A DNA stretch of 64,000 bases from Thermodesulfovibrio sp. 3907-1M (GTDB lineage: Bacteria; Nitrospirota; Thermodesulfovibrionia; Thermodesulfovibrionales; Thermodesulfovibrionaceae), in assembly GCF_040450955.1 (NCBI RefSeq), contig NZ_CP144373.1, positions 1,158,486-1,222,485 on the forward strand, written 5' to 3'. The stretch's first letter is position 1, and the number at the start of each line of letters is the position of its first letter. The position numbers and the translations under genes are program-made. Under the pieces are notes generated by a model. That model made no database searches. It was not told the DNA's origin and saw only the letters and a program-made list of their open reading frames with translations. This document shows positions 1-64,000 of the stretch, in pieces.

Positions 1-192
1 TCTTTTTCTTAGAATAGATGTAATCTGTTCTGTTGCATGTATACCAAAATCAGAGGATATTAAAATCTCCTCTATTTCTTCTATTGTAGTTTCATCAATT
101 TTTCTGCCTACTGGAACAACAGCTTCAATTTTTTCAACAATATGTTGTTTTGTCTTGCTTAACTTTTCCTTGAGCTTGTCAAATAAACCCAT
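1..192 (-). CDS. ftsY: FtsY, signal recognition particle receptor (N-terminal part only)
   Basis: Reading leftward from an ATG at 192-190 gives 64 open codons that run off the window edge. The peptide starts MGLFDKLKEKLSK and continues with IDETTIEEIEEILISSDFG, the pattern of the N-domain helical bundle that opens the SRP-receptor GTPase (FtsY docks SRP-ribosome complexes at the inner membrane). The GTPase domain lies outside the window. AGGAG sits 7 bases before the ATG. The ATG shares one base with the stop of the upstream gene (TAATG), so the two are probably translationally coupled. Ffh is excluded because its N-terminus lacks this charged leader; confidence is limited only by the short visible part. 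Confidence 0.85.
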   Translation of the reverse strand, partial: MGLFDKLKEKLSKTKQHIVEKIEAVVPVGRKIDETTIEEIEEILISSDFGIHATEQITSILRKR

Positions 193-1937
193 TAAGGTCT
201 CCTGAACTCTACAAGGAGTTCATCTTTTTTCTTTGTAACACGATACTTAAGAGGCTTCTTAAGGGTTATATTGAGTATAACTTTATTTTCTTTTTCAGAT
301 ATAGAAACCTCTCTTATAAAATCGGATTCAATTTTTATCGGTGCTTCTAACTTATTTTTAACAGGATAAACTTCTAATGCAACTGACATAGATTTTCCTT
401 CTTTTTTTGTTTTTGGATAATATCCACCGTATTTATCCACATTTGGAATAAAAAGAGTCAAGGAAGAACTTTTTTTTGTTTCAACAAGAGAAATATTTTT
501 AAGTTCTAAAACCTGCCCTTTGGTGACAATTCTTTTTTTAGTTTTTGCTTTTTTTGCTTCTCTTTTTTCAACTATTTTTTTCTTTGTTTTTTCTACTCTC
601 TTTTCTTCAGCAATTTTAATTTCCTTTGAAGGAATCTCTTTTTCTTCTGTTGTTGCAAAAATATTAAATTTTTCTGCCCTGTCATACATAACTTCAACAG
701 TAGCAACTCCATTAATAAATTCTGATGGAGGAACTCTATTTGGAGTAAGACTGCCTGAACCTGACGATTTTAATATAACTGTACTGCCATACAAGTTGTA
801 ATTGGACATAACTTTGTCAAGATGATTATAGGCAATAATCTTTATTTTGAATCTCTGCCCTGCAATAATTGTCTCAGGTGAAATAATTTCAAATCTTTTT
901 ACTTTCGGTGGAACAATTTTTACAACACCGCTTTCTCCTCTTATTGAATTATTATTGGCAACTTTAACTACTATTTTTATATCTTCAGGCATATCATAGC
1001 GAAGACTTATTTTTGCTTTGCCGTCTGAAAAGGCATAAGATGATAACTCAGAAGGAAAGATATAACCTTTGCCCTGTGCTTCTATTATTATTTTTTCCTT
1101 TTGTATAGCAAAGTCTTTAACAAAATTATTGAATCTATCAATAGCCAATATGGTTATATCAAAAGGTTCATCAACAACAGCGGTTTCAGGTGCATTAACA
1201 ATAAAAGAATTTACAGGACCATTTAAAACCGCTATTTTTTCACTTTTACCTGTGATTTTTTTATTCAATAAGTCTGCTTCAATGTGGAAATTTCCAATTT
1301 TTTCTGATAAAAGTTTCACTCTCACACTACAGCTTTCAGGTATATACTGAATTTCTTTTATCTGAGGAGAAACATCACCTTTAAAAAATAAGTTCAAATC
1401 CTTAGGTTCAAAATCCTTACAAACCACATTACCAAAACGATCTTTTCCTGAAATCCATACTTCAAAATCACTACCAGCTTTTACTGAAGCAGGAACTTTT
1501 ATACTAAGATCAGATATCTCTGCTGGCAGAATTTTTATCTTTTTTTCAATAATGGGGAAAGGACTATTAATTTCATAAAGGGAGATCACAACTTCTTCTG
1601 CTTTCTCATCCTTAAACTTAATAGTCAGACCTGACTGAGTTATTTCACTTGACTTAAACTGAGAAGGTGATACCATAGCTGAGCCTGTTACGGTTAATTT
1701 ATATTCTTTAAAGCTTTCAGCAGGCATGCTTACAGGATTACCAAAGGCATCAACTGCTATAATAAATATTTTATATTCATTGCCAGCTGTCAATACATCC
1801 GGGGTATCAAACTGAAAATGATCAAAAGTTCCTGGTTTAGCAATAATTTCTGCATGAGTTAATGATATACAGTAAAAAAATAACAAAAAAACAACAAAAT
1901 TCAACCAACAACTCATCCTTAAAATTTTATTACCCAT
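192..1937 (-). CDS. Exported protein with four Ig-like repeats and a C-terminal AMIN-like domain
   Basis: 581 residues from an ATG at 1937, chosen because GAGGAGGGT lies just upstream; a longer reading from 1985 has no ribosome site. The N-terminus is a signal peptide ending near THA. Four repeats of about 100 residues follow, each with a hydrophobic strand, then AG..(F/Y).(I/V)...(A/G).D.F.N (AVDAFGN, GKDRFGN, AIDRFNN, the last one degenerate). This resembles bacterial Ig-like/invasin-type modules. A lysine-rich linker leads to a C-terminal segment of about 100 residues with the beta pattern of AMIN domains (REVSISE...VILNITL...YRVTKK..LLVEF), which in other proteins bind peptidoglycan. It is coupled to ftsY. 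An envelope role is inferred; the actual function is unknown. Confidence 0.75.
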   Translation of the reverse strand: MGNKILRMSCWLNFVVFLLFFYCISLTHAEIIAKPGTFDHFQFDTPDVLTAGNEYKIFIIAVDAFGNPVSMPAESFKEYKLTVTGSAMVSPSQFKSSEITQSGLTIKFKDEKAEEVVISLYEINSPFPIIEKKIKILPAEISDLSIKVPASVKAGSDFEVWISGKDRFGNVVCKDFEPKDLNLFFKGDVSPQIKEIQYIPESCSVRVKLLSEKIGNFHIEADLLNKKITGKSEKIAVLNGPVNSFIVNAPETAVVDEPFDITILAIDRFNNFVKDFAIQKEKIIIEAQGKGYIFPSELSSYAFSDGKAKISLRYDMPEDIKIVVKVANNNSIRGESGVVKIVPPKVKRFEIISPETIIAGQRFKIKIIAYNHLDKVMSNYNLYGSTVILKSSGSGSLTPNRVPPSEFINGVATVEVMYDRAEKFNIFATTEEKEIPSKEIKIAEEKRVEKTKKKIVEKREAKKAKTKKRIVTKGQVLELKNISLVETKKSSSLTLFIPNVDKYGGYYPKTKKEGKSMSVALEVYPVKNKLEAPIKIESDFIREVSISEKENKVILNITLKKPLKYRVTKKKDELLVEFRRP

Positions 1938-2077
1938 TTTACCCTCCTCTGTAATTTCTATTTTTACATTTTGCTTTATCAACAAATTTTATTGTATCCT
2001 ATCATAATTGTTTATATTAAAAAGAGGCAAGTGCTAATATATTATAGAATATTTAAAATAATAATAAAACAATAAAA

Positions 2078-2485
2078 ATGATTAATAATCAATCAAAATA
2101 TGGCAATATTTTCTTCAGAGGAATTGCTAAATTAATTGATTTGCTTCTTATTTTAGTCCTTTGGAAATTTTTTCATGAAGGAGGATTTTTTACTGGAATT
2201 TTTTATCTGTTGATAAGTGATGGTTTATTCAAAGGTTGCAGTATTGGAAAAAAATTCTTAAGACTAAAGGTTATTAACATAGAGAGACAGAGCAAGGCTG
2301 ATTTTAGAGACTCCATAATCAGAAATTTACCTTTAGCTTTAGCAGCATTTTTTTTACTGATACCCATTCTTGGCTGGCTAATTTGTATTGCATTGTTTGC
2401 CTTTGAATTTACACTCATTGTAGGTGATCCAGACGCGAGAAGATTGGGTGATTACCTGGCTAAAACTTCAGTCATAGAAGAATAA
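2078..2485 (+). CDS. RDD family membrane protein
   Basis: 135 residues with three hydrophobic segments. RGIAKLIDLLL near residue 15 carries the Arg-Asp pair of the RDD family, and GCSIGKKFLRLKVIN followed by RNLP and DP.ARRLGDYLAKT matches the conserved loop and C-terminus. RDD proteins are small integral membrane proteins; some act as Na+/H+ antiporters, most are uncharacterised. No clear ribosome site precedes the ATG. It is 48 bases upstream of mreB and may share a transcript with it. Confidence 0.75.
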   Translation: MINNQSKYGNIFFRGIAKLIDLLLILVLWKFFHEGGFFTGIFYLLISDGLFKGCSIGKKFLRLKVINIERQSKADFRDSIIRNLPLALAAFFLLIPILGWLICIALFAFEFTLIVGDPDARRLGDYLAKTSVIEE

Positions 2486-2506
2486 ATCTGAAATATTTTA
2501 AAATAA

Positions 2507-4328
<1,822 letters not shown>

Positions 4329-4332
<4 letters not shown>

Positions 4333-4814
4333 AACATGTAATTAAATGGGGCATATTCATATTTTTCACTTTTTTTATTGAACAGATTTTTACAATTGAC
4401 AGTATAAGTTTTGATTTCTCTTTTTTACTAATTTATCTCTTTGTTATACATTACTTTTTCCCTGAAATAGAACAAAAAAAAATCGCACCTTCAGAAACCT
4501 TACCTGTTTTATTTTTTGTAACAGTTGGGGTGGTAGAAGACTTTTTTCAAGGAATAATCGGTCCTGCAATCATATCTAAAACAATTACAGGTGTTATGTT
4601 AATAATCCTGGTCAGGCAGCTCTTTTTTCACTGGACAGAATTTTTCAAAGCTCTGGTTATATTTATTTTCACCATAATGGATGAGATTATTTACAGTTTA
4701 ATTATGGTATATTTTTTTAATTTTAGTTTGAGTACGCAACTTTTTAAAATCTTTTTCATAAGGGGACTTATTAATATTCCTTTTGGCTTGATTTTAAGCT
4801 GGAGAAAACCATGA
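4329..4814 (+). CDS. mreD: MreD, rod-shape-determining membrane protein
   Basis: 161 residues, almost entirely hydrophobic with about five predicted transmembrane segments. Sequence conservation in MreD is low, so the call rests on length, hydropathy and its place between mreC and mrdA. The motif VVEDFFQGIIGP near residue 60 fits the family (typically G...D...G..G). It overlaps both neighbours by 4 bases. Confidence 0.85.
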
Positions 4815-6562
4815 AAAAAAAAGACCAAATATTTGCAGGTATAATTTTTTTAATATTCATTATAATTCTACTAAGACTCTGGCAACTTCAGATACTTAAC
4901 ACAGAGAAATATAAAAAACTTGCTGAACAAAACAGAATCAGAATAATAAAAATTCCTGCTCCACGGGGAATTATTTATGATAGAAATGGGATTCCTCTTG
5001 TTGAAAATATTCCTTCTTTTGCTGCTTTGATTTCTCCTGAATATGCAGATAAAGTGGATATAAATTTATTATCAAAGATTTTAAACATTCCTCCAGATGA
5101 GCTACAAAACAGGCTTAAAACAAAGATTGAAAGTATTTATATGCCTATAAAAATAAAAGATGACCTCACATTTAAAGAAATTGCCATGCTTGAAGCAAGA
5201 CGTTCAGAAATCCCGGGATTGATAATACAAACAGAGTTAAAAAGACATTATCCCTTTGGCCCTGCCACAGCTCATTTACTGGGATATCTCGGTAAAATCA
5301 CGGAACAACAAATAAAAAATAATCCGCAATATCAGAGTTTGCCATCTTATTTTCTGGTCGGACAGACAGGACTGGAAAAATTATTTGATGAAAGACTTAT
5401 GGGTATTCCTGGAGAAAAAATTGTAGAAGTGGATGCTCTTGGCAGAGAACTAAGACTAATAAAGGAGTCACCACCTGTAAAAGGCGAAGATATTTATTTA
5501 ACAATTGATGCTCTACTGCAGGAGGCAGCTTACAAATCTTTTGATACTCTAACAGGAGCTTTTGTTGCAATAAAACCTGATACTGGAGAACTATTAGCTT
5601 TATTAAGCTCTCCATCCTTTGATCCAAATAAATTTGTAGAAGGTGTTACAGAAGCCTACTGGAATGAATTAATAAGTAATCCAAAAAATCCTTTACTTAA
5701 TAGAGCAGTTCAGGGTTTGTATGCACCAGGCTCAACATTCAAGATCATCACTGCACTGGCTGGGCTTGAGGAAGGAGTCATAACTCCAGATAAAGTCCTC
5801 GTAAACTGTAATGGTGGTATAAGTGTTGGACAATGGACATTTGGTTGCTGGAAAAAAGAAGGACACGGACCTGTTAATCTTAGAAAAGCTCTCGTTGAGT
5901 CCTGCGATGTTTATTTTTATGAACTTGGTAGAATTCTTGGAATCAAAAAAATACATAAATACGCTACTTTGTTGGGATTGGGTAGTTCTACAGGATTTAA
6001 TTCAGATGAAAAATCAGGGTTAGTTCCTGATGATGAATGGAAAAAAAAAGTAAAGAAATCTTCCTGGTTTTTAGGTGATACCTTTAACACCGCCATTGGA
6101 CAGGGATTTCTGAAAGTCACACCATTACAGATGGCTCGCGTTATGGCTATAGTAGTAAATGGAGGACTCAAGGTTACTCCTTACATAATCAGAGGTGATG
6201 AGCCCAGAAAAGAAAATCTAAATCTTAATCCTAAAAATCTTGATATAATTAAAGAAGCATTATCAGGAGTGGTAAATGAACCATCAGGAACAGCTTCAGG
6301 TGCTCGTTCTTATATTATAAAGTTTGGCGGCAAGACAGGAACAGTGCAGGTAATTAGCAAAAAATTGAAAGAGAAAGTATCATATAAAAATATTGAACAT
6401 CATGCGTGGTTTATTGGATTTGCTCCAGTGGAAAATCCTGAGATGGCTTTCTCTGTAATTGTTGAACATGGAGGAAGCGGAGGAGCAGTAGCAGCACCTG
6501 TGGCAAGAAATATTCTTGAAGGATATATTCTTAAAAAGAGGCAACTGAATGTTAAAAATTGA
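4811..6562 (+). CDS. mrdA: Penicillin-binding protein 2 (elongation transpeptidase)
   Basis: 583 residues: an N-terminal membrane anchor, the PBP dimerisation domain with the start signature RGIIYDRNG near residue 53, and a C-terminal transpeptidase domain. Catalytic motifs are present: S308-T-F-K311 (active serine and lysine), S364-C-D366 in place of the SxN motif as is usual in PBP2, and K508-T-G. It crosslinks peptidoglycan strands in the elongasome with RodA, MreB, MreC and MreD. It overlaps mreD by 4 and rodA by 14 bases. Confidence 0.96.
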   Translation: MKKKDQIFAGIIFLIFIIILLRLWQLQILNTEKYKKLAEQNRIRIIKIPAPRGIIYDRNGIPLVENIPSFAALISPEYADKVDINLLSKILNIPPDELQNRLKTKIESIYMPIKIKDDLTFKEIAMLEARRSEIPGLIIQTELKRHYPFGPATAHLLGYLGKITEQQIKNNPQYQSLPSYFLVGQTGLEKLFDERLMGIPGEKIVEVDALGRELRLIKESPPVKGEDIYLTIDALLQEAAYKSFDTLTGAFVAIKPDTGELLALLSSPSFDPNKFVEGVTEAYWNELISNPKNPLLNRAVQGLYAPGSTFKIITALAGLEEGVITPDKVLVNCNGGISVGQWTFGCWKKEGHGPVNLRKALVESCDVYFYELGRILGIKKIHKYATLLGLGSSTGFNSDEKSGLVPDDEWKKKVKKSSWFLGDTFNTAIGQGFLKVTPLQMARVMAIVVNGGLKVTPYIIRGDEPRKENLNLNPKNLDIIKEALSGVVNEPSGTASGARSYIIKFGGKTGTVQVISKKLKEKVSYKNIEHHAWFIGFAPVENPEMAFSVIVEHGGSGGAVAAPVARNILEGYILKKRQLNVKN

Positions 6563-7676
6563 TAGAAGACTGATTAGCTATTTTGACTGGATTACTTTTG
6601 CTGTAGTTCTTTTCATATGTATCCTCGGGATACTAACAATTTACAGTGCCACAAGACCACCCCTTGATGAGGGAGAACAACCTCCTTTTTATGTTAAACA
6701 ATTGATATGGCTTGCAATAGCTATATCAACTTTGATTGCTTTTGTAACTTTTGACTATATTAAGCTAAAAAATTTCTGGCTAATCTTTTACATAATAGGA
6801 ATTTTACTTCTTATTATTGTTCTTTTTACAGGTAAAACAGCAATGGGTGCAAAAAGGTGGATAAATTTTGGATTTTTTTCATTTCAGCCCTCAGAAATAT
6901 TTAAAATAATTTTTATCATAAGTATTTCAGCCTTTCTGGAAGACAAACAGTCTCCTCTATCAATAAAGGATACCCTGAAGACATTACTCATTTTTGGAGT
7001 AATACCATTTTTGCTTATTATTAAACAGCCTGACCTTGGAACAGCAGTGTTGCTTTTTATAATTACATTTATAATGATTATTTATAAAGGGCTTCCTGTA
7101 AGATTGTTAATACTGCTTCTTTCCTTATTGATTATTTCCATATTCTTTTTATGGGAGATTCTGTGGGAAGGACTGAAGGAATATCAGAAAAATAGATTAA
7201 TTGCTTTTATTGATCCGAGCATAGATCCGAAAGGAATTGGTTACAATATCATGCAATCAGTAATAACTGTAGGTTCTGGTGGGCTTTTTGGCAAAGGCTT
7301 TCTTGAAGGCACACAGGGACCTTTAAAATTTCTTCCGGAAAGACATACTGACTTTATTTTCCCCATTTTTGCAGAAGAATGGGGATTTATAGGCTGTTTT
7401 ATGCTTTTAGCACTCTATTTTACACTTTTTATCCGATGCTGGAAAGTCTCTATAGTTGCCAAAGACAGCTTTGGAAAACTTCTTTCAATAGGTTTTACTT
7501 CAATTTTTGTCTTATACTTTTTTATAAATGTTGGCATGACTCTTGGAATCATGCCAGTAGTAGGAATTCCCTTACCATTTATGAGTTATGGAGGGACAAC
7601 TCTTGTTGCTAATTTTGTAGGAATTGCTTTAGTAATAAATGTTAGAATGAGAAGATTTGAATTATTCTATCCATAG
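6549..7676 (+). CDS. rodA: RodA, SEDS peptidoglycan glycosyltransferase
   Basis: 375 residues with about ten transmembrane helices. Family signatures are visible: GAKRWINFG...QPSEIFK in the first third, KQPDLGTA in the middle with the essential Asp, and the C-terminal [18 protein letters not shown] and PFMSYGGT. RodA polymerises glycan strands and pairs with PBP2. Its start lies 14 bases inside mrdA. Confidence 0.96.
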
Positions 7677-7686
7677 GAGGTCAGTC

Positions 7687-8151
7687 ATGAAAATCATTGA
7701 AGGAAAACTTGATGCTCAGGGACTAAAATTTGGAATTGTTGTAAGCAGATTCAATGAATTTATTACTTCGCGCCTTCTTGAAGGTGCTATTGATGCTCTG
7801 ATAAGGCACGGAGCATACGACACAGACATTGAGATTGTGAAAGTTCCTGGTTCATTTGAAATTCCATTAATTGCAAAAAAATTAGCTCAATCAGGCAAGT
7901 TCCATGCAATTATCTGTCTTGGCAGTTTAATTAGAGGTGCGACTCCTCACTTTGACTACATCGCTGCCGAAGTCTCAAAGGGAATTGCCCTTATCGGATT
8001 AGAAACAGGCATACCCGTTTCATTTGGAATAATTACAGCAGATACCATTGAACAGGCAATAGAAAGGGCTGGTTCGAAATCAGGAAACAAAGGCTGGGAT
8101 GCAGCCATGGTAGCCATTGAAATGGCAAGAGTTATGGAAGAGTTGAAATAG
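7687..8151 (+). CDS. ribH: 6,7-dimethyl-8-ribityllumazine synthase
   Basis: 154 residues from the ATG at 7687, placed by an AGGAGG at 7676-7681; the open frame extends 30 bases further into rodA but lacks a ribosome site there. Diagnostic motifs: [24 protein letters not shown] (substrate phosphate and ring contacts), [16 protein letters not shown] with the catalytic His, and [13 protein letters not shown]. It makes lumazine, the penultimate riboflavin intermediate, and assembles as an icosahedral shell or pentamer. No other rib genes are in view. Confidence 0.97.
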
Positions 8152-8170
8152 CCTTAGAAATCGGGTAAAA

Positions 8171-8656
8171 ATGAAGAGAAGAAAAGCAAGGGAATATGTT
8201 TTACAATTTCTTTATGCCTGTGAAATGAATGAAAATACAAGAAAAATGTGTGATTACAATCTATTGCAGGAAGAAATTGAAAAATTCTGGGAAAGAAATA
8301 ATGAGGAGCAGGATCATGATATAAAAACATTTGCGAATCAATTGATAGAAGGAACGATTGCAAATATTGATGTTATTGATAAAACAATTCAAAAATACAC
8401 TGAAAAATGGCATTTAGAAAGAATTATCCCGATTGATAAAAATATTTTAAGATTTTCAATTTATGAAATATTATTTCGTCATGATATTCCCTATCAGGTC
8501 ACAATAAATGAAGCAGTGGAGATTGCAAAAAAATTTTCTACAAAAGAAAGTGCTGCCTTTATTAATGGAATTCTTGATAGAGTAGCAAAAAAAGAACTTT
8601 CTCGTTCTGAATCTGCTTATAACCCTATTGACAAAATTAATTTTGAAAAACTATAA
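8171..8656 (+). CDS. nusB: NusB transcription antitermination factor
   Basis: 161 residues, all-helical. RRKAREYVLQFLYACEMN at the N-terminus and the C-terminal pattern INEAVEIAKKFSTKESAAFINGILDRVAK are the conserved NusB core. It acts with NusA, NusE and NusG on rRNA operon antitermination. The ribH-nusB order is common in many phyla. The stop directly abuts the next start, so the hydrogenase genes may be read from the same transcript. Confidence 0.95.
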   Translation: MKRRKAREYVLQFLYACEMNENTRKMCDYNLLQEEIEKFWERNNEEQDHDIKTFANQLIEGTIANIDVIDKTIQKYTEKWHLERIIPIDKNILRFSIYEILFRHDIPYQVTINEAVEIAKKFSTKESAAFINGILDRVAKKELSRSESAYNPIDKINFEKL

Positions 8657-9754
8657 TTGACTACTTTTGTTTTTTTTGGGCAGAAAGTGAAAGTTGAACA
8701 ATATAAAATACTTGAAAAATCAAAAATTAATGATTTTATAAACTCTTTAATTTCTTTTTCCAAAGTAGCTGCTCCTGTCTACAAAGGCTATAACAACTAT
8801 GCATTTCAGGAAATAAAATCCGCTGATGAAGTAAGTCTGAAATATATCCCAACAATAATTCCACCGAAGAAATACTTTATGCCGCAGAAAGAAACTTTGC
8901 TAAAGTTTGATGTAAATGAGGACTTAAAAATTGAACCTGTTGTTGAATATGAAAATTTAGTCCTTTTTGGTGTCCATACCTGTGACATAGCTGGAATAAA
9001 ATGCCTGAATATGGTTCTTTCAGACAAACCAAAGGATACTGGCTATTTAATAAGAAAAAAACATATAACAATAATCGGGCTTGAGTGTAATGACTACTGC
9101 GATGAGTATGCAAGTTGCTCATTTGTAGGTGCTCATATTCCAACAACAGGATATGACTTGATGTTTACAGAACTCAGTGATTACTTTATCGTTCATATTC
9201 ATTCATCAAAGGGCTCTGATATTATTGAAAAAACTGGGTTATTTAAACCTGCTGAAACAGTTCACATTGAAGAACTCAAAGCATTGCGAAATAATAAACT
9301 GAAAATATTTAATAACGAAGTTCCAACAGAAAGAAGATATCTTCCAGACCTTTTTGACCGTTCCTTTAATGCATCTGTATGGAAAGAGCTTGAAACTAAG
9401 TGTCTTAGTTGCGGTAACTGCACAGCAGTCTGTCCCACATGTTACTGTTTTGATATAAAAGAAGAAGTGGATTTAACTCTTAAGGCAGGTGAAAGATACA
9501 GAGTGTGGTTTTCCTGTCAGCTTGATCCCTTTGCAAAGGTAGCTGGTGGAATAGATTTCCGAAGAGAGCGATCAGCAAGGCAGAGACATAGATTTTACAG
9601 AAAGTTTAGATATCACATAGACAGGTATGGTATGATTTTCTGTACAGGCTGTGGAAGATGCTCCAGAACATGCATGGCAAAAATTAATCTTAAAGAAGTT
9701 TTGACATCTCTCATAAAGGAGTCAGAGGCAAAAATATGGCGCAAGTGGTTATAA
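8657..9754 (+). CDS. hydB: Hydrogenase beta subunit (two [4Fe-4S] electron-transfer protein), group 3b type
   Basis: 365 residues read from TTG at 8657, directly after the nusB stop; a GTG at 8687 is an alternative, and no strong ribosome site favours either. Related to HydB of sulfhydrogenase and to anaerobic sulfite reductase subunit A. Two C-terminal ferredoxin-type clusters are visible: CLSCGNCTAVCPTCYC near residue 250 and CTGCGRCSRTCMAKI near 330. It passes electrons between the flavoprotein gamma subunit and the hydrogenase small subunit. First gene of a beta-gamma-delta-alpha set, the order known from Pyrococcus cytosolic hydrogenase I. Confidence 0.88.
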   Translation: MTTFVFFGQKVKVEQYKILEKSKINDFINSLISFSKVAAPVYKGYNNYAFQEIKSADEVSLKYIPTIIPPKKYFMPQKETLLKFDVNEDLKIEPVVEYENLVLFGVHTCDIAGIKCLNMVLSDKPKDTGYLIRKKHITIIGLECNDYCDEYASCSFVGAHIPTTGYDLMFTELSDYFIVHIHSSKGSDIIEKTGLFKPAETVHIEELKALRNNKLKIFNNEVPTERRYLPDLFDRSFNASVWKELETKCLSCGNCTAVCPTCYCFDIKEEVDLTLKAGERYRVWFSCQLDPFAKVAGGIDFRRERSARQRHRFYRKFRYHIDRYGMIFCTGCGRCSRTCMAKINLKEVLTSLIKESEAKIWRKWL

Positions 9755-10572
9755 AGGATTCACCCTATAATCTAAAAAAAGCAAGAATTCTTGATATAAA
9801 ATCTCTAACAGAAAAGGAAAAGCTTTTCAAAATAGCTTTTGAAAATAGCAGTTGGCTTGATTTTGAACCAGGCCAGTTCATAATGGTTTCACTTATGGGT
9901 ATTGGTGAAATCCCGGTTTCTATATGTTCCTCTCCTTTAAACAGGCACTATTTTGAAATATGCGTAAGAGCAGTTGGAAAAGTTACAAACTCTCTTCATA
10001 AACTAAATGCTGGAGACATTATCGGAGTTAGAGGTCCTTATGGGAATGGATTTCCAATTAAAATGATTGAAGGACATGATTTGTTAATAATTGCAGGAGG
10101 ATTGGGTCTTGCACCTCTTAGGTCATTGATACTCTATGCTATTGATAACAGAAGAGATTTTGGTGAAATACACATACTTTTTGGATGCAAAACCCCTGGA
10201 GAGCTTCTTTTTGCCGATGAAATTGAAGAGTGGAGTAAAAGACTTGATATACACTTTGCCTGCACAGTTGACAGAGCAGACCCTGACTGGAAGGGAAATG
10301 TGGGATTGATTACCTCTCTAATTCCTGGAGTTGATATAGACCCTGCGAGGACCTATGCTGCTGTAGTAGGACCTCCTGTTATGTATAAGTTCGTGATAAA
10401 AGAGCTTCTTGCAAAGGGATTGCCTGTGGACCAGATTCTTCTTAGCTTTGAAAGACACATGAAATGCGGGATGGGTAAATGTGGAAGATGTCAGATTCAA
10501 AATCTTTATTGCTGTAAAGATGGTCCTGTTTTCACATTTAAAGAAATAATGGATATGGCAGAGGCACTGTGA
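9736..10572 (+). CDS. hydG: Hydrogenase gamma subunit, FAD/NAD(P)-binding oxidoreductase
   Basis: 278 residues of the ferredoxin-NADP reductase fold. PGQFIMVSL and IPVSICSSP (FAD site) lie in the first third, GGLGLAPLRS (NAD(P) site) near residue 120, and a VVGPPVMYK motif follows. The C-terminus has a [2Fe-2S] cysteine set (C-GMGK-C-GR-C with a fourth Cys in YCC). It exchanges electrons between NAD(P)(H) and the hydrogenase. It overlaps hydB by 19 and hydD by 1 base. This is the hydrogenase gamma subunit and not the unrelated HydG maturase of [FeFe] hydrogenases. Confidence 0.88.
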   Translation: MAQVVIKDSPYNLKKARILDIKSLTEKEKLFKIAFENSSWLDFEPGQFIMVSLMGIGEIPVSICSSPLNRHYFEICVRAVGKVTNSLHKLNAGDIIGVRGPYGNGFPIKMIEGHDLLIIAGGLGLAPLRSLILYAIDNRRDFGEIHILFGCKTPGELLFADEIEEWSKRLDIHFACTVDRADPDWKGNVGLITSLIPGVDIDPARTYAAVVGPPVMYKFVIKELLAKGLPVDQILLSFERHMKCGMGKCGRCQIQNLYCCKDGPVFTFKEIMDMAEAL

Positions 10573-11318
10573 TGAGTAAACCAAAGGTTGCATTTTTTGA
10601 TTTTGCCTGCTGTGAAGGATGCCAGCTTCAAGTGGCAAACATTGGTGAGCCACTGATTGATGTTCTTGATATTGTTCAGGTTGTTGAATTCAGAGAGGTA
10701 ATGTCTGAAAAGTGGGATGGAGAGTTTGATGTAGCCTTTGTTGAAGGAAGTATTACAGATGAGCATGCTGTGGAGAGAGTTAAAAAAATAAGAGAAAGAA
10801 GCAAAATCCTTGTTGCTCTTGGCTCCTGTGCCACAATTGGTGGTGTTAATGGAATGAAAAACTCCTTTCAGCTTGAAGAAGTGGGCAAATATGTTTATGG
10901 AGAATCATATAAATTTTTCCCGACAATTCATACAAAAGCAGTGCATCAGGTTGTGAAGGTGGATTATTTTGTAAATGGCTGTCCCATATATCAGTCTGAA
11001 TTTCTTACTGTTCTTAAATGCATACTTCAGGGAATACCCTATTATGTGCCAGAGTATCCTGTTTGCGTTGAATGCAAACTAAATGAAAATGTCTGCATGT
11101 ATGACAGAGGACTTACATGCATGGGACCTGTTACAAAGGCAGGATGTAATTCATGGTGCATTAATAATGGAAACATCTGCTATGGTTGTAGAGGTCTCAC
11201 AATCAATCCCAATACTGAGGGATTTAAGGAAGTTCTTAAAAAATATAACATTCCTGAAGACTTTTTAATGAAAAAAATAGAGATGTATAACAAGTGTAAG
11301 GAGCTTGATAGGTCGTGA
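10572..11318 (+). CDS. hydD: [NiFe] hydrogenase small (delta) subunit
   Basis: 248 residues from the ATG at 10572, which overlaps the upstream stop as TGATG. The proximal-cluster cysteines appear in FACCEGCQLQ near the N-terminus, GSCATIGG near residue 95 and NGCPI near 140. A cysteine-rich C-terminal half (CVECK...C...CMG...GC...C...CYGCRG) supplies the further Fe-S clusters. It lacks the twin-arginine signal of uptake hydrogenases, so it should be cytoplasmic, as expected for group 3b. Confidence 0.92.
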   Translation: MSKPKVAFFDFACCEGCQLQVANIGEPLIDVLDIVQVVEFREVMSEKWDGEFDVAFVEGSITDEHAVERVKKIRERSKILVALGSCATIGGVNGMKNSFQLEEVGKYVYGESYKFFPTIHTKAVHQVVKVDYFVNGCPIYQSEFLTVLKCILQGIPYYVPEYPVCVECKLNENVCMYDRGLTCMGPVTKAGCNSWCINNGNICYGCRGLTINPNTEGFKEVLKKYNIPEDFLMKKIEMYNKCKELDRS

Positions 11319-12634
11319 GTAAAAACATCAGCATTAATGTTAATTATCTAACAAGAGTTGAAGGGCACGGCAATATTGTGGTGGAAGTTAAAGATGGAAA
11401 GCTTGAAGTTTGCAGACTTGAAATTGTTGAGTCTCCACGATTTTTTGAAGCATTCCTGAGAGGCCGTTCCATTTATGAAGCCCCTCATATAACCTGTAGA
11501 ATCTGTGGAATCTGTTCATGTGGACATACTCTTGCATCAATTCAGGCAGCTGAGGACGCATTGGAAATAAAGCCAACTGAGCAGACAACTCTTTTAAGAA
11601 AGCTTCTACTTCACTATGAACAGCTTGACAGCCACATTCTTCATATATATCTTCTCGTTGCACCAGACCTTGTTGGCGTTCCAAGCTTTGTTCCTCTTAT
11701 AAAATCTAACCCTGATGTTGTGAGACGTGCACTTAGAATGAAAAGGCTCTGCAATGAGCTTTGTGATATACTTGTTGGAAGGCATGTTCATCCAATCAGT
11801 GCAGTTATCGGTGGATTTACAAAACTTCCAAATCTAAGTGATCTTGAAGAGATGCATAAAAGGCTTCTGGAGCTAAAGCACGATGTGGAGGTTACTGTTG
11901 AACTTTTCAGTAAACTCACTTTCCCTGAGTTTGAAAGAGATACAGAGTATTTAGCACTGGTTAACGATGAAGATGAGTATCCACTGCTTTACGGAGATAT
12001 TGGTTCAACAGATGGATACAGAGTAAGCAAATATGAATATAAAAATGTTGTCAATGAATTCGTTGTTCCCTACGCCTCTGCTAAAAGAACAAAGTGGCAC
12101 AGAGACTCATATGCTGTGGGCGCACTTGCAAGATTTAATCTCAATCATGAAAAACTTCATCCAAAAGCAAAACAAGCAGCCAATGTTCTGAATCTCAAAC
12201 CAAAATGCATAAATCCATATTTTAATACCGTTGCTCAGATTGTCGAGTGTGTTCATTGCGTTGAAGACGCCATAAGAATTGTGGAACTTCTCTGGCAAAG
12301 AGGAATAAACTACGATGAGATAGTTATTCCTGATATAAATGAACTGGGTAAACTTCCCCAGCGTGCTGGAGAGGGAGTTGGTGCAGTTGAAGTTCCCCGT
12401 GGCTTGTTGATTCATCATTATGAGTGCGATGAAAGAGGAATTCTGAGAAATGCAAACTGTGTAATTCCAACAAACCAGAATACCCACAACATAGAGCTTG
12501 ATATGTTAAAGCTCGTTCCAGAGATTATAACTCAGTCTCAGGAAGAGATAACCCTTGCCCTTGAAATGCTTGTAAGAGCCTATGACCCTTGTATATCTTG
12601 CTCAGTTCACATGGTTAAGATTAATTTTAAGTAA
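11315..12634 (+). CDS. hydA: [NiFe] hydrogenase large (alpha) subunit, catalytic
   Basis: 439 residues from a GTG overlapping the previous stop (GTGA). RVEGHGN lies near the N-terminus. Both nickel-site motifs are intact: CRICGICSCGH near residue 61 and DPCISCSVH at the C-terminus. Seven residues follow the final His and would be removed by a maturation endopeptidase. The enzyme oxidises H2 or evolves it from NADPH; relatives also reduce polysulfide. No hyp maturation genes or protease are in the window. Its 3' end overlaps the convergent minus-strand gene by 8 bases. Confidence 0.95.
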   Translation: MSKNISINVNYLTRVEGHGNIVVEVKDGKLEVCRLEIVESPRFFEAFLRGRSIYEAPHITCRICGICSCGHTLASIQAAEDALEIKPTEQTTLLRKLLLHYEQLDSHILHIYLLVAPDLVGVPSFVPLIKSNPDVVRRALRMKRLCNELCDILVGRHVHPISAVIGGFTKLPNLSDLEEMHKRLLELKHDVEVTVELFSKLTFPEFERDTEYLALVNDEDEYPLLYGDIGSTDGYRVSKYEYKNVVNEFVVPYASAKRTKWHRDSYAVGALARFNLNHEKLHPKAKQAANVLNLKPKCINPYFNTVAQIVECVHCVEDAIRIVELLWQRGINYDEIVIPDINELGKLPQRAGEGVGAVEVPRGLLIHHYECDERGILRNANCVIPTNQNTHNIELDMLKLVPEIITQSQEEITLALEMLVRAYDPCISCSVHMVKINFK

Positions 12635-13580
12635 TTTTACCTATCAGTTCCTCAATTTCCTTCGTTAAACTGTTTTTTGTAAACTCTAAAAAAGGCTTGC
12701 CTGCTTTCACTGAAGCTAAAATATCTTCTGAGAATGGAATTTTCCCACAAACTTCAATTCCTGAACTCTCAACCGCCTTTACAATCTGTGAGCTCATCTC
12801 CGTATTCAGGTCATGCTTGTTTATCACAACTTTTACAGGTATATTGAAATGTTTTGAAAGCTCAATAACCCTCATGAGGTCATGCATTCCTGAAAGGGTT
12901 GGCTCTGTTACTGCAACAACAAGGTCAACACCTGTCATGGAAGCCATAACAGGGCATCCAACCCCTGGAGGTCCATCAATCACTACATATTCACAGCCCT
13001 TTTCCTGAGCAGTCTCCTTTGCAAGCTCTCTCAGCTTTGTAACAAGCTTTCCTGAGTTTTCTTGTGCAATGCCAAGCCTTGCATGAATCAGTGTTCCATA
13101 TCTGGTTTCAGAGATAAAATACTGCCCTGAAATTCTGTCATTGAGAGTTATGGCTTCCTCAGGACATACATAGCTACATATTGTACAGCCTTCACAGGAC
13201 AGTTCATCAACCTGAAAAACTGAGGAGGAGATTCTTCGCTGACGCTCGGAATGACAAAGTATGGGCAGGCTCGGAATGACAGAACGGGAATGTTTTAAAG
13301 TTTCTATTTGAAATGATTGAAAAATTTCATTTATAGCATTAAATTTGCAAACTTCTTTACATGCTCCACATTGAATGCATTTAGCCTCATCTATTGATGC
13401 AATCTTGCCTCCTGTAAAATCGTGTGTTTCTTTTATCTCTGGATGTAAAAGCAGATGAAGGTTTGCAGCATCAACATCGCAGTCAACAAGAACCTTATTA
13501 TTTAATGCGGTGGCAAGACATCCTGTAAAAAATGTCTTCCCTGTTCCGCCTTTTCCACTTATTATCAAAATCTGTTTCAT
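12627..13580 (-). CDS. Ferredoxin/MinD-type ATPase, carrying an in-frame repeat insertion
   Basis: 317 residues. P-loop ISGKGGTGKTFFTG at the N-terminus, VLVDCDVDAANLHLLL (switch I), and VIDGPPGVGCPV (Walker B) mark the ParA/MinD fold. Two [4Fe-4S] motifs sit inside it: C68/C71/C74/C78 and C129/C132/C135/C139. Between them, about residues 100-118 (VIPSLPILCHSERQRRIS) are encoded by a dispersed palindromic repeat; the paralogue at 13577-14416 is about 25 residues shorter there. These ATPases occur in pairs in anaerobes and are thought to work in metal-cofactor or redox assembly; no reaction is established. It overlaps its neighbour by ATGA. Confidence 0.88.
   Translation of the reverse strand: MKQILIISGKGGTGKTFFTGCLATALNNKVLVDCDVDAANLHLLLHPEIKETHDFTGGKIASIDEAKCIQCGACKEVCKFNAINEIFQSFQIETLKHSRSVIPSLPILCHSERQRRISSSVFQVDELSCEGCTICSYVCPEEAITLNDRISGQYFISETRYGTLIHARLGIAQENSGKLVTKLRELAKETAQEKGCEYVVIDGPPGVGCPVMASMTGVDLVVAVTEPTLSGMHDLMRVIELSKHFNIPVKVVINKHDLNTEMSSQIVKAVESSGIEVCGKIPFSEDILASVKAGKPFLEFTKNSLTKEIEELIGKIT
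13227..13280 (-). repeat. Palindromic repeat inside a ferredoxin/MinD gene
   Basis: Minus strand: GTCATTCCGAGCGTCAGCGAAGAATCTCC at 13254 downward is a whole unit of the same family (split here for length: GTCATTCCGAGC, loop, GCGAAGAATCTCC), and a partial unit GTCATTCCGAGCCTGCC lies at 13280-13264. Both are translated in frame as part of the host gene. Confidence 0.85.
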
Positions 13581-14416
13581 ATGATTTCCCTTATCTCTTT
13601 ATAAATCTTCTGAAAAATCTCTTTATATTCAGGCATTGCTTTTACAAGGGGAATGCCTTTTGAATAAGCTTCTGCTATTTTCCTGTGAAATGGAATTTTC
13701 AGGAAAACAGGGATTTTATTTTTTCTGCAAAACCCCTCTATGAGCCAATCATCTCCACTTTTGTTTATAATAACGCCTGATTTAATCTTTAAAGCTTGGG
13801 TTACCTCATAGGCAAGCTCAAGATCATGAAGTCCAAAAGGAGTTGGCTCTGTAACAAGAATGCAAAAATCAGAGTCTTTAATCGCAGCCACAGCAGGGCA
13901 TGATGTTCCCGGAGGTGCATCAACTATTGTAATTTTATCCTTTTTTGCGTAAGCCTTTGCTTTTTCAATAACCTTTGGAGCAAGCACTTCTGAAATATTA
14001 AGCCTTCCCTCAATGAATTCAAGGCTATCAAAACTACCGATTTTTATCATTCCAATGCCTCTATGAGCAGGCTTCATTGCTTTTTCAGGACATAGCAAAA
14101 TACATCCCTCACATCCATGACATAGATGGGGAAATAAAATAACATCGCCTGAGCTGTCAAGTTTAATCACACTTAAAGCATTGTAAGCACAGACCTTGCT
14201 ACAGTAACCACAAAGATTACATTTTTCTTTATCAACCTCAGGAACAACAGAGGTTACCTCAATCTCTTGTTTTATTTCAGGATTTAAAAAAAGATGAACA
14301 TTTGGCTCTTCCACATCACAGTCAATTATCTGAGAGTTTTCAATGCTTAATGCCAAAGATACAGCAACTGTTGTCTTTCCTGTTCCACCTTTTCCACTTG
14401 CCACTGAGATTACCAT
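13577..14416 (-). CDS. Ferredoxin/MinD-type ATPase
   Basis: 279 residues from the ATG at 14416, preceded by TGGAGAT at good spacing; an ATG at 14434 lies further inside the upstream gene. P-loop SGKGGTGKTTVAVSL, DCDVEEPNVHLFL and IVDAPPGTSCPAV give the MinD fold. Two ferredoxin motifs, CNLCGYCSKVC and CHGCEGCILLC, are inserted near residues 65-105. It is the uninterrupted paralogue of 12627-13580, with which it overlaps by 4 bases, and the two likely form a heteromer or act in sequence. It overlaps the methyltransferase by 7 bases. Confidence 0.88.
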   Translation of the reverse strand: MVISVASGKGGTGKTTVAVSLALSIENSQIIDCDVEEPNVHLFLNPEIKQEIEVTSVVPEVDKEKCNLCGYCSKVCAYNALSVIKLDSSGDVILFPHLCHGCEGCILLCPEKAMKPAHRGIGMIKIGSFDSLEFIEGRLNISEVLAPKVIEKAKAYAKKDKITIVDAPPGTSCPAVAAIKDSDFCILVTEPTPFGLHDLELAYEVTQALKIKSGVIINKSGDDWLIEGFCRKNKIPVFLKIPFHRKIAEAYSKGIPLVKAMPEYKEIFQKIYKEIREII

Positions 14417-15060
14417 TTTTTTATCTCCATGCACACAAAACCAGGCAATTCTTTAAAATTTTTTTCAATTTCCTCAGGTTCTTCAGGCTCAGGACTCTGA
14501 AATGAAATATTTTTCAGTGTTCCAAAGACTTTTTCAGTTTTTAAACCGCATTGAGAGAGTATTTTCTGAAACTCAGTGAAATGATAAAATTTTGCAAATC
14601 TGTAAAAGGGATGCCCCTGTTTTTTCTTTTCTTCATATAGCTTTCCAAGATAGGAATCAAGAAAGATATCTCCAACAATTATGCTGCCATTGTCCTTCAA
14701 GACCCTTTTTGCTTCATTCAGTGCAAGGGAAATATCATCAACAAAAGGAAGAGTTACAATAAACACTACACAGGAAAAGGTCTTATCCCTGAAAGGCAAA
14801 ACCTCTGCCTTTGCTCTTACTACTGGAACTCCTCTTAGTTTTGCCATTTTAAGTGGAGAGAATGCTTTATCAACTCCTGTAACATTTTTGGCTAAAACAG
14901 CAAATCTTCCTGTTCCAGTGCCTACTTCAAGAATCCTATCTTCACAGCTGCAAAGAAGCTTTTTAATACATTTTGCTTCGTTTTCATATATAATCTTTCC
15001 CTTTTCTGAGTCATACCACTCATCATATTCAGTAAAATAAGATTCAAAAGGATCAGACAT
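14410..15060 (-). CDS. SAM-dependent methyltransferase (class I)
   Basis: 216 residues from the ATG at 15060; GGAGG lies 11 bases upstream inside the previous gene. Motif I is ILEVGTGTGRFAVLA near residue 46, then VTGVDKAFSP (acidic end of beta 2), RAKAEVLPF and a motif IV region ending LPFVDDISLAL. This is the UbiE/Methyltransf_11 type. The substrate cannot be read from sequence. Its place between the MBL-fold protein and two Fe-S ATPases suggests a cofactor or metal-processing role, perhaps small-molecule or arsenic-type methylation; that is a guess. Confidence 0.8.
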   Translation of the reverse strand: MSDPFESYFTEYDEWYDSEKGKIIYENEAKCIKKLLCSCEDRILEVGTGTGRFAVLAKNVTGVDKAFSPLKMAKLRGVPVVRAKAEVLPFRDKTFSCVVFIVTLPFVDDISLALNEAKRVLKDNGSIIVGDIFLDSYLGKLYEEKKKQGHPFYRFAKFYHFTEFQKILSQCGLKTEKVFGTLKNISFQSPEPEEPEEIEKNFKELPGFVCMEIKKW

Positions 15061-15781
15061 AATCACAGGAGCCTCCAATGTAAATATGGCTTCCCGCACC
15101 TGCTTCTATAAAACTTTTACCAAATGCTTGTTTAAACATCGCTCTTGCAAGGTCTCCTGTGCAGTGTGAAGGAGCAATGTATTTTACTCCTTCATTTTTC
15201 AGAAACTCTATCAGATGAGCTATTTCATTCTCCTTTTTATCTTTAAGATGTAGCCCTCCTACAACGGCAAATATTTTATCGTTTGCTATTTTATGAGCTT
15301 TATCTATGATTTCTTTTATTCCCGGATGAGCACAGCCTGTTACAACTACCAGACCTCCGCCTGTATCCATAATAAGAGAGATTTCTTTTATTTGCTCACC
15401 AAGTTCACCTGTAAGATAAACTCCATTCATTATCTCAAGAGGCTCAGAGTCTACCTGATGAATTCTTGATGAAGGGAGAAAGTTTTTTATTTCCTCATAC
15501 TGGGATGCACCGACATAGATTTCAGCTTTGTTGTTAATTGCTGCAATCTCTTTTAAGCCACCTGAATGATCCTTATGAGAATGAGATATAACAACTCTTA
15601 AAATCCTGTCTGGTTTTATCTCAGCTTTCTTGAGATTTCTGAGTAGTTTCCCTCCATCTGCTCCTGTATCAAAAAGAATTCCACCATAGCCTTTTTTTAC
15701 AAAGCAGCTATATCCCCAGCCTGTTTCAAAGCCTTCCTCTGCAGGATAGTTGTCAAAAAGAACAGTCAGGTCAATAATCAT
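15053..15781 (-). CDS. Metallo-beta-lactamase-fold hydrolase (COG1237-like)
   Basis: 242 residues. The metal motif HSHKDHSGG supplies H67, H69, D71 and H72; further ligands are likely in VTGCAHPGI and APSHCTGD. ILFDTGADG precedes it. The closest family by pattern is the MBL group annotated as dihydropterin-methyl-ribofuranosyl-aminobenzene phosphate synthase-like, found in anaerobes beside Mrp/NifX genes; its activity is uncertain. Its ATG overlaps the mrp stop (ATGA), and its 3' end overlaps the methyltransferase start by 8 bases. Confidence 0.82.
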   Translation of the reverse strand: MIIDLTVLFDNYPAEEGFETGWGYSCFVKKGYGGILFDTGADGGKLLRNLKKAEIKPDRILRVVISHSHKDHSGGLKEIAAINNKAEIYVGASQYEEIKNFLPSSRIHQVDSEPLEIMNGVYLTGELGEQIKEISLIMDTGGGLVVVTGCAHPGIKEIIDKAHKIANDKIFAVVGGLHLKDKKENEIAHLIEFLKNEGVKYIAPSHCTGDLARAMFKQAFGKSFIEAGAGSHIYIGGSCDYV

Positions 15782-16620
15782 AGTTTTAAGGTTTCCGTAA
15801 TTTTGTTGATTATATTTGAGAAAGCTTCTGCTGGTTTGCTATTGGGATAATAAATCATTACAGGTTTTCCATCATCTCCAGCCTGAACAATTGCTGGATC
15901 AATGGGAATTCTGCCGAGGAAGGGAACCTTATATTCCTGTGCAAGCCTTTCTGCTCCACCTGTTTTAAATATTTCAACAGTATTTCCACAGTGGGGACAT
16001 ACAAAGCCGCTCATATTTTCAACTATTCCAAGCACAGGGATTGAGCCTTCAATACAAAATTTAATACTTCTGCGAACATCAGCTAAAGCAACATCCTGTG
16101 GCGTAGCAACTATCACTGCTCCATCAACCTTATCAAGAAGCTGAACAATTGATATTATTTCATCTCCTGTTCCGGGAGGAGAGTCAACAACTAAATAATC
16201 AAGATCTCCCCAGCGAACATCACTCAAGAATTGCTCAATCATCCTATGTTTCAAAGGTCCACGCCATACAACAGGAGTGTCCCTTTCTTCAAGAAAAAAG
16301 CCAATTGAAATCACCTGAAGATTATCATACATTTTTATGGGGAAAAGCCCCATATCAGTTATCAGTGGAGGAAATCCCTGCAATCCAAGCATGTTTGGAA
16401 TATTCGGTCCATGAATGTCAATGTCAAGGAGTCCAACATGATATCCCTTTTGAGATAATCCTACCGCAAGATTTGTTGAAACCGTGCTTTTACCAACTCC
16501 ACCTTTACCTGATAAAACAAGAATTTTTTTCTTGATTGCTGAAACAGTTGCTTTTAAAGCGATTTCTTTTTTAATCGCCTGTCTCTCATCGCACTGGCAG
16601 CTTTCCTTTTTCTCTGTCAT
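15778..16620 (-). CDS. mrp: Mrp/NBP35-family Fe-S cluster carrier ATPase
   Basis: 280 residues. An N-terminal CQC motif (C8 and C10) precedes the P-loop VLSGKGGVGKSTVSTNL. DIDIHGPNIPNMLG and DSPPGTGDE are the Mrp switch motifs, and FVCPHCG near residue 205 provides the CxxC that bridges a [4Fe-4S] cluster between two subunits. Mrp/ApbC proteins deliver Fe-S clusters to apoproteins in the cytoplasm. AGGAGGAGGT precedes the ATG. It is downstream of two NifX-like genes and overlaps the MBL gene by 4 bases. Confidence 0.93.
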   Translation of the reverse strand: MTEKKESCQCDERQAIKKEIALKATVSAIKKKILVLSGKGGVGKSTVSTNLAVGLSQKGYHVGLLDIDIHGPNIPNMLGLQGFPPLITDMGLFPIKMYDNLQVISIGFFLEERDTPVVWRGPLKHRMIEQFLSDVRWGDLDYLVVDSPPGTGDEIISIVQLLDKVDGAVIVATPQDVALADVRRSIKFCIEGSIPVLGIVENMSGFVCPHCGNTVEIFKTGGAERLAQEYKVPFLGRIPIDPAIVQAGDDGKPVMIYYPNSKPAEAFSNIINKITETLKL

Positions 16621-16934
16621 CTGACCTCCTCCTGAAGTTTATTTATTACATCTATTATTTTACCATGAGCTTCAAAAACTTTTATTCCTGCTGCTTTTAT
16701 AACCCGCTCTGCACCAGGTCCAATTTTCCCGGTTATTAGAGTCTTCACGCCTTTTGACGCTACAAACTGTCCTGCCTGTGTGCCTGCTCCCTGCTGAGCA
16801 TCTCTCCAAGGATTCTCAACTGCTTCATACTGCATTGTATCTGTATCAAAAAAAATAAAATACTTACAACGGCCAAATCTTGGGTCAATCTCTGAGTTTA
16901 AATCATTACCCTGCGATGTAATGCATATTTTCAC
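16617..16934 (-). CDS. NifX/NifB-type dinitrogenase cofactor-binding domain protein
   Basis: 105 residues from a GTG at 16934 with AAAGGAGG upstream. The family pattern is clear: DPRFGRCKYFIFFDT near residue 17, GAGTQAGQFVASKGVKTLITGKIGP in the middle and a C-terminal KVFEAHG. Proteins with this ribonuclease-H-like fold bind iron-molybdenum cofactor precursors or other metal clusters. No nif structural genes are present, so a general metal or Fe-S cluster carrier role is more likely here. It overlaps mrp by 4 bases. Confidence 0.88.
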   Translation of the reverse strand: MKICITSQGNDLNSEIDPRFGRCKYFIFFDTDTMQYEAVENPWRDAQQGAGTQAGQFVASKGVKTLITGKIGPGAERVIKAAGIKVFEAHGKIIDVINKLQEEVR

Positions 16935-16948
16935 GATTTTTTCCTCCT

Positions 16949-17308
16949 TTAATGTTCACAGTGTCCATGACCATGTTCACAAAGGCTTTCTCCTCCACTC
17001 AGTGTGCCGCTCAGAAATTGAGCAATAACATCCTCCACTTTCCCTGTAACTCCAACAATTACCTTTATTCCAGAGGACTGAAGATTCATTACAGCATTTG
17101 GGCCCATTCCACCTGATATAACACAATCAACATTCTGATTTCTCAAAAACATTGGAACAGCACCTGGCTGGTGGGCTTTATAACCTGGATTTTCAATCAA
17201 ATTTTTACTGATAACCTTTCCATCTTCAATATCTACTATTGTGAAGCCAGGGCATCTACCAAAATGTTGAGCTACATATCCATCTTCTGTTGCTATTGCT
17301 AATCTCAT
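16949..17308 (-). CDS. NifX/NifB-type protein with His/Cys-rich tail
   Basis: 119 residues, ATG at 17308 with AGGAGGT upstream. HFGRCPGFTIVDIEDG near residue 15 and NVDCVISGGMGPNAVMNL give the dinitrogenase-cofactor-binding fold. The C-terminus ends CEHGHGHCEH, which has two Cys and four His within ten residues and is a likely metal-binding tail absent from the sister gene at 16617. The two paralogues lie side by side and may bind different clusters or form a heterodimer. Confidence 0.88.
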   Translation of the reverse strand: MRLAIATEDGYVAQHFGRCPGFTIVDIEDGKVISKNLIENPGYKAHQPGAVPMFLRNQNVDCVISGGMGPNAVMNLQSSGIKVIVGVTGKVEDVIAQFLSGTLSGGESLCEHGHGHCEH

Positions 17309-17317
17309 TTTAACCTC

Positions 17318-17695
17318 CTATTTACCAAAAATTGTTGGTGGTGCATATTTATGTGTTCCTTCAATTACTTCTACACCCGCCTTTTCTTTTATAGCTGATA
17401 TGATATCTTCTTTTCTCGGACAAAACTTCATAATACATGTTCCGATATGTAAAACATCAACATTTTCACCAAGAGCTGTAAGTTGTAACTTTAAAAGAAG
17501 AAGGCTACATATTGCTCTTGTTTTATTGCCTTCACAGCCACCGCAATCCATAATTCCAACAATAGCAGCGTCCTCATTTTTATAACGCTCAAACTCTCCT
17601 TCTTTACGCATAAAAGCAACGAGACATTTTGCATCACCAGGACATAAATTTTTCTCCCCAATCATTGCACATTTAAGTATAGCTAACTTTTTCAT
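17318..17695 (-). CDS. CGGC domain protein (putative metal-binding)
   Basis: 125 residues. The defining CGGC appears in IMDCGGCEGNKTRA near residue 50, with further conserved cysteines in ILKCAMIGEKNLCPGDAKC at the N-terminus and GTCIMKFCPR near residue 87. The family is found in anaerobes and its cysteines are thought to bind metal; function is unknown. GGAGG precedes the ATG. It sits between the terminator-like hairpin at 17719-17741 and the NifX genes. Confidence 0.85.
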   Translation of the reverse strand: MKKLAILKCAMIGEKNLCPGDAKCLVAFMRKEGEFERYKNEDAAIVGIMDCGGCEGNKTRAICSLLLLKLQLTALGENVDVLHIGTCIMKFCPRKEDIISAIKEKAGVEVIEGTHKYAPPTIFGK

Positions 17696-17718
17696 ATAAA
17701 AACCTCCAAAAAATTTTT

Positions 17719-17741
17719 AACCGGAGGCAAAACCTCCGGTT
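17719..17741 (-). terminator. Terminator-like hairpin inside the Fur-controlled cluster
   Basis: A perfect 9-bp stem (AACCGGAGG / CCTCCGGTT) with a 5-base loop begins at the stop codon of the DUF5320-like gene. On the minus strand it is followed by TAAAAATTTTTT. The T-run is interrupted by A residues, so it may attenuate rather than stop transcription and thereby set the ratio between the first gene and the rest of the cluster. Confidence 0.55.
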
Positions 17742-18052
17742 TACTTTGTTTCACCTTTTTCAAGCTCACTCAGACGCTTCTGAACTGCTTCAAGATTTTT
17801 TCTAAGTATTTCTGCTTCTTCTCTGAGTAAATCCACCTCTTCTCTTGAAGAAATTCCGAAAAAAGGTGCTCTCCAGAACCATCTAAATCTCCTTGCCAAA
17901 CCTCCAAAGCATCTCCATCCTCTGCCTCTTCCAAAGCCTCTACCTGGTGCAGGATTCATATATCCTGGAGTTGCAAATCCACCACAAAATCCCAAGCCTC
18001 TGCCTGTTCTTGGACCTGCTCCAAGAGGTCCTGTTCTGTCACCCCATGGCAT
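17741..18052 (-). CDS. DUF5320-like small protein, Gly/Arg/aromatic-rich with coiled-coil tail
   Basis: 103 residues from the ATG at 18052, set by GAGGAGG eight bases upstream (a GTG at 18061 is too close to that site). MPWGDRTGPLGAGPRTGRGLG is the family's hallmark start. A Gly/Phe/Arg/Trp-rich middle (FGRGRGWRCFGG) and a C-terminal coiled coil (about residues 70-100) follow. Such proteins regularly accompany NifX and Mrp genes in anaerobes; function is unknown. It is the first gene after the Fur-box promoter. Confidence 0.82.
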   Translation of the reverse strand: MPWGDRTGPLGAGPRTGRGLGFCGGFATPGYMNPAPGRGFGRGRGWRCFGGLARRFRWFWRAPFFGISSREEVDLLREEAEILRKNLEAVQKRLSELEKGETK

Positions 18053-18087
18053 AGTTATCACCTCCTCAGATTTATTTCTGATTTTAT

Positions 18088-18117
18088 ATTAATGAAAATC
18101 ATTCTCATTTGTCAAGA
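18088..18117 (-). promoter_or_regulatory. Promoter with Fur box for the 18052-12627 cluster
   Basis: On the minus strand, TTGACA (18117-18112) and TAATAT (18093-18088) are separated by 18 bases. A 19-base stretch at 18090-18108 matches the classical Fur box GATAATGATAATCATTATC at 15 of 19 positions (core AATGAAAATCATTCTC) and fills the spacer and part of the -10. Fur with iron would block RNA polymerase here, so the cluster should rise under iron limitation. The box is seen in sequence; the regulator is inferred. Confidence 0.65.
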
Positions 18118-18167
18118 AAAAATTTCATAAAATTTTATCAATTTCTATTACAAGCTCAGAAACTTTC

Positions 18168-18197
18168 TTGACATCGCGTTATATTTTATTGTATATT
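18168..18197 (+). promoter_or_regulatory. Promoter and possible ModE operator of the modE-like gene
   Basis: TTGACA at 18168-18173 and TATATT at 18192-18197 (18-base spacer) lie directly before the GTG at 18203, leaving almost no leader. CGTTATAT...TATATTTCC across 18177-18200 resembles the dyad of ModE sites (CGTTATAT, spacer, ATATAACG), with a good left half and a weak right half. The nine bases GTTATATTT (18178-18186) recur before tupA. Confidence 0.4.
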
Positions 18198-18202
18198 TCC
18201 AT

Positions 18203-18607
18203 GTGAAAAAAAGAGGGAGAAAAAAATTAAAAGATCTACATCAGTTTTGTATTACTGGCAGTGGAAAACAGGGAGACTATGAGCTTAAAGGTAAAATCTG
18301 GATTGAAGGAAAAGAGGGAACTTTTCTTGGCTATGGAAGAATTGCACTGCTTGAGAAAATCAAGCAGTATGGCTCAATTTCAAAGGCAGCTAAAGCCCTT
18401 AACATGTCATACAGACAGGCATGGAGGCTTATAAATTCTATGAACAGGCAGGCAGGAACGCCTTTTGTGGAGACACAGGTTGGTGGTCAAAGCGGTGGCG
18501 GAACAAAGATTACAGAGGCTGCTGAAAAAGCAATTGAGCAGTTCTTGAGAATTCAGGAAGATTTTAAAAAATTTCTTGAAGAAGGTATTAAAAATTTCAG
18601 AATTTAA
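18203..18607 (+). CDS. ModE-like molybdate/tungstate-responsive regulator (DNA-binding domain only)
   Basis: 134 residues from GTG at 18203 without a visible ribosome site. Residues about 45-120 form the ModE N-terminal winged helix: GRIALLEKIKQYGSISKAAKALNMSYRQAW with the helix-turn-helix, then a wing with GGQSGGG(T)KIT. The C-terminal molybdate-binding (TOBE) domains of E. coli ModE are missing. It is about 50 bases upstream of tupA on the same strand, so it probably controls tungstate/molybdate uptake. Confidence 0.85.
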   Translation: MKKRGRKKLKDLHQFCITGSGKQGDYELKGKIWIEGKEGTFLGYGRIALLEKIKQYGSISKAAKALNMSYRQAWRLINSMNRQAGTPFVETQVGGQSGGGTKITEAAEKAIEQFLRIQEDFKKFLEEGIKNFRI

Positions 18608-18622
18608 TTTTTTGTAACCAGT

Positions 18623-18640
18623 GTTATATTTAAATAAACA
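18623..18640 (+). promoter_or_regulatory. Possible ModE-type operator before tupA
   Basis: GTTATATTTAAATAAAC at 18623-18639 shares GTTATATTT with the site before the ModE-like gene and has loose dyad symmetry about its centre. It lies 25-33 bases before the tupA ATG. A clear -35/-10 pair is not apparent, so tupA may be read from the upstream promoter. Confidence 0.28.
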
Positions 18641-18655
18641 TATTGGAGGTGTCAA

Positions 18656-19462
18656 ATGAAAATTATAGTAGCTCTGATGTTTTCATTTTTACTTATGGTA
18701 AACACTGCAGTAGCTCAGGACAGTGTAATTGTCCTTGCAACAACCACTTCTGTGGAAAACTCAGGATTGCTAAGTCACATCCTGCCTGTTTTTGAGAAAA
18801 AAACAGGGATTAAGGTCAAGGTTGTTGCAAGAGGAACAGGTGCAGCAATTGAAATGGGTAAAAGAGGAGATGCTGATGCTGTGCTTGTCCATGCAAAGGA
18901 GCTTGAACTTGAAGGTGTAAGAGAGGGTTGGTTTGTAAACAGACACGATGTTTGCTACAATGATTTTATTATTGTGGGTCCAAAAAATGATCCTGCAAAA
19001 ATAAGAGAAGTTAAAAAAGCAGTGGATGCCTTTAAAAGAATTGCCTCTTCACAGAGCCTTTTTATTTCAAGAGGAGACAAATCAGGCACTCATGTAAAGG
19101 AATTACAGATATGGCAGAGGGCAGGAATTGAACCTAAAGGACAGAGGTGGTATCTTGAAGTAGGACAGGGAATGGAAAAGACTTTAAGAATTGCAAATGA
19201 AAAACAGGCATACACACTTACTGACAGGGGAACATGGCTTGCAATAAAAGACAAGCTTGAGTTAGCAATACTTTTTCAGGGAGACCCTGTTTTATTTAAT
19301 CAATACGGCGTTATGGCAGTTAACCCTGAAAAACATAAACATGTAAAATATAAAGAGGCAATGAAGTTTATAAACTGGATAATATCAAAGGAAGGGCAAG
19401 AGGCTATAGCATCATTTAAGGATAAGTTCGGGAATCAACTTTTTATTCCAAATGCAAAATGA
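18656..19462 (+). CDS. tupA: Tungstate ABC transporter, substrate-binding protein TupA
   Basis: 268 residues with a signal peptide ending AVA-Q near residue 20. The anion-site signature ATTTSVENSGLLSHILP follows, then RGTGAAIEMGKRGDADAVLVH, SRGDKSGTHVKEL and YTLTDRGTW, which match TupA/WtpA-like periplasmic oxyanion binders and not phosphate or sulfate binders. TupA is highly selective for tungstate in characterised cases. GGAGGTG precedes the ATG. Ends in a 4-base overlap with tupB. Confidence 0.92.
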   Translation: MKIIVALMFSFLLMVNTAVAQDSVIVLATTTSVENSGLLSHILPVFEKKTGIKVKVVARGTGAAIEMGKRGDADAVLVHAKELELEGVREGWFVNRHDVCYNDFIIVGPKNDPAKIREVKKAVDAFKRIASSQSLFISRGDKSGTHVKELQIWQRAGIEPKGQRWYLEVGQGMEKTLRIANEKQAYTLTDRGTWLAIKDKLELAILFQGDPVLFNQYGVMAVNPEKHKHVKYKEAMKFINWIISKEGQEAIASFKDKFGNQLFIPNAK

Positions 19463-20172
19463 ACTTTATCGTAGAGTCCTTTAAACAGGCATTTTATCTT
19501 ATTTTACACCTTGATAAAGAGCTGATGGAGATAATTCTTATGTCTCTGAGGGTTTCTCTTACAGCTCTTTTTATAGCAACAATTTCAGGGATACCTTTTG
19601 GTGCTTTTCTTGGATTAAAGAGTTTTTCAGGCAGGAACGCATTAATAACACTGGTTAATACATTCATGGGGCTTCCTCCTGTTGTTGTTGGATTGTTTCT
19701 CTATCTAATGCTATCGCGTAGTGGACCACTTGGTTTTTTAAGTCTTCTTTATACTCCTACTGCAATGATTATTGCCCAGAGCATTCTCGCATTCCCAATT
19801 GTTGCAGCCATTACCCATTCATCAATTGTTAAAGTGGACCCTGCAGTGAAACTCGCTGCAAAAACTCTTGGAGCCACTTCCTTTCAGATAGCAGTTACAG
19901 TAATAAAAGAAGCAAGATATGGAATAATGGCTGGAGTCTGTGCCGCTCTTGGAAGGGTTATGGCTGAAGTTGGAGCAATACTTATTGTTGGAGGAAATAT
20001 TGCAGGATATACCAGAGTAATGACAACAACAATCGCCCTTGAAACGGACAAAGGTAACTTTGAGCTTGCAATGGCACTTGGAATAATACTTCTACTAATT
20101 TCCTTTACAATAAACATTGTTTTATTTTCAATTCAGAAAAAAGGCATAAGGGAGTCAATCCAGTGGCTTTAA
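19459..20172 (+). CDS. tupB: Tungstate ABC transporter permease TupB
   Basis: 237 residues with about five to six transmembrane helices. The EAA loop that contacts the ATPase reads AAKTLGATSFQIAVTVIKEA...GIMAG near residues 133-155, and AEVGAILIVGGNI follows as in the CysT/ModB permease class. Operon position between tupA and the ATPase fixes the role. It overlaps tupA by 4 and tupC by 10 bases. Confidence 0.92.
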   Translation: MNFIVESFKQAFYLILHLDKELMEIILMSLRVSLTALFIATISGIPFGAFLGLKSFSGRNALITLVNTFMGLPPVVVGLFLYLMLSRSGPLGFLSLLYTPTAMIIAQSILAFPIVAAITHSSIVKVDPAVKLAAKTLGATSFQIAVTVIKEARYGIMAGVCAALGRVMAEVGAILIVGGNIAGYTRVMTTTIALETDKGNFELAMALGIILLLISFTINIVLFSIQKKGIRESIQWL

Positions 20173-20822
20173 GCCTTAGTATCTCCAATATTCATAAATC
20201 TTATAATGGCAGGATTATCCTTGATGAGTGTTCCTTTTCATTTGAAAAAAGCGGAGTCTATGTTTTAATGGGACCAAATGGCTCAGGAAAATCAACTCTT
20301 TTAAGAATATGTGCACTCTTAGAAAGCCCTGATAAGGGTGAAGTTATCTATTCTGATGAAGGAAAAGTTATTGAAAATGATCTAAATCTTAGAAGAAGGA
20401 TTACTTTGGTTTTACCAAACATTGGAGTTTTTAATGCAACGGTTTTTAAAAATGTTGCCTATGGCTTAGAAGTAAGAGGAATGAACAAAGAAGAAATAAA
20501 GGAAAGGGTTGAAAAAGCTCTTGATTTTGTTGGATTGTTACACAAGAAAAGTCAGAATGCCCTCAGTCTTTCAAGTGGAGAAGTAAAAAGAATGGGGATT
20601 GCCCGTGCAATTGTTTTAGAACCAGAGGTTTTGTTTCTTGATGAACCAACAGCGTCAGTGGATCACGAAAATACCAAAATAATTGAAGAAATTATTGTTC
20701 AGTTAAAACAAAGGCTTAACTCAGTAATTATCATGGCAACCCATGATTATCAATCAGCAAAAAAAGCTGGGGACATCTTTCTTTTTCTTGAAAAAGGAAA
20801 ACTTACTGTTTCCTTTCCCTAA
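20163..20822 (+). CDS. tupC: Tungstate ABC transporter ATPase TupC
   Basis: 219 residues from a GTG at 20163 inside the end of tupB. All ABC motifs are present: Walker A MGPNGSGKSTLL near residue 37, Q-loop replaced by LVLPNIGVFNATV, signature LSSGEVKRMGIAR near 138, Walker B EVLFLDEPTASVD near 158 and ATHD switch His. The Q-loop lacks the usual Gln (family often LVFQ); the TupC/WtpC group varies here. It energises tungstate import from the cytoplasmic side. Confidence 0.9.
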   Translation: MALSLSISNIHKSYNGRIILDECSFSFEKSGVYVLMGPNGSGKSTLLRICALLESPDKGEVIYSDEGKVIENDLNLRRRITLVLPNIGVFNATVFKNVAYGLEVRGMNKEEIKERVEKALDFVGLLHKKSQNALSLSSGEVKRMGIARAIVLEPEVLFLDEPTASVDHENTKIIEEIIVQLKQRLNSVIIMATHDYQSAKKAGDIFLFLEKGKLTVSFP

Positions 20823-20829
20823 AAATAGT

Positions 20830-21648
20830 TTAAACTTTTCCCGTTTTTCTTACAGGAATATATTCTACTGATTGTCTTACAGGTTGAGGATAAAGATTCA
20901 TAAGAAACATAATTTCTTTTGGCATATCAGTGCTTACAGGAAGTCCTATCTGTTTTGCCTCTTCAGTGCTTATTGGATAATCATGGGTCCACTTTCCTGA
21001 AACAAGCTTTTCTGCAATATCCTGAGCTTTTTCAATTGTGTGCTTATGGGAGAGAATCTCTATTATTGTTTCTTTCATCTGTCTTATTGCTTTTTCAGCC
21101 TGATCAGCTAAAATTAGAGTATTATCATCAATCTCGCTTAAGGGTTTTTTCTGAAGAACACTTAAAACCGAAACAGCAGGTTGTCCTCCAATCTGGGGGT
21201 CAAGCGGACCAAGCACTGCATGTTCACACATTACAATCTCATCTGCTGAAAGGGCAATCAAAGTTCCACCGGACATCGCATAATGAGGGACAAAAACTGT
21301 AACTTTACCTTTCTGTCTTGAAAGAGCTCTTGCAATCTGTGTTGCAGCAATAGCAAGACCTCCAGGTGTATGAACGACAAGGTCAATCGGAGTTTCATCA
21401 TCAGTTAGATGTATTGCTCTTAAGACTTCTTCAGAGTCATTAATGTCTATATATCTCATTATCGGAAAACCAAGAAAACTCATGGTTTCCTGCCTGTGAA
21501 CAAGAAGTATTACCCGGCTACCCCGTTGTTTTTCAATTTCTGCTATGAGTCTCATCCTCGCATTTTCAAGAAGCTTTTGTCGGATAATTGGCTGAATTGC
21601 AATTATTATGAGAAAAATCCAGAAAAATATTGTTGGATCAAGATGCAT
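20830..21648 (-). CDS. Membrane-anchored serine protease, SDH/ClpP-like fold (PF01972 type)
   Basis: 272 residues: an N-terminal transmembrane helix (IFFWIFLIIIAI), then a crotonase/ClpP-like domain. VVHTPGGLAIAA near residue 95, VPHYAMSGGTLIALSAD near 125 with the nucleophile Ser, and LGPLDPQIGG near 150 match the serine dehydrogenase proteinase family. Possible catalytic Lys/His residues follow in the helical C-terminus. It likely works at the inner membrane in protein quality control. GAGGAGG precedes the ATG. It shares the strand with the flagellar block but is separated from it by a structured 60-base gap. Confidence 0.85.
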   Translation of the reverse strand: MHLDPTIFFWIFLIIIAIQPIIRQKLLENARMRLIAEIEKQRGSRVILLVHRQETMSFLGFPIMRYIDINDSEEVLRAIHLTDDETPIDLVVHTPGGLAIAATQIARALSRQKGKVTVFVPHYAMSGGTLIALSADEIVMCEHAVLGPLDPQIGGQPAVSVLSVLQKKPLSEIDDNTLILADQAEKAIRQMKETIIEILSHKHTIEKAQDIAEKLVSGKWTHDYPISTEEAKQIGLPVSTDMPKEIMFLMNLYPQPVRQSVEYIPVRKTGKV

Positions 21649-21666
21649 ATTCTACCTCCTCTATTA

Positions 21667-21714
21667 GCTCTTTGAGCAACCGCCATTTGGGCGATTCAAG
21701 TTCAAGGCTCAAAG
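21667..21714. other. Nested hairpin between the glycosyltransferase gene and the protease gene
   Basis: Outer arms CTTTGAGC (21670-21677) and GCTCAAAG (21707-21714) enclose an inner stem CGCC/GGCG (21681-21684 with 21690-21693). The stop codon of the upstream gene lies in the outer stem. There is no U-run, so this may be an RNA processing or weak pausing structure at the end of the 12-kb flg transcript rather than an intrinsic terminator. Confidence 0.35.
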
Positions 21715-23850
21715 CTTATCACCTTTTCCCCAGATTATTTCTACTGCTGAGTATTTTATTGCCTTTTTTATGATTTCTTCAAGATTAATTGAATTTTTCC
21801 CCTTCACGGCAATGGCATATTGAAAATTACCAAGCAGCCGAGAGTTTAGATAAAGAGGTTTTAAAGTTTCTAAGACGATTGCTTTCGTTAAATTTGTATC
21901 AATATTTATAGTCTTTCCATCAGGAAGTTTAAGATTAACACTAAAAGGATTTACTCCTTCAAGAACTGTTCCTGGGATCAAAGGCTCTGTAAATAAATGC
22001 ACCTCATCAAATCCAGCTTTCTTAAGCGAATAATGAAGTGTCCATGGCTTCCATCGTGTTACATGATGGGGTGGATAATCATTATACCACCATTTGTATT
22101 TTCTGTATCCCTTAGCTGTGTTTTCAAATTTATAAAATGGCGGACAGCTTAGAATAAAAATGCCTTCTTGTTTGAGAAGAAAGTATATATCAGTTAAAAA
22201 TTTCATGGGTTCATGAACATGCTCTAAAACCTCAAAGGCTGTGATAATGTCATAGGGATTTTTAACCTCCTCAGAAAGTTCATCAAGAGTTAAAGCCTGA
22301 ACAACATTCAATTTAAATTTATCCTTTGCGATTTTTACTGCCTTCTCTGAAGCCTCCATCCCGTAAACTTCAAACCCGAGTTTTTTTGCTATGAGCATAA
22401 AAAATCCAGTGGAACAACCAATATCAAGCAGTCTTCCCTTTGGAAGCAGTGACAGAATTGGAATTAATATATTAAATCTCGGTAGTCTGCTCCAGTTCTC
22501 TATCTCTACTTTTTCGTCTTTCAAATTCTGATAAAACTCATAAGACAATTCACCAAACTTAAGTAGATTATCATATTCTTTATCGTATGCCTCATCATAA
22601 TCCATAACCTTCATGGGATAGGTAAACTGCAAACCACAGGAAGGGCATTCAAACACTCTTGCACTATTTATTACTTCAAAGAGAGGTATATCTCCGTTAA
22701 AATCACATACAATACATCTTTCAGGCTTTTCATATTCTTTCTGAAGCAGCAATTCAGCATCTTTAAGGGCAAGATAAATGACTTTTGGTGGAATACTGTC
22801 TATGCAGGGGCTGTAAAACTGCCTTTTTACCTGAGCTTCAATGCAAGGCTCTGTAGTGGCATGCTGCATGCAGGGAGAAATACATGTCTGCCCTTTATAG
22901 TTCGGTGAAACAGGTATAACTGTGGAATAATTTGACGCTCTTAATTCTGCATCAATTGGTCCTGAAATAAGCACAGTAGGCTTACCCAAGCCTGCAGCTA
23001 TATGAAGCGTTGCTGTATCAGCTGTAATAACAGCATCTGAGAGCGCCACAGAAGCAATCAGATACTTAATATCCTTCATGAAAACTGAAAAGTTTGCAGC
23101 CCTTATCCCGTATACATCAAGAGCTGTCTCAACAGTTATGTCTTCATCTGGAAGTGCACATATTACAGGCACATATTCATCCCAGATTAAATCTTCTATT
23201 TCTTTTAAAAGTCTTGGAGGTAATGTTCTATGAACAGATGAGGCAAGGTAATGAAAAAGCAAAACTTTTTTACCACCCGAGGCCTCCCTTATTCTGTCAA
23301 ATCGCTCCTTCATCTCATGTAAAATTGCTTCATCCACAAGTACATCTGGAGTCTCTTTTTCTGCCTTATAAATGTAAAGTTTCCATAAATAGTAATCAAT
23401 CAAAGAGAGGTTGTCAAACTGTGGTGTATTAACCATCTCTACAACTTTAACAATGTAATCAGCCCTTGCTACCTCTTTAAATGGAATGGGCATAGGAAGT
23501 AAATTATCAATATAGGGCAAACCTTCAAGCACAGGCTTTGCTCTTCCAGAGATGCTTACATTAAGAGTCATATCCGGATACTTCTTTTTAATCTCCCTTA
23601 ATGCAGGCGTCATACAAAGAGCATCACCAATTGCTGCCTGAGCTATGACGAGGAGAGTTTTACCTCTGAGAGGTTCACCTTTGTAAAAAGGTGGAAGCAC
23701 GCTGTGTGCCTGCTCAAAGGCTGATTTTGCCTGTTCTGGAAGAAGGTTGAACACATCATCAGCAAAGAGAAACTTATCTCCTGGTTTAATATGAAAATCA
23801 TAACCATTAAAATTCAGCTCAATTCTACCTTTTGCCTTCCAGACTTTCAC
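21709..23850 (-). CDS. GT9-type glycosyltransferase fused to a SAM methyltransferase
   Basis: 713 residues from a GTG overlapping the fliW stop. Residues about 60-370 resemble ADP-heptose:LPS heptosyltransferases (family GT9): GKTLLVIAQAAIGDALCMTPALREIKKKYP and, near residue 275, TADTATLHIAAGLGKPTV. A cysteine pair module (CIVC and CPSCG, residues about 380-410) follows. A class I methyltransferase has motif I LLDIGCSTGFFMLIA near 473 and EVLEHVHEP near 545. Its position after csrA-fliW at the end of the flg operon suggests it glycosylates and methylates flagellin or another surface glycan; substrate is not shown by sequence. Confidence 0.82.
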   Translation of the reverse strand: MKVWKAKGRIELNFNGYDFHIKPGDKFLFADDVFNLLPEQAKSAFEQAHSVLPPFYKGEPLRGKTLLVIAQAAIGDALCMTPALREIKKKYPDMTLNVSISGRAKPVLEGLPYIDNLLPMPIPFKEVARADYIVKVVEMVNTPQFDNLSLIDYYLWKLYIYKAEKETPDVLVDEAILHEMKERFDRIREASGGKKVLLFHYLASSVHRTLPPRLLKEIEDLIWDEYVPVICALPDEDITVETALDVYGIRAANFSVFMKDIKYLIASVALSDAVITADTATLHIAAGLGKPTVLISGPIDAELRASNYSTVIPVSPNYKGQTCISPCMQHATTEPCIEAQVKRQFYSPCIDSIPPKVIYLALKDAELLLQKEYEKPERCIVCDFNGDIPLFEVINSARVFECPSCGLQFTYPMKVMDYDEAYDKEYDNLLKFGELSYEFYQNLKDEKVEIENWSRLPRFNILIPILSLLPKGRLLDIGCSTGFFMLIAKKLGFEVYGMEASEKAVKIAKDKFKLNVVQALTLDELSEEVKNPYDIITAFEVLEHVHEPMKFLTDIYFLLKQEGIFILSCPPFYKFENTAKGYRKYKWWYNDYPPHHVTRWKPWTLHYSLKKAGFDEVHLFTEPLIPGTVLEGVNPFSVNLKLPDGKTINIDTNLTKAIVLETLKPLYLNSRLLGNFQYAIAVKGKNSINLEEIIKKAIKYSAVEIIWGKGDKL

Positions 23851-24257
23851 TTTCTTATTGGCTCCTTAAAGCTGTATCTTTCATCTTCAAGGAGAATCTG
23901 GACCCCAATTTTTTTATTCCTGTTAATTACAAAAGGAGACTTAAGATTGGCTGCTACTCCATCGTTGTATTTTAACAGTGCTACATAAACCTCTATATCC
24001 TCTTGCTTTTCTGCTTCAAGTACTGATGCAATCTCCTCACTGAGTTCAAATCCATAGGTAGGGAAATAGTTAAATGGAGAGACAACAAGCATTGCCACAT
24101 CAGGGTCATCCACGGCAATAAGCCATTTTACAGGATCAATAAGCTCCTTTAGAATAAATCTCTCAAAGGGAACTCCAGGGATTCCGTAGGGAAAGTTAAT
24201 TATTTCATTTTCATCAATCTGAAGTTCACCAAATCTTTCTGTATTAATCTTTATCAC
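23847..24257 (-). CDS. fliW: FliW, flagellar assembly factor
   Basis: 136 residues from a GTG overlapping the csrA stop (GTGA). RFGELQIDENEIINFPYGIPGVP at the N-terminus and the middle IAVDDPDVAMLVVSPF are the FliW signature. FliW binds CsrA and flagellin (FliC) in a partner switch, freeing CsrA targets when flagellin is exported. It is directly after csrA, the classic pairing, and overlaps the next gene by 4 bases. Confidence 0.95.
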   Translation of the reverse strand: MIKINTERFGELQIDENEIINFPYGIPGVPFERFILKELIDPVKWLIAVDDPDVAMLVVSPFNYFPTYGFELSEEIASVLEAEKQEDIEVYVALLKYNDGVAANLKSPFVINRNKKIGVQILLEDERYSFKEPIRK

Positions 24258-24472
24258 TTTATCAAATCCTCCGCTTTTAATTCCTTTGAAGCCTTCAATG
24301 CCTCTATGTTACTCTCTTTGAGTTTTTCATATAATTCTTCTCTAAAAATGGGAACACCCTTTGGTGCTTCAATGCCGATTTTTACCTGAGAGCCATCAAC
24401 ATCAACGATTTTAATCAGAATATCATCGCCCACTCTTATTGATTGACCTTGTTTTCTTGTAAGTATTAACAA
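24254..24472 (-). CDS. csrA: CsrA, post-transcriptional regulator
   Basis: 72 residues from a TTG at 24472 with GAGGTAG just upstream. MLILTRKQGQSIRVGDDI is the canonical CsrA start (beta 1, including the Arg used for GGA binding), followed by VKIGIEAPKGVPIFREELYE. CsrA dimers block translation at GGA stem-loops, notably of flagellin mRNA. Sits 2 bases after flgL and overlaps fliW by 4. Confidence 0.96.
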   Translation of the reverse strand: MLILTRKQGQSIRVGDDILIKIVDVDGSQVKIGIEAPKGVPIFREELYEKLKESNIEALKASKELKAEDLIK

Positions 24473-24474
24473 AG

Positions 24475-25902
24475 CTACCTCAGAAAATCAAAAAGATTAC
24501 TACGGAAAAAGTCCGTTAATGTAACCCTTAATGCCTGCAGTACTGTCATCCTCTGATTAAGCTCTGAAATAACCTGAACAGCATCTACATCACGATCATT
24601 TGAAAGAGACTGTTTAGTGTTTGTTTCCACATCAAGGTTATAGTCTGAAATATTTTCAATTTTGCTAAGCCTTGCTCCAATTTGAGACTGCTGTGAGTAA
24701 AGTTTGTCTGCAATTTTGTCAAGATATCCTACTGCTTTCTGAATTCTTCCTTGATCATTGTTTTCAAGGGCTACCTTAAGAAAATAAAGAGCTCTGAGAT
24801 AGTAGTTTTCATTGAGATAGTTGTTATTGAAGCTGTAGTAGTCAGGATCAGCGGGATCGGTTATGTAGTTGTATCCATTTATGTTTTCCTGAAAACTCAT
24901 TGAAACATTGCCAGATTCAGGATTATAAGCTAAAAGATTGAGATTATCTGCTGATGGAGCATTTACATCAATTCTTATTTTGTCTGCTTTTCCATTGGGA
25001 ATGCTTGAAATAACCAGTCGGTAGTCAGGAGAGGCTGAAGTTCCTGTATTTACAACCCATGCTTTCACATATCTGGAAACCTGTGGATCATTGTTTATTG
25101 CATCTCTAATGTCATTCAAAGAAGCATTAGCTGAAATATTAACAGTTACAGCCTGATTATCTGCAAACTTGACTGTTAAAGTTCCTCCATTGCTGGTGAA
25201 AGATGATGAAGGATCAGTTATAGGACCACCTGAAGGCTGTGGCATTAGCAAAGCTCCAAGAGGATCTGCATCATAAGGAGCATTAGGGTCTAAAGTAAAG
25301 TTGTAATTATAGGGAGTAAAAACTTTCAAACTTCTGTTAGGATCTAACGGATCTACTGTATAGGTAAAAAACTCTGTTGCTGGAAGATTCACAGCTACAT
25401 CAAGGAAAAAGCTTATATCAAGATACTGAAAATTGGTGTCTGCCTGATAAAGCCCTGTTTGAGCATTAACTGGAGCAGTATCTGCCTTAAATCCAGCAAA
25501 AATATATCTTCCTGCTACCTTTGTATTTATTGTTTCAATACTTCTCTGAATTAATGTATCCACTTCTCTTGCCAGTGCCAGTCTATCAATAGCTGAAAGG
25601 GTATCTGTTGAACCCTGAACAGCGTAAGTTTTTGCCTTTATCAGCATGTTTTTAAGATCATCAATTGCTGTTTCAATGGAAGAGTTGTAGTTTTTTGCCG
25701 TATCCATCACTCTCTTGTACTCATCAAGAGCAGAAATTTCAGAGTTATATTTGACAATTCTTGATACAGCTACAGGATCATCCCCTGGTGAAAGGACCCT
25801 TTTGCCTGTGGCAAGTTGCTGTTGAGCTTTATACATTGCATCAAGCTGTTTGTTAAGGTCATTCAAAAATGTTTTGTAAAAAAAGCCTGTTGTAACTTTC
25901 AT
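24475..25902 (-). CDS. flgL: FlgL, hook-filament junction protein (HAP3)
   Basis: 475 residues, flagellin-like. The N-terminal helix contains LNKQLDAMYKAQQQLATGKRVLSPGDDPVA, and the C-terminus ends with the coiled-coil DYNLDVETNTKQSLSNDRDVDAV...LRVTLTDFF pattern. A large middle domain (about residues 150-370) is beta-rich. It is longer than the E. coli protein (317). It joins FlgK to the filament. Two bases separate it from flgK. Confidence 0.93.
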   Translation of the reverse strand: MKVTTGFFYKTFLNDLNKQLDAMYKAQQQLATGKRVLSPGDDPVAVSRIVKYNSEISALDEYKRVMDTAKNYNSSIETAIDDLKNMLIKAKTYAVQGSTDTLSAIDRLALAREVDTLIQRSIETINTKVAGRYIFAGFKADTAPVNAQTGLYQADTNFQYLDISFFLDVAVNLPATEFFTYTVDPLDPNRSLKVFTPYNYNFTLDPNAPYDADPLGALLMPQPSGGPITDPSSSFTSNGGTLTVKFADNQAVTVNISANASLNDIRDAINNDPQVSRYVKAWVVNTGTSASPDYRLVISSIPNGKADKIRIDVNAPSADNLNLLAYNPESGNVSMSFQENINGYNYITDPADPDYYSFNNNYLNENYYLRALYFLKVALENNDQGRIQKAVGYLDKIADKLYSQQSQIGARLSKIENISDYNLDVETNTKQSLSNDRDVDAVQVISELNQRMTVLQALRVTLTDFFRSNLFDFLR

Positions 25903-25904
25903 GG

Positions 25905-27545
25905 TTACCTCACCATATCAAAGAGGGTTGAAAGTATTTCATCGGCAACTCTTATCACTCTTGCTGAGGCTTCGTACATCTTCTGATATTTAACGAGGTT
26001 TACAGCTTCTTCATCAAGACTTACACCTGAAATATCCTGCCTTCGCTTTTGCATCTCCTGAACCAAAGCATCCTGAAAGTTTTTTTGAGTCTGAGCACTT
26101 GAAGAGTAAACTCCAATTTCTGAGACAATTGACCTGTAGAAATCTATTGGCTTTGCATTTCCGATTATTTGCCCATCAAGCAATCCATATACTGCCCTTG
26201 CATTTTCATTATCCATTGGACCACTTGTGGAACCTGTTGGATCACTCTTAGCAGCAGCGATCTTGTTTGTATCTGTAATGGCAACTCCAAAATAAAAGGA
26301 TGTGTTTGGTTTTATCTGGAAGGTGAAATCAAGATTGTTTGATGGATTTTTTAATGTTATCTCAATGTCATTAAAGCTTAACTTATAGTAAGTGTCCGTT
26401 CCTTCTGTCCATGAAGTTACTGTGGGAGTAACAGAAGAAGAAGTTGTGTTGTCTGTTACTGTCCAGTTAGTTCCGTCAAACTGAATTCTGTATTCATCAT
26501 AAGTGTTTGTATTCATGCTATTTATTTTGAATGTAATATCGTTATATGAACCCGCTGTTAAATTTAAATCGTAAACTGGCTTAAAAAAATTATTCCCCGT
26601 GCTTCCATCAAGTCCATACCCTAATCTATGCTGGGCATTTACTGCTTCTGTTAAATCAAAAACAAACATGTTAAGCTTATTCATATACTCAGGAATTACA
26701 TTATCTCTTAAATCAATCTCTGCTTTCAGCTTTCCACCCTGAATTAATTGGGTTGCATCAATGCTTCCTGAAGCTGTCTCAACTGTAAAACGCATGTTCT
26801 GATTGCTGTCCAATCCAACACTCATATGGTAAACCTTTCCACCGTCAACAAGAGGCATTCCACCAAGTAAAATTGAGTATCTTCCTGCATTATCCTCAAA
26901 ATATGTTATCTGAACAATGTCATTGAGCTGTTTTACAAGATTATCTCTCTGATCCTTTGCATCAAGAGAACCCGGGCTTGCAGCAATCTTTTCATTCAAT
27001 TCATTTATCTGGTCAAGATATTGGTTTACCTGATTAACGAGATTCTGACTGTCCTGATATATTTCGTATCTTTCATCAATTAGTGACTTGTATGAAACAT
27101 TCATTCTCTGAGCAAGATAATTTGCTTTGTCAAGAAGTAGGGAGCGCTCTGTTGTTCCCTGTGGATTCTGGCTTAGTTCCTGCCATGCATTAAAAAAGTC
27201 ATTTATTACATTGCTGAGTGCTACATCTGAAGCATCATTGAATATGTTTTCAAGTCTGAGCATTCCATTCTGAAGAACATCCCAGTAGGCAGAACGAGAA
27301 CTTTCTGTTTTAAGCTGAAGATCTATAAAAGAATCATACATTCTTCGTATATCAGAAAGCTTTACTCCTCTACCTGAAACTCCCTGAGCACTTATCACTC
27401 CTGATGGCATATTTTCAAATATAACATCCTGCCTTGTATAACCCTCTGTTGCTGCATTGGCAATATTATGAGAGACAACTTCAAGAGCCTTCTGATATGT
27501 TAAAACACCTGTTTTACCGATATCAAAAAGAGCAGTCAGTGCCAT
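25905..27545 (-). CDS. flgK: FlgK, hook-filament junction protein (HAP1)
   Basis: 546 residues. The N-terminal rod-hook motif LSHNIANAATEGYTRQ-type reads VVSHNIANAATEGYTRQ near residue 24, and QGVSGRGVKLSDIRRMYD follows. The C-terminus has DEEAVNLVKYQKMYEASARVI, which pairs with the N-terminal helix. FlgK is the first junction protein above the hook. It is one base from flgN and two bases from flgL, so the chaperone and both its clients are co-transcribed. Confidence 0.95.
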   Translation of the reverse strand: MALTALFDIGKTGVLTYQKALEVVSHNIANAATEGYTRQDVIFENMPSGVISAQGVSGRGVKLSDIRRMYDSFIDLQLKTESSRSAYWDVLQNGMLRLENIFNDASDVALSNVINDFFNAWQELSQNPQGTTERSLLLDKANYLAQRMNVSYKSLIDERYEIYQDSQNLVNQVNQYLDQINELNEKIAASPGSLDAKDQRDNLVKQLNDIVQITYFEDNAGRYSILLGGMPLVDGGKVYHMSVGLDSNQNMRFTVETASGSIDATQLIQGGKLKAEIDLRDNVIPEYMNKLNMFVFDLTEAVNAQHRLGYGLDGSTGNNFFKPVYDLNLTAGSYNDITFKINSMNTNTYDEYRIQFDGTNWTVTDNTTSSSVTPTVTSWTEGTDTYYKLSFNDIEITLKNPSNNLDFTFQIKPNTSFYFGVAITDTNKIAAAKSDPTGSTSGPMDNENARAVYGLLDGQIIGNAKPIDFYRSIVSEIGVYSSSAQTQKNFQDALVQEMQKRRQDISGVSLDEEAVNLVKYQKMYEASARVIRVADEILSTLFDMVR

Positions 27546-27986
27546 TTATGCCTCCTTTGAAAGGCTCTGCTTTGGTGCGATGCCGAAGGTTTCAAGAAAT
27601 TTTATTGCTGTTTTAATGTGAATTATTGAGCGATCAATAAGCTGCTCATTTATTTTCTGAATTTCTCCAATAGCACTTAAAAGAGTCTTCATTGCCGAAT
27701 ATATTTCTCTGAGTCTTTGAGCATCCTCTGAGTTTTCAATCTGAGAGATTATCTCAGAGAGAGATTTATCAGATAAATCATGCTTTCCAAGAAGCTTTTG
27801 TCTTTCCTGCTCCCATAAAGACAGTTTCATTATAACTGTTTCTTTGTCTCTTAGTATTCTTTCAAGTTCATCAGCCCTTAATGCAACAATAGCATCTCTT
27901 TCTTCTGAGACAATTTTATAAAGAACTTCAAGCAGTTTTTTTTCTTCATGAAGAATTTTTAAAAGCTCTTCATGCAAGCTTATCAA
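27546..27986 (-). CDS. flgN: FlgN-like export chaperone
   Basis: 146 residues, entirely helical and charged. The start is a TTG at 27986 with AAGGAGG six bases before it; there is no ATG in the frame near the start. The pattern LHEEKKLLEVLYKIVSEERDAIVALRADELERILRDKE fits FlgN, which keeps FlgK and FlgL unfolded for export. It overlaps flgM by 17 bases. Sequence alone is weakly diagnostic; gene order flgM-flgN-flgK-flgL makes the call. Confidence 0.85.
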   Translation of the reverse strand: MISLHEELLKILHEEKKLLEVLYKIVSEERDAIVALRADELERILRDKETVIMKLSLWEQERQKLLGKHDLSDKSLSEIISQIENSEDAQRLREIYSAMKTLLSAIGEIQKINEQLIDRSIIHIKTAIKFLETFGIAPKQSLSKEA

Positions 27987-28269
27987 TTAAAGCCTCCTTA
28001 ATCATCTTTCCCGCTATTTCACTTCCTTTAACTTCATAGGTGCCTGAGTTTATTGCATTTTTAAGCTCATCCACTTTGTCAGCTCTTATATCTGGAATAT
28101 TGCTTACTTCTACCATAAGCCTTGCGATATTCTTTGCTGCCTCGGATAGAGTAACTTGATCTTTTGTAAGAACCTCTTCTCCTCTTTCTGGAGTCTTACC
28201 CTGTGATTTTTCAGGTGCGATCTGAGCATTCGGTGCTATTCCATCTATTCTTATTGGTCCTCCTATCAT
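27970..28269 (-). CDS. flgM: FlgM, anti-sigma28 factor
   Basis: 99 residues with AAAGGAGGTG before the ATG. The C-terminal half carries the FlgM core VTLSEAAKNIARLM...KVDELKNAINSGTYEVKGSEIAGKMI. The N-terminal half is disordered, as known for the exported protein. FlgM holds FliA (encoded at 41792-42493) until the hook is finished and FlgM is secreted. It overlaps flgN. Confidence 0.93.
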   Translation of the reverse strand: MIGGPIRIDGIAPNAQIAPEKSQGKTPERGEEVLTKDQVTLSEAAKNIARLMVEVSNIPDIRADKVDELKNAINSGTYEVKGSEIAGKMIKEALIDKLA

Positions 28270-28303
28270 TTAAAACACCTCCTTTGTTTCATGCATTGTT
28301 TTT

Positions 28304-29017
28304 TTAAATCGTCGGTTTTTCAGAATTATTTATCATAGCCAGAGGATTAACCGCTACTCCATCTTTGCGAACCTCAAAGTGAAGATGAGGACCAGTTGTT
28401 CTTCCTGTTGAACCTGAAAGAGCAATAATACTCTGAGATGTAACAACATCTCCAGTTTTAACAAGGTTTTTTGAGTTATGAGCATAAACTGTCTGAATTC
28501 CATTTTCATGTTCCACAATGACACAGTTTCCATATCCACCCATCCAGCCGGAGTAAACAACCTTCCCGGATAAAACAGGTTTAACAGGTGTACCTTCAGG
28601 AACTGCTATGTCTACTCCATTATGATGTCTTAGCTTTCCATCTATTGGATCAATTCTTAATCCAAAGGATGATGTTATTCTGCCTGAAACTGGTAGAGAG
28701 AGCTTATTAGACAGATTATTTTGTGGTTCCTGTTTTTCTGAAGGAGGTTTCAGTTCAATTTTCTGGTTTTTTGAAATGCTGTTTAAAAAATTGGGATTTT
28801 CAGTTAAAAATCTACCAATTCCTACATTACCAGCCATCATTTCTGCTATCTGAGGAATAATAACTGTCATATAGGTGGAAGTCGTTCCGTTAGAAAAAGA
28901 GGTGCTTTCAAACATAACCTTTAATAACTCTGTAAGAAAAACTGTTTCAATTTTTTTTGAGAGTTCTTTTGTATCATTAAAAGAATTCAATGTCTGTGTA
29001 TCAACTCTGCTTATCAC
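28304..29017 (-). CDS. FlgJ-like rod-binding domain fused to an M23 (LytM) peptidase
   Basis: 237 residues from a GTG at 29017. Residues about 20-85 resemble the rod-cap domain of FlgJ (FLTELLKVMFEST...IPQIAEMMAG). Residues about 115-230 are an M23 endopeptidase: ITSSFGLRIDP, HHNGVDIAVPEG (zinc His and Asp), YAHNSK and HLHFEVR. In Salmonella FlgJ the second domain is a glucosaminidase that cuts glycan strands; here a peptide-bond-cutting domain takes its place. It is between flgI and flgM and so should open the cell wall for the rod. Confidence 0.88.
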   Translation of the reverse strand: MISRVDTQTLNSFNDTKELSKKIETVFLTELLKVMFESTSFSNGTTSTYMTVIIPQIAEMMAGNVGIGRFLTENPNFLNSISKNQKIELKPPSEKQEPQNNLSNKLSLPVSGRITSSFGLRIDPIDGKLRHHNGVDIAVPEGTPVKPVLSGKVVYSGWMGGYGNCVIVEHENGIQTVYAHNSKNLVKTGDVVTSQSIIALSGSTGRTTGPHLHFEVRKDGVAVNPLAMINNSEKPTI

Positions 29018-29024
29018 AGCTACC

Positions 29025-30158
29025 TCACATTATTACTAAATCTGCCTTTAATGCACCAGAGGTTTTCAATGCCTGAAGTATTGATATTAAATCCTTGGGT
29101 GTTACTCCCAGTGCATTTAATGCTTTTACGAGTTCTCCAACTGTGGAACCCTGTACTTCTAACAAAGATGCCTGTTTTTCTTCAGCTTTTACTTCAGTTC
29201 TTGGAACTGTTACTGTCTCTGCTCCTCTTGGAGCTAAAGGAGGCGGTTGAATAACCTGAGGAGTCTCTTTAATTGTAATTGTTAAACCACCATGAGCCAG
29301 TGCTACAGGAGTTATCTTTACATGAGAACCAATAACCACAGTGCCTGTTCTCTCATTTATGACAACGCGGGCTGGTAAATCAGTGGAGACTTCAACTTTT
29401 TCAACTTCAGCCATGAAATCTAATACATCTCCTCTGTAGTTTGGTGGAACATTCACTGCTACTGTTCCCGGATCCAGCGCTTTTGCAATACCTGCTTTAA
29501 AAGTCTCATTTATTTTTTCAGCAATGTTTCTTGCAGTAGTTATATCTGGAAATTGAAGAAGAAGCTGAAGTTCACTCTTTGCATTTAAATTAACTGCAAC
29601 AGCTTTCTCCACAATAGCTCCTTCTGGAATGTATCCCACGTTTTGATGATTTTTTGTAGTCTGAGCAGCTCTTCCTGCTGCAATAAAACCACCTATTGAA
29701 ATAGGTCCCTGTGCCAGTGCATAAACCTCTCCATCAGGACCTGTAAGAGGAGTCATGAGAAGTGTTCCACCCTGAAGAGACTTTGCATCCCCAATGGAGG
29801 ATACCTGAACATCTATCTTTGCACCTGGCTTAACATTTGTTGGCAATTTTGCAGTAACCATTACTGCTGCAACATTTTTAACCTTACCTTTCAAATCCTT
29901 TACATTTATTGTAATTCCCATTCTGCTGAGCATATTGGCAATAGGCTGATAAAGATATGTTCCATCTTTGTCTCCTGTGCCGTTTAATCCAACAACAAGA
30001 CCATAGCCAACAAGCTGATTTTCCCTCACTCCAGCCCAATTGGCTATATCCTTTATTCTTTCAGCAAAGGAAGTGGATACAAGAAAAAGAATTAAGAAAA
30101 TAATGCACAGACTCCGCATGGCTAAAGCTTCTCGTGATGAGATTTTAGATTCTCTCAT
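29025..30158 (-). CDS. flgI: FlgI, flagellar P-ring protein
   Basis: 377 residues from the ATG at 30158 with AAAGGAGG five bases before it. A signal peptide ends near SFA. RIKDIANWAGVRENQLVGYGLVVGLNGTGD is the FlgI signature, and GTVVIGSHVKI with the C-terminal LVKALNALGVTPKDLISILQALK complete it. FlgI forms the ring in the peptidoglycan, so the cell is diderm. It is preceded by flgH and flgA, the usual order. Confidence 0.97.
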   Translation of the reverse strand: MRESKISSREALAMRSLCIIFLILFLVSTSFAERIKDIANWAGVRENQLVGYGLVVGLNGTGDKDGTYLYQPIANMLSRMGITINVKDLKGKVKNVAAVMVTAKLPTNVKPGAKIDVQVSSIGDAKSLQGGTLLMTPLTGPDGEVYALAQGPISIGGFIAAGRAAQTTKNHQNVGYIPEGAIVEKAVAVNLNAKSELQLLLQFPDITTARNIAEKINETFKAGIAKALDPGTVAVNVPPNYRGDVLDFMAEVEKVEVSTDLPARVVINERTGTVVIGSHVKITPVALAHGGLTITIKETPQVIQPPPLAPRGAETVTVPRTEVKAEEKQASLLEVQGSTVGELVKALNALGVTPKDLISILQALKTSGALKADLVIM

Positions 30159-30170
30159 GCCTTTCCTCCT

Positions 30171-30887
30171 TTAAAAGGGCCAGATTTTATCAAGTAATCT
30201 TACAAGCCAGCCCTGAGACTGTTTGTCTCCCAGTGTGCCTTCTCCTACAAGATATATCTGAGCATCTGCTACATACTGACTGAGAATTGTGTTATTCTGG
30301 CTTATATCGTCAGGTCTTATAATACCTCTTAATACAAGAATTTCCTTTTCATTGTTAACGATGATTTCTTTTCTTGATTCAATAACAAGATTGCCATTGG
30401 GCAAAACCTCCACCACCTTTGCGGTAATTGTTCCAGTAATACTGCCTGCTCTTTCCGTATCTCCATTTCCTTTAAAATCGCTCGTTGCAGAGCCTTTAAC
30501 AGACGGAGAGAAAACTTTCCCTGCCTTGTAAAATCCATTTATAAGTGGAAGATTCTGGATGTTAAAATCCGTGTTCATACCGAAGAATGTGTCAACTCCA
30601 TAGTTCGTTGACGAGTCTCTTGATGCAGTGGTTGAAGCTTTTTTCTGTGCTGATGTTGATTCATTTATTAAGATTGTTACAAGGTCATTTACTCTTCTTG
30701 CTTTTCTATCTTCATAAAGTGAAGCCCTGTTTTTCCATAAAGAGCCTTCAGTTGTTGTCTGAGCCTGCGGAGGTTCTGGATAATACTTTGGAGGCATTCC
30801 AGCGTTTTTAATATCTCTTACTTCTTTAAGCTCTGAACAGGATGTAAGAAAAACTATAAAAAGGCTTACTAAAATTATTTTTTTCAT
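30171..30887 (-). CDS. flgH: FlgH, flagellar L-ring lipoprotein
   Basis: 238 residues. A lipoprotein signal peptide ends in the lipobox LTSC (Cys17). The FlgH motif SLWKNRASLYEDRKARRVNDLVTILINESTSAQKKA lies near residue 50, and GIIRPDDISQNNTI near 190. The L-ring sits in the outer membrane and is direct evidence for one. ATG overlaps the flgA stop by 4 bases. Confidence 0.97.
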   Translation of the reverse strand: MKKIILVSLFIVFLTSCSELKEVRDIKNAGMPPKYYPEPPQAQTTTEGSLWKNRASLYEDRKARRVNDLVTILINESTSAQKKASTTASRDSSTNYGVDTFFGMNTDFNIQNLPLINGFYKAGKVFSPSVKGSATSDFKGNGDTERAGSITGTITAKVVEVLPNGNLVIESRKEIIVNNEKEILVLRGIIRPDDISQNNTILSQYVADAQIYLVGEGTLGDKQSQGWLVRLLDKIWPF

Positions 30888-31555
30888 AATGATACCCTCA
30901 CTTTGTCTTTATCTATAAGTTTGCCTACAATTTCCTTGCCAGTTTGAATACAGATAATACGGGCATTCCCTCCAACTACAGCGTCAGATTTTAAGACACC
31001 TTCTGTCATTATGATAACCTTTCCAGCATTTACTATTACATTTACTTTGCTTCCTTTTTTAACCGGCGTGTTAGGATAAAGATATTCTTCTTTAATAATT
31101 AAACCTCTGGCGAGGGTTCTTTTTACAACCTTTCCTACTATTAAGTCACGCTCTGTAATGGCTCCAGCAGGAATTCTGCTTAAAGGTTGTTTTATTTCCA
31201 TGATGTCTTCTTCTGTAACAGATTCACCTCTTTTTATTGACCTCTGAGTAACATAAACAGTGGTTAAAATTTCATAATTTGCCAGAGCTCTATGCTGTCT
31301 CTTTCCACAATTAAATGTGAACTCTACAGAGTTTGGTCTTTTTATTTCCCGAATTTTTAAATTCTCTGGAATACAACCTTTCTCAGGTTCAAATCCTATA
31401 AATCTTATCTGTCCAATCTGAACTTCTTTGTTAAATGATAATTTTTTCATCTCCTTTGCAAGAAGTTGAGCTAAAACGCCCGCTTCAAAGGCAAAGCCTG
31501 AAGAGCTCAGTAAAAAAGAGATAAAAATTATCACTAAGGTTAAAAGCTTACGCAT
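30884..31555 (-). CDS. flgA: FlgA, P-ring assembly chaperone
   Basis: 223 residues with a signal peptide (ends near GFA). The C-terminal SAF domain is recognisable: TQRSIKRGESVTEEDIMEIKQPL, VVKRTLARGLIIKEEYL, and VNVIVNAGKVIIMTEGVLKSDAVVGG. FlgA escorts FlgI in the periplasm. It lies between flgG and flgH. Confidence 0.93.
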   Translation of the reverse strand: MRKLLTLVIIFISFLLSSSGFAFEAGVLAQLLAKEMKKLSFNKEVQIGQIRFIGFEPEKGCIPENLKIREIKRPNSVEFTFNCGKRQHRALANYEILTTVYVTQRSIKRGESVTEEDIMEIKQPLSRIPAGAITERDLIVGKVVKRTLARGLIIKEEYLYPNTPVKKGSKVNVIVNAGKVIIMTEGVLKSDAVVGGNARIICIQTGKEIVGKLIDKDKVRVSL

Positions 31556-31557
31556 TT

Positions 31558-32346
31558 TTACCTCTTAAGGGCAGCCACTGTCTGTAACATTTCATCAGAT
31601 GCCTGCACTGCCTTGGAGTTGATATCAAATGCTCTCTGAGCAATTATCATATTTGCAAGCTCTTCAACAATGTTTACATTTGACATCTCAAGAAAACCCT
31701 GAACAATTCTTCCTCTTCCTTCTGTTCCAGGAGCTCCAGTTACAGGAGTTCCAGAGGCATCTGTTTCAATAAAAAGATTTTTTCCAATTGCCTGTAACCC
31801 TCCTGGATTTATAAATCTTGCAAGTTCTATGGTTCCTATCTGGACAGGTGCAACTGTTCCAGGCTGTAGCACAGTAACAGTGCCATCTGCTCCAACTGTT
31901 ATTTTTAATGCATCAGCGGGAACTGTAATTCCCGGTTCAATTGGATATCCATCGTTTGTCACAATCCTTCCATCTTTATCAATTCTGAAATTGCCTGCTC
32001 TTGTGTAGGCAATTGTTCCATCAGGAAGAGTCACCTGAAAAAATCCATCTCCATCAATTGCCAGATCAAGGTCATTACCTGTGTTTACAAGATCTCCGGG
32101 AGTAAAAAACTTTGCTACAGCAACAGGCCTTACGCCAAGACCAATCTGAATTCCAGTAGGATACTGGGTTCCATCATCAGAAGGTGCACCGGGATTGATA
32201 ATGTTTTGATAAAGCAGGTCCTGAAACTCTGCTCTTCCTTTTTTGAATCCTGTTGTATTAACATTGGCAAGATTATGGGATATTACATCTAAATTTAACT
32301 GCTGGGCTGTCAGCCCTGTTGCTGCTGTAAAAAGAGACCTTAACAT
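31558..32346 (-). CDS. flgG: FlgG, distal rod protein
   Basis: 262 residues. LFTAATGLTAQQLNLDVISHNLANVNTTGFKKGRAEFQDLLYQ is the flagellar rod/hook N-terminal motif, with the distal-rod QP.G.Q.G.G-type loop (GIQIGLGVRPV). The C-terminus MSNVNIVEELANMIIAQRAFDINSKAVQASDEML is the closing helix. Length and sequence fit FlgG rather than FlgF. AGGAGG precedes the ATG. Confidence 0.97.
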   Translation of the reverse strand: MLRSLFTAATGLTAQQLNLDVISHNLANVNTTGFKKGRAEFQDLLYQNIINPGAPSDDGTQYPTGIQIGLGVRPVAVAKFFTPGDLVNTGNDLDLAIDGDGFFQVTLPDGTIAYTRAGNFRIDKDGRIVTNDGYPIEPGITVPADALKITVGADGTVTVLQPGTVAPVQIGTIELARFINPGGLQAIGKNLFIETDASGTPVTGAPGTEGRGRIVQGFLEMSNVNIVEELANMIIAQRAFDINSKAVQASDEMLQTVAALKR

Positions 32347-32359
32347 GGTTTACCTCCTT

Positions 32360-33079
32360 TTAGATTCTTGCAATTTCACTTACTGCTCTCTGTGCAAGCT
32401 GATCAAAATTTAAGGTAACTCTCTGAGTGAGGTCAAAGTTCCTTATAGCCTGAATCATCTGAACCATCTCACTCATTGGATTTACATTTGAAGACTCTAT
32501 CCAGCCCTGTAAAATCTGACCATGAGCCTCACCAGCTTCTGTTCCTTCATAAAGGGATTGCCCAATATGTCTAAGATTATTTAATTTTACAAGTTTAATG
32601 CGTCCAGCAGGATTTCCATCAATGAAGATACTACCATCCTTTGCAATCTCTATTTTTGTTCCATCTATTACTATCGGATTGTTATTTTCATCAAGAACCC
32701 TTAATCCTGCCTGTGTAACAAGATAGTTTTCCCTGTCTCTTGTAAATGAGCCTCCACGGGTGTATAAAATCTTATTGCTCTGTCTTACAGCAAAGAATCC
32801 ATCTCCCTGTATGGCAAGGTCAAAGGGATTTTGTGTTTGTTTTAAAACACCCTGAGATGTATCAATATACTGAGTTCCAAAATATGTTTGCACCCTCGCA
32901 TCCTGATAAATAGAATTGGGCTCAACGGGTCTTCCTGAAAGCAATGGATAAAGCCTGCTTGCAAACTGCTGTCTTTTATATCCTGTGGTATTAATGTTGG
33001 CAAGATTATTTGCTACAGCATCAACTTCATACTGCCTCATGCTCATTCCAGTCATTGTTATGTAAATTCCTTTATACAT
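32360..33079 (-). CDS. flgF: FlgF, proximal rod protein
   Basis: 239 residues from the ATG at 33079, chosen because GAGGAGGTAAGG sits directly upstream; the open frame extends ten codons further without support. YITMTGMSMRQYEVDAVANNLANINTTGYKRQ opens the protein and ESSNVNPMSEMVQMIQAIRNFDLTQR closes it. It is first in the rod/hook operon and follows a strong sigma54 promoter match at 33106-33120. Confidence 0.93.
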   Translation of the reverse strand: MYKGIYITMTGMSMRQYEVDAVANNLANINTTGYKRQQFASRLYPLLSGRPVEPNSIYQDARVQTYFGTQYIDTSQGVLKQTQNPFDLAIQGDGFFAVRQSNKILYTRGGSFTRDRENYLVTQAGLRVLDENNNPIVIDGTKIEIAKDGSIFIDGNPAGRIKLVKLNNLRHIGQSLYEGTEAGEAHGQILQGWIESSNVNPMSEMVQMIQAIRNFDLTQRVTLNFDQLAQRAVSEIARI

Positions 33080-33105
33080 CCTTACCTCCTCTTGAAAACA
33101 ATAAA

Positions 33106-33120
33106 GCAATAACTATGCCA
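33106..33120 (-). promoter_or_regulatory. Sigma54 promoter of the flgF operon
   Basis: On the minus strand TGGCATAGTTATTGC (33120-33106) matches the RpoN consensus TGGCAY-R-N4-TTGC at every defined base, with GG and GC exactly 12 apart. The predicted start is near 33094, 15 bases before the flgF ATG, with the ribosome site in between. No sigma54 activator gene is in the window. Confidence 0.72.
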
Positions 33121-33198
33121 ATGCGATTTTCTTAAAAACTATTGCTTTACATAGAAGTGAAGTTTGCTTTAATGGGAAATTTTTTCCTGAATGGAATT

Positions 33199-33378
33199 TT
33201 ATGCTTCAATATCTATTTTATGTTCTGAAGATTCTTTAGGTGCAGTTTTTTCCTCAGGCTGTTCTTCCTTCTTTTTAAACTTTTTTCTCAGTTTATATTT
33301 TGCAAAAACAGAACCCTCCCTTACAGGTTTTATGGCTCTGTAAGGGTTCAGAGGGTCTATTCTGTCTTCAGGGCTCAT
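33199..33378 (-). CDS. Small conserved-looking hydrophilic protein after the HDOD gene
   Basis: 59 residues from ATG at 33378, five bases after the HDOD stop, ending TAA at 33199. It reads MSPEDRIDPLNPYRAIKPV, then a basic patch (KLRKKFKKKEE) and an acidic/Ser tail. There is no membrane segment and no recognised family. Tight spacing, normal codon use and the absence of another feature support it. Being last in the chemotaxis block, it may be a motility accessory protein; that is inference. Confidence 0.6.
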   Translation of the reverse strand: MSPEDRIDPLNPYRAIKPVREGSVFAKYKLRKKFKKKEEQPEEKTAPKESSEHKIDIEA

Positions 33379-33383
33379 TTTTT

Positions 33384-34223
33384 TTAGCTCAATAAATAGT
33401 CTTTTTGTTGTTCAAACTTAATTTTAAAGAGTCCTATAAGTTCATTTATAGCATCTTTTGTCATACCAAGAGATTCAAAGTCTATTTGAGTTGTAAAAGG
33501 CTCTTTTAATCCTATTCCGAGATTGAGACATATCTGGTCTGCAACCCTTACAATATTGCAGATATCGGCAAATGCCTGATCTTCGTAATCTGGATAGGGA
33601 TATGTATGATGATAGGTTATTACCATTTCAAGTTTTTCAGGAAGCCTCCACTTCTTTGCGATGAGACTACCTATAACAGCATGATTAAATCCCAGTATTT
33701 CATCTTCAATTTCTATTACTGGACGATTTTCCTTATACATTCTTTCATAAATTTGAATGTACATTTCTGGCATTGCGTTGTTTATAACTGTTTTACCAAC
33801 ATCATGGATTAATCCACATACAAGAGCCTCATCTGAAGTTACCATATGAGTTACCATGGCAAGCAAACTTGAACACAAAGCTACTCCAAGAGCATGTTCC
33901 CAGAGTCTTTGCTCAAACACTCCGAAATTTCTGTGTAAATCTTTTAATGAAGTTGCAATAACGAGTGATTTAAGAGTTTCAAACCCAATGAGAAGTATTG
34001 CCTGTGGGATATCCTCAATTTTTCTGTCGCGGCCATAGTAGGGAGAGTTTGCTATTCTCAAAAGTCTTGTGGCAAATCCCTGATCGCGGGAGATTATTTC
34101 TTCAAGAGTCTTTAAAGAAGCATAATCATCATGAATAAGGCTCATAACTTTCATGGCAATTGGTGGTAAAGAAGGTATATCAACTGTCTTAAGAATTATT
34201 CTTTCTATAATTTCTTCCTGCAA
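33384..34223 (-). CDS. HDOD domain protein
   Basis: 279 residues, one HDOD domain: PSLPPIAMKVMSLIHDDYASLKTLEEIISRDQGFATRLLRIANSPYYG at the N-terminus and an HD-like pair in CGLIHDVGKTVIN near residue 137, with a second His in YHHTYPYPDYED. HDOD proteins act in signalling and motility and mostly lack proven enzyme activity. It is nine bases downstream of cheB and is part of the chemotaxis block. Confidence 0.88.
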   Translation of the reverse strand: MQEEIIERIILKTVDIPSLPPIAMKVMSLIHDDYASLKTLEEIISRDQGFATRLLRIANSPYYGRDRKIEDIPQAILLIGFETLKSLVIATSLKDLHRNFGVFEQRLWEHALGVALCSSLLAMVTHMVTSDEALVCGLIHDVGKTVINNAMPEMYIQIYERMYKENRPVIEIEDEILGFNHAVIGSLIAKKWRLPEKLEMVITYHHTYPYPDYEDQAFADICNIVRVADQICLNLGIGLKEPFTTQIDFESLGMTKDAINELIGLFKIKFEQQKDYLLS

Positions 34224-34232
34224 AATTGCCTC

Positions 34233-35288
34233 CTATACAGCATTTATTATTTCACCTGCCATTTCTTCAAGAGACACCACTTTATCAGCAATGCCAGCTT
34301 CCACAACTGCTTTTGGCATACCATATACTACACAGGTTTCCTCATTTTGTGCAAATACTCTTCCGCCTGTTTCCTTAATTTTCTTACATCCTTTTGCTCC
34401 GTCATTACCCATTCCTGTTAGTATTACTCCAAGACTTCTGCCAGGAAAACACTCTGCCACAGATAACATTAAAACATCAACGCTCGGACGATATATGAAC
34501 TCTTCTTTATCTTCTGAAATGGACACAAAGGTTTCAATTCCTCTTCTTTTAAGTCTCATATGTCCTCGGCCCGGAGCAATGTATACGATACCTGGTTTTA
34601 TAGGTTCTCCTTCTTCAGCTTCTTTTACTGAAAGCTGGCTCAACTGGTCAAGTCTTTCTGCAAAGGGCTTTGTAAAATTAGGTGGCATGTGCTGGGCAAT
34701 AACTACAGGAACAGGAAAGTCTTTTGGTAGCTTTGGAATAATCTCCTGAAGTGCTTTAGGACCTCCTGTGGAAGTTCCAATGGATACTATTCCGATCTTT
34801 CTTTCCGTAGTTACTCTCACTTTAGGAACTTCAACCTTGGGGATTTCTATTTTGGGCTCTGTGGCTTTGACTACTGGTCTTCTTTTTACAATCCCTCGTT
34901 TGCCAATTGTTTTAATCTTTTCAATCAACATTCCCTTAATCTTAACGATATTTACAGAAAGTTCGGCAAGATTTTTGGGTATAAAATCTATTGCACCAAG
35001 CTCCAGTGCTTCAAGGGTTACCTTTGCTCCTTCTGTTGTAAGAGAGCTAACCATAATAACAGGAACAGGGTATTTTTGCATTATCTCCTTTAATGCAGTT
35101 ATACCATCCATTCTTGGCATTTCCACATCCATTGTTACTACATCAGGCTTGAGTTCCTGAACCATCTGAACAGCTTCAACTCCATCCCTTGCTGTTCCAA
35201 TTACCTTAATTTCAGGGTCTTCCTGCAACATGGCTGTTATTGCCTTTCTCATAAAGGCTGAATCATCAACAACAAGAACCTTAATCAT
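34233..35288 (-). CDS. cheB: CheB, receptor methylesterase/glutamine deamidase
   Basis: 351 residues: a receiver domain (D54 phosphoacceptor in VTMDVEMPRMDG, DD at 8-9), a basic Pro/Val linker (about 115-160) and a CheB catalytic domain with the triad S173 (GTSTGGPKA), H200 (IAQHMPP) and D297 (MGNDGAKG). It removes methyl groups from chemoreceptors for adaptation, opposing CheR at 39006-39857. AAGGAG precedes the ATG. CheA lacks a P2 docking domain here, so CheB is probably phosphorylated without P2 capture. Confidence 0.96.
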   Translation of the reverse strand: MIKVLVVDDSAFMRKAITAMLQEDPEIKVIGTARDGVEAVQMVQELKPDVVTMDVEMPRMDGITALKEIMQKYPVPVIMVSSLTTEGAKVTLEALELGAIDFIPKNLAELSVNIVKIKGMLIEKIKTIGKRGIVKRRPVVKATEPKIEIPKVEVPKVRVTTERKIGIVSIGTSTGGPKALQEIIPKLPKDFPVPVVIAQHMPPNFTKPFAERLDQLSQLSVKEAEEGEPIKPGIVYIAPGRGHMRLKRRGIETFVSISEDKEEFIYRPSVDVLMLSVAECFPGRSLGVILTGMGNDGAKGCKKIKETGGRVFAQNEETCVVYGMPKAVVEAGIADKVVSLEEMAGEIINAV

Positions 35289-35300
35289 AGCTGAATCTCC

Positions 35301-36485
35301 TTAAAAACCAAATTCTTTAAGAAGCTCATCAACATCTTCCTGTGAAACTTTTTCAACTTCCTTTTTAGCTGCTTCCTTTTCTTCAATTTTCAACCCAAAA
35401 GTGGTTATAAGACGAAGAAGCTCTATCTCAAGGTCTCCTACAAGAGTAATCACCTTTTTAAGAACCTGTCCTGTCAGATCCTGAAAAGACTGAGTTGTAA
35501 GAATCTCTGTTAAATCATCTTCAAGAGAATTTTTAAACTCTCTAAGAAATTCTACACTTTCTGAGGGTCCTTGAAGCCCTCTTATGTGATTTGCAAGGTC
35601 ATCCATTTTTAAAATATATTTTTCAACAATCTCCATTGTTTTATTTGCTGCTTCCTCTGTTTTATCAATGACCATCTGAAGCTGATCAACTGCTCTTGGC
35701 ATCTGTTGAGTAGCAATTTCCCTAAGTCTTGGATCAAGGGCTTCTCTAAAGCTTTTTAAAGAATCATGAAGTTTCCGTGCAACTTTTCCCACTTCTTTAA
35801 ATAAATCACTCTGGCTTTTTTGAATTATGTTATTCATTATTCTGTCTGCCTGCTCATAGTCTCCCTGTGTTACTGCGTTCATAAAATTGGTTATTTCTTC
35901 CAGCAAAACATATTTTGGATCATCCTTTGCTATACCTTTCTTTTCGTAAAATTTTACAGGATCTATGACTTCAGTAACTGTTACTTCTCCACCAATTCCA
36001 CTGACTTTTTTCACAACCTCAACCCTGTCTCCCTCATCATGAACCTCTACTATTTCTTCTTCAAAAAGACTCTGGTCTTCTGACGGAATTAATTTTTTTG
36101 TATCCAGCAAAATAAGCAGTCTATCATCTAAACGGGCAACACCTTCTATCTGGGTCTGACCATGCTGCATAAACTCATCAGCAGGTTCAACACTTGTTTC
36201 ATCTATGTTTACCACTCCAGTAATATCATCTACCAGTGCACCAAAAGTTATCTTTCCTGAGGAAACAACAATTACTTTTCCTCCATTGTTTTCTTCTGGA
36301 ATACCAAGAATTCTTTTTAGATTTACAATTGGAATTACTCTACCACGAAGATTTGTAACTCCCTCAACATAAAAGGGTACCCCTGGCATTTTTGTAATTT
36401 GAGGAAGTTTAATAATTTCCTGAACTTTAAGAATGGGAACAGTATATTCGTTTTTTTCCAGAATAAAACCAATGTACTGTTTCAT
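35301..36485 (-). CDS. CheW-CheZ fusion: receptor coupling protein joined to CheY-P phosphatase
   Basis: 394 residues. Residues 1-140 are a CheW domain (YTVPILKVQEIIKLPQITKMP, VTNLRGRVIPIVNLK, ALVDDITGVVNI). After a linker, residues about 190-394 form a long helical region ending in CheZ hallmarks: QSFQDLTGQVLKKV with the catalytic pair D336 and Q340 (D143/Q147 in E. coli), and a C-terminal SQEDVDELLKEFGF equal to the CheY-binding tail. Phosphatase and receptor-array coupling are therefore on one chain. No separate cheW or cheZ is in this block. Both halves look intact. Confidence 0.9.
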   Translation of the reverse strand: MKQYIGFILEKNEYTVPILKVQEIIKLPQITKMPGVPFYVEGVTNLRGRVIPIVNLKRILGIPEENNGGKVIVVSSGKITFGALVDDITGVVNIDETSVEPADEFMQHGQTQIEGVARLDDRLLILLDTKKLIPSEDQSLFEEEIVEVHDEGDRVEVVKKVSGIGGEVTVTEVIDPVKFYEKKGIAKDDPKYVLLEEITNFMNAVTQGDYEQADRIMNNIIQKSQSDLFKEVGKVARKLHDSLKSFREALDPRLREIATQQMPRAVDQLQMVIDKTEEAANKTMEIVEKYILKMDDLANHIRGLQGPSESVEFLREFKNSLEDDLTEILTTQSFQDLTGQVLKKVITLVGDLEIELLRLITTFGLKIEEKEAAKKEVEKVSQEDVDELLKEFGF

Positions 36486-36503
36486 TTTCTCTCTCCCTTA
36501 AAT

Positions 36504-38204
36504 TTATTTTACAGTCAAAACTTTTCTTGAGAGCACGGCAAGGTCAAGAATCAACACAACCTTACCATCACCTGTTATAGTTGCTCCCATTATTCCACAT
36601 TCTTCAGAATCCACACCATTTATGGTTTTTATAACAATTTCTTCCTGTCCCAGAACAGAGTCCACAGATATGCAGAATCTCCTGTCTCCCACACTTGCTA
36701 CAAGAACATACTTTCTATCAGTTTCTGCATCACCTGTTGCACCCAGAATTTCATTTAACATGAAAAGGGGCAAAACCCTGTTTCTAATTGTAAGAACCCT
36801 CTGTCCTGTTACCTCTTTGATTTCATTGATGTTTATTCTTAATGTTTCTTCAATCATGGATTGAGGTATGGCATATGTTTCGTCTCCAACTTGAACCATC
36901 ATAGCCTGAATTATTGCCAGCGTAAGGGGTAAGCTTATCCTGAAAGTTGTTCCTTTATCTTTTTCAGTAAATATCTCTACATATCCGTTGAGTTTTGCCA
37001 CATTGGATTTAACAACATCCATTCCTACTCCTCTACCACTCAGTTCTGTTGAGACATCCTTTGTGGAAAAACCTGGCAGAAAGATTAAATTGATTAATGC
37101 CTCTTCAGACATTTTTTCAGCTTCTTCAAGGGTAATAAGCCCCTTTGTAATTGCCTTTGCTTTAACAGCTTCAACATTTATTCCTTTACCATCATCTGAG
37201 ATGTCTATGACAATCTGAGTTCCCTTCTGATATGCATTTATAACAATCTTACCCTTTGATGGTTTGCCCTTTGAGATTCTCTCTTCAGGGGACTCTATTC
37301 CATGGTCTATTGAATTTCTTATGATATGAACAAGGGGGTCTCCAATATGCTCAATGACTGATTTGTCAACCTCTGTATCTTCACCAATAATCTCAAGATC
37401 AACTTCCTTTCCAAGTGTTCTTGCAAGGTCTCTTACCATTCTCGGGAATTTTACAAATACCTTTTGAAGAGGCTGCATCCTCATCTTCATTACAGCAAGC
37501 TGAAGATCTGAAGTAACTCTGTCAAGAAATGCAGTTGTTTCAATAAGTCCTTCTATGTGTTCGTCGCCTGCATACTTTGCTTCAAGTTTGTTGGAAAGAT
37601 TAAGAAGCCTGTTACGAGCAAGAACTATCTCTCCTGCAAGATCCATAACCTTGTCTATTCTTTCGACATCAACCCTGAGAGTGGAGACTTCTTTTTCCTT
37701 TTCTTTTGGAGCCTGTGCAGTGGGTTCTCTGTGCTCTGGAGTGCTAACCTCCTGAGATTCAATTTTTTCAACCTTTTCAATAGCTTCAGTGGTTTCTGAA
37801 ACCTCTTTCTCAGAAGCTTTCTGAAGAGCACTGTCAAGTAAATCAAGAACTGGCTTAATATCTTCTTTGGGTTCTTCTTTTGCTTTAATATGAGAAATCA
37901 AGATTTTTAATGTATCTACTGCTTTAAGTATTGCATCGGTAAGTTCTGGCGAAATTGAGATCTCCCCTTCCCTGACTTTCTTCAGAATTGTCTCAGCTCT
38001 GTGAGCAACATCCACAACATTCTGAAATCCAAGAAATCCAGCAGCTCCTTTGAGAGTATGCATTCCTCTGAATATTTCGTTTATAATTTCAGGATCCTCA
38101 CCCTTACTTTCAAGCTCCACAAAAAGAGGATCAATCTGTTCAAGAATTTCCTCAGCTTCCACTATAAATTCATTTATTATCTCATCCATCTCATCAGCCA
38201 TCAT
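36504..38204 (-). CDS. cheA: CheA, chemotaxis histidine kinase lacking a P2 domain
   Basis: 566 residues. P1 has the phosphorylated H49 in [12 protein letters not shown] low-complexity Glu/Lys/Pro linker (about 130-172) takes the place of P2. P3 dimerisation ([17 protein letters not shown]), P4 ATPase ([27 protein letters not shown]) and P5 CheW-like (about 430-566) follow. P2 normally captures CheY and CheB. ATGATG at 38204 gives two possible starts; the second (38201) is better spaced from GGAGG. It overlaps cheY. Confidence 0.95.
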
Positions 38205-38605
38205 TGCCCTCCTTTAAGAGACGGTTTTTTCTGGGCGATTTTTTCAAGCTTTTCTTTAAGAACCTCTCCTGTAAAGGGTTTTACTATGTAGTTGTCAACG
38301 CCTGCTTTAATTGCCTCAATGACCCTCTCCTTTTCTGCCTCTGCCGTAACCATGAGAAATGGTATATCCTTAAGTTGAGGGTCACTTCTTATGTGTTTTA
38401 AAAGTTCTATCCCTTCCATTACAGGCATGTTCCAGTCCGAAACCACAAGACCATAATCACCACTTTTTAACTTTCTTAAAGCATCTTCTCCATTTTCTGC
38501 CTCTTCTATGTTTTCAAATCCAAGCTGTTTTAAAAGATTTTTTATAATTCTTCTCATGGTTGGGAAATCATCCACTACCAGAACTTTTATTTTAAAGTTA
38601 AACAT
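38201..38605 (-). CDS. cheY: CheY, chemotaxis response regulator
   Basis: 134 residues, a single receiver domain whose key residues fall at E. coli numbers: D12/D13, D57 ([12 protein letters not shown]), T87 (LMVTAEAE) and K109 (YIVKPFTG). The aromatic switch position near 106 is Tyr (NYIVKPF). This closely matches flagellar-motor CheY, so it is the likely substrate of the CheZ half at 35301-36485. It overlaps the cheA start. Confidence 0.93.
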
Positions 38606-38617
38606 CTCAAGCCCTCC

Positions 38618-38992
38618 TCACTTACTAAAAATTTTTTTTACTATTTTTTTCATGCTCTCTGTAATCTGTTCAGCATTTGTGGGCTTTACAAGATAGTCAT
38701 CCACGCCTGCTTCAAAGGCTCTCTTTTTTTCATCTTCATCAGCTTCTGTTGTTATCATAACCACAGGAATATAAGAAAAATCAGGATTTGCTTTTACCTG
38801 TTTTGTTAGCTCTATTCCATCCATATATGGCATATTCATATCTGTAAGAATTAAATTTATTTTCTCAAGTCCGAGTTTCTGTAATGCCTCAAGGCCATTT
38901 TCAGCAGTAACCACTTCATATCCTTTGCTTTTCAGTATTAAAGAAATCATTTTCCTTGTTGTTTTATCGTCATCCACTACAAGAATCTTCAT
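38618..38992 (-). CDS. Second single-domain CheY-like response regulator
   Basis: 124 residues from the ATG at 38992 (AAGGAGGG upstream; the open frame begins earlier without a site). Receiver residues are DDD at 7-9, D51 (LILTDMNMPYMDG), T81 (VMITTEAD) and K103 (YLVKPTN). It differs from the neighbouring CheY in the alpha4-beta5-alpha5 face. It may be a phosphate sink or address another target; paired CheYs are common where CheZ is unusual. Confidence 0.9.
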   Translation of the reverse strand: MKILVVDDDKTTRKMISLILKSKGYEVVTAENGLEALQKLGLEKINLILTDMNMPYMDGIELTKQVKANPDFSYIPVVMITTEADEDEKKRAFEAGVDDYLVKPTNAEQITESMKKIVKKIFSK

Positions 38993-39005
38993 AAAGCCCT
39001 CCTTA

Positions 39006-39857
39006 CTAAACTTTTTGATATACAACAACTTTACTAATAACAACAGGACGAAATGCTCTTGTTATGTTGTGTAGACTCTCTGAGGTTCCAACAAAAAGAT
39101 AGCCCTTTGGACGCAAAACATCATAAATAAGAGAAACTGCTTTCTTTTTTGCTTTGTCATCAAAATATATTAAAACATTTCTGCAAAATACCACATCCAT
39201 GCCTTTAAGCTGCTTGACTTCTCTTTCTTCTATAAGATTAATGTTCATAAATTTTACAATTGACTTTACTGTTTCAGAAAGAACATAAATACCACCTGAG
39301 TCTTTAAAATACTTTGCCATATACTGTGGTGGAACATTTCTTACAGAATAAGAGCCATACATACCTTTTCTTGCAGAGATTAAAACTGACTCACTTATAT
39401 CAGATGCATATATCTCTTTTCTGAAAGAGACTAACTCAGGTTTGTCAAGCAGTATCATTGCAATTGTATATGGTTCTTCTCCTGTTGAACATGCAGCAGA
39501 CCATATTTTTATATCCCTTCTTCCCATCTGAGTATTCTCTTTAATGATCTGGGGAATAAGATTATTTGAAAATACTTCAAACTGTTGAGGTTCTCTGAAG
39601 AAAAAAGTCTCATTTGTTGTGACCGCATCAAAAAGCCTTGCTATCTCATGTTTATTTGCGCTGTATTTTAAGAAATAAAGATAGTCTTCAAAATTACGCA
39701 GATTTTTTTCCTTTAAAATTCTGCTCAGCCTGTTTTCAAGAAAGTATTTTTTATTATCAGGCACATATATTCCTGTCTTTTCATAAATAAAATCCCTCAG
39801 TTGTTTAAAAACTTCATCATTTATTGTTGTAGAAGAGGAAGTAGTCTGAGTTATCAT
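39006..39857 (-). CDS. cheR: CheR, chemoreceptor methyltransferase
   Basis: 283 residues. The N-terminal helical domain has FKQLRDFIYEKTGIYVPDNKKYFLENRL; the SAM domain has NETFFFREPQQFEVF, IWSAACSTGEEPYTIAM (SAM loop) and VVFCRNVLIYFDD, the CheR signature. It methylates receptor glutamates. There is no pentapeptide-binding extension. Its ATG overlaps the HEAT gene stop by 4 bases. Confidence 0.96.
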   Translation of the reverse strand: MITQTTSSSTTINDEVFKQLRDFIYEKTGIYVPDNKKYFLENRLSRILKEKNLRNFEDYLYFLKYSANKHEIARLFDAVTTNETFFFREPQQFEVFSNNLIPQIIKENTQMGRRDIKIWSAACSTGEEPYTIAMILLDKPELVSFRKEIYASDISESVLISARKGMYGSYSVRNVPPQYMAKYFKDSGGIYVLSETVKSIVKFMNINLIEEREVKQLKGMDVVFCRNVLIYFDDKAKKKAVSLIYDVLRPKGYLFVGTSESLHNITRAFRPVVISKVVVYQKV

Positions 39858-41734
39858 ATTTTCTGCAAAACCTCCTCTATTTTTTCTTTAACTTCCCTGT
39901 CAGGATGCTCTCTTTTAGAGGCAAGAATGTCATAAACCTGAGCACCACCTATTTCTCCTAAAGCCTCAACTGCAGCAATTACAACAGGAGGGAATGGATC
40001 GTCCAAGCATGGGATTAGTTTTTCCATTAAAATTTCTGGGTCACAGGCTTTACTGATTGATTTTACAGCATAGTATCTTATCCATGGGTCTTCATCTTCA
40101 AGACATTGAAACAATACATCAGAACAGAAGCTGGCTTCTCCAAGAGCTAAAATAGCTGCTTTTTTTAGCTCCTTATCATCAGACCTAATAAATTCAAGAA
40201 TTTTGGCTATAGCTTCTTCTGTAGCAACTCTGCCAAGTCCATATATGGCTGCTTTTTGCACTTCCCTGTCTTCACACTTAGAAAGCATATCTAAAATATC
40301 TATTGAATAAGTCATTCCTGCCAGAGCCTGCTTTACTTCTTTTTTATAAGACTTTAAATTTTTTAAAAATCTCTCCTGATCAATTGATATAAGAGCTGAG
40401 ACAATTGCTTCAATAATGTCTGGATATGCTTCTCTTTCAAGCAAATGATAAAGAGGCTCATAGGCTTCTGGAACTCTTATCATTCCAAGAGCTTCTATCG
40501 CTGCCTTTCTCACATTTGCGTCCTGATCTTCATTGATTTTTTTAATAAGAGGCTTAATTGCTTGTGTGCTTCCAATTTCGCCAAGTGCCTTTGCAGATGC
40601 TATTCTTATATCCCTTTTTATGTCTTCAAGAAGTCTTATGAGAATCGGGACAGCTTTTTTACTCCTTAATTTACCAAGCAGTTTTATAACAAAAGCTTTT
40701 GCTCTATACTTAAGTTTGTTTTTTTCAATCATTGAGATGAGTTCATCTTCTGAGTCTATTGAAAGCAAAGCTTCCCCTAAAGCCTCTATTTTTTCTTCAT
40801 AATCAAAACATCCTGGGTCAAGAGCTCCAGCTTCTTCCACAATTAATGGAACAGCCTCTACAAGATTTAGTAGTTTCACTCCTTTCAGAGCTATAAGCCT
40901 ATCCTCCCATTCTTCTTCTTTAAAAATTGAAAGAACTTCTTCTTTTATTTCCTGTCCATCAGGAATTATTCCTATTCTTATTAAAGCTTTTACAATCTCT
41001 TTCTTTTCATCTTTTGTGGCAACAGGAAAATACTTTAAAAGAGGCTGTGAAACCTTTTCAGTTCCTATTTTCCCGAGAGTATCAATTGCTTCTGATTTAA
41101 TTAAGAGTGAGTCTGTACTTAAAAGAAGCTCACCAATTTTATCCACAGCCTCTTCTGCCTTGAGTTGAGCAAGAGCCTGTAAAACATAAAAGACAACCCA
41201 TTCTTCATCCTGCAGATTTTCTATTAATGCAGAAATAGCCTCTTTATATCCGAGTTCTCCCAGTGCATGGGCAGCTGCAGCCCTAACATTTCCATTAGGA
41301 TCTTTAAGCAGAGGAATAATTTTTTCACCATCAAATCCTTTTTTTATGTCTGAAATCAAATCAAGAGCAAACTTTCTTATGTCAGGGTCTTTATCCTTAA
41401 GAAGTTTGTAAATAAGCTGTGGTGCTCTGTGCCCAATTTCTTTAATTATTAAAATAGCAGTATTCCTTAAATATGCCTCTTCTTCTCTTAATAAAGGAAT
41501 GACCATGTAAGTAACAACTTCTCCTGAATTTATTAAGAATCTGTTTCCACTACCAAGAGAGATTAGAGACTGAGTTGCTGCTTCCTGAACTGCTGTATTT
41601 TCATCTTTTAATGCCTTGATTAATGGATAAACTGCTCTCTCATCTGCACTGCCAAGCTCTTCTGCTGCCTGTCTGCGAACTGATGGTTCAGGATCATTGA
41701 GTAGTTTAAAAACTATCTGCTTTATATTTTTCAT
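39854..41734 (-). CDS. HEAT-repeat protein heading the chemotaxis operon
   Basis: 626 residues made almost entirely of about 17-19 HEAT/PBS-lyase-like helical repeats of about 31 residues. Examples are DPEPSVRRQAAEELGSADERAVYPL-type units recurring with A..ALGE(I/L)G...AI..L and D(P/E)...R.AA. No signal peptide or membrane segment. HEAT solenoids are protein-binding scaffolds. Overlap with cheR and the dedicated promoter suggest it works with the receptor-modification or signalling proteins; the partner is unknown. Confidence 0.87.
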   Translation of the reverse strand: MKNIKQIVFKLLNDPEPSVRRQAAEELGSADERAVYPLIKALKDENTAVQEAATQSLISLGSGNRFLINSGEVVTYMVIPLLREEEAYLRNTAILIIKEIGHRAPQLIYKLLKDKDPDIRKFALDLISDIKKGFDGEKIIPLLKDPNGNVRAAAAHALGELGYKEAISALIENLQDEEWVVFYVLQALAQLKAEEAVDKIGELLLSTDSLLIKSEAIDTLGKIGTEKVSQPLLKYFPVATKDEKKEIVKALIRIGIIPDGQEIKEEVLSIFKEEEWEDRLIALKGVKLLNLVEAVPLIVEEAGALDPGCFDYEEKIEALGEALLSIDSEDELISMIEKNKLKYRAKAFVIKLLGKLRSKKAVPILIRLLEDIKRDIRIASAKALGEIGSTQAIKPLIKKINEDQDANVRKAAIEALGMIRVPEAYEPLYHLLEREAYPDIIEAIVSALISIDQERFLKNLKSYKKEVKQALAGMTYSIDILDMLSKCEDREVQKAAIYGLGRVATEEAIAKILEFIRSDDKELKKAAILALGEASFCSDVLFQCLEDEDPWIRYYAVKSISKACDPEILMEKLIPCLDDPFPPVVIAAVEALGEIGGAQVYDILASKREHPDREVKEKIEEVLQKI

Positions 41735-41762
41735 TATTAACCCTCCAGAAACAATTGATAAT

Positions 41763-41790
41763 ATTATACAAAATTTTTATCTTTAATCAA
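41763..41790 (-). promoter_or_regulatory. Sigma70-type promoter of the HEAT-che operon
   Basis: On the minus strand TTGATT (41790-41785) and a perfect TATAAT (41768-41763) have a 16-base spacer; the predicted start near 41756 is about 22 bases before the gene, with GGAGG between. It separates the chemotaxis block from fliA upstream. Confidence 0.65.
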
Positions 41791-41791
41791 C

Positions 41792-42493
41792 TTATTTTTC
41801 AAGAAAATTTTTCAATTTTAACAGTGACTTTCCGTGAATCTGACTCACTCTTGACAGAGAAACTCCAAGAATCTGTGCAATTTCTTTCATGTTTAATTCT
41901 TCATAATAATAAAGGGAGATAACAAGTTTTTCAATTTCTGACAGACTCTCAATAGCAGCAGAAAGCCTTTCTTTAACTTCACGAAGATTTATCTCTTCAA
42001 AAATATCCTTTTCATCAGATATAACTTCAAGAAGATTTAATCTGTCTCCGTTTTGACTGATTAAAGAATTATCCAGACTTATCACATCAGAAGCTGTTAT
42101 ACTCTGATAAATCTCCTGTAACTGCTGAGGAGTAATATCTAAAGAAGCTGCAATTTCTTCATCTGTTGGTTCTCTGCCAGATTGTCTAAGATTTTTCCAT
42201 GTTTTTTTTACATCTTCTACTTTTTTCCGAAATTCCTTTGAAAAAACATCAAGAGAGCGAATTTCATCAAGGATAGCTCCTCTTATTCTATATTCTATAA
42301 AAGAAGAAAGGGGGACATTTAAGGAAGGATCGTATTTATTTAACGCCTCAAGCAATCCCTTTACTCCAGCAGAGATTAAATCATCCAGTTCAAGAACAGA
42401 CTGAACAATATGATGGTATCTTAAAGCAAGGTGCTTTATTTTTGGCAAAAACTGTTTAATAAGTTTTTCTTTTTCATCGTCAGAATAAAACAT
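41792..42493 (-). CDS. fliA: FliA, sigma28 flagellar sigma factor
   Basis: 233 residues. Region 2 reads LDDLISAGVKGLLEALNKYDP...FIEYRIRGAILDEIRSLD, with FliA-type residues; region 3 is GREPTDEEIAASLDI; region 4 is LSEIEKLVISLYYYEELNMKEIAQILGVSLSRVSQIHGKSL. It directs late flagellar genes and is inhibited by FlgM (27970-28269). It is the last gene of the export operon, four bases after flhG. Confidence 0.96.
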   Translation of the reverse strand: MFYSDDEKEKLIKQFLPKIKHLALRYHHIVQSVLELDDLISAGVKGLLEALNKYDPSLNVPLSSFIEYRIRGAILDEIRSLDVFSKEFRKKVEDVKKTWKNLRQSGREPTDEEIAASLDITPQQLQEIYQSITASDVISLDNSLISQNGDRLNLLEVISDEKDIFEEINLREVKERLSAAIESLSEIEKLVISLYYYEELNMKEIAQILGVSLSRVSQIHGKSLLKLKNFLEK

Positions 42494-42497
42494 AAAT

Positions 42498-43304
42498 TTA
42501 TTTAATTAAAGCCTTTTTAAGGAAAAACTGCATTCCACCTTTTAGTAGGTCAACCTCTCTTTTCAGAAACTGCTTTGCAATTTCTGTAAGTTTTTTTGAA
42601 AAATCAGATGTTGGGTAAAGGGTTATGTAAGGTTTCTGTGCAACTACAGCTTCTCTTATTTTCTCATCATAGGGAAGTTCTCCAAGCCAGTCAATGGATA
42701 TACCAAGAAATCTTTCAGTAACCATGGATAGTTTTCTGAATGTTTCCTTTGCCTCCCTATGATTTTTAGTATTATTCACAACTATACGAAAATTCATCTC
42801 TCCATGTTCCCTATAAAGCACCTTAATTAATGCATAGGCATCGGCAATTGAAGTTGGCTCAGCAGTAACAATTACAATTGTGTCATGAGCAGCAGAACAG
42901 AAAAAAGTTACATTATCTGAAATTCCTGCTCCCGTATCAATAAGAAAGATATCATAGTCTTTATCAATATTTTCAAGCTCTTCAATAATTCTCATCTTAT
43001 GACCATACGTAAGCTGAGTAAGCTCTCTTATTCCGGAACTGGCAGGAATAATATCAATTCCTTCAGGAGTTTTCACAATTATATCTTTCATTGATTTTTC
43101 TCCTGAGAGTAGATGTTTGATATTATATTTTGGTGCTATTCCAAACATTATATCAATGTTGCTTAACCCAACATCTGCATCCATAAGAAGCACTCTCTTT
43201 TGCATGCTTCTGAAAACCAGAGCAATGTTTGTTACAAAGTTGGTTTTCCCCACACCTCCTTTACCGCTTGAAACAGCCACAATTCTTGGGATATTAGGTT
43301 TCAC
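42498..43304 (-). CDS. flhG: FlhG (FleN/YlxH), flagellar-number MinD-like ATPase
   Basis: 268 residues from a GTG at 43304 with AGGAGG upstream. Deviant Walker A VSSGKGGVGKTNFVTN, DADVGLSNIDIMFG and LIDTGAGISDNV are the MinD/FlhG switches. FlhG controls flagellar number and place by acting on FlhF and the C-ring. A C-terminal amphipathic stretch (LLKGGMQFFLKKAL) fits membrane binding. Overlaps flhF by 11 bases. Confidence 0.94.
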   Translation of the reverse strand: MKPNIPRIVAVSSGKGGVGKTNFVTNIALVFRSMQKRVLLMDADVGLSNIDIMFGIAPKYNIKHLLSGEKSMKDIIVKTPEGIDIIPASSGIRELTQLTYGHKMRIIEELENIDKDYDIFLIDTGAGISDNVTFFCSAAHDTIVIVTAEPTSIADAYALIKVLYREHGEMNFRIVVNNTKNHREAKETFRKLSMVTERFLGISIDWLGELPYDEKIREAVVAQKPYITLYPTSDFSKKLTEIAKQFLKREVDLLKGGMQFFLKKALIK

Positions 43305-44322
43305 AGACTCCTCCTATAATAAGATTTGGTATTGTATATGGAGGAAATACCCGAGCCTGAGGCTCTCCGTAAGCTCCTGATGTAATAAAACTGACAGGTT
43401 TACCTGATAAAACTGAGAGGTTATATAAAGAACCATAGTTCTGCGCTAAATCAATTTTGCTGAAGCCTATACAATCCACTGAAGCAGTATCCATTGTTTT
43501 TAACACTCTTATATTTGATTGGGTTGCCATTGATGCATCCATAACAAGACATTTTTTTACTGGCATATCCTTTAATATATCTCTAATTTCTCCTGCTATG
43601 CTTATGTTTGCATCTCCGGGAGTATCAACAAGTATTTTTTTTCTGTCAATCTCTTTGTGCATTATTTTATAAAGTTCTCCTGGTTCATTCACGAATTTTG
43701 TTTCACATTTTAACTTTAATGCCATTTCTTTTACATAAGCAACAGAGGAAATTCTTGAATCAAGAGAAAGAATTATAAATTTCTGATTATTTGCTCTTAA
43801 AATCTGCCCCAATTTAAAAATTGTTGTTGTTTTGCCAACACCTGGTAATCCATAAAAAACAAATCCTCTTTCTTCATCAAAATTATTTTTACAGATTTTG
43901 AGATCCCTTTCAATTGCCATCCTTAACTCATTCATATCATTAGCTTTTTCTATGAGCATCAAAGCAAGATATGGTTCCACACTATTTTTTATGAGAAAAT
44001 TGTACAGTCCTCTTTTTGAGAGGTCATCAAGACAAGGAAATAGTTTTATAACACTTTCTCTTAAAAGGCTTACTTCAGCTTTAAGCCTTTCTATTTCCTT
44101 AAACACTCCCAAGTCAAATTGACTCTGGAGTCTGTTACCCAGAGCATCCTCGACAGAATCTGTGCCATTATCTATTGCAGCAGTAACCTCTATATATGAA
44201 TTATTTGAAAGAGGCTCTTTTTTAGAAGAACTTGATAGAATCACCGCATCTGGACCCATTTCTTTTTTAACTACTTCTAAAACCTCCTTAAAGCTCTTAC
44301 CCTGAAATTTTCTTATTTTCAT
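43294..44322 (-). CDS. flhF: FlhF, SRP-type GTPase for flagellar placement
   Basis: 342 residues. The N-terminal basic motif MKIRKFQGKSFKEVLEVVKKEMGPDAVILSS is the FlhF B-domain signature; the G-domain has FYGLPGVGKTTTIFKLG, DTPGDANI and CIGFSKIDLA. FlhF recruits the first flagellar components to the pole. Some G-motifs deviate (G4 reads FSKID; TKxD is usual), in line with FlhF. It is 14 bases after flhA. Confidence 0.94.
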   Translation of the reverse strand: MKIRKFQGKSFKEVLEVVKKEMGPDAVILSSSSKKEPLSNNSYIEVTAAIDNGTDSVEDALGNRLQSQFDLGVFKEIERLKAEVSLLRESVIKLFPCLDDLSKRGLYNFLIKNSVEPYLALMLIEKANDMNELRMAIERDLKICKNNFDEERGFVFYGLPGVGKTTTIFKLGQILRANNQKFIILSLDSRISSVAYVKEMALKLKCETKFVNEPGELYKIMHKEIDRKKILVDTPGDANISIAGEIRDILKDMPVKKCLVMDASMATQSNIRVLKTMDTASVDCIGFSKIDLAQNYGSLYNLSVLSGKPVSFITSGAYGEPQARVFPPYTIPNLIIGGVCET

Positions 44323-44335
44323 AGTTTCCTCCTGA

Positions 44336-46387
44336 TTAGTCAGGCTTTACAGTAGCAAGCATAAGTATTTTTACTCCTGAAGATATCTCCTGCGGCGATA
44401 CTACAGGTAAAGAAGGAGCAACTCTTTCCATCGCCCTTTTTAAAAATCTTCTTATTGCCTGTGAACATATTAAGACTGGTTGATATCCCTTAATTGTTGC
44501 TTCGTCAGCCAATGCCTTTACTTTTTCAATCGTTTTTTCCACTAACACCGGATCAGGAGCAAAAATTGTGCCTTGAGGCGTTGTTTGCAAAGACTCAATA
44601 AATGTTCTTTCCAGGGAAGGATCAAGTAAAATTGCAGTTATTGTGCCGTCAGGATTCTGAACACTTTTTGTTATTCTTCTTGACAGTGCCTGTCTAACAT
44701 ATTCTGTTAAAATATCTGGATCCTTTGTTACACTGGCGTATTCTGCGAGGCTTTCAAGTATAGTCTGTAAATCTTTTATTGAAACTCTCTCTCTTAAAAG
44801 GTTCTGAAGAACTTTCTGAACCTGCGAAAGAGTTAAAAGATTAGGAACGAGGTCATCAACCACTCTTGGATGGGTTTTTGCAAGATTATCAAGAAGTCTC
44901 TGAGTTTCCTGTTTTCCAAGAAGTTCATAACCATAGTTTTTAAGAATTTCTCTAAGATGAGTAACAATAACAGATGATGCATCAACAACTGTAAATCCAA
45001 GCATCTGTGCCTTTGAAACATCCTTTTGTTCAATCCATAGAGCATCCACTCCAAAAGCTGGGTCCTTTGTTGGAATTCCTTCAAGTTCCGCAGAGGGTCT
45101 GGCACCGATTGCAAGAAATCTTCCAGGAATTATCTCTGATGTGGCTATTTCAACTCCTTTTATGAGAATACTGTATTGAGAAGGCTTAAGCATTAAATTG
45201 TCTTTTATATGGATGGATGGAACTATGTAACCCATCTCCATGGCAATCTGTTTTCTCAGAGAGCGAATCCTTTCAACAAGAGAGCTTTCTCCCTCAACAA
45301 GTGGAATAAGATTGTATCCTATTTCAAGAGAAATTGGATCAACTCTGAGAAGACTTTCAAGCTGAGCTTCCATTGTAGGAGGTTTTTCCTCTGGTGGAGC
45401 TGCTGGAAGTACCTCTTTTTCTTTCCTCTCTCTGGTTATCATCAGATACGCAATTGCACCAGAAACAACTGCAATAATTATAAAAGGAAGATGGGGAAGA
45501 CCTGGAATTAATCCAAGCAAAAGAAGCACTCCTGATGCTGTGGCAAGAGTTTTTGGATTTTTAAAAAGTTGATTCAGGATATCCTGCCCGAGATTTGACT
45601 CAGTAGCTGCTCTACTTACCACAATGCCTGCTGCAGTTGATGTAATAAGTGCGGGGACCTGAGCTGCCAGTCCATCACCAATTGTAAGAATCACATATGT
45701 TTGAACAGCATCTCCTATTGCCATTCCCTTCTGTAGCACTCCAATTAAAATTCCACCAATGATGTTTATAATCATAATAATTATCGCTGCAATAGCATCG
45801 CCACGAATAAATTTACTTGCACCATCCATCGCTCCATAAAAGTCTGCTTCTCTACTTATCTCTTCTCTTCTACGCCTTGCCTCCTTTTCGTCAATAAGTC
45901 CAGCATTAAGGTCCGCATCTATGCTCATCTGTTTACCAGGCATTGCATCAAGGGTAAAACGGGCTGAAACCTCTGCAATTCTTCCAGCACCTTTTGTAAT
46001 CACGATGAAGTTAATGATTACGAGAATTAAAAAGACAATTAATCCAACCACAAAGTTTCCGCTTACAACGAACTCTCCAAAGGCTTTAATAACCTTTCCT
46101 GCTGCTTCTGTTCCGAGTTCACCCCTTGTAAGAATAAGCCTGGTTGATGCAATATTCAGAGAAAGCCTCATTAAGGTAGCAATCAGCAAAACAGAGGGAA
46201 ATACTGAAAAATCAAGTGGTCTTCTCACATAGGATGCCACAAGAATAATAAGGATTGAAAGGGTTATGCTCATTGTAAGAGAAAGATCAAGCATAAACGG
46301 AGGAATTGGCACAATCATGAAAATAAGTATTAAAATTATGCCTACTGCCACTAAAACATCACTTCTTATGTAATTCATTACCTTCAT
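44336..46387 (-). CDS. flhA: FlhA, flagellar export gate protein
   Basis: 683 residues. About eight transmembrane helices fill the first 320 residues, including the FHIPEP-type loop ([40 protein letters not shown]), followed by the cytoplasmic ring domain ([10 protein letters not shown]..., ...[31 protein letters not shown]). FlhA converts proton motive force for export. ATG overlaps flhB stop by 4 bases. Confidence 0.97.
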   Translation of the reverse strand: [683 protein letters not shown]

Positions 46388-47442
46388 GCAATCTTTCTTC
46401 CTTTAAGCTTATAAACTGTCGCTAAAATGGTAGCAACTGCCTTATAAAGCGCTTCAGGAATTTCTTCTCCCACGGAAATTTTATACAATGCTCTTGCCAG
46501 CGGTTTATTCTCATAAATTGGTACACCTGCTGCTCTTGCAATCTCTTTTATTCTTTCGGCAAGAATGTTTGCTCCCTTTGCGACAACTTTTGGAGCATCC
46601 ATGCTTTGAGAGTCATACTTTATGCATACAGCAATATGAAGAGGGTTTGTTATTACCACATCTGCCTTTGGAACTTCCTGCATCATTCTTCTTCTTGCAA
46701 TTTCTCTCTGCAGACTTCTTATTCTTGCTCTTACCATTGGTGAACCCTCTGTTTCCTTAAACTCTTCCTTTATTTCCTGCTTGGTCATTCTCAGATTTCT
46801 CTCATACTGCCATCTTTGATAAGCAAAATCTATACCTGCAAAAACTGTAAGCATTATAAGGCATGCAAGCAAAAGCTGATAAATCTTCTGGAATGAGACT
46901 CCTGCAATACCTTTTACATCCATATCTATTAAGAGTGGCAGGATATTGACATCTTTTTTTAAAACAAAGTATATTACAGCACCAAGAGCTATCAGTTTTA
47001 AAACACCCTTTATTGTTTCAAATAAAGCAGTAAAGGAAAACATTCTTTTTATGCCCTTCAAGGGGCTTATTCTTGAAATGTCAGGAACTAATGGAGCAGC
47101 AGTAAAAAGAAAGCCTGTTTGAACAAAGTGAACGAGCAAAACACCGAAAAGAACAAATCCTCCAACAGGAGTAAACTGAAGGAAAAACCATTTTATCTCG
47201 TCTTTTATTATGATAAGGATAGCACTGCTCGTAAAATCAGGATTCAGTCTTGTAAATGCCAGTTTCAGGTGTTCTTCTGCTGCTATTAAAAAACTACCGA
47301 AGAAGACAAAATAAAGAAAAATCATCCAGGGGCTCACTATACCTGTAAGTTCCCTGCTTCTGGGAACTTCACCTTTCTGACGAGCCTTTTCTCTCCTTCG
47401 TGGAGTAGCCTGCTCTGTTCGTTCTTGAAGCTCCTCTGGCAT
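46384..47442 (-). CDS. flhB: FlhB, export switch protein with variant NPLH cleavage motif
   Basis: 352 residues with four transmembrane helices and the N-terminal QERTEQATPRRREKARQKGEVPRS start. The self-cleavage site, usually NPTH, here reads NPLH (VVITNPLHIAVCIKY near residue 265). The scissile Asn-Pro and the His are kept, so autocleavage is probable but its rate may differ. FlhB switches export from hook to filament substrates. It overlaps flhA by 4. Confidence 0.95.
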   Translation of the reverse strand: MPEELQERTEQATPRRREKARQKGEVPRSRELTGIVSPWMIFLYFVFFGSFLIAAEEHLKLAFTRLNPDFTSSAILIIIKDEIKWFFLQFTPVGGFVLFGVLLVHFVQTGFLFTAAPLVPDISRISPLKGIKRMFSFTALFETIKGVLKLIALGAVIYFVLKKDVNILPLLIDMDVKGIAGVSFQKIYQLLLACLIMLTVFAGIDFAYQRWQYERNLRMTKQEIKEEFKETEGSPMVRARIRSLQREIARRRMMQEVPKADVVITNPLHIAVCIKYDSQSMDAPKVVAKGANILAERIKEIARAAGVPIYENKPLARALYKISVGEEIPEALYKAVATILATVYKLKGRKIA

Positions 47443-47445
47443 TTC

Positions 47446-48177
47446 TTACCTCAATAAGTTAACTAAAGCATCTTTAAGATTAATAAATGCCTTTGATAAA
47501 ACCATTGTAAAAATAGGAATACTGAGCCAGACAACCGCAATTCCTGTGGCAAGTAAAAGTGGAAATCCAACGAAAAAAACATTTGCCTGAGGCATAATCC
47601 TTGATAAAAATCCGAGCCCCATATTCATCAAAACCTGAACAAGCAGTACAGGTGCTGAAAGCTTCAGTGCCAGAGGGAATAAAAGATAGGAAAACTCTAT
47701 TATATTTTTTGCAAAGGAAAAATTTGCTGGTGCTTCAAAGCTTTTAACAATAATTTCCACCATACTTAGATGCAGATCAAGAGAAAAAAATAGAGCTATC
47801 ATAAACATTTCATAAAAAACACTGAGCGGTCCCATAAGTTCACCAAACTGGGGATTAAAGATGTTTGCTACTGCAAAACCTATCTGCATGCTCATCCATT
47901 GAGATGCTGTCTCAACTGCTGCAATTATAACTCTTACCATCAAACCAATGGCTAATCCAAAAAGCACAGCATTAAAGAGAGAGATTAAAAAATTCTCTTC
48001 CCTCTGAGGCATAAAAGGCATTATTGCAAAAGATACTGAAAGGGCAAAAAAGAATCTAAAAATTAAAGGAACTGTTCTACTTCCAATGTATGGCAGAAAA
48101 AACAGAATTACAGAGACTCTGATAAAAACAGGAATAAATTTATAAATCTGCGTTGTAAGCAATTCTAAGTAGTTCAT
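47446..48177 (-). CDS. fliR: FliR, flagellar export gate protein
   Basis: 243 residues with about six transmembrane segments, including the FliR pattern VRVSVILFFLPYIGSRTVPLIFRFFFALSVSF near the N-terminus and LMVRVIIAAVETASQWMSMQIGFAVANIFNPQ in the middle. It forms the gate with FliP and FliQ. Overlaps fliQ by 4 bases; three bases separate it from flhB. Confidence 0.95.
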   Translation of the reverse strand: MNYLELLTTQIYKFIPVFIRVSVILFFLPYIGSRTVPLIFRFFFALSVSFAIMPFMPQREENFLISLFNAVLFGLAIGLMVRVIIAAVETASQWMSMQIGFAVANIFNPQFGELMGPLSVFYEMFMIALFFSLDLHLSMVEIIVKSFEAPANFSFAKNIIEFSYLLFPLALKLSAPVLLVQVLMNMGLGFLSRIMPQANVFFVGFPLLLATGIAVVWLSIPIFTMVLSKAFINLKDALVNLLR

Positions 48178-48443
48178 TTCACATACAATGGAAGATTTTC
48201 AAAAATTCCTCTCGTAAACTTAGTCATTATATTGACAATCCATGGAATTGTAAGAAGAAGTGTTAAAAACACAGCAATAACCTTTGGAACAAAGCTTATA
48301 GTCATCTCCTGTAGTTGAGTTATTGCCTGAAATAATCCAATAAGAAGACCCACAAGAAGGCTTACAAGAAGAACAGGACCTCCAACCAGAAGTATAGTTT
48401 CAAAGGTCTGCTTTGATATGTAATTTAAAAATTCTACTGTCAT
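48174..48443 (-). CDS. fliQ: FliQ, flagellar export gate protein
   Basis: 89 residues, two transmembrane helices with the family core LLVGGPVLLVSLLVGLLIGLFQAITQLQEMTISFVPK. It forms part of the spiral gate of FliPQR. ATGA overlaps on both sides bind it to fliOP and fliR. Confidence 0.96.
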   Translation of the reverse strand: MTVEFLNYISKQTFETILLVGGPVLLVSLLVGLLIGLFQAITQLQEMTISFVPKVIAVFLTLLLTIPWIVNIMTKFTRGIFENLPLYVK

Positions 48444-49462
48444 TTAAATCCTCCTGCAAGTGAACCAATTATTAACTGCCAGCCATCAACTAAAACAAAG
48501 AGCAAAAGCTTAAAAGGCATTGATATCATAACTGGCGGCACCATAAACATACCCATTGACAGCAAAATACTTGCCACAACAATGTCAATAACAAGAAAAG
48601 GCAAAAAAATTAAAAATCCTATCTCAAAAGCTCTTTTTAACTCTCCAAGAGCAAAGGCAGGGACAACAATCTTCATTGGCAGATCCATAGGAGTTGCAGG
48701 TTTTACCTCAGTTTTTGAAAGTTTAAGAAACAACGCAAGATCCTTTTCCCTTGTCTGCTTTAACATGAATTCTTTAAATGGAACTGAGGCTCTGTTTATT
48801 GCCTCTTGCATTGTAATCTCTTTTTTTGAAAAAGGAACATAAGCTTCATTGTAAACTCTATCAATGGTTGGAGACATAATAAAAAGGGTAAGAAACAATG
48901 CAAGTCCTATTATCACCTGATTTGGTGGAACAGCAGGAGTTCCAAGAGCCTGTCTTAGAAGGGATAAAACTATCACAATTCTTGTGAAAGAAGTCATCAT
49001 AATCAAAATTGCAGGTAAAAAGCTAAGCAGTGTGATAAATACAAGGATATCAACTGCAGAGGAAAATCCAAAAAGTCCACCTCCTGCATTTACCTGAGGA
49101 GCTGCAAAGCAAAGGGCAGGAATCATGATAAAACCAAAACAGAACAATCCACCTTTGAATATTTTTTGCCATACAGATTTTCTTTCCTCTTGTTGTGTCT
49201 CAAAAATTGCCTTAATCTTTGAAGTATCCAGTTTACTTAATAGATTGATTCCGTTGTCTGATATTCCCACCAAGAGATATTCATCAAAGGCTTTTACAAC
49301 TCCTATACCCTTTTTATAACCTATTGGTTGATAGTAAACAATTTGAATAAATCCTTTGCCTGGATTTATCTTGTTTTTCATCAATCTAAGAACAATGTAA
49401 AGGGCTGCAATAATGAAAATTAAGGATGCTATGAGTTTAAAATACTCCACCACACACCTCAC
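48440..49462 (-). CDS. FliO-FliP fusion, flagellar export gate
   Basis: 340 residues. Residues 1-90 match FliO: a membrane helix (LIASLIFIIAALYIVLRLMK) and a small beta domain (VKAFDEYLLVGISDNGINLL). A second hydrophobic stretch ending CFAAP near residue 120 corresponds to the FliP signal peptide, after which FliP is complete: FTRIVIVLSLLRQALGTP, PPNQVIIGLALFLT, PMKIVVPAFALGELKRAF, MVPPVMISMPFKLLLFVLVDGW. FliO normally is a separate assembly factor for the FliP ring. The frame is open throughout, so this appears to be one protein. Confidence 0.88.
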   Translation of the reverse strand: MRCVVEYFKLIASLIFIIAALYIVLRLMKNKINPGKGFIQIVYYQPIGYKKGIGVVKAFDEYLLVGISDNGINLLSKLDTSKIKAIFETQQEERKSVWQKIFKGGLFCFGFIMIPALCFAAPQVNAGGGLFGFSSAVDILVFITLLSFLPAILIMMTSFTRIVIVLSLLRQALGTPAVPPNQVIIGLALFLTLFIMSPTIDRVYNEAYVPFSKKEITMQEAINRASVPFKEFMLKQTREKDLALFLKLSKTEVKPATPMDLPMKIVVPAFALGELKRAFEIGFLIFLPFLVIDIVVASILLSMGMFMVPPVMISMPFKLLLFVLVDGWQLIIGSLAGGFK

Positions 49463-49875
49463 CCAAGCTGTTTTACTCTTTCCTGCGGACTTATGATATC
49501 AGTAATTCTAATTCCAAACTTTTCATTAACTACAACCACTTCTCCTCTTCCAATAAGCTTTCCATTAACATAGACCTCCATTGGCTCTCCTGCAAGTTTG
49601 TCAAGTGCTACCACAGACCCCTGGGTTAACTGAAGAAGTTCCTGGACAAGAATTCTTGTTGAACCAATAATGACTGTTAATTCAAGCGGAATGTCAAGAA
49701 TGAATTCTATGTCTCTTATCTTTGGTTTTTCTGCAGTTGGAGTAAATTCATCTATCTGTGGAGTTTGCACCGTCTGCTGCTTCATTGCTTTCTCCATCTC
49801 AAGAGCCTTTGTCATATCAAGCTCTTCTTCCAGGTTTTCCTGTATGTCCTGTTGTTTAACTTCTTTCTCTTCCAT
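49459..49875 (-). CDS. fliN: FliN, flagellar motor switch protein
   Basis: 138 residues: an acidic/Gln-rich N-terminus and a C-terminal SpoA domain IPLELTVIIGSTRILVQELLQLTQGSVVALDKLAGEPMEVYVNGKLIGRGEVVVV. It forms the base of the C-ring and binds CheY-P in some bacteria. Overlaps fliOP by 4 bases and is one base from fliM. Confidence 0.97.
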   Translation of the reverse strand: MEEKEVKQQDIQENLEEELDMTKALEMEKAMKQQTVQTPQIDEFTPTAEKPKIRDIEFILDIPLELTVIIGSTRILVQELLQLTQGSVVALDKLAGEPMEVYVNGKLIGRGEVVVVNEKFGIRITDIISPQERVKQLG

Positions 49876-49876
49876 T

Positions 49877-50845
49877 CTATGCCTCCCCTAATATTTTTAT
49901 TGCATAGTTTCCCTTATAAGTGCCAAGCTTTCCCTTAAACTTTGGCACACCTTCTACAAGCACATCCATATCCTCATCTATTCTTCTATGAAGAGTTATA
50001 ATGTCACCTACTTTAAGATCCAATAAAGTTTTAAAATCTATTGTTACCCTGCCTAAAACTGCTTCTACCTTGACAGGAGACTGTTTCAGTTGTGCCTTAA
50101 GTCTTCCTATCCATTTCATGTCTATTTCATCCCTGTCAGCAAGAAATGCACTGTAAAGTTTTTCCTTTATGGGTTCTACAGAAGAATAGGGGATACATAC
50201 CATGACTTTACACTCTCTTGTCTCAATCTCAAGTGTGAATTCTGTTTCTATAACCACATCTACAGGTGTAACAATCGTAACGAACTGCGGATTCATCTCA
50301 CTGCGGATGTATTGAGGTTTTACAGGGAATACAGGTTTCCATGCTTCTTCCATAGATTCAAGAAACATCATTACAACTTTATGAATAATCCTCTGCTCAA
50401 TTGGAGTAAACTCTCTTCCTTCAGGTTTATAATATCCCTTACCAGAGCCTCCAAAATAAAACTCTATAAGAGAGAAAATCATTGGCGCATCAAAAACAAC
50501 AAGACTGAAGCCTCTTAAAGGCTCAAGTTTTATGATATTTAAACTTGAAGGGAAAGGAACAGAACGTAAAAAGTCATAGAATTTTGTTATGTTAACATTT
50601 ACATTGACAATCTCCACAATTTTTCTTATATCTGAGGAAAGTGCTATTCTAAAATTCCTTGCCAGTCGTTCATTGATGATATCAAGAGAAGGCATTCTAC
50701 CACGAACAATCTTCTCTTGAGATGTAAAATCATAGGGTCTTATTCCAGAAGGAGCTTCTGCTGTCTCAGTTTCAACTTCTCCTCCTGAAATACCTTTAAG
50801 TAAAGCATCAATTTCTTCTTGAGATAAAATTTCGTCGTCTGGCAT
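49877..50845 (-). CDS. fliM: FliM, flagellar motor switch protein
   Basis: 322 residues. The N-terminal CheY-binding peptide ILSQEEIDALLKG is intact, then the CheC-like middle domain (NERLARNFRIALSS, IFSLIEFYFGG) and the C-terminal SpoA domain (LLDLKVGDIITLHRRIDEDMDVLVEGVPKFKGKLG). CheY-P binding here reverses the motor. Two bases separate it from fliL. Confidence 0.97.
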   Translation of the reverse strand: MPDDEILSQEEIDALLKGISGGEVETETAEAPSGIRPYDFTSQEKIVRGRMPSLDIINERLARNFRIALSSDIRKIVEIVNVNVNITKFYDFLRSVPFPSSLNIIKLEPLRGFSLVVFDAPMIFSLIEFYFGGSGKGYYKPEGREFTPIEQRIIHKVVMMFLESMEEAWKPVFPVKPQYIRSEMNPQFVTIVTPVDVVIETEFTLEIETRECKVMVCIPYSSVEPIKEKLYSAFLADRDEIDMKWIGRLKAQLKQSPVKVEAVLGRVTIDFKTLLDLKVGDIITLHRRIDEDMDVLVEGVPKFKGKLGTYKGNYAIKILGEA

Positions 50846-50847
50846 GG

Positions 50848-51342
50848 CTACTGCATTACAAAATCTGTAAGATAAACATTTGTAACAGTATTTTCACCGA
50901 GAATCTGGTTCACTCTCTGCTTTATCTCGTCCTTAAGAAGTAGTTTTCCCTCTGGAGTAATAAGCTCATCGGAGGTTTTATTTGTTAAAAGCGTTATAAT
51001 AGCATCTCTTATCTGAGGCGTTTTACTTTTTGCCTCTTCAGCAAGTTTTGCCTGGGAAAGCTCAAGCTGAACAGTAACTTTAAGATACTTTGTTCCACCC
51101 TGATCCATTAAATTTACCACAAAAGGTTCAAGGGCAAAGTTTACACCCTGAGATTCCTTTGAAGTGGCGCTTTTAGTATGCTGATCGCCTTTACCGAGAA
51201 TGAAAAAATAAGCTGCTGCTGCGCCAGCTATAAGGACTAAAGCAGCAATAATAATTAATGGAAGTTTGCTTTTTTTCTTCGGTTTTTCTGGTTGTTCCTT
51301 TGACTCAGCTTCATCATTCTGTAGTTTTGTTTCTTTTGGCAT
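50848..51342 (-). CDS. fliL: FliL, flagellar basal-body associated protein
   Basis: 164 residues: a charged cytoplasmic N-terminus, one transmembrane helix (LPLIIIAALVLIAGAAAAYFFI), and a periplasmic domain with FALEPFVVNLMDQGGTKYLKVTVQLEL and the C-terminal VYLTDFVMQ. FliL supports stator function. It opens the export/switch operon after a sigma54-like promoter; AGGAGG precedes the ATG. Confidence 0.94.
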   Translation of the reverse strand: MPKETKLQNDEAESKEQPEKPKKKSKLPLIIIAALVLIAGAAAAYFFILGKGDQHTKSATSKESQGVNFALEPFVVNLMDQGGTKYLKVTVQLELSQAKLAEEAKSKTPQIRDAIITLLTNKTSDELITPEGKLLLKDEIKQRVNQILGENTVTNVYLTDFVMQ

Positions 51343-51384
51343 AGCTTAACCTCCTAAGGTTCTTTTCTAAATTTAAAACATTTA

Positions 51385-51419
51385 GCATAATTTATGCCAG
51401 ATACGGAGAATGATATTCT
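51385..51419 (-). promoter_or_regulatory. Sigma54-like promoter of the fliL operon, with adjacent palindrome
   Basis: On the minus strand TGGCATAAATTATGC (51399-51385) fits the RpoN pattern with one change (ATGC for TTGC) and correct 12-base GG-GC spacing. The predicted start is near 51373. Eight bases upstream lies a perfect palindrome AGAAT-GAT-ATTCT (51407-51419), a possible regulator site. GCATAATTTATGC is itself palindromic, so a repressor site is an alternative reading. Confidence 0.5.
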
Positions 51420-51518
51420 ATTTTGTCGTCTCTAAAGGGAATCTCCAGGCAAAATCATGGCAGTAGCAAACCAGATTATGCCAAATTTTTGACATTTTAG
51501 AGTCTCTTTCTGACAACA

Positions 51519-53132
51519 CTACCTTAAAAACCACTTCTTAATTTCATCAATTGAAAAATACTTTTTTACCGGTCTTCCGTGAGGACAGTGTTCAGGATCA
51601 GTGGTTTTTTCAAGCTCCTGTAATAAGATCTTTATCTCAACATAATTAATTTTATCATTTGCCCTGAGAGAGGTGTGACAGGCAACCTGAGCTGCGATCT
51701 TTCTTTTTATCTCAATTAAATCTGGTTTGCTAATTTCCTCTTTAAGAGTCTGAGCAATGCTTTCAACTATTCCTGCCACATCACCATTTTGGATAAATTC
51801 AGGCAATGCTCTTATTATTATTGAGTTTTTACCGAAATCCTCAGCTTCAATGCCAAGCTCGTGAAGAATCGGCAGATTCTCTTTTATTACAATATAATTA
51901 TCGGAACTTAGATTTACAATTACAGGAAAGACAAGCTTTACAACCACAGGATTCTTATTTAAAATTTTTTCAAAATTTACTCTCTCATGGGCAGCATGAT
52001 AGTCAAGAAATACCACGCCGTGAGGCTCCTTGACAACCACAATGGAATCACCAAGAACAAAAAACTCTCTACTAAAAACCGGCTCTGCATGAAATATAGC
52101 AATTTGCTCTGCAGATACACTGTTAAACTCCCACTGAGATGGCTTTTCTGCAACCATGTTTTCTCTGGCTGCAGACGATAAGGAGCTCGGCTCTGCTTCT
52201 GCCATTCTAAAAATAAGCTGGTGAATTTTCTGTGGATTACAGAATCTAACCTGAGTTTTAGCTGGATGAACATTGAAATCTGCTTCTTCTGGAGGAACAG
52301 TGATAAAAACAATAAACTGTGGCTGCATAAGCTGAAAAGCTTTACATATGTTACCTACAATGGATTGCTCTTTCACAGGTCTTCGGTTTAAAAAAACTTT
52401 AGATTTTCCTTTAAGTCCATCACCTAAAAAAAGCTCTACTCTGTAATCATCCTTTGAAATTGTTTTAATCTTAAGGTTTTCAGCCAGTTCCACACCAAAA
52501 ACCTGCCATATCCTTTTATAAATGCTGTCTGTCTCAGGAATGTTTAATATCTCTTCATCGTCAATAAACAGGGAAAAAGAAATCTCAGGATAGGCAAGAC
52601 AATAGTTCTGAAAAGTTTCAATGATATGTGCTTTTTCAGTATATGGAGATTTGAGAAACTTTCTTCTTACAGGAGTATTAAAAAAGAGCTCTGAAACCTC
52701 TATTGTTGTTCCTCTGGTAACTGCTGGTTTTTGCCATTTTAAACTACCAGCAACAAAATAAGTTTCTGTGCCTGTATTTTCTGTTATGTGCTGAGTAATT
52801 ATTTTTATTTTGCTTACCTGTGCAATAGAATAAAGAGCTTCACCTCTGAAACCAAGTGAGGAGATTCTGATAAGATCTCTGTCGTCTTTTATCTTGCTTG
52901 TGGCATGTCTTTGAAAGGCAGTCAAAACGTCCTCAGAAGCAATGCCTTCTCCATCATCAATTACCTTTATTTCAGCAATTCCTGATTTTTTTATGTATAC
53001 AGAGATTGAGTTTGCGCCCGCATCTATTGAGTTTTCAATAAGTTCTTTTACAACACTGGCAGGTCTTTCAACAACTTCTCCTGCTGCGATCTTCCCTACA
53101 ATGCTTTCAGGAAGTATTTGAATTTTTCCCAT
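51519..53132 (-). CDS. mutL: MutL, DNA mismatch repair protein
   Basis: 537 residues. GHKL ATPase motifs are intact: ELIENSIDAGA, VIDDGEGI, SLGFRGEALYSIAQVS. The C-terminal domain has an endonuclease-type DYHAAHERVNFE motif (family DQHAx2Ex4E; Gln replaced by Tyr), ACHTSLRANDK and CPHGRP, so it is probably a nicking-type MutL. Length is at the short end. It couples MutS recognition to repair. It is 12 bases after the lipoprotein gene. Confidence 0.95.
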   Translation of the reverse strand: MGKIQILPESIVGKIAAGEVVERPASVVKELIENSIDAGANSISVYIKKSGIAEIKVIDDGEGIASEDVLTAFQRHATSKIKDDRDLIRISSLGFRGEALYSIAQVSKIKIITQHITENTGTETYFVAGSLKWQKPAVTRGTTIEVSELFFNTPVRRKFLKSPYTEKAHIIETFQNYCLAYPEISFSLFIDDEEILNIPETDSIYKRIWQVFGVELAENLKIKTISKDDYRVELFLGDGLKGKSKVFLNRRPVKEQSIVGNICKAFQLMQPQFIVFITVPPEEADFNVHPAKTQVRFCNPQKIHQLIFRMAEAEPSSLSSAARENMVAEKPSQWEFNSVSAEQIAIFHAEPVFSREFFVLGDSIVVVKEPHGVVFLDYHAAHERVNFEKILNKNPVVVKLVFPVIVNLSSDNYIVIKENLPILHELGIEAEDFGKNSIIIRALPEFIQNGDVAGIVESIAQTLKEEISKPDLIEIKRKIAAQVACHTSLRANDKINYVEIKILLQELEKTTDPEHCPHGRPVKKYFSIDEIKKWFLR

Positions 53133-53144
53133 TATTTTGTAAGT

Positions 53145-53714
53145 TTACCACCATCCAGGTCCATATTCAAAATACCATGGAGGATATCCATACCAGAACC
53201 ATAAAGAAGGATGCCAGTAGTATTCCCTGTGTCTTTTCTTCCATAGATATGTTGCCTGAGATTCAATAAGAGGGAAACTATAAGGCATTGTATCAATTTT
53301 TCCTTCTTTTAATCCTTTAAATTTTCCAACAACTGTTAGAAGCCTTCCTTTTGAATAAACTGCACAATCAAGAAAATTTTTTGAAATTACGATAAATCTT
53401 CCTTCTGAATCATCCCGCTCCTCTGGATAACCTTCTCTGTCAAGAGGCAAATAAAGAACTTCAAAAACTGTGCCATCCTGAGTATTTGTGCAGTTTGTAA
53501 TTCGTCCACCCCATAACAAAGAAAGATTAATGTATTTATCAGGATTTTCTTTAACAGCTTTAAATGACACATCTCTTAATGCCGAAGCCTCCTGTAATGG
53601 TTTTGGCAGACTCGCACAACCCAGCAGGAATAAAAAGATTAATAGCAAAAGCTTAGTAAAACAACTTTGAAAGAGTCTCTTTAAAAAGTTTGTATGTTTT
53701 CTGGTGTTCCACAT
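53145..53714 (-). CDS. Slp-like outer-membrane lipoprotein
   Basis: 189 residues. A lipobox LLGCAS follows a hydrophobic segment near residue 33. VKENPDKYINLSLLWGGRI, then VLYLPLDREGYPEERDDSEGRFIV and LTVVGKFKG match the Slp family of outer-membrane lipoproteins. The C-terminus is rich in Tyr/Trp/Pro (HPSLWFWYGYPPWYFEYGPGWW region). The ATG at 53714 gives a 62-base overlap with the receiver gene; the first in-frame TTG after it falls inside the hydrophobic signal, so the ATG is kept. Confidence 0.8.
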   Translation of the reverse strand: MWNTRKHTNFLKRLFQSCFTKLLLLIFLFLLGCASLPKPLQEASALRDVSFKAVKENPDKYINLSLLWGGRITNCTNTQDGTVFEVLYLPLDREGYPEERDDSEGRFIVISKNFLDCAVYSKGRLLTVVGKFKGLKEGKIDTMPYSFPLIESQATYLWKKRHREYYWHPSLWFWYGYPPWYFEYGPGWW

Positions 53715-54051
53715 ATGCTCTTTTAAAAATTGCTGGAAAATTATTTATATCTTTAACATTCACAATAAAATCAACACCCTTTGCAAAGGCAGAAAGTCTG
53801 TCCATTGTTGGAATTGATGTAGACAACAAAATAACAATGATATCTCTTCTCTGATACATTGGCAAGGAAGATATGATTTCAATTATCTCATTAAATTGTT
53901 CTGCTGTTACCACTAAAGATGCATCTTCAATTGCATTTAAAACTTCTTTAGAATTGGAAAAAATAAAACATTCAAATCCTGCTGATTTTAAATAATCAAC
54001 TAAAAATTTCTGAACCTCCTCATTTGTTTCACATATAATAGCTTTTGGCAT
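53653..54051 (-). CDS. Degenerate receiver-domain protein
   Basis: 132 residues with the CheY fold pattern (MPKAIICETNEEVQKFLVDYLKSAGFECFIFSNSKE), but the acidic pocket is reduced (ETNE, where receivers have DD), and the phosphoacceptor strand reads LVVTAEQF without Asp. IIVILLSTSIPTMD and GVDFIVNVKDIN correspond to beta4 and beta5; the usual Lys-Pro pair is absent. It is therefore a pseudo-receiver unlikely to be phosphorylated. It follows two PilT genes by 3 bases and may regulate pilus retraction. Confidence 0.72.
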   Translation of the reverse strand: MPKAIICETNEEVQKFLVDYLKSAGFECFIFSNSKEVLNAIEDASLVVTAEQFNEIIEIISSLPMYQRRDIIVILLSTSIPTMDRLSAFAKGVDFIVNVKDINNFPAIFKRAYVEHQKTYKLFKETLSKLFY

Positions 54052-54054
54052 GCT

Positions 54055-55227
54055 TCATCCTTTTATTTTTTTACCATAATCAATATCAAGCCTAAGTCCC
54101 TCTATATCTGTTGTTTTTTCTCCCTTTGCTGCCTTCATTTTGTCAATCTCCATAGTTACATAGGAGCGCCTTGATGCAAAGGCTACTGCAGTTTCCTCTG
54201 TAATTAATCCCTGCTTATAAAGTTCAAGTATGGACTGATCAAAAGTGTGCATACCAACTGCTCCACTTGTGGCAATAACATCATAAAAGGTTTTCTCAGC
54301 AGTCTCTCCATTTATAATCAAGTCTCTTATTCTGAGATTTTTCCTCATAACTTCTGTGGCTACTATTCTTCCTCCGCCAATTTTCGGTAAAAGTCTCTGG
54401 CTAACAACCCACTTAAGGGTGTCAGAAACTCTGAGTCTTATGTAATTTTCATCCTGTGGTGGAAACATTCCAATCATTCTTCCAATTGTTTGTCCTGCAT
54501 CAGTTGTATGAAGTGTGCCGAGAACAAGATGACCTGTTTCTGCTGCCTGCATTGCAATTTCAAGAGTTTCCCTGTCTCTTATTTCTCCCACAAGTATTAC
54601 GTGAGGAGCCTGCCTCAATGCAGCTCTGAGTCCATCTGCAAAGTTGTGAAAATCTATGCCAAATTCTCTCTGGTTAAATGTAGATTTTTTATGCTGATGA
54701 ATGAATTCAACAGGATCTTCAAGAGTTATAATGTGACATGACCTTGTTTCATTAATAATATTTAAAATTGCTGCAAGGGTAGAAGATTTACCAGAACCTG
54801 TTGCTCCTGTAACCAGAACAAGCCCCATTCTTTCATTGGCTATTTCTTGAATAATCGGAGGGAGCCTGAGTTCCTCAACTGTTGGTATCTTCATTGGAAG
54901 CTTTCTTAAAACCGCTGAATAGTTTCCTCTTTGAGAAAAAATATTTACCCTGAATCTTGCTTTTTGTATAACATAACTTGTATCGCAATATCCTTCTTTT
55001 ATAAGATTTTCAATAAGCCTTTTTTGATTATTCATTAATGCTAAAGCTATTCTTTCTGTATGAAATGGAGTTAATAACTGAATAGGTATATTTTGCAGAT
55101 AAACTGATTTTAACTCGCCCCACATAAGCACCTGAAAGGGTCTTCCCACTGTAAAGACAATATCTGACAGCTCAGGATAGGTTTCACAGATTTTGTCAAG
55201 TATGTAGTCAAGTTCCTGTTTTCTCAT
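54055..55227 (-). CDS. PilT/PilU-family type IV pilus retraction ATPase (second copy)
   Basis: 390 residues. Walker A TGATGSGKSSTLA near residue 140, Asp box TLEDPVEFIHQ, Walker B HVILVGEIRDRETLE and His box LGTLHTTDAGQT are complete. Unlike its neighbour it lacks the AIRNLIREGK-type C-terminus and resembles PilU or PilT2 proteins, which support retraction with PilT. It overlaps pilT by 4 bases. No pilin or assembly genes are in the window. Confidence 0.88.
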   Translation of the reverse strand: MRKQELDYILDKICETYPELSDIVFTVGRPFQVLMWGELKSVYLQNIPIQLLTPFHTERIALALMNNQKRLIENLIKEGYCDTSYVIQKARFRVNIFSQRGNYSAVLRKLPMKIPTVEELRLPPIIQEIANERMGLVLVTGATGSGKSSTLAAILNIINETRSCHIITLEDPVEFIHQHKKSTFNQREFGIDFHNFADGLRAALRQAPHVILVGEIRDRETLEIAMQAAETGHLVLGTLHTTDAGQTIGRMIGMFPPQDENYIRLRVSDTLKWVVSQRLLPKIGGGRIVATEVMRKNLRIRDLIINGETAEKTFYDVIATSGAVGMHTFDQSILELYKQGLITEETAVAFASRRSYVTMEIDKMKAAKGEKTTDIEGLRLDIDYGKKIKG

Positions 55228-56303
55228 CCAATGCCTTCTTGAGGAACTTCTTTAAGAAATTTAGCGAATTTTTGCTTATCTGTTGCCCTTTCATAAGCAT
55301 CCTCTGGAGTGATTTTCCCCTCCTGAAGAAGTTGTAAAAGTGTGTCATCCATTGTCTGCATGCCGATTTTTTTACTTGTCTGCATTATTGAAAGTATCTG
55401 ATGAGTTTTTCCTTCTCTTATAAGGTTTGCAACAGCATAGGTGTTAATCAGAATCTCGCAGGCTGCAACCCTTCCTTTACCATCTGCTCTTCTTAAAAGT
55501 GTCTGAGCAATAACTGCTTGTAAAGACTCACTCAGTGAGGTTCTCACCTGTGCCTGCTGTTCAGGAGGAAAGACATCAATAATTCTATCAACTGTTTTAA
55601 TTGCGGATGATGTATGAAGGGTGCTGAAAACAAGATGCCCTGTTGCAGCTGCCTCCAGAGCAAGCTGAATTGTCTCAATGTCACGCATTTCACCAACGAG
55701 AATTATGTCAGGGTCCTCTCTTAAAGCTGCTCTCAAGGCTTTTGCAAAGGACTCTGTGTGAGTTCCAACTTCTCTGTAAGATATAACACATCCTTTATTG
55801 GGGTGAACAAACTCAATTGGGTCTTCAATGGTGATTATTCTTTCTTTTCTGTGGGTATTTGCATAATCAATAATTGCGGCAAGAGTTGTTGATTTTCCAG
55901 AACCAGTAGGTCCTGTAACGAGAACAATTCCCTTTTTAAGCATTGCAAAACGCTTCAGCACCTGAGGCAGTCCGAGCTGATCAATTGTTTTTATTTCATT
56001 GGGAATGTGTCTGAATGCTGCACCAATTCCTTCCTTATGCATAAAATAGTTAACACGAAAACGGGCGACACCAGGAATTTCATGAGCAAAATCAAGATCA
56101 CCGGTTTCTTCAAATATTTTGATTTTTTCCTCCGGAGTGATTTCATAGAGAAGTGCCCTCAGTTCCTGATTGTCAAGAACCTTATACTGAACCCTTACAA
56201 GCTCCCCATGAATTCTTAAAACAGGCTGACTTCCAGCAACAAGATGAAGGTCACTTGCTTTATTTTCAAGCATTAGTTTAAAAAAGGCATCTATCCGAGC
56301 CAT
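55224..56303 (-). CDS. pilT: PilT, type IV pilus retraction ATPase
   Basis: 359 residues. Walker A 131-139 GPTGSGKST, Asp box TIEDPIEFVHPNKGC, Walker B PDIILVGEMRDIETI, His box STLHTSSA and the PilT hallmark ANLIREGKTHQILSIMQTSKKIGMQTMD are present. The hexamer pulls pili for twitching. No ribosome site precedes the ATG; a TATAAT lies so close that the transcript could start at the ATG itself. Confidence 0.95.
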   Translation of the reverse strand: MARIDAFFKLMLENKASDLHLVAGSQPVLRIHGELVRVQYKVLDNQELRALLYEITPEEKIKIFEETGDLDFAHEIPGVARFRVNYFMHKEGIGAAFRHIPNEIKTIDQLGLPQVLKRFAMLKKGIVLVTGPTGSGKSTTLAAIIDYANTHRKERIITIEDPIEFVHPNKGCVISYREVGTHTESFAKALRAALREDPDIILVGEMRDIETIQLALEAAATGHLVFSTLHTSSAIKTVDRIIDVFPPEQQAQVRTSLSESLQAVIAQTLLRRADGKGRVAACEILINTYAVANLIREGKTHQILSIMQTSKKIGMQTMDDTLLQLLQEGKITPEDAYERATDKQKFAKFLKEVPQEGIG

Positions 56304-56309
56304 GTTTAA

Positions 56310-56351
56310 ATTATAGCACGATTTTATAAAGAAGTGAAGTCATGTTATACT
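56310..56351. promoter_or_regulatory. Divergent promoter region of pilT and gph
   Basis: Minus strand: TATAAT at 56315-56310 puts the start base on or next to the pilT ATG (56303). Plus strand: TATACT at 56346-56351 predicts a start near 56358, about five bases before the gph ATG (56363). Neither gene shows a ribosome site, and -35 matches are weak. Both may be leaderless or nearly so. Confidence 0.45.
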
Positions 56352-56362
56352 AAAAAACTGCT

Positions 56363-57004
56363 ATGATTGAGCTTATTATTTTTGACCTGGATGGCACACT
56401 GGTTGATTCCTGTGAGGACATAACGCAGGCATTGAATTACTGTCTTGAAAAATCAGGAATTTCGGGTTTCTCAAAGGATGAAGTGAAAAAAATGGTTGGA
56501 GAAGGTGTTAATCGTCTCATAGAAAAAGCTTTGCAGGCAAGAGGTGTTAATTTTCCATCTCAAAAACTTATTGACTGCTTTGTAAACTATTACAGGGAAC
56601 ACATAACAGATTTCTCAAGAGCTTACCCTGAAGTAAAAGAAACGCTTGAAGAATTAAAGAACATTAAAAAAGTGGTAATTTCCAATAAACTTACTGAGTT
56701 GAGCTTTAAAACTCTTGAAAATCTCGGTCTTTTAAAATACTTTGACTTTGTAGCTGGAAGTGATCTTTTCTCAGAAAGAAAACCTTCAGCTGTTCCGATT
56801 ATTGAAACAGTTAAAAGATTTTATACTACGCCGGATAAAACATTAGTTGTTGGAGACAGCGAGCTTGACATTATAGCAGGCAAACAGGCAGAAGTGAAAA
56901 CAGTTGCGGTTACATACGGATACAGGGAAAGAGAAGTTTTAAAAGAGGCTGATTTTATAATTGATAAATTCAGTGAGTTATTAAAAATTGTGAGAGAGCT
57001 ATGA
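56363..57004 (+). CDS. gph: Phosphoglycolate phosphatase-like HAD hydrolase
   Basis: 213 residues. HAD motif I DLDGTLVDSCEDI near residue 8, motif II VVISNKLTEL near 111, a Lys in ERKPSAVP and motif III VGDSELDIIAGKQA near 165, with an alpha-helical cap between. This is the Gph/PGP type that removes 2-phosphoglycolate, but other small phosphates cannot be excluded. Its stop overlaps the next ATG (ATGA). Confidence 0.87.
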   Translation: MIELIIFDLDGTLVDSCEDITQALNYCLEKSGISGFSKDEVKKMVGEGVNRLIEKALQARGVNFPSQKLIDCFVNYYREHITDFSRAYPEVKETLEELKNIKKVVISNKLTELSFKTLENLGLLKYFDFVAGSDLFSERKPSAVPIIETVKRFYTTPDKTLVVGDSELDIIAGKQAEVKTVAVTYGYREREVLKEADFIIDKFSELLKIVREL

Positions 57005-57753
57005 GTTATTTTATAGTCTTTGCTGGAAAAGGAGGGACAGGGAAAAGCACTCTTGCTGCCTTCACAGTAAAGTATCTTTCTGAGAGGAAACTTGGACCTG
57101 TTTTAGTCGTTGATGCGGATCCTAACTACTGTCTCCCAGAGCTTTTAGGAGTGGAGATTAAGGAGACAGTTGCATCAGTAAGGGATAATGCTTTGAAAGA
57201 AAAGCCTGAGGGAATGAGTCTTGATGAATGGCTTGAGATTCAAATAAACAGAGTTGTTGAAGAAGCTGAAGGATTTGACCTTATTGTGATGGGAAGACCT
57301 GAAGGAAGTGGATGTTACTGTGCTGTAAACAATGTTTTAAAAAGAATTTTACAGGAGATTGCAGAGCATTACAGATATATCGTTGTTGATAACGAGGCTG
57401 GCATGGAACACATAAGCAGAGGCATTCTTAACAAAGTTGACCTTTTATTCATAGTAAGCACCTTTACTAAAACCGGTATTCAGGCTGCTTTAAGAATAAA
57501 TGAATTGATTAAAGAGCTTAACATAAATCCTGAAAAGAAGCTTTTGATTATAAACATGGCATTCAGAGAGTTTGAAGATTCTGAGGAAGAAGAGCTTCTA
57601 AAACACTTTGACAGCATCTACTATGTTTTCTTTGATAAAGATTTCCTCAAGCTCAGTGAAAAAGGCAGAAATGTATTCAGTCTTCCAAAGGGAGAGGCAA
57701 TATGGGTAAACTTTAAATGGATTCTGGAGGAGACAGTTGAGCAAAAAATTTGA
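57001..57753 (+). CDS. cooC: CooC-like ATPase for CO dehydrogenase/ACS nickel site maturation
   Basis: 250 residues. P-loop AGKGGTGKSTLAAF, VVDADPNYCLPELLG, and the CooC signature GRPEGSGCYCAVNN with the CxC that binds nickel at the dimer interface; VVDNEAGMEHISRG follows. Characterised CooC proteins insert nickel into CODH. No CODH genes are nearby, so its client is elsewhere or different. It overlaps gph by 4 and mazG by 17 bases. Confidence 0.88.
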   Translation: MSYFIVFAGKGGTGKSTLAAFTVKYLSERKLGPVLVVDADPNYCLPELLGVEIKETVASVRDNALKEKPEGMSLDEWLEIQINRVVEEAEGFDLIVMGRPEGSGCYCAVNNVLKRILQEIAEHYRYIVVDNEAGMEHISRGILNKVDLLFIVSTFTKTGIQAALRINELIKELNINPEKKLLIINMAFREFEDSEEEELLKHFDSIYYVFFDKDFLKLSEKGRNVFSLPKGEAIWVNFKWILEETVEQKI

Positions 57754-58507
57754 TGACCTTGTCAAAATAATGGAAACCCTTCGCTCTGAAAAAGGATGTC
57801 CCTGGGATAGAGTTCAAACCCACGATACTCTTAAAAGATACCTTCTTGAAGAGGCTTATGAACTTATTGAAGCCATAGAAAATAAAAAGCCAGAAGCAAT
57901 TAAAGAAGAACTTGGAGATTTGCTTCTTCAGATTGTTTTTCACAGTCAGATAGCAAAGGAAGAAGGAAATTTTGATATTGATGATGTGATACAGACAATC
58001 ATTCAGAAAATGATCGGAAGGCATCCTCATGTATTTGGAGAAGCTGATTTTAAGACACCTGAAGAAGTTTTAAATCAATGGGATGAAAGGAAAAAGGAAG
58101 AAGGTAAGTTTGGTAGTTCAATTCTTGAAGGAATTCCACTGGCATTGCCGGCTTTGCTCAAAGCTTATAAAATTCAGTCAAGAGTCTCAAAAGTGGGATT
58201 TGACTGGGAAACTCCTCAAGGAGTTATTGAAAAAATAAAAGAAGAGCTTAGAGAGGTTGAAGAAGCGATTAAGACTGGAGAGAAAGATAGAATAGAAGAA
58301 GAGATCGGAGACTTACTCTTCAGTATTGTGAATCTTTCTCGTTTTCTCAAAATTGATCCAGAGACTGCTTTGAGAAAAACAAACAGGAAATTTGAAAAAA
58401 GATTTAAAAAACTTGAAAAACTTGCTGGACAAAAGGGTAAAACTCTCAAAGATTTGAGTCTTCAGGAAATGGATAGCCTTTGGAATGAGATAAAGAAAAC
58501 TACTTAA
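57737..58507 (+). CDS. mazG: MazG, nucleoside triphosphate pyrophosphohydrolase
   Basis: 256 residues from a TTG at 57737, supported by GGAGG at 57726-57730. Two MazG halves each carry the metal-binding helices: EEAYELIEAI...EELGDLLLQIVFH near residue 40 and EELREVEEAI...EEIGDLLFSIVN near residue 175. CPWDRVQTHDTLKRYL near residue 20 is the N-terminal signature. It hydrolyses (d)NTPs to monophosphates, cleaning the nucleotide pool. Its 3' end overlaps the convergent small gene by 8 bases. Confidence 0.95.
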   Translation: MSKKFDDLVKIMETLRSEKGCPWDRVQTHDTLKRYLLEEAYELIEAIENKKPEAIKEELGDLLLQIVFHSQIAKEEGNFDIDDVIQTIIQKMIGRHPHVFGEADFKTPEEVLNQWDERKKEEGKFGSSILEGIPLALPALLKAYKIQSRVSKVGFDWETPQGVIEKIKEELREVEEAIKTGEKDRIEEEIGDLLFSIVNLSRFLKIDPETALRKTNRKFEKRFKKLEKLAGQKGKTLKDLSLQEMDSLWNEIKKTT

Positions 58508-58727
58508 AAAATAAAGCAAGTATTGACACAAGAGCACCAATCTGATCAGCCCAGAAAATAAACATCCATCTTATAAGCTCTGCCCGAACTTGTTCTATCT
58601 TTACTTCTAAATTTGCAATGTCTTGCTTAATGGCGAGAATATCAATAAACTCAAGAAGAGTTTTTACAGAGTTTTCTCCAACCTGCTGTTTAAGAGCTTC
58701 ATAAACTTCTATCTCTGTAACAGGCAT
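58500..58727 (-). CDS. Small coiled-coil, single-TM protein (DUF1640-like)
   Basis: 75 residues. VTEIEVYEALKQQVGENSVKTLLEFID is followed by a coiled coil (IKQDIANLEVKIEQVRAEL) and a C-terminal membrane helix (GALVSILALFFK). This arrangement resembles the DUF1640/CCDC90 group of small bacterial proteins. Promoter elements TTGTTA and CATAAT lie directly before the ATG, with no ribosome site. The function is unknown. It overlaps mazG tail to tail. Confidence 0.65.
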   Translation of the reverse strand: MPVTEIEVYEALKQQVGENSVKTLLEFIDILAIKQDIANLEVKIEQVRAELIRWMFIFWADQIGALVSILALFFK

Positions 58728-58732
58728 GAAAA

Positions 58733-58762
58733 ATTATGGCATAAAAATTTTAATAATAACAA
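58733..58762 (-). promoter_or_regulatory. Promoter of the small coiled-coil gene, probably leaderless
   Basis: TTGTTA (58762-58757) and CATAAT (58738-58733) with an 18-base spacer; the ATG at 58727 starts at the sixth base after the -10, where transcription itself is expected to begin. Confidence 0.5.
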
Positions 58763-58787
58763 TTAACTGAATTTGCCGATTGCAAAT

Positions 58788-59065
58788 GTCATTCCAAGCC
58801 TTTTTCCTTTGTCATTCCGACCTTTCAATTTGTCATTCCGAGCCTGCGTAAGCAGGCGAGGAATCTCCTCAGTTTCTTTCAGCATTGGAAGGAGTCAGAG
58901 ATTCCTCGGGGCATTGAACCCCTCGGAATGACAAAAAGAGAAGTTCTGGATGACAGATTCGGGTAGCGTAGGGGATTGCCACGCCCTCGGCTCGCAATGA
59001 CAGAGTAAGTGTCATTCCGACATTTTTGTCATTCCTCGCCTGCCAGAGGCAGGCGAGGAATCTCC
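58788..59065. repeat. Cluster of dispersed palindromic repeats (GTCATTCC family and GTCATTGC variant)
   Basis: The 338-base gap between 58727 and 59066 is filled from 58788 by repeated units. GTCATTCC occurs at 58788, 58811, 58832, 59011 and 59028, and its complement GGAATGAC at 58925; a GCAATGAC variant lies at 58994. Full units have the form GTCATTCCGAG, hairpin, GAGGAATCTCC. The hairpins differ: GCCTGC/GCAGGC (58842-58857), GGGG/CCCC (58897-58922) and an 11-bp stem CCTCGCCTGCC/GGCAGGCGAGG with a 3-base loop (59034-59058). No coding sequence is apparent. The last unit ends directly at the stop codon of the FecR gene. Confidence 0.85.
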
Positions 59066-62000
59066 TTACCTTACAATCCCAGATGCTGTTCCTGAAAAAC
59101 TACCACTTCCGTAAGTTCCTGCAGCAGCACCCTGCATGTTTACAGAACCTGTATATGAACCACCTGAAAGCTGGACTGGATAGGCAGTATCATTTGCCAC
59201 TGTTGCCGCCCATGCTCCACCTGACCAATATGTGGGAGTAAACTGAACAGAACCTGAAGCTCCCGATGTAGCATTGAGAGTGACAGACTGATTTAGTGTT
59301 GGTGTTCCAGAATATGTTCCAGTTACATTTGCCGTTGACCAGAGCAGAGGCTTTTGTCCTGTCTGAGTTGAAAAGAATACAACATCATTCATGTTTACTG
59401 TTAGATTGTTTCCTGAACCACTAAAACTTGCTTTTCCAACCTCAACAACAGGTATGCCAAGTTTTCTAAGCTTTTCCTGGTCTTCTGTAAACCCAGTTCC
59501 TGATGTATTACATGTTCCTCCCGGACATGCCATGCTTAAGAATTTCTGCGTTTCAAAAGCTACTCCCACTGTGATTGCCTGCCAACTTGTTGGGTCAAAG
59601 GTTCCAACAGTTTCACCAACGAATATTCCTGTTACGGCGGGAGTTCCTGTTATGTCTGCAAAATATGCATATGTTTTACCGTGAATTAGATTCTGAATAC
59701 TGTTTTCACTCCCCCATAAATCTCCTTTAATTAAAGCACCAAAGGTATTTGGCTGTCCTTCAAAGCTTCCAGTATATGTTATATTCCATAAGCCTGAGGG
59801 AGCAGAGCTGTATGTTCCTCCCATTCCAATTATGCCTGCTCCAAAGTTGTATTCATTTGTGTTTGTATCCATGACAATTTTGGCTTCCTGATTATAAATA
59901 TTTATTGTTATTCCATACTCATTAGAATCAGCACTGAGATTTGAGATAACTGCTGGAGAGGGAGTTGAAGGTATTGAACCTGTATCAATAGTTACCGCCC
60001 TTACAGTGTTTTCACCTTCAAGGAAAAATCTTTTTTCAAGGGTTAATACATTTGATGATCCATCTGTTGAGAGATTTCCTATAAAAATTCCCTTGTTCGT
60101 TGAATCATTATATATTCCTGCCAGATAGGCAGACATGTTATATGTTGTATCTGATTTTTTTGCAAATCTTCCACCTATATAACCAGAATACTGATTTGAA
60201 CCTAATGACCAGGTAATTGGTGCATACCATAAATAGCCTTTGTCAGTGCTAAAATCTATTTCATTAGAATCATCAACAATCTTTCCCACTGAATAAATAC
60301 TTCCGTAGCCTTTACTCCAGAAGCTATCTCCACCAAGATATGCATTAATTCTTGCTTGTGTTGGTGAAAAATTCTGTTTGTAAATCTTACTCGTGTCTGT
60401 ACCTGATACAATATTACTTATATGGGAAAGCTCCATAACTGGTTCATAACTGCCGAGCACAACACCAACCCATTTATCTGAACCAAAATCACCAAACAGT
60501 TTACCTTCTACTGTTCCATAATGGTTTGGAGTCATGAATCTGCCAGTGAATGTTCCTGACATTCTATTACCTGATACTGTTGCATCTGAAATAGAGCCGA
60601 CCCAGTAATCAGGTTTGTCTGGATCTGCATCTCTGTTATCCCAAGAGTCACCCCCAAATTCAAGTGTAAATCCTGTTGGTGATGTTGCAGAATGACTTCC
60701 ACCAAGCTCTATTCCAAAAACTCCCCATGGCTCAATATAGCTTCCTTTTTTAAGAGAAAGAGAGGCTGAACCAATTGCACCATAAGATGTAGCATTTATA
60801 TCCTGCCTTGATATTGTCGGAGTTCCACTTCCGCCTCTAAAGAATCCCTGATAATAACCCTCAATATAGTTCCTCCATGTATTCATTGCGGAATAACCAT
60901 CTGCTTTCTTTTTTAGTGTAATGACAGGTTCACTATCAAAGATGTGAAGGCCTTCATCATAAAAGTTATAGCCTCCCTTTAAGCCTTTAATAATTCCTGC
61001 AGAGTTGTCAGAACCAATGTATAATCCATAGATAGCATAATCCTGCTCCCATGAGCCTCCAGCAAATCCCTGAAGCTTTAGACTGCTTCCAGAGTTTTGC
61101 TGAAAAGAACCCCATAGCATTGTTGGCTCAGGTATATCATGAGAAGGAACATATCCAACTGTGTAATTTTCAGTGGTATATGGGACTGAATCATTGATAT
61201 TTGATGGCAAATTCAACTGCCCTGTTCTTCCAATAAATATGGTGGACTGAGGGAGTCCTGAGAGTTCATCTATTTTACTGCCATCATAATGATGAATATA
61301 TCCTGTAATTTGGGCAGACAAATTAAGTGGCTTTACATATATCCATGGTGCAGTGGTTAATGATTTTATACTTCCAGATTCAAGAGTAATTGAAGAAGGA
61401 CCGCTTCCTGTAAAAAGATAATCTGGCGTAAGAAGTCTGAAATAGGAAGAGGAGGCAGTTCCTTTTAAAATCCAGCAACCTGTTGAGCTATCTCCTCCTC
61501 CTGCATTAAATGTGGAACTAAAGGAAACAGGATTTGCAACTGTAAGTTTGAGCATTCCCTTGTCAAACCCTGTTGCTCCTGCAGCATATCCGGTTACTGA
61601 ACTACTTGCATTAGTTACAATCGTTCCTGTGAGATACTTAGAAAGAGGATTAATGATTGAAGAAAACCATTTCTTAGTATTGCCAGATTCATCATTTGCT
61701 TCTATCTCAACTTGATATGAGGAATAACCATAACCCATAACAGGCACTGAAAAATAGACAGGATTTTGAGCTACTGTATTTACAGTAATCCAGTCACCAT
61801 AACTACCTCCTTGTATGACTCTGTATTTAACATTTATGTTTCTGTTTGCTGAGACTGTATAATTCAGCTTTATATTGGGATCAGATGCTGATATTGGTTC
61901 AATGCTTTGAAAACTTACATCCATTAGAAACTCGGTAGTAGAAGGTATTGTCTCCGTAATGGGTGGAGTAGCTTCAACCAGGGTCTCTGTAACTGTTTTT

Positions 62001-62809
62001 CCCACAAGCTGAGTTGCAAAAGGCTTTCTCTCTAATACTGCAGTTGCCTCAACTGCTACAGGCATTGTCTCTGCAGAAGAGGCTTTCTCATCAGAAGCTG
62101 TCCGTGTCTCTTCTTTACCAGCAGGAGACATCTCTTCCTTAGCAACAGTTATATCTCTTTGTTCTCTTTCAATCTCTTTTGGTGTAGTTGCTCTTGGTGG
62201 TGATGGTGGAGCTCCCTCTCTTACTATCGTGCTCTCACCAGCTTTAACTTCAACAACAATCTCTGGGCGCTGAATATTATAGGTATAAACCCTTCCTGTA
62301 ATAACAGTTACGGTTGAATATGTTGGATAGTGGGCAACTATGTAGTTTGTTCCCCTTACTCCTGCAACTGCTATTGGTGTTTTAATCTCAAATCTGTTAG
62401 CCTTTGGTGAAGCCTTTATTTTTTCAATGCTTTTTTCCGCTACAGCAGCTCCTACCTTGCCTCTTGGCACATTGAGTGTAACCTTGAGAGTTTCACCATC
62501 AACAAAATACTCGCTTATATCAACTCTGCTACGGGGTGCAATTTTTACAACTGTTCCATCTCTGAATGTTATCTCTGCTCTTGAGTCTGTCTTTGTCCTT
62601 ATTATGTCATTTAAATAAACAGGCTCATTTATCTTTGCAGGGACTGCTGGAGACTTGCCAGCCCTTAATATATCAACCTTTCCCTGAAGTGCTGTTATTT
62701 TCCCCACTTCCTCTGCATGAGCTATGGAAATAAATAAAAAGCACATAATTAATGAAAAAAAGAAAAATGAGAAGACTTCTCGCTTTGCCCGCAGCGATTT
62801 TTCTCTCAT
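59066..62809 (-). CDS. Large exported FecR-domain protein
   Basis: 1247 residues. A signal peptide ends AHA near residue 32. A FecR domain spans about 35-205 (GKVDILRAGK, NDIIRTKTDSRAEITFRDGTVVKIAP, RGKVGAAVAEKS, TPIAVAGVRGTNY). An acidic Thr/Pro linker (205-290) leads to about 950 residues of Gly/Ser/Tyr/Asn-rich beta-type sequence with loosely repeated SG(T/S)F(T/S)G and G...GK..GD..S..W.G motifs. This part has no recognised family. It is 11 bases after the TPR-barrel gene, so the two probably form one secretion or surface system. FecR domains in such proteins can bind peptidoglycan or signal; the role here is unknown. Confidence 0.78.
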   Translation of the reverse strand: MREKSLRAKREVFSFFFFSLIMCFLFISIAHAEEVGKITALQGKVDILRAGKSPAVPAKINEPVYLNDIIRTKTDSRAEITFRDGTVVKIAPRSRVDISEYFVDGETLKVTLNVPRGKVGAAVAEKSIEKIKASPKANRFEIKTPIAVAGVRGTNYIVAHYPTYSTVTVITGRVYTYNIQRPEIVVEVKAGESTIVREGAPPSPPRATTPKEIEREQRDITVAKEEMSPAGKEETRTASDEKASSAETMPVAVEATAVLERKPFATQLVGKTVTETLVEATPPITETIPSTTEFLMDVSFQSIEPISASDPNIKLNYTVSANRNINVKYRVIQGGSYGDWITVNTVAQNPVYFSVPVMGYGYSSYQVEIEANDESGNTKKWFSSIINPLSKYLTGTIVTNASSSVTGYAAGATGFDKGMLKLTVANPVSFSSTFNAGGGDSSTGCWILKGTASSSYFRLLTPDYLFTGSGPSSITLESGSIKSLTTAPWIYVKPLNLSAQITGYIHHYDGSKIDELSGLPQSTIFIGRTGQLNLPSNINDSVPYTTENYTVGYVPSHDIPEPTMLWGSFQQNSGSSLKLQGFAGGSWEQDYAIYGLYIGSDNSAGIIKGLKGGYNFYDEGLHIFDSEPVITLKKKADGYSAMNTWRNYIEGYYQGFFRGGSGTPTISRQDINATSYGAIGSASLSLKKGSYIEPWGVFGIELGGSHSATSPTGFTLEFGGDSWDNRDADPDKPDYWVGSISDATVSGNRMSGTFTGRFMTPNHYGTVEGKLFGDFGSDKWVGVVLGSYEPVMELSHISNIVSGTDTSKIYKQNFSPTQARINAYLGGDSFWSKGYGSIYSVGKIVDDSNEIDFSTDKGYLWYAPITWSLGSNQYSGYIGGRFAKKSDTTYNMSAYLAGIYNDSTNKGIFIGNLSTDGSSNVLTLEKRFFLEGENTVRAVTIDTGSIPSTPSPAVISNLSADSNEYGITINIYNQEAKIVMDTNTNEYNFGAGIIGMGGTYSSAPSGLWNITYTGSFEGQPNTFGALIKGDLWGSENSIQNLIHGKTYAYFADITGTPAVTGIFVGETVGTFDPTSWQAITVGVAFETQKFLSMACPGGTCNTSGTGFTEDQEKLRKLGIPVVEVGKASFSGSGNNLTVNMNDVVFFSTQTGQKPLLWSTANVTGTYSGTPTLNQSVTLNATSGASGSVQFTPTYWSGGAWAATVANDTAYPVQLSGGSYTGSVNMQGAAAGTYGSGSFSGTASGIVR

Positions 62810-62820
62810 CTTAAGCCTCC

Positions 62821-64000
62821 TTAAAAGTTAAAGCTTAACTCAAATGTGTAAATATTTCTCCTGTAATCGTAAATAGGAAAATTAGAGTCAGCTCTTAAGT
62901 GATAGTAGTTAAGATTTGCTCTCACTGTCTTTGAAACATCAAAGATAAATCCAGATGTTAATGAATAAATCCTGTCTTTTCTTTTTTCTGGTGTTTCAGG
63001 AAAACCTTGGACTCCTCTTGCACTGAGGGTATTAATATTTTTATAGTTCTGCCAGGTATGCTCTCCTGCTATCTGAAGGCTGAGTTTTTCTGTCAGAGGA
63101 TATACCAGCCCAGCAGAAACTCTATGGGAAGAAGAATCCCAGTTTATTCCCTGAGTATCATCAACTGTGTAGTCATATCTTGCATATAAAACTCCTTTTT
63201 CTTTAAAAGGATAAAAATATCCAGCTCCAATACTGTACTGACTGCTATCCCTGTCTTCATCAGGATTAAAACCTTCAATGTATTTAAGCATCTCTCTTTT
63301 ACCGTATCCAGCAAAAACCTGACCTATATGCCCGGGAAAAATCTGAATGCTCAGGGTTGGAGTAATTGAAAAGAATGACATATATTCTCTTTCATTAATC
63401 CACATGTGGGAGTAGCTTACTGGAAGCGTTATGAATCCATCTTTGATGTTTAATCCAGGGGTTAATGTAACCGTGCTTAAAGTAGTGTCATATTTGAAGG
63501 AGTGAAAGTAGTTTTTTGTGTAAAGAGTGAGGTCTCCTGTAAAAAATAGATCTCCTCCTGGCAGAGTTCTGTAACTAAGCTTCAGGGTGTTTGTCACCGC
63601 TGAGTCTCTTTTCCCTGAAATCTCATCAACTGCTGTAACTCCAATTATAGTTGTAGGCTTTGATACAACATTGTCATCATACTGATACGCAACTCCCAAT
63701 GTAATGCTCCACTCCTTAAAAGCAGTCTTTAATGCTGTAAGATAATCAGATGCAAACTCTGCTATATCTGTCTTTGGTTCAATCTTTATTAGAGTTTCAA
63801 GGCTTTTCATTGCCTCCTTTATCTTTCTTTCAGAGGCATATGTGAGTGCTATCTGTAAATCTGATGCCTGAGTGAGTGCTGGATCAATTGATTTTGCCTT
63901 TTCAAAAGCCTTTCTTGCTTCATCAAATCTTCCCATCTTTGAAAGAACAACTCCTTTAAGAAACATCACCCTTGAAGGCATGACAAACTCTCTTTCAGCC
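62821..64000 (-). CDS. TPR protein with C-terminal outer-membrane beta-barrel (5' end outside window)
   Basis: 393 codons are visible and the frame stays open to the window edge; an ATG at 63981 is internal. The N-terminal part holds TPR units (MFLKGVVLSKMGRFDEARKAFEKAKSIDPAL, ...KIKEAMKSLETLIKIEP). From about 120 residues on there are alternating amphipathic strands (ITLGVAYQYDDNVVSKP, LKLSYRTLPGGDLFFTGDL, VSAGLVYPLTEKLSLQIAG) ending in a terminal Phe (FELSFNF), the signal for outer-membrane barrel assembly. This TPR-barrel layout resembles SLAM/DUF560-type or polysaccharide export porins. It is upstream of the FecR giant gene and may export or anchor it. Confidence 0.75.
   Translation of the reverse strand, partial: AEREFVMPSRVMFLKGVVLSKMGRFDEARKAFEKAKSIDPALTQASDLQIALTYASERKIKEAMKSLETLIKIEPKTDIAEFASDYLTALKTAFKEWSITLGVAYQYDDNVVSKPTTIIGVTAVDEISGKRDSAVTNTLKLSYRTLPGGDLFFTGDLTLYTKNYFHSFKYDTTLSTVTLTPGLNIKDGFITLPVSYSHMWINEREYMSFFSITPTLSIQIFPGHIGQVFAGYGKREMLKYIEGFNPDEDRDSSQYSIGAGYFYPFKEKGVLYARYDYTVDDTQGINWDSSSHRVSAGLVYPLTEKLSLQIAGEHTWQNYKNINTLSARGVQGFPETPEKRKDRIYSLTSGFIFDVSKTVRANLNYYHLRADSNFPIYDYRRNIYTFELSFNF

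Follow-up and report, generated by a model that had tools for sequence, protein, structure and literature searches.

A GT9-like glycosyltransferase-methyltransferase fusion behind csrA and fliW in Thermodesulfovibrio as a candidate flagellin-modifying enzyme

GT9 glycosyltransferases mostly build the LPS core, and a GT9-like enzyme that is fused to a methyltransferase and encoded at the end of a flagellar gene run raises the question of what it modifies. Such a gene is found in Thermodesulfovibrio sp. 3907-1M, in a stretch of 64,000 nucleotides (contig NZ_CP144373.1, positions 1,158,486 to 1,222,485 of the forward strand) that we call here the window. The genome to which it belongs is a single contig of 1.94 Mb.

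The fusion gene and its domains

The gene run flgK-flgL-csrA-fliW ends with the fusion gene (21709..23850, minus strand), which has a GTG start and encodes 713 residues. Judging from its orthologues this is a real gene and not a chance ORF, because 12 further genomes of the genus encode the fusion at 73-82% identity with an aligned start (78-80% in Thermodesulfovibrio sp. relatives including strain N1); nine of these proteins begin with MKVWKAK like the window protein, two have one residue of it changed and one has two. On the same strand, fliW (23847..24257; PF02623, 100.9 bits, above the Pfam cut-off) shares four bases with the fusion gene at 23847-23850 and is itself overlapped by four bases by csrA (24254..24472; PF02599, 85.9 bits, above the Pfam cut-off), and the gene upstream of them in the run (24475..25902, minus strand; PF00669, 58.6 bits) was named flgL from its position and length. 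A gene for an SDH-family serine protease lies 60 bases past the fusion gene. Promoter and terminator scans gave sites no more numerous than in shuffled sequences. The genome has two Flagellin_N matches, flgL and another about 173 kb away; its fliC lies about 173 kb from the fusion gene, in a neighbourhood whose ORFs yielded no fusion homologue. Since we see no gene for sugar biosynthesis next to the fusion in the window, the modification in this species may be simple.

The initial annotation had proposed a GT9-like domain, a Cys-pair module and a SAM methyltransferase on one 713-residue chain overlapping fliW by four bases, and the reading frame and the profile matches confirm the fusion and the overlap. 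The conserved cysteines are also present, in two quartets rather than in a single Cys-pair module. Residues 1-60 (23671..23850, minus strand, as are all the following features) form an N-terminal extension that aligns by hhalign to the standalone relatives described below; beta strands are weakly predicted in residues 1-50, which appear as blocks at pLDDT 56-74 in two otherwise low-confidence AlphaFold2 models (mean pLDDT 46.3 at full length with 8 sequences and 37.0 for the glycosyltransferase domain alone with 7 sequences) that do not confirm the GT-B fold of family GT9. The GT9-like domain spans residues 61-370 (22741..23670), with D76 in its GD motif and, at its end, the C323-C327-C336-C349 cluster (22804..22884), which reads TC.SPC...PC.EA...YSPC in the window protein. 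A putative zinc-ribbon-like module, C379-x2-C382 ... C402-x2-C405 (22636..22716), precedes the class I SAM methyltransferase domain (Methyltransf_23) at residues 468-618 (21997..22449), for which the window protein scores 70.8 bits with PF13489 (E 1.4e-19; cut-off 27).

Conservation was read from an alignment of 20 rows (A2), consisting of 6 of the 13 genus orthologues and 14 of the 20 close homologues from the class of the Caldimicrobium genome G400, with partial and near-duplicate homologues left out. D76, S204, S205, H207, R208, D278, T279 and H283 are invariant, as are C327, C336, C349, C379, C382, C402 and C405, C323 being found in 19/20 rows. All 20 rows match Methyltransf_23 at E <= 0.1, and D476 and G478 of methyltransferase motif I are present in 19. 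The remaining row (L135:6744-8774, genome G428) is a fusion without motif I that matches the Pfam model at this threshold all the same; its glycosyltransferase part is 72% identical, and glycosyltransferase function may persist there alone.

The window protein by itself scores 19.8 bits with Glyco_transf_9 (PF01075), below the cut-off of 22, which is passed by six distant fused, standalone or related proteins (28.9-40.7 bits). Comparison by hhalign with five ordinary GT9 proteins gave a probability of 99.1% (E 8e-19), and a PDB profile search found the ADP-heptose LPS heptosyltransferase II 1psw (E 2.2e-6). At the level of sequence profiles the domain thus belongs to GT9 through its relatives and the hhalign comparison. 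D76, the GD-motif acidic residue, falls inside the stretch aligned to 1psw; in WaaC the corresponding N-terminal GD-motif residue is Asp13. In TibC, the accessible text of the report names Asp-110 as the candidate base (PMC4358343). The best NCBIfam match of the glycosyltransferase domain is LPS heptosyltransferase II (TIGR02195), an identity that we rejected at 44.4 bits against an equivalog cut-off of 134.6.

Membership in the TibC/AAH group of autotransporter heptosyltransferases (TIGR04414) was considered for the four-Cys finger. According to the part of PMC4358343 available, these enzymes are heptosyltransferase-like and modify protein, and TibC has an N-terminal beta domain (only weakly predicted in the fusion) and a four-Cys iron finger inserted in its C lobe, with cysteines spaced x2-x15-x11 as against x3-x8-x12 in the C323-C349 cluster of the fusion; that part does not mention a methyltransferase, unlike what is found here. 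The candidate was discarded, as TIGR04414 has no match at the fusion locus in the 16 genus genomes at E up to 10; elsewhere in these genomes it gives weak matches, in 0/16 above the cut-off. Because three ordinary GT9 proteins of the genus also carry Cys quartets, spaced more tightly than those of the fusion, the cluster is, on sequence grounds, no special proof of TibC-type membership.

Distribution and linkage to flagellin genes

The full-length fusion is present in 13/16 genus genomes and fliW in 14/16, the two without fliW being 56 and 63% complete. In 13 of the 14 FliW-bearing genomes the fusion lies on the same strand downstream of fliW. The exception, G004, is 99% complete and has fliC and fliW without the fusion, an HDOD gene following fliW. 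With a looser threshold three genomes match the methyltransferase part only (E 1e-21 to 5e-23), one of them outside the genus and one being G004. In the phylum of the window genome, a scan of 395 genomes that scored two candidates per genome found matches at E <= 1e-40 in 10, all in the genus. The class of G400 is another matter, since 26 of its 41 genomes match at E <= 1e-30, 20 with close and 6 with distant homologues. The 14 close ones that were aligned are 51-66% identical; 16 are near full length and 4 are partial or cut by contig ends. Across the phylum of G400, 20/395 genomes match the glycosyltransferase profile at E <= 1e-15: eight carry a close and two a distant fusion, nine have standalone or differently assembled proteins, and one has a remnant. 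A scan of viral contigs found no relative.

The standalone GT9-like proteins of that phylum (387-435 aa; 9 proteins from 8 genomes in alignment A7) match the fusion profile over 361 columns, N-terminal extension included (E 4e-52), and five of the six compared in this region have a clear TC..PC ... GCPEA ... SPC cluster. They differ in that the chain lacks a methyltransferase in the three scanned with Pfam. In 3/8 of their neighbourhoods (L193, L196, L199) fliC, fliS or cheR is found nearby.

Flagellin glycosylation, suggested by the initial annotation from the locus, is well supported by comparative genomics, namely by the proximity of fliC, by co-occurrence with one FliC type and by the Maf and NeuB neighbours of a distant fusion. 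Among the class genomes, 20 encode a FliC 49-74% identical to that of the window genome and 7 another type (27-39% over the matched part); close homologues of the fusion accompany the former in 17/20 and the latter in 0/7 (Fisher p 1.4e-4, computed as if the genomes were independent, which by phylogeny they are not), with the FliC types probably tracking lineage. The matching FliC occurs without a close homologue in G431, where a remnant is found, and in G433 and G413, where fliC stands at a contig end. Fourteen class genomes yielded neither FliC type, and of these three have a close and three a distant homologue. When any Flagellin_N match is counted, which FlgL also gives, it is present in 25/26 class genomes with a fusion match and in 12/15 without (one of the 12 below the Pfam cut-off), a profile that is weak by itself, the contrast being seen only after the FliC types are separated.

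Physical linkage to flagellin genes also recurs, with exceptions. In the 17 genomes with both a close homologue and the matching flagellin, seven homologues lie within 5 kb of it (157-4,161 bases from the Flagellin_N match), two at 21-32 kb, two at more than 560 kb and six on another contig; in two genomes with contigs of about 1.8 Mb the fusion is more than 500 kb from fliC. A binomial estimate for at least 7/17 within 6 kb is 1.3e-10, on an assumption of independence that related genomes violate. Of the three distant homologues for which the distance to the flagellin match could be read, two lie at 3.5-3.8 kb and one on another contig. Relative to the flagellin genes, the fusion in the class is divergent (from fliC-flaG-fliD-fliS), convergent (with fliC) or codirectional; since its orientation varies, inheritance of one arrangement does not by itself account for the linkage. 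In G434, a distant fused homologue has a large fliC on one side and, on the other, genes encoding Maf, a cytidylyltransferase and two NeuB proteins.

Several observations concern individual flagellin loci. The MptE-like domain of Maf has no match in the window genome and is found in 3/16 genus genomes (L205, L206 and L207, in G013, G015 and G005), two of these genes being about 0.8 kb and the third 4.3 kb from a Flagellin_N match. In G431 (L200:7429-7647 and 8407-9978), a 72-aa ORF near fliC has 51 residues that match the start of the fusion (49%) and, by this likeness, is a remnant of it at a flagellin locus; a NTase_sub_bind/HepT-like gene stands between it and fliC. The middle part of the G004 FliC is the most divergent of the genus, 37% identical to the FliC of the window genome as against 41-81% in the 11 other genomes with a full-length FliC (the partial FliC of G003 was set aside). 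An unconstrained tree puts this FliC outside the genus group, and because a constraint keeping the genus together is not rejected (p-AU 0.706) we draw no conclusion from its placement.

Proposed function and alternatives

On these sequence comparisons, we think it quite likely that the fusion is a two-step flagellin-modifying enzyme whose GT9-like half adds a sugar and whose SAM-dependent half methylates that same sugar. What we observe are the domains, the conserved residues of catalytic type, the run of flagellar genes and the repeated association with flagellin genes; from these we infer the substrate, the donor, the order and timing of the steps and the target of methylation. The GT9-like half would act in the cytoplasm before flagellin export, taking a sugar from a nucleotide-sugar donor and attaching it to flagellin itself or to a sugar that flagellin carries already, and the SAM-dependent half would then methylate the transferred sugar. 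The position behind csrA-fliW would place the enzyme in the flagellar gene set, so that it would be made when flagellin is. The donor would probably be ADP-heptose or a similar sugar from general metabolism. The model for rfaE domain II, which we take to be the heptose nucleotidyltransferase, passes its cut-off in 15/16 genus genomes, G004 included, so that ADP-heptose is probably available in the genus, though availability does not make it the donor. That the sugar is methylated is plausible by analogy with the bifunctional GT2 of C. difficile, as described in the portion of PMC5207246 at hand.

We regard it as possible, if on balance unlikely, that the fusion glycosylates flagellin while its methyltransferase half has another target than the sugar added by its own chain, either the protein or a glycan that other enzymes make. 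A search for partner genes (tblastn, E <= 1e-8, in 6-16 kb around each of the 17 close class loci L119-L135) found a SapC-family gene in 12 and a GT2-type gene in 5, never both, and a sulfotransferase gene in 3, so that several enzymes may take part in making the glycan; N-methylases of flagellin (FliB) are also known, according to the accessible part of PMC4875605. Against this, Mtf23, of the same Pfam family as the methyltransferase half, occurs in a flagellar variable region and is read there as glycan-decorating (PMC6993521, in the text available), and the flagellin islands described in the available parts of PMC4875605 and PMC5207246 hold methyltransferases joined to GT2- and GT41-type glycosyltransferases.

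The initial annotation also tied the enzyme translationally to fliW. The four-base overlap stands for the window and is found at 6 of the 13 fliW-fusion junctions of the genus, but as a general tie the claim was overstated, for the others have gaps of 3, 10, 19, 22 and 32 bases in five genomes and of 185 in one, and a gene pair inserted in one. In this last genome (G002, L076:7243-7957) the pair separating fliW from the fusion consists of a HEPN and a nucleotidyltransferase gene. Neither FliW nor CsrA was matched at any of the 17 loci with close homologues in the class, although one distant homologue (L138) has a FliW gene about 6 kb off. Short gene overlaps are, moreover, common in bacterial operons, and we consider it improbable that the overlap is a regulatory device that sets the amount of enzyme to FliW and CsrA. 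Coupling to fliW is possible in the window species, judging from the overlap, and is not a fixed trait.

A surface-polysaccharide or LPS glycosyltransferase-methyltransferase that sits among flagellar genes by chance is, we think, improbable, for while the usual role of GT9 enzymes, the LPS heptosyltransferases that give the best NCBIfam matches and the rfaE domain II matches of the genus speak for it, the heptosyltransferase II score falls far short of its cut-off, the genome has its other GT9-like matches in different places (about 686, 1838 and 1849-1857 kb, the last group within an ORF run that looks glycosyltransferase-like by eye), and linkage to fliC or fliW recurs in two taxa.

History of the fusion and its place among known systems

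In the glycosyltransferase tree the genus forms one group (SH-aLRT 99) within a well-separated clade that it shares with the class homologues. The fusions of two class genomes share 59% identity with that of the window, as against 31-43% for FliD, FliS, FlaG and the aligned portions of FlgL and FlgK, an excess that fits horizontal transfer. Differing rates may also explain it, because FliC (54-57% in the same two genomes) and the SDH protease (64-66% in three others) are well conserved too. The distant fusions do not group with the close ones; they occupy long branches, flagged as unsure by the tree program, and the joining of glycosyltransferase and methyltransferase may have happened twice.

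Other genes of these loci are shared by the two groups. A three-gene ABC transporter lies a few kb from the fusion in the window (18656-20822) and at L128:2638-4816, L129:12131-14309 and L130:11299-13471; the transporters of the window and class loci are alike by eye, with a substrate-binding protein that carries TTTSVENSGLLS. A gene for an SDH-family protease is also found a few kb from the fusion in L120, L121 and L123, and transporter and protease may be an old shared block. The FliC of G420, a genome of the class of G400 (L121:9149-10687), shows 74-75% identity to the FliC of the window genome, with the middle part counted in, and clusters with 12 Thermodesulfovibrio flagellins (support 100/99), which suggests an exchange of flagellin between phyla.

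Fused glycosyltransferase-methyltransferases of flagellin loci (GT2, GT41; PMC5207246, PMC4875605) and GT9 genes of an Enterobacterales flagellar region (PMC6993521) are already reported, as far as the accessible parts of these papers go, and the present fusion is most likely a GT9-based variant of the former. One of these, in the available text of PMC5207246, is GT2 of the C. difficile type B flagellin locus (CDR20291_0242), a proposed bifunctional rhamnosyltransferase-methyltransferase that joins a glycosyltransferase and a SAM methyltransferase on one chain and is proposed to add and methylate the same sugar, as we propose here; it differs in being of the Pfam 00535 (GT2) and not the GT9 type, and in extending a GlcNAc put on by a separate enzyme. 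The GT41- and GT2-methyltransferases of enterobacterial islands are likewise flagellin-linked glycosyltransferases with methyltransferase domains, but belong to other families and to multi-gene islands (PMC4875605, in part); the terms "GT9", "heptosyl" and "family 9" are absent from the main text of that paper. The enterobacterial flag-2 proteins GT9-1 to GT9-5, which we liken to the fusion by description only, are GT9s encoded in a flagellin glycosylation region together with Mtf23 methyltransferases, and no fusion is described for them in the accessible part of PMC6993521. In the openly licensed literature we found no report of a GT9-methyltransferase fusion in flagellin glycosylation and no flagellin-glycan paper for Thermodesulfovibrio or Thermodesulfobacteria.

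A more far-reaching version, which we hold to be doubtful, would make the fusion a one-gene flagellin glycosylation system, that is, a second protein-modifying GT9 lineage, distinct from the TibC group, whose members attach an O-methylated heptose (or a similar sugar) directly to flagellin and which has passed between two thermophile phyla and is matched to one flagellin type. If the proposed function is true, GT9 enzymes, known mainly from LPS, would join the fused glycosyltransferase-methyltransferases that modify flagellin, and Thermodesulfovibrio and Thermodesulfobacteria would have a testable single-gene candidate for a flagellin glycan, with G004, which has flagellin and fliW and no fusion gene, as a natural control within the genus.

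Follow-up and report, generated by a model that had tools for sequence, protein, structure and literature searches.

Does the frame that joins a CheW domain to the phosphatase CheZ in the chemotaxis operon of Thermodesulfovibrio sp. 3907-1M encode a genuine protein and, if so, what would the CheW part do for the phosphatase? The frame lies within a 64,000-nucleotide stretch of this organism's DNA (the window, from whose first letter positions are counted), and the genome is a single contig of 1.94 Mb. Arguments on why CheZ is located at the receptor array rest largely on E. coli, in which its tethering is a detail of CheA-short: according to PMC7750401, CheZ reaches the array through an aromatic pair at the tip of its helical hairpin (residues 97–98) that binds CheA-short.

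The fusion gene and its conservation

The gene and its parts are as follows.
36491–36498, minus: Shine-Dalgarno-like AGGGAGAG, read directly, 5 bases ahead of the fusion ATG
35301–36485, minus: cheW-cheZ fusion gene, ATG start, 394 aa, one intact frame, conserved over its whole length both in the genus and class-wide
36081–36479, minus: CheW domain, residues 3–135 (PF01584, E 2.5e-35; matched by the CheW structures of E. coli and T. maritima)
36417–36419, minus: E23, equivalent to Glu38 of E. coli CheW by structure alignment, invariant in 51/51 fusions
36345–36347, minus: R47, equivalent to Arg62 of E. coli CheW by structure alignment, invariant in 51/51 fusions
35928–36071, minus: linker between the CheW and CheZ parts, residues 139–186
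35304–35927, minus: complete CheZ, residues 187–394 (PF04344, E 2.4e-31; alignment with plain CheZ)
35466–35480, minus: DLTGQ with catalytic D336 and Q340 (D143/Q147 of E. coli), from alignment with 1kmi, invariant in 51/51 fusions
35304–35345, minus: C-terminal CheY-binding tail SQEDVDELLKEFGF, ending in GF, read directly and conserved in fusions

The sequence-only reading had seen CheW and CheZ in one frame, with a catalytic pair at D336/Q340 and a CheY-binding tail, and the profile searches and alignments bear this out. Its coordinates are correct, and the strand, which it left unstated, is minus; the plus strand at 35301–36485 has many stops. Both Pfam matches are far above their cut-offs: PF01584 scores 121.6 bits (cut-off 23.5) with profile positions 1–136 of 138 covered, and PF04344 matches residues 227–394 with 109.6 bits (cut-off 30.7). 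The latter match is split in two, which agrees with the shorter hairpin tip of the genus; relatives have a longer tip, and in L054, for example, the match runs without a break. Residues ~190–226, upstream of the Pfam boundary, align with the N-terminal helix of gammaproteobacterial plain CheZ, which indicates that the CheZ part is complete; CheZ similarity is thus present in residues 190–394, and the layout comprises the N-terminal helix, a shortened helical hairpin, the catalytic helix and the tail. In the E. coli CheZ structure 1kmi, the segment FQDLTGQV pairs with FQDLTGQV of the fusion and so places the catalytic residues. No Pfam match to Response_reg occurs in the fusion protein, and inspection of the linker by eye gave no convincing Shine-Dalgarno sequence and start codon that could serve as an internal start for free CheZ. 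An AlphaFold model made from the window's fusion and nine close relatives had a pLDDT of 45 and a pTM of 0.26 and was discarded.

Nothing except the unusual layout speaks for an assembly or sequencing error that merged two genes, and this explanation is refuted by the occurrence of the frame, joined in the same way, in 14 genomes of the genus and about a hundred of the class. In 14 of 16 genus genomes, the window's own included, the frame is full length, without internal stops and 76–100% identical, which excludes a frameshift join; the two genomes without a full-length frame are only 56 and 63% complete. In the class (206 genomes), 105 of the 113 strong CheZ matches (E below 1e-30) sit in frames of at least 390 aa, the frame lengths being transcribed by hand. 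The eight shorter frames comprise five that reach a contig end, one that begins at base 7 of its contig, a 102-aa piece, and one plain CheZ in genome G340. Comparison with genus members gave dN/dS values of 0.04–0.09 in the CheW, linker and CheZ parts alike where dS was estimable, several comparisons being saturated; all three parts are under purifying selection in the genus. The fusion is real and conserved.

The gene in G340 (L131:1272–2009), the one real plain CheZ of the class, starts with a remnant of the linker; G340 is a small, incomplete draft, and the gene lies on a short contig without cheA and cheR. Second CheW-CheZ copies, ~49% identical to that of the window, were found at L136:2543–3739, L137:2903–4093 and G297:C77:16199–16813; their host genomes hold another copy too, and no che genes occur in the retrieved neighbourhood. 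A scan of named genomes returned the fusion only in Thermodesulfovibrio relatives and otherwise weak CheW matches, and in the plasmid collection no record covers 80% of the fusion. The sequence-only reading knew of no described example of this layout. No paper on a CheW-CheZ protein was found in our search either, which had limited coverage of subscription journals; the architecture may already be catalogued in domain databases. The layout is not a one-off but near the rule for CheZ in the class.

Operon context and CheA

The genes surrounding the fusion are as follows.
39006–39857, minus: cheR (Pfam)
38618–39043, minus: second single-domain response regulator (Pfam), syntenic across the class and adjoining cheY
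38201–38605, minus: cheY, presumed substrate (CheY model 177.9 bits, slightly below its cut-off of 189)
36504–38204, minus: cheA with P1, P3, P4 and P5 but no P2 (Pfam), 18 bases upstream of the fusion gene
34233–35288, minus: cheB (Pfam), directly downstream of the fusion

Across the class the order is flhF-flhG-fliA-HEAT-repeat gene-cheR-cheY2-cheY-cheA-cheW/cheZ-cheB, with minor shuffles. The gene of the HEAT-repeat protein (626 aa; 39854–41734, minus) separates fliA from cheR in almost every class member examined, and the fusion might act on the second CheY-like regulator (38618–39043) as a further substrate. In both genomes of family f14 (L113, L114), the 16-kb stretch around the fusion holds no further che gene. 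Several relatives carry a separate free cheW further along the same operon as the fusion. The Thermodesulfovibrio che operon has no cheW besides the fusion, and a typical free CheW is encoded about 0.67 Mb away (G000 1869495–1869905). The window's genome has one CheZ only, no CheC or CheX was found in it, and it encodes two CheA proteins (counted by the dimerisation domain) and has 12 receptor signalling-domain matches. A second chemosensory cluster at 99.7–110 kb of the same genome (L095, L097, L102) includes a CheA-type ORF of 883 aa together with one protein that has three CheW domains and one ORF that has two receptor signalling domains; it fits the F9 layout (DosM, CheW3) of PMC9321776.

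The CheA of the operon had been noted to lack P2, and this is so: none of the 19 CheA proteins scanned with Pfam, the window's included, has a match to P2 or a CheY-binding domain. In the window's CheA the stretch between P1 and P3 is ~75 residues long and rich in E, K, S and P. A link between P2 loss and the fusion is rejected. Three of the 19 come from lineages with plain CheZ and likewise lack P2, and more than 50% of CheA proteins are without this domain (PMC10782961), so that its absence is real but uninformative on the fusion. In five other CheA proteins (L120:6656–8560, L121:9457–11361, L124:5294–7210, L105:8402–10342 and L112:2215–4086) repeated LGEILV..GL....AL..Q motifs lie between P1 and P3; this region is at the usual P2 site and has no Pfam match.

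Origin of the fusion and character of its CheW part

The sister lineages L120 and L121 have the order cheR-cheY-cheZ-cheA-cheV-cheB-cheW with a CheZ of 220 aa, and L124 agrees over the stretch covered. Because plain cheZ lies there between cheY and cheA, in the same operon region as the fusion, the joining is one in which CheZ gained a CheW. The fusion stands in for cheZ, and cheW is not replaced. In the CheW tree, the fused CheWs of the class all form a single group (96/94), which includes one free paralogue (L118) and is separate from the free CheWs that these genomes encode; the free CheW of the window's genome clusters with those encoded in the operons of relatives.

Outside the class, family f20 has a CheW-CheZ fusion of its own (L067, L070, L071). 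Its fused CheWs fall apart from those of the class, weakly next to the free CheW of their own genomes, and its CheZ lies in another deep group of the CheZ tree, with the plain CheZ of the sister lineages; one f20 member, L087, carries a plain CheZ. The f20 fusion looks to have arisen independently of that in the class. A single origin of all fusions is rejected for the CheW part (p-AU 0.002 for a one-clade constraint). Long branches are present in both the CheW and CheZ trees, and two origins are therefore what the sampled set supports and not proof.

In family f28, also outside the class, CheZ is preceded by a degenerate CheW-like region that in two members (E 8.7e-5 and 2.7e-4) falls narrowly short of the cut-off of the Pfam CheW profile; by profile it aligns with CheW over 132 columns (E 2e-5, probability 77%) and lacks the Glu38/Arg62 pair. 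This degenerate region, together with the loss of the CheW part in G340, would suit a relic that has no binding role and is tolerated ahead of CheZ. For the class such a relic is very improbable, because the equivalents of Glu38 and Arg62 never vary and the CheW part has a dN/dS of 0.05–0.07. In E. coli CheW, the alignment of the receptor site with the kinase site is maintained by the salt bridge between these two residues (PMC3828127).

The fused CheW is nevertheless a distinct subfamily. Thirteen positions that are nearly fixed in free CheW differ in it (for example, P17 for D, I25 for N, G90 for E and N93 for R), and it may consequently bind only part of CheW's usual partners; these changes fit an adapted docking module and fit a duplicate of the main coupler less well. 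They bear on the possibility that the flagellar system uses the fusion as its main coupling protein, with kinase activation depending on it and CheZ riding along. The lack of any other cheW in the Thermodesulfovibrio che operon and the retention of the Glu38/Arg62 equivalents are in keeping with such a role, and the sequence-only reading had described the phosphatase as covalently tied to the coupling protein. We regard this role as unlikely, since the genome encodes a typical free CheW at another site, which in the tree joins the free CheWs from the operons of relatives, relatives have the fusion and a free CheW in one operon, and the fused CheW is altered at positions fixed in free CheW. With a free CheW in the genome, the fused CheWs in a paralogous clade of their own and the gene at the site of plain cheZ in relatives, the CheW part of the fusion is unlikely to be the principal coupling protein of the cell.

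Probable docking of the phosphatase and comparison with known systems

The reading that we prefer, with a probability of roughly 0.7, is that the CheW part serves to dock CheZ, the one CheY-P phosphatase recognised in the cell, in the receptor array. The protein would be the flagellar CheZ with an N-terminal CheW-type docking module, which would enter the receptor/CheA/CheW lattice beside ordinary free CheW; the CheZ dimer would thereby be held at the array through a linker of ~50 residues, and the D336/Q340 site would hydrolyze CheY-P near CheA, where it is produced. Source and sink of CheY-P would then be at one place, as enterics achieve through CheA-short. We infer array binding, dimerisation, phosphatase activity and the effect on the CheY-P gradient. 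The observations that support docking are the intact fusion, the kept functional residues, the position at the operon place of plain cheZ, the free CheW, the lack of CheC and CheX, and the repeated origin; as a counterpoint, G340 has CheZ without CheW, and the sister lineages manage without a fusion. As CheZ is a dimer in E. coli, a dimer of the fusion would have a pair of CheW domains, with which it could contact two positions of the lattice.

In the alignment of 51 fusions, no aromatic pair for docking to CheA-short was seen at the hairpin tip, and the covalent CheW part is plausibly the obvious substitute for this missing contact, as the sequence-only reading had suggested. That reading also proposed that CheY-P production and removal could both be confined to the array. 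The removal step would indeed be placed there, but CheY-P itself cannot be so confined because it must reach the motor.

Alternatively, the CheW part may be a regulatory input, through which contact with receptors or CheA would set CheZ activity by signalling state and drive kinase and phosphatase oppositely; in addition, the paired CheW domains of a dimeric fusion could brace neighbouring array units. If this were true, receptors would control both kinase and phosphatase in a layout that evolved at least twice. The linker, which most of the class keeps at a nearly constant length (47–51 aa) and which is under purifying selection in the genus, the conserved residues peculiar to the CheW subfamily and the repeated origin are all compatible with such control. 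Some members, however, have longer (63–104 aa) or shorter linkers, and we consider allosteric regulation through the CheW part rather improbable beside simple docking.

The fusion is catalytically complete by sequence and probably works as an array-docked phosphatase. The tether would then have become covalent in an entire class, and a second lineage seems to have done likewise independently. The convergence, with fusions arising at least twice, suggests that selection favours a phosphatase placed at the array. A natural route is also apparent, in which a paralogous CheW is joined to CheZ and the ordinary CheW is retained, and the layout is modular: removing the CheW part would free the phosphatase and leave CheA untouched.

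The closest comparison is with E. coli CheZ and CheA-short, which share with the fusion the CheZ family, the catalytic D/Q pair, the tail and the presumed outcome of a phosphatase at the receptor cluster (PMC7750401); the tether there is a non-covalent contact of the hairpin tip with CheA-short, whereas the fusion lacks the tip aromatics and has a CheW domain as its covalent tether. In epsilon-Proteobacteria, ChePep with CheZ is another dedicated means of polar CheZ placement (PMC7750401), but ChePep is a separate, unrelated protein. CheW3 of F9 systems, with three tandem CheW domains and present in the window's genome at 107.0–108.4 kb, is likewise a multi-domain CheW protein but has no phosphatase. 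CheV resembles the fusion as a second CheW-type adaptor that brings a signalling domain into the array, but that domain is a phosphate-accepting receiver, whereas in the fusion it is a phosphatase; the sister lineages examined have CheV and a plain CheZ within one operon.
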